This document shows, one piece after another, positions 1-36,608 of a DNA stretch of 36,608 nt (position 1 is the first letter of the stretch; every line of letters begins with the position of its first letter). The stretch lies in contig JAJPEP010000089.1 of NCBI GenBank assembly GCA_021166845.1, positions 1-36,608 on the forward strand, written 5' to 3'. Origin of the DNA: Thiobacillus sp. GTDB taxonomy: Bacteria; Pseudomonadota; Gammaproteobacteria; Burkholderiales; Thiobacillaceae. Below the pieces are notes generated by a model. That model was not told the origin of the DNA, ran no database searches, and worked only from the letters and a program-made list of their open reading frames with translations. Made by a program: the position numbers and the translations under genes.

Positions 1-779
1 AAGTTGCAGTGCATGGACTCGTCGCGCAGGATGTACTGGTACTGCTCGGCGGCGCCGGTCATCTTGTTCTGGCGGCCGAGCGCGAGGATCTGCACGAAGC
101 CGACGTAGAAGAAGATGCCTTCCATGATGCAGGCGAAGACAATCAGCGACTTCAGGAGCTTCTGGTCGGCCTCGGGGGTGCCGGTCTTGAATTCGGGGTT
201 GGTCAGCGTGTCGATGAAAGGGATGAGGAAGTCATCCTTGTCGCGGATGCTGGCGACTTCGTGATAGGCGTTGAAGATTTCGCCTTCGTCCAGGCCCAGG
301 CTTTCGACGATGTACTGGTAGGCGTGGGTGTGGATGGCCTCTTCGAACGCCTGGCGCAGCAGGTACTGGCGGCATTCGGGTGCGGTGATGTGGCGGTAGG
401 TGCCGAGCACGATGTTGTTGGCCGCCAGGGAGTCTGCCGTGACGAAGAAGCCGAGGTTGCGCTTGACGATGCGGCGCTCGTCTTCGGTCAGCGCGGTCGG
501 ATCTTTCCACTGCGCGATGTCGCGGCTCATGTTCACTTCCTGCGGCATCCAGTGGTTGGCGCAGCCGGCGAGGTATTTCTCCCACGCCCATTTGTACTTG
601 AAGGGGACGAGCTGGTTCACGTCGGTGGCGCCGTTGATCACGCGCTTGTCGGCGGCGCGCACGCGGGTGGCCTGCGGCGCGGGTGCGGCGGGTGTCCGTG
701 CAGCGGGAGCGTACTCAGGCTCGGGCATGCGCGGCGCGAGTTGCGGGGCGGGCATGACGTCTTCTTCAAAGTTCAGCAT
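1..779 (-). CDS. nrdB: Ribonucleoside-diphosphate reductase beta subunit (class Ia R2), 3' end outside window
   Basis: This is the small subunit of aerobic class I ribonucleotide reductase, which holds the di-iron/tyrosyl radical used by NrdA to reduce ribonucleotides to deoxyribonucleotides in the cytoplasm. The first 259 residues are in the window. All six expected metal ligands can be placed: D116, E147, H150, E220, E254 and H257, with the radical tyrosine Y154 in [10 protein letters not shown]. The ATG at 777-779 is preceded by AAGGAG about 10 nt upstream. The N-terminal 40 residues are rich in Pro and Ala and look unstructured. The gene lies downstream of nrdA on the same strand but is separated from it by about 470 bp of dispersed repeat. 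Identification rests on the ligand pattern and is firm; the C-terminus, including the NrdA-binding tail, is not visible. Confidence 0.96.
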
Positions 780-819
780 CGTTCTCTTCTCCTTTGGTTT
801 GGTTGCACCAAAGTGGGCT

Positions 820-1240
820 GTGCCCACACTGCTTATTCAACATTTGGCGGGAGGGTGTCACCCTCTGATGAAGCCTCTAACCATTCGACCAAGCCCGTAA
901 ACGGGCAAGTCGCTGGTTATCCCCTACCCTTCTCCCTCAAGGGAGAGGGGAGCTTTTCCTTCCCTTCTGCGCCATCTCGACTGGGCCGACCCGGCGGGGG
1001 AATTCGGCGAGCACGGTCTGAGCCCGCAGGGCGAGTTGCGCAGCCGCCCCGACGGATCGGTTCAGTCAAGACCCGCCCCGAAGGGGTGGCGCAGCAGGGT
1101 CGCCTTTTCTTTGGTTACTTTCTTTTGGCGAAGCAAAAGAAAGTGACTCGCTGCCGGGCGACCCCCGGCCAACGGACGTTCGCTCATTGCGGGTGCATCC
1201 ATTGACACGGCGTCTCCCTCACCCCAAAGGGGCGAGAGGA
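820..1240. repeat. Dispersed intergenic repeat block between nrdA and nrdB
   Basis: The roughly 470 bp between the two ribonucleotide reductase genes holds no convincing gene. It carries several inverted repeats: TCTCCCT/AGGGAGA near 931-946, a perfect 11-bp stem ACTTTCTTTTG/CAAAAGAAAGT with a 6-nt loop at 1117-1144, and CTC-CCCC/GGGG-GAG at 1218-1236. Blocks of this type (CTCCC-rich hairpin, then a TTTGGTTACTTTCTTTTGGCGAAG-like hairpin) are in my experience scattered between genes of many beta- and gammaproteobacteria. None of the hairpins is followed by a T-run on either strand, so simple terminators are unlikely. Assignment as a dispersed family is from memory; the hairpins are seen directly. 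Confidence 0.6.
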
Positions 1241-1250
1241 CCCCCTTCTA

Positions 1251-4154
1251 TTACTGGCACGCCTCGCATTCCTCGAACCCCGGATCTCCCGGACGCATGG
1301 TGCAGGCCTTGCCTTCGACCTCCGGCACCGGCAGGTTGGCCGCCGCCGCGTCGATCGCGCTCGGTGCAGCGCCCATGCCGCCGCCGACGTGGGCCGACAC
1401 GGCGTTGAGCTCGCCGCCCTTGCCGGTGGATTTCTCCGCGGACGTCGCGCCCAGGGTGCGCAGGTAGTAGGTGGTCTTGAGGCCACGCACCCACGCCAGC
1501 TTGTAGATGTCGTCGAGCTTCTTGCCGGAGGCGCCGGCCATGTAGATGGTGAGGCTCTGCGCCTGGTCGATCCACGTCTGGCGGCGGCTGGCGCATTCGA
1601 TCAGCCACTTAGGCTCCATCTCGAACGCGGTGGCGTAGAGCGCGCGCAGCTCGGCCGGGATGCGGTCGATGCGGGCGAGGCTGCCGTCGAAGTACTTGAT
1701 GTCGGCGACCATGACCTCGTCCCACATGCCGAGCTTCTTCAGGTCAGACACGAGGTACTTGTTGACCACGGTGAATTCGCCCGACAGGTTCGATTTCACG
1801 TACAGGTTCTGGTAGGTCGGCTCGATCGACGCGGAGACGCCGACGATGTTGGCGATGGTCGCGGTCGGCGCGATCGCCAGGCAGTTGGAGTTGCGCATGC
1901 CGTACTGGGCGATCCTCTGACGCAGCGCGTCCCAGTCGAGCGTGGCCGACGCATCGACTTCGAGGTAGCCGCCGCGCTCTTCGAGCAAGAGACGATTCGA
2001 GTCGTGCGGCAGGATGCCGCGGCTCCACAGGCTGCCTTCGTAGCTGGAGTAGCGGCCGCGCTCGGCGGCGAGCTCGGTCGACGCCCAGTAGGCGTAGTAG
2101 GCGACGGCTTCCATCGAGCGGTCGGCGAACTCGACCGCCGCATCAGAAGCGTAGGCAACGCGCAGCTCCTGCAGCGCGTCCTGGAAGCCCATGATGCCCA
2201 GGCCCACCGGACGGTGCTTGAGGTTGGCGTTGCGCGCCTTGCCGACGGCGTAGTAGTTGACGTCGACGACGTTGTCGAGCATGCGCATCGCGGTGTGGAT
2301 CGTCGCCTTCAGCTTGTCGAGATCCAGTTGCCCGTCTTTCAGATGATTGACGAGATTGACCGAGCCGAGGTTGCACACGGCGACCTCAAAGTCGTTGGTG
2401 TTGAGCGTGATCTCGGTGCACAGGTTGGAGCTATGCACGACGCCGACGTGCTGCTGCGGGCTGCGGATGTTGCACGGGTCCTTGAACGTGATCCAGGGGT
2501 GGCCGGTCTCGAACAGCATCGACAGCATCTTGCGCCACATCTGCAGGGCGGGGATGCGCTTGTACAGCTTGATCTCGCCACGGTCCGCCTTGCGCTCGTA
2601 TTCGGTGTAGGCCTCGGCGAACTTGCGGCCGTAGAGGTCATGCAGGTCGGGCACGTCGTTCGGCGAGAACAGCGTCCAGTCGCCGCCTTCCATCACGCGC
2701 TGCATGAAGAGATCGGGAATCCAGTTCGCGGTGTTCATGTCGTGGGTGCGGCGGCGGTCGTCGCCGGTGTTCTTCCTGAGGTCGAGGAACTCCTCGATGT
2801 CGAGGTGCCAGGTCTCGAGGTAGGCGCACACCGCGCCCTTGCGCTTGCCGCCCTGGTTCACCGCGACGGCGGTGTCGTTGACGACCTTGAGGAAGGGGAC
2901 GACGCCCTGCGACTTGCCGTTGGTGCCCTTGATGCGGGCACCCATCGCACGCACCGGGGTCCAATCGTTGCCGAGGCCGCCGGCGTACTTCTGCAGCATG
3001 GCGTTTTCCTTGATCGCCTGATAGATGCCGTCGAGGTCGTCGGTGACGGTGGTCAGGTAGCAGGAAGACAGCTGGGAATGCCGCGTGCCGGCGTTGAACA
3101 GAGTCGGCGTCGAGCTCATGAAGTCGAAGCTGGACAGCACCTGGTAGAACTCGATGGCACGCGCCTCGCGGTCGATCTCGTTGATCGCAAGCCCCATCGC
3201 CACGCGCATGAAGAAGGCCTGCGGCAGTTCGATGCGGCTTTCTTCAATATGCAGGAAATAACGGTCATACAGGGTCTGCAGGCCAAGGTAGCCGAACTGG
3301 AAGTCGCGGTCGGCATCGAGCACGGCGGCCAGCCGCGCCAGGTCAAACTGGGCGAGCTTCTCGTCGAGCAGTTCGGCGGCGATGCCTTTCTTGATGTAGG
3401 CGGGGAAATACTCGGCGTAGCGCGCGCCCATCTCGGCCTGCGTCACCGTCTCGCCCAGCACTTCGTGGCGGATGGAGACGAGCAGCAGGCGGGCGGTGAC
3501 CAGCGAATACGCCGGATCCTGCTCGATCATCGAGCGCGCGGCCAGCACCAGCGCCTTTTCGACTTCGGCCATCGGCACGCCGTCGTAGAGGTCGCGCAGC
3601 ACGGTCTGCATGATCGGCTCGGCGCGCACGGTCTCGCCCAGGCCGGCGCAGGCGTCGGCCAGCAGGCCGGCCAGACGCGCGGTGTCGAGCGGCTTTTTCA
3701 CGCCGTCCTCGATCACATGGAGCTGCACTTCGGGCACGCTGGCGGCCTTCTGCGCGGCGCGTTCCTGAGTGCGCTTTTCGCGGTACAGCACATAGGAACG
3801 CGCGACTTCGTGCTCGCCCGAGCGCATCAGCGCCAGCTCGACCTGGTCCTGGATGTCCTCGATGTGGAAGGTGCCGCCATTCGGATTGCGCCGCATCAGC
3901 GCCGCCGTCACCTGATTGGTGATCGACTCGACCAGCTCGCGGATGCGCGCCGAGGCCGCGGCCTGCCCGCCCTGCACCGCGATAAAGGCCTTGGTCACGG
4001 CGATGGCGATCTTGTTGGGCGCGAAGCCCACCACAGCGCCGTTGCGGCGGATGATCCTGTAGTCGGCGTAGCGCGCGTCGACCACCACCGGTTCGGCGGT
4101 TTCGAGCGACGGGACGGCGGGGGATACGGCGGATTCGGTGGCGACGTTCAACAT
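1251..4154 (-). CDS. nrdA: Ribonucleoside-diphosphate reductase alpha subunit (class Ia R1)
   Basis: The catalytic subunit of ribonucleotide reductase, 967 residues. It has two ATP-cone regions in tandem at about 45-140 and 155-250, which set dATP inhibition and overall activity, followed by the 10-stranded barrel. Active-site cysteines are C365 (LSSCYL), C579 with E581 (NLCTEI) and C594 (AVCNLGSVNL). The radical-transfer tyrosine region PTYQNLY is present, and the C-terminal redox pair C963/C966 (CEAC) sits in the last five residues. The ATG at 4152-4154 has AAGGAG 8 nt upstream. A double ATP cone makes it longer than the E. coli enzyme (about 760). Transcription probably starts at the strong promoter at 4303-4330 and may read on to nrdB. 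Confidence 0.97.
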   Translation of the reverse strand: MLNVATESAVSPAVPSLETAEPVVVDARYADYRIIRRNGAVVGFAPNKIAIAVTKAFIAVQGGQAAASARIRELVESITNQVTAALMRRNPNGGTFHIEDIQDQVELALMRSGEHEVARSYVLYREKRTQERAAQKAASVPEVQLHVIEDGVKKPLDTARLAGLLADACAGLGETVRAEPIMQTVLRDLYDGVPMAEVEKALVLAARSMIEQDPAYSLVTARLLLVSIRHEVLGETVTQAEMGARYAEYFPAYIKKGIAAELLDEKLAQFDLARLAAVLDADRDFQFGYLGLQTLYDRYFLHIEESRIELPQAFFMRVAMGLAINEIDREARAIEFYQVLSSFDFMSSTPTLFNAGTRHSQLSSCYLTTVTDDLDGIYQAIKENAMLQKYAGGLGNDWTPVRAMGARIKGTNGKSQGVVPFLKVVNDTAVAVNQGGKRKGAVCAYLETWHLDIEEFLDLRKNTGDDRRRTHDMNTANWIPDLFMQRVMEGGDWTLFSPNDVPDLHDLYGRKFAEAYTEYERKADRGEIKLYKRIPALQMWRKMLSMLFETGHPWITFKDPCNIRSPQQHVGVVHSSNLCTEITLNTNDFEVAVCNLGSVNLVNHLKDGQLDLDKLKATIHTAMRMLDNVVDVNYYAVGKARNANLKHRPVGLGIMGFQDALQELRVAYASDAAVEFADRSMEAVAYYAYWASTELAAERGRYSSYEGSLWSRGILPHDSNRLLLEERGGYLEVDASATLDWDALRQRIAQYGMRNSNCLAIAPTATIANIVGVSASIEPTYQNLYVKSNLSGEFTVVNKYLVSDLKKLGMWDEVMVADIKYFDGSLARIDRIPAELRALYATAFEMEPKWLIECASRRQTWIDQAQSLTIYMAGASGKKLDDIYKLAWVRGLKTTYYLRTLGATSAEKSTGKGGELNAVSAHVGGGMGAAPSAIDAAAANLPVPEVEGKACTMRPGDPGFEECEACQ

Positions 4155-4253
4155 CTACAAGGCTCCTTGGTGGGGATGGCAAAAAACCGGGCGGCCGCGT
4201 AAGGAATTCACAACTTACACACAGCTTGCCCAGCCCTCGTTCCACATAGTTAT

Positions 4254-4269
4254 ACACAACATATTGTGG
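4254..4269. promoter_or_regulatory. Candidate NrdR box upstream of nrdA
   Basis: ACACAACATATTGTGG is an imperfect palindrome (CACAA-4-TTGTG) resembling the A/T-centred palindromes bound by the NrdR repressor before ribonucleotide reductase genes. It lies about 30 bp downstream of the predicted nrdA transcription start. A partly similar sequence (CCACATAGTTATACAC, 4242-4257) overlaps it. NrdR usually binds two boxes about 31 bp apart, and a clear second box at that spacing is not seen, so this is a candidate only. Confidence 0.4.
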
Positions 4270-4302
4270 TCCGGAGGCGGAACAGATACAAATTCTGGAC
4301 AA

Positions 4303-4330
4303 ATTCTAGATGCATGGTCCGGCGTGTCAA
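4303..4330 (-). promoter_or_regulatory. Sigma-70 promoter of nrdA
   Basis: Read on the minus strand, TTGACA (4330-4325) and TAGAAT (4308-4303) are separated by 16 bp. This matches the consensus 6/6 and 5/6. The start of transcription would be near 4296, giving a leader of about 140 nt before the nrdA ATG. It is the best promoter match noticed in the window. Confidence 0.7.
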
Positions 4331-4529
4331 CATGGATATGCACATTTATTTCGCAGGCATTTTTCGCCGCCCGGGAAATCCCAGGGCGAATCGGAGTTTC
4401 TGCCGGACAGCCTGCCTAAATATTGAACAGAGGTGACGTCTGGATGCGGCCTGGCGCCAAGAAACGTCCGGCCAGGCCCATGGACACGTTGGAATTCAGC
4501 GTATTAGCATGTTCGAATACAGGGCGCGC

Positions 4530-4557
4530 CGCGCAAAGACTGCTGAATCTTTGCGCG
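4530..4557. repeat. Inverted repeat upstream of purU
   Basis: A perfect 9-bp stem (CGCGCAAAG / CTTTGCGCG) encloses a 10-nt loop. It is not followed by a T-run, so it is not a standard terminator. It lies in the 325-bp gap between the nrdA promoter and purU (4331-4656), which otherwise holds no gene that I can support; a possible -10 (TATGAT, 4614-4619) without a good -35 lies about 40 bp before purU. The hairpin could be an operator or an mRNA leader structure; its function is not known. Confidence 0.4.
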
Positions 4558-4656
4558 CCCCGGCGAAAGCGGATGGGCGCCGGACCCCATAAGGCGATCA
4601 GGGGATTTTTGGTTATGATTGGGTAAAAAACCCCCTATCGTACCGGGCACCATTCC

Positions 4657-5511
4657 ATGCGCCATACCGCTGTTCTGCTGATTTCCTGCCCCGACCAGAA
4701 GGGACTGGTCGCCGCCATTGCCGATTTTCTGCTGCTGCACAACGCCAACATCCTGCACGCGGACCAGCATCAGGACGCCGAACTGAAGCTGTTCCTGATG
4801 CGGGTGGAATGGGAACTGGCGGAATTCAACCTTGACCTGGCCGAATTTTCCGTGGCCTTCGGACCCATCGCCGCCCGCTTCGGGATGACCTGGCGCCTCG
4901 CCGAGTCGAGCCGCAAGCAGCGCATGGCGGTGTTCGTGTCGAAGTTCGACCACTGCCTGGCCGACCTGCTCTACCGCTACCAGAGCGGCGAGCTGCACTG
5001 CGAGCTGCCGATCGTCCTCAGCAACCACGAGGACACGCGCTGGCTGGCCGATGCCTACCGCGTGCCCTACCAGCACCTGGCGATACAAAAGGATGCCAAG
5101 CACGAGGCCGAGCTGACGCAGCTGGCGATCCTGCGCGACCGCAAGATCGATTTCATCGTGCTGGCGCGCTACATGCAGGTGCTGTCACCCGATTTCATCC
5201 GCCACTTTCCCAACCGCATCATCAACATCCACCATTCCTTCCTGCCCGCGTTTCACGGCGCCAAGCCGTATCACCGGGCGTTCGAACGCGGGGTCAAGCT
5301 GATCGGCGCGACCGCGCACTACGTCACCGAAACCCTCGACGACGGCCCCATCATCGAGCAGGACGTGGCGCGCATCTCGCACCGCGACGCCATAGACGAC
5401 CTGGTCAAGAAGGGGGCGGATCTGGAGAAGGTGGTGCTGTCGCGCGCGGTGAAATGGCACCTGGACAACCGCGTGCTGGTGTACGCCAACAAGACCGTCG
5501 TGTTCGACTGA
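4657..5511 (+). CDS. purU: Formyltetrahydrofolate deformylase
   Basis: Hydrolyses 10-formyltetrahydrofolate to tetrahydrofolate and formate, balancing one-carbon pools and supplying formate. The 284-residue length is typical. An N-terminal ACT domain (about residues 5-80, beginning TAVLLISCPDQKGLVAAI) is followed by a formyltransferase-fold hydrolase domain (about 88-284). The catalytic residues of that fold are visible as N190 and H192 (NIHHSFLP) and the aspartate pair 228/229 (TLDDGPII). The next gene starts 4 bp after the stop, so it probably heads the operon with the PilZ-like gene, wrbA and the DUF2069 gene. Identification is firm. Confidence 0.96.
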   Translation: MRHTAVLLISCPDQKGLVAAIADFLLLHNANILHADQHQDAELKLFLMRVEWELAEFNLDLAEFSVAFGPIAARFGMTWRLAESSRKQRMAVFVSKFDHCLADLLYRYQSGELHCELPIVLSNHEDTRWLADAYRVPYQHLAIQKDAKHEAELTQLAILRDRKIDFIVLARYMQVLSPDFIRHFPNRIINIHHSFLPAFHGAKPYHRAFERGVKLIGATAHYVTETLDDGPIIEQDVARISHRDAIDDLVKKGADLEKVVLSRAVKWHLDNRVLVYANKTVVFD

Positions 5512-5515
5512 ATCC

Positions 5516-8003
<2,488 letters not shown>

Positions 8004-8157
8004 GAAGACGCTGACTTAATCCAGAATTGTTTATCAGGTTCATTTCATTCAACCGTATGCTGCGGTAGGAGGGCCGCCCCCCGGGCCTAAGCCGTGGTGG
8101 TTGCAGCAGTGCGAAATTCGGGGCGAGGGCACCCCTCCATGTCACGGCGGCGGGAAT

Positions 8158-8220
8158 TTTGTGGGAGCGGGTTTACCCGCGATCGGGGCGGGGCGATCGG
8201 GGCTAAAGCCCCCCCCCCCT
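8158..8220. repeat. Two REP-like palindromes
   Basis: GCGGGTTTACCCGC (8167-8180), preceded by GTGGGA, and GGGGCTAAAGCCCC (8199-8212), followed by a C-run, are short palindromes of the kind seen in proteobacterial REP elements (in Pseudomonas, 'CGCGGGTAAACCCGCTCCCACA'). They sit in the 368-bp gap between two converging genes (8004-8371), which holds no gene that I can support. Elements like this often end transcripts or are moved by RAYT transposases; no RAYT gene is in the window. Confidence 0.55.
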
Positions 8221-8371
8221 ACAAATCACCTGGTGAACCATCTCGGTTAATCCATCATCGCGTCCTTGTACGCAATGACGAATCAGCATCACTCTGATAA
8301 AGAAACGTCCGGAACCGGGCGCCGGCCACGAACAATCCGGCCTCCCGGCTCGCCAGCGAAACAAGCCTTGC

Positions 8372-9742
8372 CTATTGCGCGGCGGGCAGTGTCAGGACCG
8401 CCCGCAGCCCCCCCAGCGGCGAATCCGCCAGCACGACCTGACCGCCATACATGCGGGCCAGGTCGTCGACGATGGCCAGCCCGAGCCCGCTGCCGGGAAC
8501 CTGCTGATCAGCCCTGACGCCGCGGCGGAGCATGGCCTCCCGCTGTTCCGCGGCGATGCCCTTGCCATCGTCGTCGACGCGGATCACGAGCTGGTCCTGT
8601 TCGATCCCGGCGTCGATCTCGACGCGGCGCGACGCCCACTTGCAGGCGTTGTCGAGCAGGTTGCCGAGCATTTCCTGCAAATCCTGCGCTTCGCCGCGAA
8701 ACGCCAGGCTTGCCGGCATCGGCTGGACGACCAGCTCAAGATCGCGCCCGGCATGAATGCGCCGCATGGTCCGCACCAGCCCGTCAACAACGGGACCGAG
8801 CGGCGTCCGCGCGCCCGGCAGGCGAGCCGCGGCCGCGGCCTGCGCCCGCGCCAGGTGGTAATCCACCTGCCTGCGTGCCATCTCGACCTGGGCGGCCACC
8901 AGACGCGCCAGCGCATCGTCTTTGCCGTCGGCCGAATTGGCAAGGACGCTCAAGGGCGTTTTCAGCGCATGGGCGAGATTGCCCGCCTGGGTGCGGGCAC
9001 GCTCGACGACTTCGGCGTTGCGCGCCAGCACGGTGTTGAATTCCTCGACCAGCGGCATGATTTCCGCCGGGAACGCCCCCTCCATCCGCTGCGCTTCACC
9101 GCGGTGCACGCGTCCGAGCGCAGCGCGCAGCTTCCGCAGCGGCGCCAGTCCGATAAAGACCTGCACCAGCGCCGCCAGCGCCAGCCCGAGGCCCAGCACG
9201 CCCAGCGCCAGCCAGAGCTCCTTGTTGAAGCGCGCCACCGGCTCGATCATCAGGCCTTCATCGGCGGCGACGATCAGCCGCAGCGGCAGCGCGTCGATCC
9301 GCACGCTGCGCTCGACCATCCCCAGCGTCTCCCCTTGCGGGCCGGCGATGCGATGCTGATGAACGTCCCCGCTGGCGGGCGCATCCGCGGGCACGCGCAG
9401 CACCTGATCCCAAAGGGAGCGCGAACGCATCACGGCCGTGCTTGCCGGAAAACCGGAGCCGGCGAGGCGGTCGATCTGCCAGTAGAGGCCCGCGAAAGGC
9501 TTGTTGAGGCGGGGATCGCTCAGCGGCATCGCCAGCGTCGGCCGGCCCTGGCCGTCGAGCGCCAGCTGGGCGGTCAACTGGTCGAGATGGGTTTTCAGTT
9601 CGGCATGAAACTGCAGTTCCACATGCTGGCGAAACATGTTGCCCAGCCCCCATCCGGCAACGAGGATGGTGGCGGCAATCCAGAACAGCGTGCCCAGCAG
9701 CAGACGAAAGCGCAGCGAGCCGCGCAGGGTGGCCAGCGTCAT
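8372..9742 (-). CDS. Two-component sensor histidine kinase, PhoQ-like
   Basis: A 456-residue membrane kinase that senses a periplasmic signal and phosphorylates the response regulator encoded just upstream. Membrane segments lie at about 13-33 and 177-200, with a periplasmic domain of about 140 residues between them. A HAMP-like linker (about 200-245) is followed by the dimerisation helix with the phospho-accepting H258 (NLAHALKTPL), the N-box (NLLDNACKWA, 361-370), the G1 box DDDGKGIA and the G2 box GSGLGLAI. The ATG overlaps the regulator stop codon (ATGA). Architecture is closest to PhoQ/QseC kinases; the signal is unknown, but the neighbouring cytochrome and PepSY genes point to redox, haem or metal stress. 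Confidence 0.93.
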   Translation of the reverse strand: MTLATLRGSLRFRLLLGTLFWIAATILVAGWGLGNMFRQHVELQFHAELKTHLDQLTAQLALDGQGRPTLAMPLSDPRLNKPFAGLYWQIDRLAGSGFPASTAVMRSRSLWDQVLRVPADAPASGDVHQHRIAGPQGETLGMVERSVRIDALPLRLIVAADEGLMIEPVARFNKELWLALGVLGLGLALAALVQVFIGLAPLRKLRAALGRVHRGEAQRMEGAFPAEIMPLVEEFNTVLARNAEVVERARTQAGNLAHALKTPLSVLANSADGKDDALARLVAAQVEMARRQVDYHLARAQAAAAARLPGARTPLGPVVDGLVRTMRRIHAGRDLELVVQPMPASLAFRGEAQDLQEMLGNLLDNACKWASRRVEIDAGIEQDQLVIRVDDDGKGIAAEQREAMLRRGVRADQQVPGSGLGLAIVDDLARMYGGQVVLADSPLGGLRAVLTLPAAQ

Positions 9743-10401
9743 TGCGGGTTGACGAGGCGATAGCCCATGCCGCGCACGGTTTCGATCAATCCGGGCGGCA
9801 GCTTCTTGCGCAGGCGGCCGATGAAAACCTCGACGGTGTTCGAATCGCGATCGAAATCCTGCGCATAGATGTGCTCGACCAGGTCGCTGCGGGAAACCAC
9901 CTCACCCGCGTGGTGCATGAGATACGCCAGCACGCGGTATTCGTGGCTGGTCAGCGTCAGGGCCCGGCCCTCGACGGTGACGCGGTTGTTGCGGGTGTCC
10001 AGCGTCACCGGGCCGCAAACCAGCTCGGCGCTGGCATGGCCGCCGGCGCGGCGGATCAGCGCGCGCAGGCGGGCCAGCAGCTCTTCCATGTGGAAAGGTT
10101 TGGTCAGGTAATCGTCGGCGCCGGCATCGATGCCGGCCACTTTTTCGGGCCAGTTGTCGCGCGCGGTAAGAATCAGCACCGGCATGGCGCGCCCGGCGAC
10201 GCGCCATTTTTTCAGCACCGTGATGCCGTCCATTTGCGGCAGGCCAAGATCCAGAACGACCGCGTCGAAAGGCTCGGTGTCGCCCATGAAGTGGGCATCG
10301 AGGCCGTTGTGCGCCACATCGACCGCATAACCGGCCTCGCGCACGCCCTCGGCCAGTTGCGCGGCCAGCGTCGGTTCATCTTCCACCACCAGGATGCGCA
10401 T
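9739..10401 (-). CDS. OmpR/PhoP-family response regulator
   Basis: A 220-residue regulator with a receiver domain (1-115) and a C-terminal winged helix (about 125-218). The phosphorylation site is D51 (VVLDLGLPQMDG), with the acidic pair E7/D8 and the conserved lysine in YLTKPFH. The DNA-binding half carries RVLAYLMHHAGEVVSRSDLVEHIY and ends in the recognition helix and wing (NTVEVFIGRLRKKL...VRGMGYRL). The start shares one base with the stop of the PepSY gene before it. Its likely targets are the two 11-bp-phased sites at 10816-10853 and 11867-11904, one of which lies just upstream of its own operon, implying autoregulation. Confidence 0.95.
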   Translation of the reverse strand: MRILVVEDEPTLAAQLAEGVREAGYAVDVAHNGLDAHFMGDTEPFDAVVLDLGLPQMDGITVLKKWRVAGRAMPVLILTARDNWPEKVAGIDAGADDYLTKPFHMEELLARLRALIRRAGGHASAELVCGPVTLDTRNNRVTVEGRALTLTSHEYRVLAYLMHHAGEVVSRSDLVEHIYAQDFDRDSNTVEVFIGRLRKKLPPGLIETVRGMGYRLVNPQ

Positions 10402-10790
10402 CAGCGTGCCGCTCCACGGCTGCCATCCTTGCCCTTCGACCCCTTGATGCCGAGCAGCTTGCCGTCGCGGGCATCGATCTCGATCTCGACCAGCGCCCCG
10501 CCCGTGCGCAGCAGCTTGATCTCGTACATCCAGCGCGCGTCCTCGCGCTCCAGTTCGACTTCCATGATCTGCCCCGGATAGTCGCGCTCGACCCGTTCCA
10601 GGATCGTCCGCAAGGGCACGATCTCGCCGGACTCCAGCGCCCGGCGGGCGCGGTCGTGGTCGTGCCCGTCGCCGGCCTGGCCCGCCCCGGCGCCCAGCAA
10701 GGCCAGCAGCAGCGCGGCGGAAAGCGCCGCGCGCAATCCCCTCGACGATTTTCTGCCTGACATCGCGGTATCCGGAATGGGTTTTTCCAT
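10401..10790 (-). CDS. PepSY-domain periplasmic protein, first gene of the two-component operon
   Basis: A 129-residue protein with an N-terminal hydrophobic segment (about 20-38, LRAALSAALLLALLGAGAGQAG) that looks like a signal peptide, followed by a PepSY domain (about 50-115: ILERVERDYPGQIMEVELERED ... YEIKLLRTGGALVEIEIDARDGKLL). PepSY proteins are frequent partners of OmpR-type two-component systems and may inhibit or tune the sensor from the periplasm; that role here is inference. A histidine/aspartate-rich stretch (GDGHDHDRA) follows the signal and could bind metal. The gene is divergent from the SHP cytochrome gene across a 113-bp promoter region. Confidence 0.85.
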   Translation of the reverse strand: MEKPIPDTAMSGRKSSRGLRAALSAALLLALLGAGAGQAGDGHDHDRARRALESGEIVPLRTILERVERDYPGQIMEVELEREDARWMYEIKLLRTGGALVEIEIDARDGKLLGIKGSKGKDGSRGAAR

Positions 10791-10815
10791 GCGTTTGTTT
10801 TTACCCCCGCAAGCC

Positions 10816-10853
10816 TGAACGCAGGATGAACGGCGGATTCACCTTCGGTTCAG
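10816..10853. promoter_or_regulatory. Putative response-regulator binding site, copy 1 (four half-sites, 11-bp phased)
   Basis: TGAAC begins at 10816 and 10827 and TTCA at 10838 and 10849, so four half-sites repeat every 11 bp on one face of the helix. The first 18 bp (TGAACGCAGGATGAACGG) differ by one base from copy 2 at 11867. OmpR-family regulators bind direct repeats with 10-11 bp spacing. The site lies between the divergent PepSY-regulator-kinase and SHP transcripts. A -10-like CAAAGT (10865-10870) follows 16 bp after the last half-site start. Confidence 0.65.
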
Positions 10854-10903
10854 TCCACCGCGGGCAAAGTGCGGCTTCACACCCATCGTAAAGGAGAAAA
10901 ACC

Positions 10904-11320
10904 ATGCGCCGAAAGCTTGCCATCCCCCTGTGCATTGTCACCACGATCCTGTCCACCTCGCTCTTCGCCGGCCCGCGCGAAGACCTGCTGGCTCAATACG
11001 CTACCGCAGCCAGGGCCGAGACGCCAACTTTTTCCGGGTTCTCCGCCGCGCGCGGGAAGACCCTGCACACCCATAAATTTGCCGGCGGCAAGCCCGATAC
11101 GCCGGCCTGCACCGCCTGCCACGGCGAGAACCCGCGCGGCGCCGGCCGCACCCTGACCGGCAAGAACATCGAAGCCGTGGCGGTGTCGGTCACGCCGAAG
11201 CGCTATACCGACCCGGCCAAGGTCGAAAAGTGGTTCAAGCGCAATTGCAGGGAAGTGCTCGGGCGCGCATGCACGGCACAGGAAAAAGGCGACTGGCTCA
11301 GTTACATGCTCAGCCAGTAA
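10904..11320 (+). CDS. SHP-type monohaem cytochrome c (DUF1924)
   Basis: A 138-residue exported cytochrome. The signal peptide is about residues 1-22 (ending LFAG). One haem c site, CTACH, lies at about residues 69-73, and the C-terminal half (YTDPAKVEKWFKRNCREVLGRACTAQEKGDWLSYML) matches the sphaeroides haem protein family, in which an Asn replaces the usual sixth ligand and is displaced by O2 or NO. Two further cysteines (C115 and C122 by rough count) could form a disulphide. AAAGGAG precedes the ATG. With the dihaem cytochrome and cytochrome b genes downstream it reproduces the known SHP-DHC-cytochrome b grouping; the physiological substrate is not settled. Confidence 0.88.
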   Translation: MRRKLAIPLCIVTTILSTSLFAGPREDLLAQYATAARAETPTFSGFSAARGKTLHTHKFAGGKPDTPACTACHGENPRGAGRTLTGKNIEAVAVSVTPKRYTDPAKVEKWFKRNCREVLGRACTAQEKGDWLSYMLSQ

Positions 11321-11356
11321 GCGATCCCAACAAACCCATCCTGCAAGGAGCCCCCC

Positions 11357-11848
11357 ATGAACATCCCCTACCGCCCGCTCGCCCTTGGCCTGGTTGCGCT
11401 CGCTTTTTCCGCCGTCGTGCTGCAAAGAGCCCAGGCCGGCGGCGACGACTACTTCCCTCCGGTCGTCGATCCCGTGGTCAAGGAGGAATGCGGCAGTTGC
11501 CACATTGCCTTCGCCCCCTCGATGCTCCCCGCCAGATCGTGGCAACGCATGATGGCCAACCTGAGCGACCACTTCGGCGACGACGCCAGCGTCGATGCGG
11601 ATACCGCCGCCCGAATTTCCAGCTACCTCGTCACCCATGCAGCCGATACCGGCGGCAAGCGCTACAGCAGCAAACTGCTGCGCGGCCTGGCGCCGAACAG
11701 CGCCCCCTTGCGTATTACCGAGTTGCCTAAATGGGTGCGTGAACACCGCGAGGTCCCCGCCTGGGAATGGAAGCACAAGGATGTGCGCACCAAGGCGAAT
11801 TGCGTCGCCTGCCATGCCGATGCCGAGCGGGGCTTCTACGAAGACTGA
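11357..11848 (+). CDS. Dihaem cytochrome c (DHC family)
   Basis: A 163-residue periplasmic cytochrome with a signal peptide (about 1-27, ending AQA) and two haem c motifs: CGSCH at about 45-49 and CVACH near residue 149. DHC-family proteins pass electrons to SHP. AAGGAG lies just upstream, and the gene follows the SHP gene by 36 bp, so they are cotranscribed. Electrons could come from the membrane flavocytochrome or cytochrome b561 encoded further down, making a short chain from cytoplasmic NAD(P)H or quinol to the O2/NO-binding SHP. That chain is inference from gene order. Confidence 0.9.
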   Translation: MNIPYRPLALGLVALAFSAVVLQRAQAGGDDYFPPVVDPVVKEECGSCHIAFAPSMLPARSWQRMMANLSDHFGDDASVDADTAARISSYLVTHAADTGGKRYSSKLLRGLAPNSAPLRITELPKWVREHREVPAWEWKHKDVRTKANCVACHADAERGFYED

Positions 11849-11866
11849 TGCTCCCGGCATGGTTCA

Positions 11867-11904
11867 TGAACGCCGGATGAACGGACGCTTCAGAACAGAT
11901 TCAG
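11867..11904. promoter_or_regulatory. Putative response-regulator binding site, copy 2 (four half-sites, 11-bp phased)
   Basis: TGAAC begins at 11867 and 11878, and TTCAG begins at 11889 and 11900. The order and the 11-bp step are the same as at 10816-10853. TGAACGCCGGATGAACGG matches copy 1 at 17 of 18 positions. A -10-like CACAAT (11916-11921) stands 16 bp after the last half-site start, the same distance as in copy 1, as expected of an activator covering the -35 position. It precedes the second PepSY gene. Confidence 0.65.
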
Positions 11905-11967
11905 GCGCCCCCTCGCACAATGCATGCACGGTCATCGATCCGACCACAACCAAAGGAGATTTTCATC

Positions 11968-12393
11968 ATGCGCACCACGACTATTCTTTCTGCTTTCGCC
12001 CTTGGCGCCGGACTGGTGGCCGGCGGCGCAGCGCTTGCCCCCGCGTTCGCCGGGGACAACCCGCCCGCCCGCGTCGGCGAACGTCAGTGGCTGTCGATTC
12101 CGCAGATCCACGACAAGCTCGTTGCCGCCGGATACCGCAACATCGAGAAGATCGAACGCGAGGACGGCGCCTATGAAGCCCGCGCCACCCACCGCAACGG
12201 CGAACGGGTCAAGCTGTATCTCAATCCGCAGACGGGAGAGATCCTCGATCGGCGACAGCGCAAGTCCAGCCGCGACGGGAGCGACCGCTGGGGGTACACG
12301 CAGGGCCAGCGCAATTCCGCCGACTGCAACGAGCGGCGCTGCCGTGACGACCTGCCGCAAAAGGCCGCCACCACGCCGCCGGCAGGCAAATAA
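11968..12393 (+). CDS. PepSY-domain periplasmic protein
   Basis: A 141-residue protein with a clear signal peptide (about 1-29, ending APAFAG) and a PepSY-like domain (about 38-85: QWLSIPQIHDKLVAAGYRNIEKIEREDGAYEARATHRNGERVKLYLNPQTGEIL). The C-terminal third is Arg/Asp-rich and probably disordered, with two cysteines. AAAGGAG sits before the ATG. It has its own candidate regulator site upstream, so it is probably a target of the neighbouring two-component system; it may serve as a redox- or haem-handling accessory for the flavocytochrome downstream. The exact role is unknown. Confidence 0.82.
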   Translation: MRTTTILSAFALGAGLVAGGAALAPAFAGDNPPARVGERQWLSIPQIHDKLVAAGYRNIEKIEREDGAYEARATHRNGERVKLYLNPQTGEILDRRQRKSSRDGSDRWGYTQGQRNSADCNERRCRDDLPQKAATTPPAGK

Positions 12394-12411
12394 TCCGTGC
12401 GGAGTCCAGCC

Positions 12412-13734
12412 ATGAAAACCCTGCTTGCCGGTCTCATCTCCCTGGTCACCCTGGCCTGGGGATGGGACGTCCTGGTCGCGGGCGGCGCCTCCGGCGGAAG
12501 CGCCCCCTGGGTCATGCGCCAGGAGGGCCTCTACCTGAGCGGCCTCCTGTCGATCGCCCTGATGTCCCTGGCGATGCTGCTGGCTGCGCGGCCGGCCTGG
12601 CTCGAGGGGCCGCTGGGCGGCCTCGATCGCATGTATCGAACGCACAAATGGGCGGGCATTCTTGCCGTCAGCTTCGCCGCCCTGCACTGGCTGATCGAGA
12701 TGTCGGACGATATCCTGAAGGCCTTGTTCGGCCGTTCGGGACGCCTGCCGAAGGACAACGACACCGGCCTTCTGGAAATCCTGCGCGACCTCGCCGAGGA
12801 CATGGGCGAGTGGGCGATTTACGCCGTGCTCGCGATGCTGGCGCTGACCCTGTGGAAACGCTTTCCGTACCGGCCATGGCGTTTCCTGCACCAGGCGATG
12901 CCGGTGCTCTATCTGATGCTCGCCTTCCATGCGCTGCTGCTGGCGCCCGTCGACTACTGGGCGCAGCCGGTGGGCGGGCTGCTCGCCCTGCTGCTGGGCG
13001 GCGGCGTGTACGGTAGCGTGCATTCCCTGGCCGGGCACATCGGTCGCTCGCGTCGGGTGCAAGGCAAGGTCGTTGCCGTCGAGCATCCGGCCGCGGACAT
13101 CGTTGCCGTGCGCTGCCAGCTCGACCAGGGCTGGCGCGGCCATCGTCCCGGCCAGTTCGCCTTCGTCACCTTCGACCGCGGCGAGGGACCGCATCCCTTC
13201 ACCATCGCCAGCGCAGACCGCGGCGACCGCACCATTTCCTTCCAGATCAAGGCGCTGGGCGACTACACCCGCGGCCTCACCAACCGGCTGCAGCCGGGAC
13301 AGGCGGTGACGGTCGAAGGGCCCTACGGCCGCTTCGACCACGACCGCCGCAATCCGCGGGCGCAACAAATCTGGGTGGCCGCCGGCATTGGCGTCACGCC
13401 CTTCCTCGCCTGGCTCGAATCGCTGCAGGATACGCCCGGCCAAGTCCCCGCCGCCGACCTGCATTACTGCACGCGGGATCGCGAAACCGACCCTTTCATC
13501 GCCCGCCTGGAATCGCTTTGCGCGTCCCTGCCCGGCATCAAGCTGCAGGTGCACGGTTCCCGGCAGGGAGAAGTCCTGACCGCCGCCGGCATGGTCGCAG
13601 CCAAGGATCGGTCCCGCCGCACCGAGGTCTGGTTCTGCGGGCCGCAGGGCCTCTCGGAAAAACTCAAGAAAGGTTTGGACGCCGCCTGGCCGGGAAATCT
13701 CCGGTTCCATCAGGAGGCGTTCGAAATGCGCTGA
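12412..13734 (+). CDS. Ferric-reductase-like transmembrane flavocytochrome (FAD/NAD(P)H-binding)
   Basis: A 440-residue membrane protein. The first half holds about six hydrophobic segments with two His pairs in the ferric reductase pattern (HKWAGILAVSFAALHW and HQAMPVLYLMLAFH), expected to bind two b haems. The second half is a ferredoxin-reductase-like module: FAD site HPFTIAS, GPYGRF, NAD(P) site WVAAGIGVTPFLAW and the C-terminal VWFCGPQGLSEKL. It should carry electrons from cytoplasmic NAD(P)H across the membrane. The ATG at 12412 is preferred over an in-frame GTG at 12397 because GGAG lies 7-8 nt before it. Its last 135 bp are duplicated at 14566-14700. Confidence 0.88.
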   Translation: MKTLLAGLISLVTLAWGWDVLVAGGASGGSAPWVMRQEGLYLSGLLSIALMSLAMLLAARPAWLEGPLGGLDRMYRTHKWAGILAVSFAALHWLIEMSDDILKALFGRSGRLPKDNDTGLLEILRDLAEDMGEWAIYAVLAMLALTLWKRFPYRPWRFLHQAMPVLYLMLAFHALLLAPVDYWAQPVGGLLALLLGGGVYGSVHSLAGHIGRSRRVQGKVVAVEHPAADIVAVRCQLDQGWRGHRPGQFAFVTFDRGEGPHPFTIASADRGDRTISFQIKALGDYTRGLTNRLQPGQAVTVEGPYGRFDHDRRNPRAQQIWVAAGIGVTPFLAWLESLQDTPGQVPAADLHYCTRDRETDPFIARLESLCASLPGIKLQVHGSRQGEVLTAAGMVAAKDRSRRTEVWFCGPQGLSEKLKKGLDAAWPGNLRFHQEAFEMR

Positions 13735-13843
13735 GAAAGGAAACCGAAATGAAAGATGGACGTTTGTGTCGAGCACGCCGCGGGGCGACGACATGACGGG
13801 CTCGATGACCGCAACACGCAATCTGAATTGAAAGGAAATAACG

Positions 13844-14392
13844 ATGAACCTGAAAAACTCTACCCTGCGCTACGGCTCGTTTTCCATTGGCATCCACTGG
13901 CTGATGTTGCTGCTGTTCGTCGCCGTGTACGGAACCGTCGAATTGCATGAACTGTTCGAAAAAGGCAGTAATCTTCGCGAGATGCTGATGACCTGGCACT
14001 TCATGCTCGGCATGCTGGTGTTCATGCTGGTCTGGCTGCGGCTGGCGGCGCGTCTGTCCGGCCCCACGCCCGCCATCCTGCCGGAACCGCCGGGTCTGCA
14101 ACAACTATCTTCCAAGCTGTTGCACCTGGCTCTGTATCTGCTCATGATCGGCATGCCGCTGACCGGCTGGCTGATGCTTAGTGCCGCCGGAAAACCGATT
14201 CCGTTCTTCGGCCTGGAATTGCCGGCGCTGATCGGCGAAAACAAGGCCCTCGCAAAGCAGATCAAGGAAGTGCATGAATTCGTGGGGACGACAGGCTATT
14301 TTCTGATCGGCCTACATACAGTGGCCGCCTTGTACCATCACTACATCAAACATGACAACACGCTGACGCGCATGCTGTCCGGACGGAAATAA
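13844..14392 (+). CDS. Cytochrome b561 family membrane protein
   Basis: A 182-residue four-helix cytochrome b. Helices lie at about 14-34, 47-68, 88-108 and 143-163, with candidate haem-ligand histidines in GIHWLM, TWHFMLGM, LLHLALYL, EVHEFVG and GLHTVAALYHHY. CybB/b561 proteins oxidise quinol in the membrane and pass electrons to periplasmic carriers. This fits the cytochrome b member of the SHP-DHC-cytochrome b cluster. AAAGGAAA precedes the ATG. It lies 109 bp after the flavocytochrome gene. Confidence 0.9.
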   Translation: MNLKNSTLRYGSFSIGIHWLMLLLFVAVYGTVELHELFEKGSNLREMLMTWHFMLGMLVFMLVWLRLAARLSGPTPAILPEPPGLQQLSSKLLHLALYLLMIGMPLTGWLMLSAAGKPIPFFGLELPALIGENKALAKQIKEVHEFVGTTGYFLIGLHTVAALYHHYIKHDNTLTRMLSGRK

Positions 14393-14435
14393 GCCTGTCT
14401 GCCAAAGCTTGCGCTGAAAGCCCGGATCAACACAA

Positions 14436-14456
14436 AATCCGCCGGTGGCGGTTTCT
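14436..14456 (+). terminator. Possible terminator behind cytochrome b561
   Basis: AAAATCCGCC-GGT-GGCGGTTT forms a 5-bp GC stem flanked by A and T on the two sides, about 45 bp after the b561 stop. A second short hairpin, GCGGG-GGC-CCCGC followed by TTTT, is at 14542-14558. Either could end the plus-strand operon. The region 14393-14565 holds no gene; it also has a short tandem duplication of CCCGCTTTCCAG near 14474-14500. Confidence 0.4.
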
Positions 14457-14565
14457 GAAAATCAGCTCCTAGCCCGCTTTCCAGGCCCGCTTTCCAGCCC
14501 GGATGCTGGAAATACTCTTGAGCGAACCGCGCCGTCATGATGCGGGGGCCCCGCTTTTCCTGGCC

Positions 14566-14700
14566 GCCAAGGATCGGGCCCGCCGCACCGAGGTCTGGCT
14601 CTGCGGGCCGCAGGGCCTCTCGGAAAAGCTCAGGAAAGGTTTGGACGCCGCCTGGCCGGGAAATCTCCGGTTCCATCAGGAGGCGTTTGAAATGCGCTAG
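14566..14700 (+). pseudogene. Duplicated 3' tail of the flavocytochrome gene
   Basis: 135 bp here align without gaps to the last 135 bp of the flavocytochrome gene (13600-13734), with only about seven differences, one of them in the stop codon (TGA to TAG). The peptide is the last 44 residues (ending LRFHQEAFEMR). There is no start, FAD site or membrane part, so the fragment cannot be functional as a reductase. It sits after the b561 gene, as if a longer duplicated copy of the flavocytochrome gene once followed b561 and was deleted internally. High identity suggests a fairly recent event or gene conversion. Confidence 0.85.
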
Positions 14701-14722
14701 GTGCGTGGGGACGGACTGGCCG

Positions 14723-15199
14723 TCAGTCGTGCGCGATGCCGACCAGGCGGGCGTTAAGCCTGCGCGCCAGGGCTTCGCCACCGCGCCGCATGACGCCGTC
14801 ATGGTTCCACTTGATGAGGGGACGCGCAAACAGCGCCAGCAGGTTCATCCACACGGTGGTGGTGCGGATCTGCCACTCGAAACGCGCGCTCGTCACCGCG
14901 CCATCGGTGGCGAAGGACCAGCGGCCCTGGCCCTCGACATCGCCGCTCGCGATGCCTTCGACACTGGTCAGCGGAATGGCGTGGACCACGCAAATATTGA
15001 ACGTGAGCCGATAAGGCAGGCGTCCCCGCCACGTGTAGCGGCGCACGCTGCCGATGCCGCGGGCGTCGCCGGGCGCGAGTTCCTCGACGCTTTCCACATT
15101 GCGCCACCACTGCGGCCAGTTCAAGGAGTGGGAGATGGCCTCGCAAACCGCCTCAATGGGCGCTTCGATCCGCCAGAGGGTGACAAAGCGGTACTCCAT
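14723..15199 (-). CDS. SRPBCC (START-like) family protein
   Basis: A 158-residue soluble protein with the pattern of the polyketide-cyclase/SRPBCC fold: an N-terminal strand (YRFVTLWRIEAPIEAVCEAI), a SLNWPQWW segment, central strands and a long C-terminal helix (VMRRGGEALARRL). Such proteins bind hydrophobic ligands; the ligand here is not known. Two in-frame starts exist. The ATG at 15205 overlaps the upstream stop (ATGA), but GAGGGGG stands 7 nt before the ATG at 15199, which I prefer. It ends a minus-strand trio with the LolA-like and cupredoxin genes. Confidence 0.8.
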   Translation of the reverse strand: MEYRFVTLWRIEAPIEAVCEAISHSLNWPQWWRNVESVEELAPGDARGIGSVRRYTWRGRLPYRLTFNICVVHAIPLTSVEGIASGDVEGQGRWSFATDGAVTSARFEWQIRTTTVWMNLLALFARPLIKWNHDGVMRRGGEALARRLNARLVGIAHD

Positions 15200-15201
15200 C
15201 C

Positions 15202-15834
15202 TCATTCCCCCTCGGGATTGAACAGGGTTTCCGCCAGAGGCACATTGATTTCCAGGTCGCTCAGTGTGACGGTTTCGATGACGGCGTCTTTTTGATCGCG
15301 GCTGACCACCTTGAGCGGGAACAGGCTCGACGTGTCCAGCCACAGCTCGTAGCGATGCACGCCGGCAACCGCAACCCCCGTCGCACCCGTCACCACAAGA
15401 TACAGGACATCGCGCCCCGCCATGCGCACTTCGGCCCGCACCTCCGCCTGCCCCTGCTCCAGCAGGGTGCGGACGTTTTCGAACAGCGCCCCGACATCCG
15501 ACTTGTCCACGGTTTGCCCCCCCGGACTCCGGATGAGCGGGTTGTGCGGACGCAGGCTGAGTTCCGGGAAGCGGCCGGCGCCGAACGGCCACAGCCGCAC
15601 GTGACGGGTGAGCGGGCTGTAGACCAGCACCGCGCCCGCATGTGGACGGATGAACTCCATGCGCACGAAACCCGGCTTCCTATAGGAATAGCGAAGGTGG
15701 TCCTCGCCCCCGGCACGAAAGGCGCGGAGGGTGACTTGATAGGTTTCGACTGTGCGGTAATGCTCGATGGCGTCATCCAATAGAGACAACGGTGTTGCGG
15801 TGAGTGCGGCGGCAAGCATGAGGGTGGAGAGCAT
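15202..15834 (-). CDS. LolA/DUF1571-like periplasmic protein
   Basis: A 210-residue protein with a short signal peptide (about 1-15, MLSTLMLAAALTATP). The body has alternating strands typical of the half-barrel LolA/LolB fold: YQVTLRAFRAGG, HLRYSYRKPGFVRMEFI, AVLVYSPLTRHVRLWPF and YELWLDTSSLFPLKVVSRD. The fold binds acyl chains and is used for lipoprotein or lipid transport. It is more like the DUF1571 and 'outer membrane lipoprotein-sorting' group than true LolA, so a specific cargo is not claimed. It lies between the cupredoxin gene (3 bp gap) and the SRPBCC gene (overlap), so the three form one operon. Confidence 0.72.
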   Translation of the reverse strand: MLSTLMLAAALTATPLSLLDDAIEHYRTVETYQVTLRAFRAGGEDHLRYSYRKPGFVRMEFIRPHAGAVLVYSPLTRHVRLWPFGAGRFPELSLRPHNPLIRSPGGQTVDKSDVGALFENVRTLLEQGQAEVRAEVRMAGRDVLYLVVTGATGVAVAGVHRYELWLDTSSLFPLKVVSRDQKDAVIETVTLSDLEINVPLAETLFNPEGE

Positions 15835-15836
15835 CG

Positions 15837-16253
15837 CTATTCCACAACGTCGAGCACGCCCTCCATGCCCTTCTCGCGGTGGCTTTCAAAAAACAGCAGC
15901 CGGTTCCGGCAGTAAAACGGATAGCTGCCGACTGCGGTGGGCGTGAAGCGGATTCTTTTGGGCTCGCTCGACAGGTCCTCATCGACCACGATGCCCGCCT
16001 CGGGCGCCTGGATGACTAAGCTGTGGGGAATAACGCTCCTGCCCACGCTGACCGTCAATTCGACCGGCACATTCGACTTCACGATCACCCGCCTGGGCTT
16101 GAAGAAATAGGCACCGCCTTCGATCCTGACGTGCTGCACGCCGTCGGCGGCGCGGCTTGCCCGATAAACCGTCTCGTCGGGCGAAGCCGCGTCGGCTCGG
16201 CATGCTCCGGCAAGCCCAAGGCAGAGCACAAGACATGTCACGCAGGCTTTCAT
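15837..16253 (-). CDS. Periplasmic cupredoxin-like copper protein
   Basis: A 138-residue exported protein with a signal peptide (about 1-22, ending ADA). The body is a single cupredoxin domain. A complete type 1 copper ligand set is visible: His in SVIPHSLVI, Cys in PFYCRNRL, His in FESHREKG and Met in GMEGVLDVV. An in-frame TTG at 16277 would add eight residues, but the ATG at 16253 gives a normal signal peptide; neither has a good ribosome binding site. It could serve as an electron carrier or copper chaperone together with the two genes behind it. Confidence 0.82.
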   Translation of the reverse strand: MKACVTCLVLCLGLAGACRADAASPDETVYRASRAADGVQHVRIEGGAYFFKPRRVIVKSNVPVELTVSVGRSVIPHSLVIQAPEAGIVVDEDLSSEPKRIRFTPTAVGSYPFYCRNRLLFFESHREKGMEGVLDVVE

Positions 16254-16331
16254 GGTCTGGCGCGTCAACCCTTGCAACGCGTGAATACAGCATTACTGCA
16301 TTTATAGTTATGAATGCCGCCCAAGCCAAGC

Positions 16332-16460
16332 GGGGTCAGGGGTCAGGGGTCAGGGGTCAGGGGTCAGGGGTCAGGGGTCAGGGGTCAGGGGTCAGAGAAT
16401 TATAGGGCGCGGCCTTGGCCGCTCACTCCCTGAATCCTGAATCCTGAATCCTGAATCCTG
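16332..16460. repeat. Heptad tandem repeats flanking a palindrome, copy A
   Basis: Nine perfect tandem copies of GGGGTCA (16332-16394) are followed by a short palindrome, GCGGCC-TT-GGCCGC, and then four copies of TGAATCC (16431-16458). The reverse complement of TGAATCC is GGATTCA, a two-base variant of GGGGTCA, so the element is a degenerate inverted repeat built from one heptad family. It fills the gap between the leuA stop and the cupredoxin gene. Compare copy B at about 19659-19755. Confidence 0.85.
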
Positions 16461-16466
16461 TTGCAA

Positions 16467-18002
16467 TCACACCTGCGGATGCGCCCGTTCGCGCTTGCTG
16501 TGCAGCTTGTTCAGCGCGTGCAGGTAGGCCTTGGCCGAGGCGACGACGATGTCGGTGTCGGCGCCCTGGCCGTTGACCACGCGGTCGTCCAGCGCCAGCC
16601 GCACGGTCACTTCGCCCTGCGCGTCGGTGCCGCGGGTGATGTTGTTGACCGAATACAGCAGCAGGTTGGCGCTGCTGTTGACCACCGATTCCAGCGCCTT
16701 GAAGGTGGCGTCGACCGGGCCGGAGCCGGTGCCGTCGGCTTGTCTTTCGACGCCTTCGTCGGCGAACACCAGTTGCGCGTGCGGGACCTCGCCGGTCTCC
16801 GAACACACCTTCAGCGACACCAGCTTGTAGCGCTCGTGGTCGGTCGCGTAGCCTTCGTCGGAAACCAGCGCCTGCAGGTCTTCGTCGAAGATCTCGCGCT
16901 TTTTGTCGGCCAGGTCCTTGAAGCGGAAAAACGCGGCATTGAGCGCTTCCTCGCTGTCCAGAACGATCCCCAGTTCGGCGAGCTTGGTCTTGAAGGCGTT
17001 GCGGCCGGACAGCTTGCCCAGGCTCAAACGGTTCGCATGCCAGCCGACGTCTTCGGCACGCATGATTTCGTAGGTCTCGCGGTGCTTGAGCACGCCGTCC
17101 TGGTGGATGCCGGATTCATGCGCGAAGGCGTTCGCCCCGACGATGGCCTTGTTCGGCTGCACCGGGTAGCCGGTGATGGTGGAAACGAGCTTGGACGACG
17201 GCACGATCTGGGTGGCGTCGATGCGCGTGTCGCAGTTGAATACATCGCGGCGGGTACGCACCGCCATCACGATCTCTTCCAGCGAGGCGTTGCCGGCGCG
17301 TTCGCCGAGGCCGTTGATGGTGCATTCGACCTGGCGCGCGCCGTTCATCACCGCGGCGAGCGAGTTGGCCACCGCCATGCCGAGGTCGTTGTGGCAGTGC
17401 GTCGACCAGATGACTTTATCCGCACCGGGCACGCGCTCGATCAGCTGCTTCATGCGCTCGCCCCACAAGGCGGGAATGCTGTAGCCGACGGTGTCCGGCA
17501 CATTGAGCGTCGTGGCGCCGGCCTTGATCACCTCGTCGAAAATACGCACCAGGAAATCCATCTCGGAGCGCACCGCATCCTCGGCCGAGAACTCGACGTC
17601 GTCGGTGTATTCGAGCGCGAGCTTGACCGACTTCACCGCCGCTTCGACCACCTGGTCCGGCTGCATCCGCAGCTTCTTTTCCATGTGGATCGGGCTGGTG
17701 GCAATGAAGGTGTGGATGCGTCCCGACTTCGCCGGCTTGATCGCGCCGCCCGCTGCGTGGATGTCGCGCTCGTTGGCGCGCGCCAGCGAGCAGATGGTCG
17801 AACCCTGGATGGTTTCGGCAATGGTGCGGATCGCCTCGGCGTCGCCCGGACTGGCCGCAGCGAAGCCGGCCTCGATGACGTCGACGCCGAGCTTTTCCAG
17901 CTGGCGCGCGATGCGCAGTTTCTCGTCCCGGGTCATCGACGCGCCGGGGCTTTGCTCGCCGTCGCGCAAGGTGGTGTCGAAAATGAATAAACGGTCTTTC
18001 AT
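16467..18002 (-). CDS. leuA: 2-Isopropylmalate synthase
   Basis: Condenses acetyl-CoA with 2-ketoisovalerate, the first committed step of leucine synthesis. The protein has 511 residues. The catalytic barrel begins [18 protein letters not shown] and has the metal-binding STHCHNDLG and the segment [14 protein letters not shown]; the C-terminal third is the leucine-binding regulatory domain (about 390-505). The ATG at 18002 is chosen over the in-frame ATG at 18014 because GGAG lies about 7 nt before it and family members begin MKDRL. It is last in the ilvB-ilvH-ilvC-psd-pssA-leuA series and is preceded by a leucine-rich leader peptide. A TATAAT (18058-18053) without a clear -35 may give it its own promoter. 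Confidence 0.97.
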
Positions 18003-18108
18003 GGCTGGCTCCATGGGGATCGGGCGATGTCGATGTCGACTCGGCCCGACGCATTATAAGGGGTTGCCGCGAGAAGCTGGCGGCGCGGGGTACTGCGGGG
18101 AGGGGGGT

Positions 18109-18198
18109 TTAGTGTGCGCGCGCGCAGCGCAGCAGCAGGCTGTCGAACAGAACGCTCAACAGGCAGATGAGATTAAACGAGTGCGACTGATCGAACAT
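18109..18198 (-). CDS. Leucine-rich leader peptide upstream of leuA
   Basis: A 29-codon open frame starts 15 bp after the pssA stop and ends 106 bp before leuA. It contains the run LICLLSVLFDSLLLRC: seven of 29 codons are Leu, with Ile and Val near them and three consecutive CTG codons close to the end. This is the pattern of an attenuation leader, in which ribosome stalling at Leu codons controls reading into leuA. Possible hairpins follow (GCCGC/GCGGC around 18065-18090), but I cannot see a standard T-rich terminator, so the mechanism is inferred. The region 18015-18212 otherwise holds no gene. Confidence 0.65.
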   Translation of the reverse strand: MFDQSHSFNLICLLSVLFDSLLLRCARAH

Positions 18199-18212
18199 GG
18201 CCCAAATTCTAT

Positions 18213-19007
18213 CTATTTTTTGTCGCCCGGCAAGGGGGGCGTGACCCTCGGCGATTTTTTACGGTGGAACACCCGCAACAGCGCGTCCGCGTAGCCTGAC
18301 AGGCCGTACAGCACGAACACGCCGAACAGCACCTCGGGCGGGCTGGTCGATACCAGGATGAAGGCCAGCACGATCAGCAGAATGACGAAGAACGGCACGC
18401 TTTTCCTGAGGTTGATTTCCTTGCCGCTGTAAAAGCGGAAGTTGCTGACCATGGTGAGTCCGCCGAACAGCGCGATCGCCGCCGCCAGCCAGCGCACATC
18501 CTCACCCGCCACGCCGTATTCGACCATTACCCAGACGAATCCGGCGACCAGCGCTGCCGACGCCGGACTGGGCAGTCCCTGGAAGAAACGCTTGTCGGTG
18601 ACCACGTCGAGCTGGGTGTTGAAACGCGCCAGCCGCAGGGCGGCGCCGGCGCAATAGACGAAGGCGGCGATCCAGCCGAGCTTGCCCATGCCTTGCAGGG
18701 CAAACTCGTAGATCACCAGCGCCGGGGCGACGCCGAACGACACCATGTCGGACAGGCTGTCGTATTCGGCGCCGAAGGCGCTTTGCGTGTGGGTCATGCG
18801 GGCGACGCGGCCGTCGAGGCCGTCGAGCACCATGGCGATGAAGATCGCCACCGCGGCGTGCTCGAAGCGCCCGTTCATCGCCTGGACGATGGCATAGAAA
18901 CCGGCGAACAGCGCGCCGGTGGTGAAGAGATTCGGCAGCAGGTAAATGCCGCGATCGCGCATTCGCGGTCGCGTCATATTGGTCTTGCGGCGATCGAATT
19001 CAGGCAT
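18213..19007 (-). CDS. pssA: CDP-diacylglycerol-serine O-phosphatidyltransferase
   Basis: Makes phosphatidylserine from CDP-diacylglycerol and serine in the inner membrane; Psd then turns it into phosphatidylethanolamine. The 264-residue protein has the CDP-alcohol phosphotransferase signature, DG-x2-AR-x8-G-x3-D-x3-D, as DGLDGRVAR...GAEYDSLSD, and about seven membrane segments. The ATG at 19007 (MPEFDRR) gives the usual charged N-terminus; a second ATG ten codons in is possible. Longer reading upstream overlaps psd and is unlikely. psd ends 20 bp before it. Confidence 0.94.
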   Translation of the reverse strand: MPEFDRRKTNMTRPRMRDRGIYLLPNLFTTGALFAGFYAIVQAMNGRFEHAAVAIFIAMVLDGLDGRVARMTHTQSAFGAEYDSLSDMVSFGVAPALVIYEFALQGMGKLGWIAAFVYCAGAALRLARFNTQLDVVTDKRFFQGLPSPASAALVAGFVWVMVEYGVAGEDVRWLAAAIALFGGLTMVSNFRFYSGKEINLRKSVPFFVILLIVLAFILVSTSPPEVLFGVFVLYGLSGYADALLRVFHRKKSPRVTPPLPGDKK

Positions 19008-19027
19008 GGGGCAATGGCGATTCCTGG

Positions 19028-19657
19028 CTACCAGCGAGCCAGTATGGTACGCCCGCCGCTCACCTTCTGGCCAATCGAGACTTCGGCGCGCGCCGTGATC
19101 GGCAGATAGACGTCGACCCGCGAACCAAAACGGATGAAGCCGTAGCGCTGGCCGCGCACCAGTTTGTCGCCGGTGCGCACGTAGCACAGGATGCGCCGCG
19201 CGATCAGACCGGCAATCTGCACCGAGGTGACGTCGCCGCGCGGTGTCGCGATGTGGATCGCGTTGCGCTCGTTCTCGGTGGACGCCTTGTCGAGGTCGGC
19301 GTTGACGAAGCTGCCCGGGGTGTACCAGACGCCCTTGACCTCGCCCTCGACCGGGCTCTTGTTGGAATGCACGTTGAACACGTTCATGAACACGCTGATC
19401 TTCAGCGCCTCGCGATCCAGGTATTCGTCGCGAACTTTTTCCACCACGACGATGCGGCCGTCGGCCGGCGCGATCACCGCGTCGACATCCATCGGCGGCA
19501 CGCGCGCCGGGTCACGGAAGAACTGCAGCGCGAACACCGCCCAGATCCAGAACGGAACCGACCACCAGCCGACGAGCCAGGTCGCGATCAGCGCGGCTGC
19601 AAATGCGGCCAGCAGAACCAGCCAGCCCTCGCGGGCGATAAGGGGATGTTTGTTCAT
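19028..19657 (-). CDS. psd: Phosphatidylserine decarboxylase, short single-anchor type
   Basis: Pyruvoyl-dependent enzyme that decarboxylates phosphatidylserine. At 209 residues it belongs to the short class. One or two N-terminal hydrophobic stretches (about 12-46) anchor it. The self-cleavage site that creates the pyruvoyl group is Gly-Ser in [14 protein letters not shown] near residue 180. The conserved [16 protein letters not shown] segment carries the histidine used in maturation. It lies between ilvC and pssA, consistent with the betaproteobacterial amino acid/phospholipid cluster. Confidence 0.95.
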
Positions 19658-19658
19658 A

Positions 19659-19755
19659 GGGGTCGGGATTCAGGGGTCAGGATTAAGGGAAGACTAGGGA
19701 CGCGGCGCAGCCGCTCAAAACCCCTGACCCCTGAATCCCGACCCCTGATCCCTAA
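19659..19755. repeat. Heptad-based inverted repeat, copy B
   Basis: GGGGTCGGGATTCAGGGG and five more bases (about 19660-19682) recur as an exact 23-bp inverted complement about 60 bp later (around 19721-19743). Between the arms lies a small palindrome, GCGGC-GCA-GCCGC. The arms consist of the same GGGGTCA/GGATTCA heptads as copy A near 16332-16460, and the central palindromes are alike. It fills the gap between the ilvC stop and the psd start. Positions may be off by one base. Confidence 0.8.
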
Positions 19756-21286
<1,531 letters not shown>

Positions 21287-21290
<4 letters not shown>

Positions 21291-22999
21291 AGCTCCTCCG
21301 CCAGAATCATTTCGGACAGGCCTTTGCCAGCGCCAACCATGGGGAAGACGTTCTCGGCCTGGTCGGTCTGGAAGTCCATGAACACCAGACGCTCCTTCAG
21401 CGCGGGCGAGAACGCTTCCTTCAGCGCGGCTTCGACGTCCTCGGGCTTGTCGATACGCATGCCGACGTGGCCGTAGGCTTCGGCCAGCTTGACGAAGTCG
21501 GGCAGGGAATCCATGTAGGACTCGGCGTAGCGGCTGCCGTAGAAAAACTCCTGCCACTGCCGAACCATGCCCATGTAGCGGTTGTTGAGCGTGACGATCT
21601 TGATGGGAATGCGGTACTGCTTGCAGGTCGACAGTTCCTGGATGCACATCTGGATGCTCGATTCGCCGGTGATGCAGGCGACCTGCGCGTCGGGATGCGC
21701 GAGCTGCACGCCCATGGCGTACGGCAGGCCGACGCCCATGGTGCCGAGTCCGCCGGAATTGATCCAGCGGCGCGGCTTGTCGAACTTGTAATACTGCGCC
21801 GCCCACATCTGGTGCTGGCCGACGTCGGAGGTGATATAGGCGTCGCCCCTGGTCGCCTCCCACAGCTTCTCGACCACGTATTGCGGCTTGATGATGGGGC
21901 TGTTGCGGTTGTAGTTGAGGCAGTTCTTCGAGCGCCACAGCTCGATCTGCGTCCACCACGAATTCAGCGCGGCGGTATCGGGTTTTTCCTTGGCCAGTTT
22001 CAGCAGGCTCAGCATTTCGGTCAGCACGTTCCGCACGTCGCCGACGATGGGCACGTCGACCCTGACCCGCTTGGAAATCGACGAGGGATCGACGTCGACA
22101 TGGATGATGCGGCGCTGCTCGCGCGCGAAGTGCGCGGGGTTGCCGATCACGCGGTCGTCGAAGCGCGCGCCGACGGCCAGCAGCACGTCGCAATGCTGCA
22201 TCGCCATGTTGGCTTCGTAGGTGCCGTGCATCCCCAGCATGCCGAGGTTCTGCCGGTCGGTGGCCGGATAGCCGCCCAGCCCCATCAGGGTGTTGGTAAT
22301 GGGAAAACCCAGCAGGCGCGTCAACTCGACCAGTTGTTCCGAGGCATCGCCCAGCACCACGCCGCCGCCCGCGTAGACCACCGGACGCTTGGCTTCGAGC
22401 AGCATCTGCACCGCGCGCTTCAGCTGGCCGCTGTGGCCCTTGACCACCGGGTTGTACGAGCGCATCTCGACCGTGGCCGGGTAGACGAATTCGGTGAGGT
22501 GCGCGGTCACGTCCTTGGGCACGTCGACCACCACCGGGCCGGGCCGGCCGGTGGCGGCGATGATGAAGGCCTTTTTCATCGTCGTCGCCAGGTCTTTCAC
22601 GTCCTTGACCAGGAAGTTGTGCTTGACGCAGGGGCGCGTGATGCCGACGGTGTCGACCTCCTGGAACGCATCCAGGCCGATCGCCGGGGTCGGTACCTGG
22701 CCGGTGATGACAACGATGGGGATGGAGTCCATGTAGGCCGTGGCAATTCCGGTCACGGCATTGGTGACGCCCGGCCCCGAGGTCACCAGCGCCACGCCGA
22801 CCCGGCCGGTGGAGCGCGCGTAGGCGTCGGCCGCATGCACCGCGGCCTGCTCGTGGCGAACCAGCACGTGCTTGAACTTGTTCTGCTTGAAGATTTCGTC
22901 GTAGATGTTGAGCACGGCTCCGCCGGGATAGCCGAACACAAACTCGATCCCCTCTTCGGCCAGACAACGTACGACAATCTCGGCGCCCGTGGCTTCCAT
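21287..22999 (-). CDS. ilvB: Acetolactate synthase large (catalytic) subunit
   Basis: Thiamine-diphosphate enzyme that makes acetolactate and acetohydroxybutyrate. 570 residues from the ATG at 22999 (MEATGAEIVVRCL); in-frame sequence upstream (to 23065) lacks family similarity. The catalytic Glu is in VRHEQAAVHAADAYAR. The diphosphate/Mg motif, normally GDG or GEG, reads GESSIQM before ...VTLNN, so the third position is Ser. FAD-contact and quaternary regions look normal. It heads the ilvBHC-psd-pssA-leuA cluster; a weak promoter (TTGACC with a poor -10) may lie in 23035-23070. Confidence 0.96.
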
Positions 23000-23225
23000 A
23001 AAATGGCAATAAATCAATTCGTTGGTGGACCTGCGAGAGTAATCGTTTTGCCCTGTTTCGGTCAAGAAATCATGCCGCAGCGGTTATCCGTCCGGCTTTT
23101 GCGACCAGGAATAACCATGCGTTGCCTTGCGATACGCGTCGAGCCCTGCCTGGCTTTTTGATTATGCTTGGGGTGCGCTGTGGCAAAGTGGCGTATCCGC
23201 CCACATTTATCGATACCCGGTTCCC

Positions 23226-23663
23226 ATGCAAGACCACACACCAGACCCCGCCCCGTTCCTGGTTCGCATCGCCGCCATGATCTACGAATCGCTGCTCGTC
23301 ACAGCCGTGGTATTCATCGCCGCGCTCCCTTTCCTCTACCTGGCCGGCAGTGCGGAGGCCGGCTGGCGGCATCTTGTCTTTCAGCTGTATCTGCTGGGGA
23401 TTCTGTTCACCTACTTCAGCGTGTTCTGGCTGCGTAGCGGGCAAACGCTGTCGATGAAAACCTGGCGCATCCGCCTGGTCAACCGCAGCGGCGGCCCAAT
23501 CACCTTCAGACAGGCCGTACTGCGCTTTTTCCTCGCCCTGCTCGGCCTGCTGCTGGCGGGCGCCGGCTTCTGGTGGGCGCTGTTCGACCGGGACCGCCAG
23601 TTCCTGCACGACCGCATCGCCGGCACCCGGCTGGTGCGCGTGCCGCGCAAGGCCGGGCCGTGA
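23226..23663 (+). CDS. RDD family membrane protein
   Basis: A 145-residue inner-membrane protein with three hydrophobic segments (about 13-38, 50-68 and 98-118). It shows RDD-family landmarks: an arginine before the first helix (FLVRIAAMIYESLL, with Glu where Asp is usual), the SMKTWRIRLVNRSGGPITFRQAVLRF stretch after the second, and the C-terminal FLHDRIAGTRLV. Members are linked to transport or stress tolerance, but none is generally characterised. The stop overlaps the next GTG start (GTGA). Confidence 0.87.
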   Translation: MQDHTPDPAPFLVRIAAMIYESLLVTAVVFIAALPFLYLAGSAEAGWRHLVFQLYLLGILFTYFSVFWLRSGQTLSMKTWRIRLVNRSGGPITFRQAVLRFFLALLGLLLAGAGFWWALFDRDRQFLHDRIAGTRLVRVPRKAGP

Positions 23664-24091
23664 ACTGGCGCGACCAGCTGCAGGCGCGCCTGCTGGAAAT
23701 CCAGCCCGAGAGCGTGTGCGCCCTCGATGCCACGGCCCATCGACTGGCCGCCGAAGCATTGCCCGACACGCCGGTGCACCGGCAGGAAAACACGCCGGGG
23801 CCGACGTGCGCGCTGGCGCTGGGAATCGACGCGCTGAACGAGCTGGATGCGCGGCAGGCCCAGCACCTGATCAGTCAGACGCGTCTCTACGTCGCCCCGC
23901 GCATCCTGCTCGCCGCGCGAGAAAATTGCGCGCTGGATGAGGCGACGTTCCGCGCGCTCGGCTTCTCGCTGTCCGCAACCGACCCCACGGAAAACGTGCG
24001 CATCTACGAGTACGACCTCGCCACCTACAAGACGGTGCCGGACTGGCTCAATGCCCGTTTCTGGGCGCACCCCGAACGCTGGGAGCCCTGA
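23660..24091 (+). CDS. DUF6231 family protein
   Basis: A 143-residue soluble protein starting at GTG 23660, coupled to the RDD gene through a GTGA overlap. The middle part (LALGIDALNELDARQAQHLISQTRLYVAPRILLAA) resembles the degenerate methyltransferase-like core, and the ending YDLATYKTVPDWLNARFWAHPERWEP is close to the ending I recall for DUF6231 proteins of Pseudomonas (YDL-x2-YK-x-VPDWLN-x-KFWANPE). No glycine-rich SAM motif is left, so catalysis is doubtful. Function unknown. Confidence 0.75.
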   Translation: MNWRDQLQARLLEIQPESVCALDATAHRLAAEALPDTPVHRQENTPGPTCALALGIDALNELDARQAQHLISQTRLYVAPRILLAARENCALDEATFRALGFSLSATDPTENVRIYEYDLATYKTVPDWLNARFWAHPERWEP

Positions 24092-24098
24092 TCCGGCC

Positions 24099-24752
24099 TC
24101 ATTCCGGCGGCTCCGACAATACTTCGTGCAGGTGGTGGCGGTCGCCCCAGGCTTCCAGGTGCCAGCCCTGGCCGTCGAAATGGAACCAGTTGAGCGCGCA
24201 GTTGGGAATCTTGAAATCGCGCGGCGTGGAGAGCGGGCGTCCGGTGGCGCGGCGATACACCACGTCCAGCACCCCGCCGTGGCTCACCGCCGCAATCGTC
24301 TGCCCGCGGTGATGCCGCACCAGCCAGTCAATGCCCCCGGCCACCCGTTCGGCAAACCCGCGCAACGACTCGCCCGTTTCGAAATCGTACTCCAGATCGC
24401 GCGCCACATAGTGCGCGTATGCCGCCGGATACAACTCGGCGCCCTGCGCGGCGGTGATGCCCTGAAACACCCCGAAATGCCGCTCGCGCAGCTGCGGCAG
24501 CAGCTTTACCTCCTGCTCCTCGCGCTGCGCCAGCACCCGCGCCGTCTCCAGCGTCCGCGCCAGATCGCTGCTGTAGATCGCGGCAAACCGGTGGTGCGCC
24601 GCATTGAACGCCATCGCCAGCGCCTGCGCCCGCCCGGTCTCGTTGAGCGGAACATCGGTATGCCCCTGGATGCGCCGCTCCACATTCCAGTCGGTTTCAC
24701 CGTGGCGGATGATGCAGATGCGGGTCGCGACGGGTTTGGAAATGTGGTGCAT
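24099..24752 (-). CDS. Histidine phosphatase (phosphoglycerate mutase-like) family protein
   Basis: A 217-residue enzyme of the branch-1 histidine phosphatase family. The RHGET motif with the phospho-accepting His is IIRHGETDWN (about 14-23), the second arginine is in YSSDLARTLETA, and the second catalytic His is in AAVSHGGVLD. Such enzymes act as broad phosphatases or as cofactor-dependent mutases; sequence alone does not decide, and phosphatase is more likely for a stand-alone protein of this length. It converges on the DUF6231 gene. Confidence 0.88.
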   Translation of the reverse strand: MHHISKPVATRICIIRHGETDWNVERRIQGHTDVPLNETGRAQALAMAFNAAHHRFAAIYSSDLARTLETARVLAQREEQEVKLLPQLRERHFGVFQGITAAQGAELYPAAYAHYVARDLEYDFETGESLRGFAERVAGGIDWLVRHHRGQTIAAVSHGGVLDVVYRRATGRPLSTPRDFKIPNCALNWFHFDGQGWHLEAWGDRHHLHEVLSEPPE

Positions 24753-24878
24753 GAAGCGGGTTCATAAAGCCATACCAGACTCAAATCTGGCACAAAACCC
24801 AGGCGGCGTCAGATTGAAAGCGAAACCACAACCATCCGGGCGAAGGTGTCGTCGCGCAACGCATCCGCATCCTTCCTT

Positions 24879-24998
24879 GTCATTGCGACCGCGAGCGCAG
24901 CGCGGCGGGAAGCAATCCAGAACACCCGGAGGGAACAAGCGTTCGCGGAATCAGCAAACTCTGGATCGCCACGGCCCTGCGGGCCTCGCGATGACGGA
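24879..24998. repeat. Dispersed imperfect inverted repeat (MITE/ERIC-like)
   Basis: The left arm, TCATTGCGACCGCGAGCGCA continuing to GAAGCAATCCAGA (about 24880-24922), is answered by TCTGGATCGCCACGG...CTCGCGATGACGG (about 24959-24997). Elements with ends like 'TCATTGCGA...AGCAATCCAG' are common dispersed repeats in many proteobacteria. The 327-bp stretch 24753-25079 has no gene I can support. It marks the start of the accessory part of the window. Confidence 0.6.
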
Positions 24999-25055
24999 AT
25001 AAATCAGCGTTTTCCCGGCTTGTTTTCAGTCAAGGGCCGGCCTAATATGACCACT

Positions 25056-25064
25056 TGTTATAGT
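25056..25064 (+). promoter_or_regulatory. Extended -10 promoter of the Phd/PIN operon
   Basis: TGTTATAGT gives an extended -10 (TGn followed by TATAGT, 5/6 of consensus) 16 bp before the antitoxin start, so the leader would be very short. No good -35 is visible, as is usual for extended -10 promoters. Phd-type antitoxins normally autorepress at such a site; a clear operator palindrome is not visible. Confidence 0.35.
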
Positions 25065-25079
25065 CACCAAGGAGTGAAT

Positions 25080-25355
25080 ATGAACATCAATGCCGCCGAA
25101 TTCAAGGCCAAGTGCCTGAAACTGATCGACGAAGTCGCCGCCACGCATGAGCCGCTGATTATCAGCAAACGCGGCAAACCGCTGGTGAAGCTGGTGCCCA
25201 TCGAAAACGAAGTGCCGGCCAGCATGTTCGGCTTCATGAGGGGGACGGTCACGCTCCACGGCGACATTGTCGCGCCGCTGGATGAAGCCTGGTCTGCAGA
25301 AACCGGAGAGGAAGACGCCCTCTATGCCGATCTCAAGCCCAAAAAAAACCGCTGA
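25080..25355 (+). CDS. Type II antitoxin, Phd/YefM family
   Basis: A 91-residue antitoxin. The N-terminal DNA-binding/dimerisation part has the Phd pattern: MNINAAEFKAKCLKLIDEVAATHEPLIISKRGKPLVKLVPI (about 1-41). The C-terminal part is acidic and would wrap the toxin. GGAG lies before the ATG. It is followed almost at once by the PIN-domain gene, a standard antitoxin-toxin order. Confidence 0.9.
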   Translation: MNINAAEFKAKCLKLIDEVAATHEPLIISKRGKPLVKLVPIENEVPASMFGFMRGTVTLHGDIVAPLDEAWSAETGEEDALYADLKPKKNR

Positions 25356-25356
25356 C

Positions 25357-25773
25357 ATGGGCGGTTTGCTGCTGGATACCCACATCTGGCTTTGGTATGC
25401 GGAAGGCGTGGCCGGACGTTTGAGCCCCGCCACCCTGGCTGCCATTGAGCGCGCCAGGATCGAACACCGGTTGCATGTCAACGCCGTCAGCGTCTGGGAA
25501 GTCGGCATGTTGTGTGCGAAAGGAAAAATCAGCCTGTCCGCGCCAGCCCATGAATGGGTGCGCCGCGCCATATCGATTTCGGGTATCCGCCTGCAAGCAC
25601 TCGATGCCGAGACCGCGATGGAAAGCACGCAACTGCCAGACAGCCCGCATGGCGACCCGGCAGACCGGTTCCTGATCGCCGCGGCACGCATACATGGCCT
25701 ATGTCTCGTCACCGCCGACAAGAAAATCTATACATACGGCAAAGCCGGGCACGTCCGGTTTTTGGCGGCATAA
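25357..25773 (+). CDS. PIN-domain ribonuclease toxin, VapC-like
   Basis: A 138-residue PIN-domain protein. The acidic active-site residues are in place: D in LLLDTHIW, E in VSVWEVGML, D in GDPADRFLIAAA and D in VTADKKI. Such toxins cut tRNA or rRNA when their antitoxin is lost. It begins 1 bp after the antitoxin stop. An alternative ATG at 25324, inside the antitoxin gene and with a GAGGA about 10 nt upstream, would add 11 residues; ATG 25357 gives the usual family N-terminus but has poor ribosome binding, so the start is open. Confidence 0.88.
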   Translation: MGGLLLDTHIWLWYAEGVAGRLSPATLAAIERARIEHRLHVNAVSVWEVGMLCAKGKISLSAPAHEWVRRAISISGIRLQALDAETAMESTQLPDSPHGDPADRFLIAAARIHGLCLVTADKKIYTYGKAGHVRFLAA

Positions 25774-25809
25774 CCGACACGCAAACCTGACTTCACAAGG
25801 AGCCTGAAC

Positions 25810-25995
25810 ATGGAATGGCGAGATCGAATTGCCAGCGACCCCGCCGTGCTGGCCGGCAAACAAGCAACCCCTCCTTGCCATCCCCCGCACCCAGGCTTGC
25901 AAGTGCCCGTCGCATACAGCACACTTCATCAAACAACAAAAACAACCGGCGCGGAGAATCCGAATGAAAACGAACAAGCGACCCGGAACACTTGA
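25810..25995 (+). pseudogene. Remnant of a DUF433 (antitoxin-like) gene
   Basis: After a good AAGGAG, the first 18 codons read MEWRDRIASDPAVLAGKQ, very like the start of DUF433 proteins (typically '...ITVDPAVLVGKPVIKGTRI'). The similarity stops abruptly at that point, and the rest of the 61-codon frame (Pro/Thr/Asn-rich) is unrelated. The gene seems to have lost everything after its first 55 bp. DUF433 proteins are often antitoxins for PIN-like partners, so this could be the scar of a second module. The tail of the frame overlaps the WYL start by a few bases. Confidence 0.6.
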
Positions 25996-26957
25996 GCAAA
26001 CTCGACGAAATCTATCGCCTGCACCGTCTGCTGGATGGACGGCGCACCGGGCTCCCCCGCGCCGCGCTCATCGCTGAGCACGGCTTTTCGCGTTCCACCC
26101 TCACCCGCCTGATCGCCGACCTGCGCGACCGCCTCGGCGCCCCGCTCATCCATGACAGCGAACGCGGCGGCTATCGCTACGACACCGCCGACGGCAGCCA
26201 CGCACTCCCCGGCCTGTGGTTCACCCCCGCCGAACTGCAAGCCCTCGTCACGCTGAAACACCTGCTCGCCAATCTGGAGCCGGGACTGCTCGACGATCAC
26301 CTGCGGCCGCTGCAAGCCCGCATCGACAAGCTGCTGGACAGCAACCACCTGGGCGCGGGCGAGGCCGCGCATCGCATCCGCATCCTTGCCGCCGCCGCCC
26401 GCCAGAAAAACCTCCGCCACTTTCAAACCATCGCCGGCGCCGTCCTGCAACGCCACCGCCTCAAGATCGACTACTACAACCGCGAGCGCGACCAAACCAG
26501 CACCCGCGAAGTCTCCCCGCAACGCCTCGCCCACTACCGCGACAACTGGTACCTGGACGCTTGGTGTCACGACAAAAAAGGCCTGCGCATCTTTGCCGTC
26601 GAATGCATCCGCGCAGCCGTGCCGCTCGCCAAGCCCGCCAAAACCGTTGCCGAATCCGCCTTGAACCGCGAACTCGCCAGCAGCTACGGCATCTTCGCCG
26701 GCCAGCCCCACGCCATCACCGTCCTCGTGTTCACCGCCAAGCGTGCCCGCTGGGTCGCCGAAGAAATCTGGCACCCCGAACAAGAAAGCCGTTGGCTGGA
26801 AGACGGTCGCTACGAATTGCGTCTACCGTATTCGGATGAGCGTGAACTGCTTATGGATATCCTCAAATATGGGGCGGATGTGGAAGTGATTGAGCCAAGC
26901 ACGTTGCGGGAGGGGGTCAGACAGCACTTGGAAAAGGCAGCAAGCCAGTATCGGTGA
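25992..26957 (+). CDS. WYL-domain transcriptional regulator next to the cas operon
   Basis: A 321-residue regulator: an N-terminal winged helix-turn-helix (about 1-65, with RAALIAEHGFSRSTLTRLIADLRDRLG), a WYL domain (about 140-215, with the name motif W186-Y187-L188 in RDNWYLDAW) and a C-terminal WCX domain (about 235-315). WYL domains sense nucleic acids or nucleotides, and such proteins frequently control CRISPR-Cas and other defence loci. The frame opens with TTG at 25992; no ATG in frame is better placed, and the ribosome site is weak (GGA). The palindrome at 27065-27080 is a plausible operator. Confidence 0.88.
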   Translation: MSKLDEIYRLHRLLDGRRTGLPRAALIAEHGFSRSTLTRLIADLRDRLGAPLIHDSERGGYRYDTADGSHALPGLWFTPAELQALVTLKHLLANLEPGLLDDHLRPLQARIDKLLDSNHLGAGEAAHRIRILAAAARQKNLRHFQTIAGAVLQRHRLKIDYYNRERDQTSTREVSPQRLAHYRDNWYLDAWCHDKKGLRIFAVECIRAAVPLAKPAKTVAESALNRELASSYGIFAGQPHAITVLVFTAKRARWVAEEIWHPEQESRWLEDGRYELRLPYSDERELLMDILKYGADVEVIEPSTLREGVRQHLEKAASQYR

Positions 26958-26971
26958 CAGCCCGTATTAGG

Positions 26972-26995
26972 ACTGCGGGGCTTTCGCCCCGCAGT
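26972..26995. terminator. 10-bp hairpin after the WYL gene; likely terminator and possible 3' hairpin of the crRNA-like RNA
   Basis: A perfect 10-bp stem (ACTGCGGGGC / GCCCCGCAGT) with a 4-nt loop lies 14 bp after the WYL stop and is followed on the plus strand by TCTTC, so it can end the WYL transcript. On the minus strand the loop is GAAA, a very stable GNRA tetraloop, and the hairpin then stands where the second repeat of a minimal CRISPR would be. Confidence 0.7.
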
Positions 26996-27063
26996 TCTTC
27001 ACAATGGCTTTGAATACCCCAAGTTTTTTTCAATCCGCGTGCGCAAAACTAGCTGTACACGAA
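26972..27063 (-). ncRNA. Putative crRNA-like regulatory RNA (CreR/CreA class) targeting the cas promoter
   Basis: Read on the minus strand, 27039-27028 is CGCGGATTGAAA, identical to 12 nt at the 3' end of the array repeat; only the last repeat base (27027) is changed, C to A. The handle is preceded by a weak stem, CGTG (27061-27058) with CACG (27041-27038), whose closing G stands exactly where the repeat stem ends. Next comes a 31-nt spacer (27026-26996) and the GAAA-capped hairpin. Spacer bases 1-18 (AAACTTGGGGTATTCAAA) match 27102-27085 on the same strand at 16/18, failing only at positions 6 and 9; bases 19-31 match at 0/13. In type I complexes base 6 is flipped out and does not pair. Short seed-side pairing is what repressing, non-cleaving guides show. 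Expression is unproven. Confidence 0.72.
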
Positions 27064-27064
27064 C

Positions 27065-27080
27065 CACGATTATAATCGTG
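27065..27080. promoter_or_regulatory. 16-bp perfect palindrome with TATAAT on both strands; candidate WYL operator/divergent promoter core
   Basis: CACGATTATAATCGTG is perfectly symmetrical and contains TATAAT on each strand (plus 27071-27076, minus 27074-27069). On the minus strand this -10 would start the crRNA-like RNA near 27062, about 22 nt before its handle. On the plus strand it would start toward the small frame and cas5. It is flanked nearly symmetrically by AAACTAG (27046-27052) and CTAGTTT (27096-27102). No good -35 is seen on either side, so activation or extra factors may be needed. A dimeric WYL regulator is the obvious candidate ligand. Confidence 0.55.
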
Positions 27081-27084
27081 ATTG

Positions 27085-27115
27085 TTTGAATACACCTAGT
27101 TTAACGCTTTATGTT
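27085..27115 (+). promoter_or_regulatory. Promoter region of the cas operon overlapped by the self-protospacer
   Basis: The 18-bp match to the crRNA-like spacer covers 27085-27102. A possible promoter lies on it: TTGAAT (27086-27091) and TATGTT (27110-27115), 18 bp apart, 4/6 matches each. Binding of Cascade here would cover the -35 and spacer. On the minus strand the three bases in the PAM position (27105-27103) are GTT; the usual type I-C PAM is TTC, so recognition would be suboptimal, as might suit repression. Confidence 0.5.
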
Positions 27116-27156
27116 ACGCTTCCGCCATTGTTTTCGGGGGCGAGGTTATTTACGTC

Positions 27157-27273
27157 ATGGGTTGGGCTGAAGTTGTACGAGAACTGAGGACACTTTTTAC
27201 CGAATTATCGGCATGGCGATTTTCTGCGCTATGCCTTCTGATCGCTTGGATCGCTTACGCGTGGTTGGCTTAA
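27157..27273 (+). CDS. 38-aa hydrophobic peptide, first frame after the targeted promoter
   Basis: A short frame from ATG 27157 with GAGG 11 nt upstream. The first 22 residues are amphipathic and charged (EVVRELRTLFTELSAWRF); the end, SALCLLIAWIAYAWLA, is long enough for one membrane helix. Size and layout resemble small membrane-active toxins of type I systems. It could be a CreT-like toxin held off by the crRNA-like RNA and Cascade, a short cas-linked membrane peptide, or a chance frame. The 167 bp between its stop and cas5 (27274-27440) contain no gene that I trust. Confidence 0.45.
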   Translation: MGWAEVVRELRTLFTELSAWRFSALCLLIAWIAYAWLA

Positions 27274-27440
27274 ACATCTTCTCGAAGGTTGGCCCTGAAT
27301 ACTTGGCACTCTCGCGTCCTTCGTTGCCGAAAGCCAAGCTCAATGCGGATTTGAGCCGTGCTCAGAATTTGAGCCCGCCATCGGATACGATGACCATCGT
27401 TCTGGTGCCCATGCATACCCTCACCATGGAAGGTGATTGA

Positions 27441-28097
27441 ATGAACTCGAAAACCTACGAAATCAGCTTGGAAATCGCCGGCCCCACGGCGATCTGGACG
27501 CGCCCCGATACCGGCGACTCGCCCGGCACTTACCCCGCCCCCACACGATCGGCCGCCAAGGGTATCTTCGAGGCGATCCTGTGGAACCCGGCGGTCGAAA
27601 TCGTCCCGAGCCGGGTCGAAATTTGCGCGCCGCTGGTTTATCACCACTACGCAACCAACTACGGCGGCCCGCTGCGTAAGAGCGGCCAGATCAAAGACAG
27701 CAACAACTATCAGCTATTCGCCACGGTGCTGGTCAACGTGCGTTATCGCCTTTATGCCAACCTGAATCTGGCGTCGCGCAGCGACTTCCCACCCAAGATC
27801 AGGCAGTGGCTGGAACGCACGCGCTCGCCCTGTCACGCGTTCAAGGACATTTTCGAGCGCCGCCTGAAACGCGGCCAGTGCCATTACGTTCCGAGCTTGG
27901 GCTGGCGTGAATTCATCCCCAGCTACGTCGGCGAACCGCAGGGCACACCGACACAAACCGACATCAACCTCAGCCTGCCGTCGATGCCGGATCAGATGTT
28001 CAGCAAGCCCGCTTACGGCGAGCACGCGCTGACGTATGCACAAGGTCTGGTGATCGAGTCGGGCGTGCTGGACTACGGAGCGCGCCATGCTGAATGA
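27441..28097 (+). CDS. cas5: Cas5 (type I-C, Cas5d/Cas5c)
   Basis: A 218-residue RAMP protein. In type I-C, Cas5 replaces Cas6: it cuts the repeat at the base of its stem and stays on the 11-nt 5' handle, in Cascade. Family landmarks are the N-terminal YPAPTRSAAKGIFEAILWN, the central RYRLYANL and LGWREF in place of the usual LGCREF. AAGGTGA before the ATG is a good ribosome site. Its end overlaps the cas8c start by 11 bp. It is the first recognisable cas gene behind the control region, whereas cas3 normally stands here. Confidence 0.9.
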   Translation: MNSKTYEISLEIAGPTAIWTRPDTGDSPGTYPAPTRSAAKGIFEAILWNPAVEIVPSRVEICAPLVYHHYATNYGGPLRKSGQIKDSNNYQLFATVLVNVRYRLYANLNLASRSDFPPKIRQWLERTRSPCHAFKDIFERRLKRGQCHYVPSLGWREFIPSYVGEPQGTPTQTDINLSLPSMPDQMFSKPAYGEHALTYAQGLVIESGVLDYGARHAE

Positions 28098-30159
28098 ACT
28101 CCTGCAGGCGGCGAACGCGATTCCGAGCCTGCCTGAGACACTGCACAAATCGCTCAAAACCCTGCCGAAAACGTCCGCCTACAAAGTCTTGCTTGGCGAA
28201 CAGGGCGACATCGTCGGGGTTGTGCCGTACCCAGACCCCACGCAGGGCTTGCGCAAATGGCAACCCGGCGCCAATGGCTTCAGCACGCCAATTTTCAATA
28301 GCCAGCCCCTGTATCGCATCGATCCGGACAAATCGCTACTTGATGCAGCGCGTAACGCCGACATCGCCAGTTGGGCCAAAACCTTCGGACTATTTCGCGC
28401 ACGCTGCGCCGATCTCGGCGGCTCATGGATTGACATCAAGCGCGGTGAGCTGAACGAGAAATGCCGCAAGTCGCTCGCCGACGTGCCCGCGCAATTGCAG
28501 TCGCTGTTATCCAAGGATGATCCTGACTACGCCGTGCTGCGCGCCCTGCTCGAACGCCTGCAACGCCTGACACCCGAGCGCTTCTTTCCCGAACTCGCGC
28601 GCCAACTCGAAACCCAGATGGAAAGCGCCTACGACGAAGCGCTCTTCAAGCTCTATTGCGCGGCCAGCGATGCAGAAGCCGCGAAATCCTGCAACCTGCT
28701 GCTCGACTTGCCGGACTGGGACGTGATCGGCGATTACCCCGTCACCCATGAGCGCACCACCGAGCTGCTGAACGCGTTGTTGACCAGTGCTGGATCGGGC
28801 TCGGCAAGCGCCACCAACACCGCGCCGGACGCCTATGGCCGCGCCGCAACCGGCGCCGACGAGAAATTCGCCGACGTGATCGTGCCGGGGTTGGGTAAGG
28901 TCATCCTGCGCGCGATGACCAAGGACGCGCCCTGCCAGTATCGCTACGGCAAGGCCGATGCGAACTCGTTCCTTGTAGGCAAAGACTCTCGCGAGCGCGC
29001 CAAAAGCGCGCTGGAATACCTGACTCAAGCCGGGCGCAAAGGCAAAACCTGGCAGTACCGGGGCGGTAGCCTGTTCCTGTTTTACCCCGAGCAGGAATTG
29101 AGCGTGCTGAACGACAGCGCAATCGCTGATCTGTGCAGCCTGCCGGACGACGAAGACGATGCATTCGCCGCCGTAGCGAACAAGGCAGCTACATTCGAAG
29201 CGCGTGCCGAACGCATCGCGGCGGCGCTCGAAGGCAAACCGCGCGAGTCCGAAGTCCCGGTACACCTCATCGTTCTGCGCAAGCCGGATGGCCATCGCAC
29301 CAAGCTCGTCGCGCACCACACCTTCACCATGCAGCATTTCGTCGATTCCGCGAAAGCCTGGGTTGACGGTGCAAAAACTTGTCCGCCCGTCGCCTTCGCA
29401 CGCTGGGGCAAGGCAAAGGGTGAACGCAACGACATCGTTCCCGAGCCACCGTTTCCGTATCAAGTGACGAGCTGGCTCAATACCTTCTGGGTGCGCGGCG
29501 ACGAAAATCAGGGCAAGTTCAAGACCTTTTCCCCCGAAGACGCGCTGACCCTGCTGCTGGCGTCCGACGGCACGCAAACCCAGATGGCGCGCCGCGCGCT
29601 GCGTCACGCGCTCGTGGGATGGGCAGGTTTCTTGATCGCTGCCGGCGCGCACGAACACGCTTCGCACGCTTCGACCGTATTGAAAGCCGGAGACAAACGC
29701 GCCGCCGCGCTCTCCTCGCTGCCAGCGATTCTGGCCTTGCTGCTTTTCAAATCCAAATCTCACCTCTCACGGGAGCACATCATGGCGTCACCCGCTTTTC
29801 TCGTCGGCAGGCTGCTGGCGCTGGCCGACAGTCTGCATTACCAATATTGCCAAGGCGTGCGTAACGGCCAAGTGCCGGGGCAGTTGCTCGGCAACGCGCT
29901 GATGCAGACCGCGCTGGTATCGCCAAAGTCCGCGCTCTCCATATACGGGCAGCGCATCCTGCCCTACCAAGCTTGGGCGCGTACGTGCAAGGCGTCTGGT
30001 CAGGGCCCGGAAACGCTCGCCAAATATTTCCTCTCCCAGCTAGGCGAAATATGTTCGGAAATCAACCTGCCAGACATTACTGAGCCCATCAGCGACGCAG
30101 ACAAGGCCCAGATCATCCTCGGCTATCTCGCCAAACCCTCATCGCAGCCGCAGGGCTGA
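28087..30159 (+). CDS. cas8c: Cas8c (Csd1-like) large subunit of type I-C Cascade
   Basis: A 690-residue protein, long for Csd1 (commonly about 550-620). It starts MLNELLQAANAI like Csd1 proteins. A central region has SFLVGKDSRERAKSALEYL, and the C-terminal helical part contains FLVGRLLALADSLHYQYCQG and ALMQTALVSPKSALSIY, which correspond to the 'GRLFAVLE' and following helices of the family. In type I-C this subunit recognises the PAM, and an internal start often gives a separate small subunit (Cas11c) from its 3' end. The ATG at 29782 (MASPAFLVGRLLALADS), preceded by GGGAG, is a good candidate for that internal start. GGAG precedes the main ATG. Confidence 0.85.
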   Translation: MLNELLQAANAIPSLPETLHKSLKTLPKTSAYKVLLGEQGDIVGVVPYPDPTQGLRKWQPGANGFSTPIFNSQPLYRIDPDKSLLDAARNADIASWAKTFGLFRARCADLGGSWIDIKRGELNEKCRKSLADVPAQLQSLLSKDDPDYAVLRALLERLQRLTPERFFPELARQLETQMESAYDEALFKLYCAASDAEAAKSCNLLLDLPDWDVIGDYPVTHERTTELLNALLTSAGSGSASATNTAPDAYGRAATGADEKFADVIVPGLGKVILRAMTKDAPCQYRYGKADANSFLVGKDSRERAKSALEYLTQAGRKGKTWQYRGGSLFLFYPEQELSVLNDSAIADLCSLPDDEDDAFAAVANKAATFEARAERIAAALEGKPRESEVPVHLIVLRKPDGHRTKLVAHHTFTMQHFVDSAKAWVDGAKTCPPVAFARWGKAKGERNDIVPEPPFPYQVTSWLNTFWVRGDENQGKFKTFSPEDALTLLLASDGTQTQMARRALRHALVGWAGFLIAAGAHEHASHASTVLKAGDKRAAALSSLPAILALLLFKSKSHLSREHIMASPAFLVGRLLALADSLHYQYCQGVRNGQVPGQLLGNALMQTALVSPKSALSIYGQRILPYQAWARTCKASGQGPETLAKYFLSQLGEICSEINLPDITEPISDADKAQIILGYLAKPSSQPQG
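29782..30159 (+). CDS. Possible internal Cas11c small subunit from the 3' end of cas8c
   Basis: An in-frame ATG inside cas8c is preceded by GGGAG about 8 nt upstream and would give a 125-residue helical protein beginning MASPAFLVGRLLALADS. In several type I-C systems a small subunit of about this size is translated from within cas8c and fills the belly of the complex. This is an inference from the site and size only. Confidence 0.45.
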   Translation: MASPAFLVGRLLALADSLHYQYCQGVRNGQVPGQLLGNALMQTALVSPKSALSIYGQRILPYQAWARTCKASGQGPETLAKYFLSQLGEICSEINLPDITEPISDADKAQIILGYLAKPSSQPQG

Positions 30160-30188
30160 CGTTTATCCACCGACCCACAGGAGTCCCC

Positions 30189-31133
30189 ATGAACCCCAAG
30201 CCCACCTACACCAATGAAGTCGGCGGTTTCAAACGCGGCACCGGTCTGCTCGTCATTGAAGTCCGCAACTCCAACCCCAACGGCGACCCCGACCGCGACA
30301 GCGACCCGAGACAGCGCCCGGATCAGCGCGGGGAAATCTCGCCAGTTTCGTACAAGCGCAAGCTGCGTGATCTAGTCTCATGGAAAGGTGAGGTCTGGAA
30401 CGTTCTGTCAGGCGATTTGGACCTCAGCCCCGCGCACTTCGGCATCCTCGAATCGCGTGGCAGAGTTCGCACGGATATCGCCAAGCAACTCACGGGTAAC
30501 GGCCAAGCGTTCAAAGACGCCTATTGGGACGGGCGTGTGTTCGGAAATACTTTTCTCGAAAGCATGAAGGACGACGAGGCCAAGAAGCATGGCTTTACAG
30601 AGAGTGAAATTACAGAATTTAAAGCCAATGCTATCCGCACCGGATGCGTCCATTTCGGCCTCGGCCTCTCAATTGCGCCCATCGATATCGAACGCCACAC
30701 CAATACCAATATATCGGGAGTCGAAGAGGGCAAGGATCGCGGTATGGCGCCGATGGGCTACCGTTTCGTGCCGCACGGCGTCTACCTCATGCCCTTTTTC
30801 GTTAACCCCAGCGCCGCCGCGCGCACCGGCTGCACGGGCGAGGACATTGCGCTCATGCTGGAACTCATCCGCTACGCCTATCCGCACACCCGCTCTCACG
30901 CGCGCCCGGCGGTCGATCTCGCCCGCGCCTGGTACGTCGAGCATTCCGACAAGCTGGGTTCGTGCTCGGACTTCACCATCCTTGACGCGCTCGCACCGAC
31001 CCGGCTGGGCGACGCGAACACGCCATCGAAGAGCATCGCCGATTACCAGTTGCCAAATGCGTTGCCGGATGAACTGGCGAACAAGAAAGACCGGCACGGC
31101 AACCCGGCGCTGACGCTGATCGACCTGCTCTGA
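30189..31133 (+). CDS. cas7: Cas7 (Csd2-like) backbone subunit of type I-C Cascade
   Basis: A 314-residue backbone protein that binds the crRNA spacer and flips out every sixth base. Csd2 hallmarks: NSNPNGDPDRDSDPRQ near residue 28, EISPVSYKRKLRDLV, DGRVFGNTF, GCVHFGLGLS, then RFVPHGVYLMPFFVNPSAAARTGCTGEDIALM and the late RSHARPAVDLARAW. Slightly longer than most Csd2 (about 280-300). AGGAG stands before the ATG. It follows cas8c by 29 bp. Confidence 0.88.
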   Translation: MNPKPTYTNEVGGFKRGTGLLVIEVRNSNPNGDPDRDSDPRQRPDQRGEISPVSYKRKLRDLVSWKGEVWNVLSGDLDLSPAHFGILESRGRVRTDIAKQLTGNGQAFKDAYWDGRVFGNTFLESMKDDEAKKHGFTESEITEFKANAIRTGCVHFGLGLSIAPIDIERHTNTNISGVEEGKDRGMAPMGYRFVPHGVYLMPFFVNPSAAARTGCTGEDIALMLELIRYAYPHTRSHARPAVDLARAWYVEHSDKLGSCSDFTILDALAPTRLGDANTPSKSIADYQLPNALPDELANKKDRHGNPALTLIDLL

Positions 31134-31141
31134 GCACGGCG

Positions 31142-33382
31142 ATGGACTGGCTGGCGCACAGCGCGAAAGGCGGTTACCCGGCGCAAACCTACGCCGATCA
31201 TGTCGGCTGCGCCGTTTCGACGGCGTGTTGTATCGCCGCCGAAGCCAGCCACGACTTACCGCAATCGGCTCCCTTCGTCGAAACGGTCGGTCTGGGAACC
31301 GAGTTTCACGACCTGGGCAAACTCGATGAAGACAACCAATCCGTGTTGGCATCGCCGACCGGTAAAGCGCTGCCGCACGAGCACGTCGATGCCGGGACGA
31401 AGCATCTATTCGGGCTGGGCACGGATACATCGAAATTCGCCGGGATGCTGGCTTATGCGCACCATCGCGGCCTGCCTGATGTTCCCGACCAGAAAGCACG
31501 CGGCGCGACAGCCTGGCGCGGCGACGAGAAAGGCGGTCGTTTCGATCCAACCGCAGTCATTGCACGAACCAGCACGCATCTCGGCGACTATCTGCATCGC
31601 CATCACGAAGCGCTGGCGCGTTCCCCGACGATACCCAACGCGCTAACGTTCAAACCCGCCGCGCTTGACCTGCGCATGGCGCTCGGCTGTCTGGTCGATG
31701 CCGACCACAGCGACACCGCGCGGAACTACGGCGCGCCACCCATAGCCGCCCCGTTGCTTCAAGCCGAGGCGCGACTCGCCGCGCTCGACGCCTACGTCGC
31801 CGCGCTGAAATTCGGCGACACCACACGCGAAGCGGAACGCGCCGAAAACCGGCGCGCGCACTACGCTGCATGCCGCGCCGCCGACACCGCCGCTGCACTC
31901 GTCGAATGCGACAGCCCGGTCGGCAGCGGCAAGACCACAGCGGTGATGGCGCACCTGCTTCGCGCGGCACAGGCGAAGAATCTGCGCCGTGCGTTCGTCG
32001 TCCAGCCCTTCACCAACATCATCGATCAATCCGTAGACACCTACCGCAAGGCGCTCGTCCTGCCCAATGAGATCGCCGATCAAGTCATCGCCGCACACCA
32101 CCATAAAACCGACTTCACCAACCCGCTCACGCGCGCGCTGACGACCCGCTGGCACGCGCCGGTTGTCGTCACCACCGCCGTGCAGTTTTTCGAGACGCTG
32201 GCGAGCAACCACCCAGCGAACCTGCGCAAATTACATCAGGTGGCGCGTTCGGCGATTTTCATCGACGAGGCACACGCCGCGTTACCCGCGCACCTCTGGC
32301 CGCTCGCCTGGCAATGGCTGCGTCGGCTCGTCGATCACTGGGGCTGTCACATCGTGCTCGCATCCGGCTCACTCGCCCGTTTCTGGATGCTTGATGAATT
32401 CTATCCCCGGCTCAAAGACGCGCCGCCGCCTAGAAAACGCCTGCCCACGCCCTTGGTCGGCACCGCGCTACGGGCGCAGCTCGGCGTCAGCGAAACCCAC
32501 CGCATCCGCTATCGCCAGCATCACGACGCGCTTGACCTCGACGCACTGCTCGATTTCCTGACCGCGCGGCCCGGCCCGCGCATCGCCGTTTTCAACACCG
32601 TGCAGACCGCCGCCGTCGTCGCCCGAGCGCTCGCGGTGAAGTCAGGCCGGGGAAAAGTCGAACACCTCTCGACGGCGCTCACCCCGCACGACCGCGAGAA
32701 AACGCTGGCCCGCATCAAGGCGCGCCTCGCCGACAAAGACGATCAGGACTGGACGCTCGTCGCCACCTCGCTGGTCGAGGCGGGCGTTGATCTTTCCTTC
32801 CGCTCGGGCGTGCGCGAAGCGGCCAGCCTTGCCAGCCTGCTCCAGCTTGGTGGGCGCGTGAACCGGCACAACGAATACGACGAAGCGGAAGTCTGGTCGG
32901 TGACACTGCGGCAGAGGGCAGGTATCCGGCAAAATCCCGCCATGCGGGCGTCTGCATCCACGCTGGAAAAGCTGTTCAAGCGGGATCGCGTCACACCGGA
33001 CGCCTGCACCGAGGCGCTAAAACTCGAAGTGCGTGAGCAAGGCAACCCGGAGCAGGTCGATACGCTCTTCAACATGGAAAGCGCGAAACAGTTTGTGTCC
33101 GTCGCAGATAACTTCAAAGTCATCGCGTCCGACACCGTGACCGTACTGATGCCCGGCTCCTTCCTCGATGCCATTCAGGACGGCGCACGCCCGGACTGGA
33201 AATCCCTGCAAAGCCACTGCGTGCAAATCTGGGCGACCAAGAAGATCGACTTTGGCCTTGCCCCCATCGACGCTTATCCCGGCCTGTTCGCCTGGAATCT
33301 GGCTTACGACGACTTCATCGGCTACATGGCTGGCGCGCTTGATGTGTGCGCGGTGAAGTCTGGTAAAACACTGATTGTCTGA
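31142..33382 (+). CDS. cas3: Cas3 nuclease-helicase (HD domain first)
   Basis: A 746-residue effector nuclease. The HD nuclease domain (about 1-200) has H6, H20, the HD pair H56-D57 (EFHDLGK) and a following HH in AYAHHRG. The superfamily-2 helicase follows, with Walker A SPVGSGKTTA near 258-267, the DEAH box FIDEAHA near 372-378 and motif VI-like QLGGRVNRHNEY around 565. Cascade recruits it to unwind and degrade the target strand. It starts 8 bp after cas7. In common type I-C loci cas3 lies upstream of cas5; here it follows cas7. After its stop the operon is interrupted by an inverted toxin-antitoxin pair. Confidence 0.92.
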   Translation: MDWLAHSAKGGYPAQTYADHVGCAVSTACCIAAEASHDLPQSAPFVETVGLGTEFHDLGKLDEDNQSVLASPTGKALPHEHVDAGTKHLFGLGTDTSKFAGMLAYAHHRGLPDVPDQKARGATAWRGDEKGGRFDPTAVIARTSTHLGDYLHRHHEALARSPTIPNALTFKPAALDLRMALGCLVDADHSDTARNYGAPPIAAPLLQAEARLAALDAYVAALKFGDTTREAERAENRRAHYAACRAADTAAALVECDSPVGSGKTTAVMAHLLRAAQAKNLRRAFVVQPFTNIIDQSVDTYRKALVLPNEIADQVIAAHHHKTDFTNPLTRALTTRWHAPVVVTTAVQFFETLASNHPANLRKLHQVARSAIFIDEAHAALPAHLWPLAWQWLRRLVDHWGCHIVLASGSLARFWMLDEFYPRLKDAPPPRKRLPTPLVGTALRAQLGVSETHRIRYRQHHDALDLDALLDFLTARPGPRIAVFNTVQTAAVVARALAVKSGRGKVEHLSTALTPHDREKTLARIKARLADKDDQDWTLVATSLVEAGVDLSFRSGVREAASLASLLQLGGRVNRHNEYDEAEVWSVTLRQRAGIRQNPAMRASASTLEKLFKRDRVTPDACTEALKLEVREQGNPEQVDTLFNMESAKQFVSVADNFKVIASDTVTVLMPGSFLDAIQDGARPDWKSLQSHCVQIWATKKIDFGLAPIDAYPGLFAWNLAYDDFIGYMAGALDVCAVKSGKTLIV

Positions 33383-33407
33383 ATGCCGTGTATGGCGAGT
33401 TCGAGAA

Positions 33408-33716
33408 TCACCGCCGCCCCACCCAATATCCCGGGCGGCGGCTTTGGTTGGCAATGGCGATGATGACGATCTTCCCGGGATAAATCCGGTACACCAGATC
33501 GAAGGGGAAACCATGCAAAGGAATGCTGCGCGCCTGACACTGAATAGGCTTGCACTGAATAGGCTTGCCAATAGCAGGGTGTTCATGCAGAAGACCAAGC
33601 GTCTGTTTGGTAGCAGTTGCGAATTGCCTGCTGATGTTTGCCCCAGCGTGAACGGCGTAGTAATCCAGTGCCTGATCGAATTCCGTTTCGGCCAGTGGGT
33701 GCCAAACGTGCTTCAC
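33408..33716 (-). CDS. RelE/ParE-family toxin
   Basis: A 102-residue toxin of the RelE/ParE fold, beginning VWHPLAETEFDQALDYYA and ending LVYRIYPGKIVIIAIANQSRRPGYW, which is the typical beta-hairpin and tail. It probably poisons gyrase or cuts mRNA; the sequence does not decide. It contains KPIQCKPIQC, coded by a perfect 15-bp tandem duplication (33539-33553 and 33554-33568), which lengthens a loop by five residues and may impair it. Its ATG overlaps the antitoxin stop. It lies on the strand opposite to the cas genes. Confidence 0.88.
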   Translation of the reverse strand: MKHVWHPLAETEFDQALDYYAVHAGANISRQFATATKQTLGLLHEHPAIGKPIQCKPIQCQARSIPLHGFPFDLVYRIYPGKIVIIAIANQSRRPGYWVGRR

Positions 33717-33949
33717 GCGCCGGCTTTGCGGAGTTTCTCGTCTATCCTTGCAAACACTTCTTCGCTCGGGATCAGCTCGACCGTACCCGCGTCGATTTCA
33801 GCGATGCGTCGGGCGATTTCGGCATCCCAGGCAGCCTTTACCTCTTCGCGCGGGATGGCGCTGACCCAAAGCCAGTCAGCCAAGTCCGCACGTTCTTCGG
33901 GCGGGAGTTTCATGGCTTCAGCCTTGATTTGTTCGGCGGTCAATGACAT
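33713..33949 (-). CDS. Addiction-module antitoxin component (RelB-like, CHP02574 type)
   Basis: A 78-residue antitoxin with the pattern of the 'putative addiction module component' family: LTAEQIKAEAMKLPPEERADLADWLWVS, then an acidic helical tail containing WDAEIARRIAEIDAGTVELIPSEEVFARI. The ATG at 33949 is chosen because GGAG lies 6 nt before it; an in-frame ATG at 33961 adds four residues and has no such site. The stop overlaps the toxin start (ATGA). The pair is inserted between cas3 and cas4 in inverted orientation. Confidence 0.87.
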   Translation of the reverse strand: MSLTAEQIKAEAMKLPPEERADLADWLWVSAIPREEVKAAWDAEIARRIAEIDAGTVELIPSEEVFARIDEKLRKAGA

Positions 33950-33979
33950 GGGAGTCTCCATTGCGTTGGGCTAGTGCAC

Positions 33980-34630
33980 ATGGAACAAACGATACGCCAC
34001 GGCCCCACTATGTTCAACCCTGACCCCGTCCCCCTTTCCGCCCTCAACCACTGGGCGTACTGTCCGCGCCGTTGCGGACTAATTCACATGGAAGGCGAGT
34101 TCACCAACAACATTCACACTGCACGCGGCAATGCCGAACATGAAAAAGTGGATGGCATCCATCACGAAACCCACAGTGACCGGCGTAGCGAGACGGCCTT
34201 GCCGGTCTGGTCGGATCGCGTTGGTCTTATCGGGAAATGTGATGTGGTGGAATTTCTCGCCGACGGCACGCCTTACCCTGTCGAATACAAGCACGGCCCA
34301 AAACGAAAATGGCTGAATGACGATCTCCAGCTCGCCGCGCAGGCGATGTGCCTGGAAGACATGCTCGGGCGCCCGGTACCCAAAGGCGCGATCTTCCATG
34401 CCAGCAGTCACCGGCGGCGGGAGGTCTTCATCACGCCGGAGTTGAGGGCACGGGTAATCGATACCGCGAATGCGATCCGCGCGATGCTTGCCTCGGGCGT
34501 GCTGCCGCCACCGGTCAACGATTCACGATGCAGGGAATGTTCCCTGAAAGAGATCTGCCAGCCTGAAGCCGTCGCCGATCGAATCAGGCAGCGACAACAA
34601 CAGCACAGACTGTTCGACCCGGAGGCATGA
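33980..34630 (+). CDS. cas4: Cas4 RecB-like nuclease with Fe-S cluster
   Basis: A 216-residue adaptation nuclease that trims prespacers and checks their PAM before Cas1-Cas2 insert them. RecB-family residues: H in RGNAEHEKVD, D in GKCDVVEF and the E-x-K of YPVEYKHG. Four iron-sulphur cysteines are split as usual: the first in HWAYCPRRCGL and three in SRCRECSLKEIC. The start is uncertain: GTG 33974, ATG 33980 or ATG 34010 (MFNPDPVPLSAL, the position at which most family members begin). No good ribosome site is seen, perhaps because the toxin-antitoxin insertion separated it from its original upstream context. Confidence 0.9.
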   Translation: MEQTIRHGPTMFNPDPVPLSALNHWAYCPRRCGLIHMEGEFTNNIHTARGNAEHEKVDGIHHETHSDRRSETALPVWSDRVGLIGKCDVVEFLADGTPYPVEYKHGPKRKWLNDDLQLAAQAMCLEDMLGRPVPKGAIFHASSHRRREVFITPELRARVIDTANAIRAMLASGVLPPPVNDSRCRECSLKEICQPEAVADRIRQRQQQHRLFDPEA

Positions 34631-34631
34631 A

Positions 34632-35666
34632 TTGCATACCATCCAGAACACACTCTACGTCATGACCCCTCAGGCGTATGCCCATCTTGAAAACGCCACC
34701 GTGCGTATCGACGTGGAACGCGAAAAGAAACTCCAGGTGCCGCTGCACCACCTGGGCGGGTTGGTCTGTTTCGGCAACGTCATGGTCTCGCCGGCGCTGA
34801 TGCATCGTTTGGCCGACGAGGGGAAGTCTCTGGTGCTGCTGGACGACAGCGGCCGCTTCAAGGCCCGGCTCGAAGGCCCGGTTTCTGGCAACATCCTTTT
34901 GCGCCAGGCTCAGCACCAGCAGGCAGGCGATGCCGCTTTTACGCTCGAATTCGCCCGCGCTGTGGTCGCAGGAAAACTCAAAAATAGTCGCAGTGTATTG
35001 CAGCGCGGCGCGCGAGAAGCCGCAGACGAAACCGAAGCGGCCCGGCTCACGCGCACCGCCGACAACCTGGCCGCCTCACTGCGCGCTGTCACCGTTGCAA
35101 ACACGTTGGACGAGCTACGCGGCGTCGAAGGCGAAGCCGCACGTGGCTACTTCGCTGCCGCCAACCTCGTCGTCAAGCCCGCCATGCGTGAACACTTCCA
35201 GCTCAACGGCCGCACCCGTCGCCCGCCACTGGACCGTTTCAACGCGCTGATTTCCTTCCTCTATGCCATGCTCATGAACGACTGTCGTTCCGCGCTGGAA
35301 GCCGTCGGGCTCGATCCACAGCTCGGATTTCTGCACACGGTACGCCCCGGCCGTGCCGCGCTCGCACTGGACTTGCAGGAGGAATTCCGCGCTGTGCTGT
35401 GCGACCGGCTGGCGCTCACCCTCATCAATCGCGGCCAGATCGGACCTGCCGACTTCGACCTGCGCGAAGGCGGTGCGGTCATGCTCAACGATAAAGGCCG
35501 CCGCGCCGTCGTAACCGCCTGGCAAGAACGCAAACAAGAAGAAATCACCCACCCGCTCACCGAAAGCAAACTGCCGTTTGCCTTGCTACCCTTCATTCAG
35601 GCGCGCTTCATCGCGCGAACCCTGCGCGGTGAAATGGAAAGCTACCTGCCATTTGTGGCCAGATAA
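34632..35666 (+). CDS. cas1: Cas1 integrase
   Basis: A 344-residue spacer integrase, type I-C form. The metal-binding triad is visible as E166 ([13 protein letters not shown]), H235 (LHTVRPGR) and D247 ([10 protein letters not shown]). The start is the TTG at 34632: GGAGG lies 6 nt upstream and the frame gives the normal N-terminus [12 protein letters not shown]. cas4 ends 1 bp earlier, so cas4 and cas1 are coupled. Confidence 0.95.
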
Positions 35667-35671
35667 GCATC

Positions 35672-35962
35672 ATGCTCATCATCTTCACCTACGACGTTTC
35701 CACAGAAACAGCCGCCGGGCGCAAGCGCCTGCGACGCGTCGCCAAGGCCTGCGAGCGCGTCGGCCAGCGAGTACAAAAATCGGTTTTCGAATGCACAATC
35801 GATGAAATGCAGTTCGAACAATTTGAGCGCGAATTGCTGGATGAAATAGACCCGTCTAAAGACAATCTGCGCTTCTACCGCATCACCGAGCCCATCGAGC
35901 TTCGCGTCAAACAACACGGCTGCTTCCGGTCCGTCGATTTTGAAGGCCCCTTGGTGATATGA
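35672..35962 (+). CDS. cas2: Cas2
   Basis: A 96-residue ferredoxin-fold protein that bridges the two Cas1 dimers. It begins [22 protein letters not shown] with the conserved Asp (D8), followed by [12 protein letters not shown] and the strand KDNLRFYRI. Length and N-terminus are typical of type I-C Cas2. It follows cas1 by 5 bp and ends 178 bp before the first repeat. Confidence 0.95.
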
Positions 35963-36140
35963 CGCGCGAACCCCCATCAACGGCACAAACCCGTCGGCTT
36001 CGCGCGTGCCGTAACTCATTGTTCTTTAACAAGCTGAAGCACTTGGCCACCACAAAACATCGCCGCAGGATTGCGGTGCAAAGCAGGTTCGCGGAAACTT
36101 GTGGCGCTGCGCAGAACAATCAACAGGTTGCATGTGCAGC
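35963..36140 (+). promoter_or_regulatory. CRISPR leader
   Basis: The 178 bp between cas2 and repeat 1 contain no gene. TTGTTCTTTAACAA (around 36018-36031) forms an inverted repeat (TTGTT/AACAA) similar to the 'GTTCTTTAACAA' boxes often seen in leaders of proteobacterial arrays. The stretch just before the first repeat is AT-richer than its surroundings (GAACAATCAACAGG). New spacers should enter at this side, and the array promoter should lie here; I cannot point to a convincing -10. Confidence 0.6.
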
Positions 36141-36608
36141 GCATCGCCCGGCCTCACGGCCGGGCGCGGATTGAAACGAAGTAGTCCGTGCTGGTGCTGT
36201 ACGCATCGCGGGCGCATCGCCCGGCCTCACGGCCGGGCGCGGATTGAAACGCCATAACGCTCCCAGTAGTACTTGTCGCCGGCGTGCATCGCCCGGCCTC
36301 ACGGCCGGGCGCGGATTGAAACCCACTGCCAGCAGGGCAGGAACCCCCCCACGAGGAAGCATCGCCCGGCCTCACGGCCGGGCGCGGATTGAAACATTTC
36401 CGTCTTGAGTTGATCCGCCCGCGCCTGCACGCATCGCCCGGCCTCACGGCCGGGCGCGGATTGAAACAGATAACCGTGGTCATCGCGCGTGATCGCCGCG
36501 CAGCATCGCCCGGCCTCACGGCCGGGCGCGGATTGAAACACCTACATTAATATCGGCGTCCGGCATCCGGACGAAGGCATCGCCCGGCCTCACGGCCGGG
36601 CGCGGATT
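36141..36608 (+). CRISPR. CRISPR array, 37-nt repeats, seven copies to the window edge
   Basis: Repeats start at 36141, 36214, 36286, 36359, 36431, 36503 and 36577; the seventh is cut by the window end. All visible copies are identical. The repeat has a 4-nt start (GCAT), a 9-bp perfect stem CGCCCGGCC/GGCCGGGCG with loop TCAC, and the tail CGGATTGAAAC. Cas5d cleavage at the stem base would leave exactly this 11-nt tail as the 5' handle. Six spacers of 36, 35, 36, 35, 35 and 37 nt lie between them. The ATTGAAAC end is typical of type I-C, but 37 nt is longer than the common 32. Lack of any degenerate copy at the leader side agrees with an active array. Confidence 0.98.

Follow-up and report, generated by a model that had tools for sequence, protein, structure and literature searches.

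A candidate Cascade-guided repression module for a small membrane protein gene beside cas5 in type I-C CRISPR-Cas loci

In a type I-C CRISPR-Cas locus of Thiobacillus sp., the stretch upstream of cas5 contains a short minus-strand element that resembles a crRNA gene reduced to a single repeat, and its guide matches a site close by. Which gene would such a guide control, the cas operon or the small unannotated open reading frame (ORF) located between the matched site and cas5? We addressed this question in the 36,608-nt stretch of contig JAJPEP010000089.1 (assembly GCA_021166845.1) that carries the locus, denoted the window below, and in related loci of other genomes, for which our own G and L handles are given where needed.

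A crRNA-like element upstream of cas5

The window encodes the complete type I-C gene set (Cas5c, Cas8c, Cas7, Cas3, Cas4, Cas1c and Cas2) in the order WYL, cas5, cas8c, cas7, cas3, 199-aa ORF, cas4, cas1, cas2, array (Table 1). Cas5, Cas7 and Cas8c score below the NCBIfam type I-C cut-offs and Cas1c above; at E <= 1e-30, the divergent Cas5 was found in 1 of 398 genomes of a phylum sample, the window's own. The 199-aa ORF inside the cas operon (33375-33974) has no PADLOC or NCBIfam match at E <= 0.001, and the WYL protein also aligns to the N-terminal part of a Cas3c model of PADLOC (PDLC01766), a hint that WYL and Cas3 may be fused in other genomes. Elsewhere in the window, tandem 7-nt repeats AGGGGTC (16338-16411) are seen, in agreement with a direct-repeat search.

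Table 1 Features of the type I-C locus and of the element upstream of cas5 (window positions)
Feature	Position	Strand	Basis or remark
WYL-domain protein	25992..26957	+	
3' hairpin of the crRNA-like RNA, in second-repeat position	26972..26995	-	10 bp, GAAA loop; fold
Guide positions 1-18 (position 1 = 27026)	27009..27026	-	16/18 vs target
Repeat-derived handle	27027..27039	-	27039-27028 identical to the 3' end of the array repeat; final base A in place of C
Imperfect stem directly 5' of handle	27040..27062	-	fold; 10/23 identical to G006
Putative -10 of guide RNA promoter, TATAAT	27069..27074	-	sequence; inferred
Target site (protospacer)	27085..27102	-	overlaps putative -35 of small-gene promoter
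Putative small-gene promoter, TTGAAT, 18 nt, TATGTT	27086..27115	+	inferred from conservation
PAM position, GTT	27103..27105	-	sequence
Small ORF, 38 aa, MGWAEVVRELRTLFTELSAWRFSALCLLIAWIAYAWLA	27157..27273	+	candidate toxin; unannotated
Cas5c, divergent	27441..28097	+	
Cas8c, 690 aa, divergent	28087..30159	+	
Cas7	30189..31133	+	
Cas3	31142..33382	+	
Cas4	33974..34630	+	
Cas1	34632..35666	+	
Cas2	35672..35962	+	
CRISPR array with a 37-nt repeat, continuing past the end of the window	36141..36608	+	

A first-pass annotation, made from the letters of the window, had described the element as 12 nt of the repeat 3' end preceded by a stem that closes at the same base as in the real repeat, a guide matching a nearby stretch at 16 of 18 positions and then not at all, and a GAAA-capped 10-bp hairpin in place of a second repeat. 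Each of these components was recovered. A pattern search places CGCGGATTGAAA at minus 27039-27028 and otherwise only in six repeats of the array, which makes 7 matches in the window where 0.04 would be expected. Re-alignment of the guide AAACTTGGGGTATTCAAA (27026-27009) with the site AAACTAGGTGTATTCAAA (27102-27085) gives 16/18, with mismatches at positions 6 and 9 and no agreement at 19-24, and the pattern common to guide and site, with at most one mismatch allowed, matches only these two places in the window and none in 100 shuffles. The hairpin arms are ACTGCGGGGC-GAAA-GCCCCGCAGT, and the fold of 26966-27062 has z = -2.83, equalled by 2 of 200 shuffles. The 5' stem, which closes just before the handle, is imperfect in the window and weak and broken in G006, the other genome of the genus that has the module pattern; it is likely the Cas5c processing site. 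The TATAAT is also present on the minus strand of G006; no good -35 for a guide RNA promoter was seen in the window. The sequence supports the general description: next to the cas genes of a type I-C system stands a crRNA-like element whose repeat is degenerate and whose short seed matches a promoter region close by.

The target lies 54 nt upstream of the 38-codon ORF. The putative promoter of this ORF, which was not listed by a consensus scan of the site, has the counterpart TTGAAT, 18 nt, TATGAT in G006. Conservation between the two genomes is uneven: the handle (13/13), the guide (16/18) and the target with its PAM (20/21) are retained, whereas the stem (10/23) and the intervening stretch (11/22) have drifted.

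The PAM of the window is GTT, a feature that the first-pass annotation had not mentioned; the type I-C system used for repression in PMC10865793 takes TTC and TTT, and in G006, too, the PAM differs from TTC. Any single break at positions 1-5 or 7-11 abolishes the function of a type I-B CreA (PMC8501985), and breaks at 2-5, 7-9 and 13-17 abolish that of a type I-F CreA, whereas breaks at 10 or 12 do not (PMC10097628). Judged by these rules, the guide of the window ought to work poorly or not at all, unless base pairs at 10-18 compensate, which slightly lowers the probability that we assign to a CRISPR-repressed toxin and to its generalization below. G006 retains a mismatch at 9, although the base differs, amid a guide and target that are otherwise conserved, and the mismatch therefore appears to be tolerated.

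Small ORF, guide and target in ten loci

The 38-aa product is predicted to be a one-pass membrane protein; its structure model has helices at 3-16 and 19-37, the second hydrophobic (mean pLDDT 81, pTM 0.39). The G006 ORF is 58% identical, with 15, 8 and 23 differences at the first, second and third positions of the 38 codons, and for this one pair we obtained dN 0.39, dS 2.40 (near saturation) and dN/dS of about 0.16. On the strength of the homologues and of this ratio, a small RNA toxin devoid of a protein was set aside. The family comprises 25 database clusters of 34-91 aa, some of which are the same loci as the ten described below. Hydropathy peaks at 2.0-2.7 over 17 residues in 7/7 proteins, six from this family and one from locus L075. 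At E <= 1, there was no Pfam match for the window, G709, G539, P0009 and L075 proteins, and no NCBIfam match for those of the window, G709, P0009 and L075; the sole NCBIfam match of the five, that of the G539 protein, is far under the cut-off (E 0.08, 12 of 211 bits). Size, hydrophobicity and gene arrangement make a toxin the probable role of this predicted membrane protein.

Homologues of the small ORF were found in nine other genomes, and all ten loci adjoin cas5 of a type I-C locus (G000, which is the window, G006, G709, G539, G760, G599, G881, G882, G871 and G905); their small proteins, of 37-75 aa, are conserved and predicted to be membrane proteins. A profile search of 369 gammaproteobacterial genomes gave eight matches at E <= 0.01. 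Five were strong (E <= 1e-10; G000, G539, G709, G760 and G599), all beside cas5 of type I-C loci, a linkage (Fisher p 6e-6, with type I-C present in 35 of the 369 genomes) that is only partly independent because four of the five were in the query alignment. The weak matches G651, G817 and G806 (E 9e-4 to 6e-3), two in frames of 608 and 479 aa and one in a 27-aa frame, were rejected. In the order of G709, the search matched 2 of 9 genomes, one being in the query and the other weak (E 0.05) and inside a 609-aa frame. Further homology searches, with 5 matches in 63 genomes and 2 in 151, yielded G881, G882, G871 and G905.

All ten loci possess a crRNA-like guide divergent from the ORF, with a seed match of at least 9/10, an NTY PAM and a 3' hairpin after the guide, and the target lies 8-73 nt upstream of the ATG. 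The seed is perfect (10/10) in G760, G599, G881, G882 and G871, and carries one mismatch in the other five, at position 9 in the window and G006, 10 in G709, 3 in G539 and 8 in G905; the PAMs are TTC (six loci), GTC (two) and GTT (two). For five loci (G599, G881, G882, G871 and G905), the ORF was found first by homology and the guide was sought afterwards, and it was present in 5/5. Seven groups can be told apart among the ten guide sequences, and each of them fits its own target. When guides were swapped among loci, 6 of 90 combinations reached at least 9, all between close relatives (G000/G006, G881/G882 and G599/G905), and the other 84 stayed at 8 or below, five of them at 8; among 2000 shuffled guides, a score of 9 was reached by four and 10 by none. 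Judging from these comparisons, guide and target change together between lineages; such covariation of guide and promoter in related type I-C loci is what the first-pass annotation had proposed to look for.

Mismatches at guide positions 1-15, counted over the ten loci, are 0,0,1,0,0,6,0,1,2,1,0,5,1,2,1, with peaks at position 6 (6/10) and position 12 (5/10); in the five loci found by homology, each of these positions is mismatched in 4/5. Bases at guide positions 6 and 12 are flipped out in type I complexes. The mutants described in PMC8501985 agree with this. Drift at position 6 was allowed by design since that position lies outside the seed score and was ignored in site ranking, and position 12 entered only a tie-break, with the same weight as 13-17, and carried no weight in the first detection of G709, G539 and G760.

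We also surveyed 51 type I-C loci, some partial and some from one genome, drawn from Cas5 relatives and from those gammaproteobacterial genomes that have Cas8c (35 of 369; 40 matching rows, of which 37 regions were scanned, leaving out the window's own row and two small G654 fragments). Arrays were masked, given that they had inflated the unmasked controls with no PAM and with the seed; TTGAAA handles with a match within 400 nt were sought, and 20 permuted motifs served as the control. An exact 10-nt seed (1-5, 7-11) with an NTY PAM follows 6 of 497 handles compared to 4 of 3759 permuted ones; the window is outside these six because of its mismatch at 9. It is among the six handles with at least 14 of 15 positions and any PAM (6/497 vs 6/3759). 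The corresponding counts are 8 vs 5 for at least 13/15 with NTY and 9 vs 5 for at least 12/15 with TTC, out of the same 497 and 3759; earlier TTC counts were 5/578 vs 11/8548 and then 9/501 vs 20/10931. The G709, G539 and G760 matches from the scan lie between cas3 and cas5, each with a small-ORF homologue. Those in L062, L065 and L069, which have no GATTGAAA handle, are likely due to chance.

These data bear on two readings in which no guide is at work. The element could be a relic of an old CRISPR array or a chance similarity, as its degenerate single repeat and, in the window, its seed mismatch and unusual PAM might suggest; we consider this extremely improbable in view of the masked permuted-motif controls and the pattern counts in the window, the selective conservation of handle, guide, target and PAM in G006, and the matching of guides to targets over ten loci. 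Alternatively, the two 18-nt copies could be half-sites bound by some transcription factor, such as the WYL protein encoded upstream, a possibility raised by an imperfect inverted repeat (27046-27102) centred on the TATAAT of the window. In G006, however, this inverted repeat has not been conserved; moreover, the 12 nt of the repeat end directly adjoin one copy in crRNA register, and unrelated guide/target pairs of other species keep the same register and drift at 6 and 12, so that we give half-sites next to no credence.

Several other type I-C loci contain guide-like elements of different arrangement. L075 (3157-3306) and L076 (7639-7740) encode, beside cas5, a second, unrelated family of small proteins of about 50 aa with a hydrophobic stretch; they have in common the guide motif TGTCAGTTAGTAAT, the target motif TGTCAATTAGT and a TTC PAM, and their guide is on the ORF's own strand, downstream of the ORF. 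The handle of the L076 pair, read by eye, is degenerate. In L016, an Oscillospiraceae type I-C locus, a guide at 3714 (-) matches a TTC-flanked target at 3809 (+) at 18/19, just downstream of a promoter-like sequence that, by eye, is separate from the one before cas5; no convincing ORF was seen at the L016 target, and the controlled gene is perhaps an RNA toxin. L072 has a lone repeat with a guide at 8021 (+) and a target at 7927 (-), exact at 1-11 and with a TTC PAM, between divergent large ORFs.

Small gene or cas operon as the target

The first-pass annotation had the guide aimed at the cas operon's own promoter, and the comparison of loci does not support that part of its account. The target precedes the small ORF in 10/10 loci, and this ORF is co-directional with the cas operon in G000, G006, G709, G599 and G905 and opposed to it in G539, G760, G881, G882 and G871; several of the opposed ORFs overlap, with their 3' part, the end of cas3. 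In 8/10 loci, the module lies between cas3 and cas5, that is, inside the run of cas genes. Two Thiobacillus loci, L013 and L014, with Cas5 proteins 85% and 87% identical to that of the window, lack the whole cassette between WYL and cas5, the gap from the upstream (WYL) ORF to cas5 being 46 and 95 nt, compared to 483 in the window. L011 and L015 also have no cassette beside cas5 but, with other genes upstream, were not counted as empty sites. The module pattern is found in 2 of 56 genomes of the genus, those of the window and G006. Given this rarity and its absence from L013 and L014, the cassette looks like a discrete insert and not like an ancestral cas promoter, and the opposed ORFs in 5/10 loci, together with the two siblings devoid of the cassette, indicate that the target is the promoter region of the small gene. 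Searches for the module on mobile elements gave 0 matches to a 19-nt pattern in viral contigs, no match to the module DNA or to the G760 and G709 proteins in plasmids, and none to the G709 protein in phages.

Autorepression of the CreR type, in which the guide would repress the cas operon and the small ORF would be a passenger, nevertheless draws on two observations. First, the ORF of the window points the same way as cas5 and a scan found no terminator between them, so that repression could, as a side effect, reach the cas genes of this genome. Second, L018, a Thermoguttaceae type I-C locus with Cas5 of the same divergent group, has a guide at 3825 (-) that matches a target at 3973 (-) with a TTC PAM directly before cas5, at 15/15 scored positions and, within 1-17, with mismatches only at 6 and 12. 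From its sequence, the L018 guide is a possible CreR for type I-C, and the cas-promoter reading fits this locus better than the window because the L018 guide targets the stretch before cas5. For the module itself, we consider autorepression quite unlikely, considering the opposed orientation in half of the loci, the location inside the cas gene run in most of them, the short distances before cas5 in L013 and L014 and the fact that the guide travels with the ORF family in 10/10.

A further alternative accepts the repression and differs in the product: the small protein would be an accessory factor, for instance a membrane partner or a regulator of the Cas proteins or of adaptation, made only when Cascade is scarce. 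Its adjacency to cas5 in all ten loci would be expected of such a factor, and several family members have long C-terminal tails that seem superfluous for a simple pore-forming peptide. Strong matches, however, occur in only 5 of the 35 genomes with type I-C, and small hydrophobic peptides controlled by RNA are the shape that type I toxins take (PMC12737573). An accessory role thus appears unlikely to us, albeit worth weighing.

Proposed mechanism and relation to known systems

The reading that we favour, and that the sequence comparisons make probable, is a type I-C module akin to CreTA and CrePA, in which Cascade with its guide represses a small, probably toxic membrane protein. In this scheme, Cas5c would process a crRNA-like RNA transcribed from about minus 27062-26972, the product would be loaded into Cascade and direct it to 27085-27102, and the complex bound there would block transcription of the small gene 27157-27273. 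Pairing over about 10-18 nt would presumably be too short for Cas3 cleavage. Loss of Cascade, or its inhibition by an anti-CRISPR protein, would then lead to synthesis of the small protein and to arrest or death of the cell, which could guard the cas locus against loss or stop the spread of a phage; phages with anti-CRISPRs against type I-C would, if this is true, meet a suicide trigger. As to the broader proposition, that there is a family of type I-C guard modules in which Cascade and a crRNA-like RNA silence at least two unrelated families of small membrane toxins, such that anti-CRISPRs or loss of cas genes would cause membrane damage and abortive infection, we find the case nearly balanced and lean slightly in its favour.

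CreTA has been described for type I-B in haloarchaea (PMC8501985) and for type I-F in Acinetobacter (PMC10097628), and the module resembles both in that a degenerate mini-CRISPR within the cas locus would give rise to a crRNA-like RNA and in that the target would adjoin the promoter of the candidate toxin gene. In type I-B, CreA pairs at 1-5 and 7-11 and tolerates mismatches at 6 and 12, the two positions where mismatches peak in our loci, and H. hispanica creA has one repeat followed by a terminator where the second repeat would be, the place taken here by the hairpin (PMC8501985). With the type I-F system, the module shares a position within the cas genes, there between cas3 and csy1 and here, in 8/10 loci, between cas3 and cas5 (PMC10097628). 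It differs in its CRISPR type and in its candidate toxin: CreT toxins are small RNAs with mini-ORFs, whereas here a conserved predicted membrane protein is encoded, as the dN/dS ratio of the one pair also suggests.

In CrePA, the CRISPR effector and a crRNA-like RNA, CreA, together keep a protein gene repressed, as would be the case here, and a degenerate-repeat crRNA-like gene in the cas locus, recognized in our loci from sequence, is common to CreTA, CrePA and the module; CreP is typically a KilA-N protein that acts on FtsZ, whereas the window encodes a predicted one-pass peptide with no KilA-N domain among its Pfam and NCBIfam results (PMC12737573). For the type I-C module, a response to anti-CRISPRs is a prediction. 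CreR, described for types I-B, I-E and V-A, likewise relies on a crRNA-like RNA with limited complementarity to a promoter (PMC13131331), but CreR targets cas promoters and the site here precedes a small gene. Type I toxin-antitoxin systems share the short hydrophobic membrane peptide under RNA control (PMC12737573); their RNA pairs with the toxin mRNA, whereas Cascade would bind DNA, as the geometry of handle and seed suggests.

No type I-C case of CreTA, CreR or CrePA was found in the literature searched, although an earlier mention of type I-C mini-CRISPRs is possible. A search rule follows from the arrangement, namely, a small transmembrane ORF adjoining cas5 with a divergent lone repeat. 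A 2025 review raises the questions of whether further CRISPR types use mechanisms like CreTA and whether there are CrePA-like systems with other cellular targets (PMC12737573). The module is a candidate answer to both questions, and both become directly testable because a protein family, ten loci, their guides and their targets are in hand.
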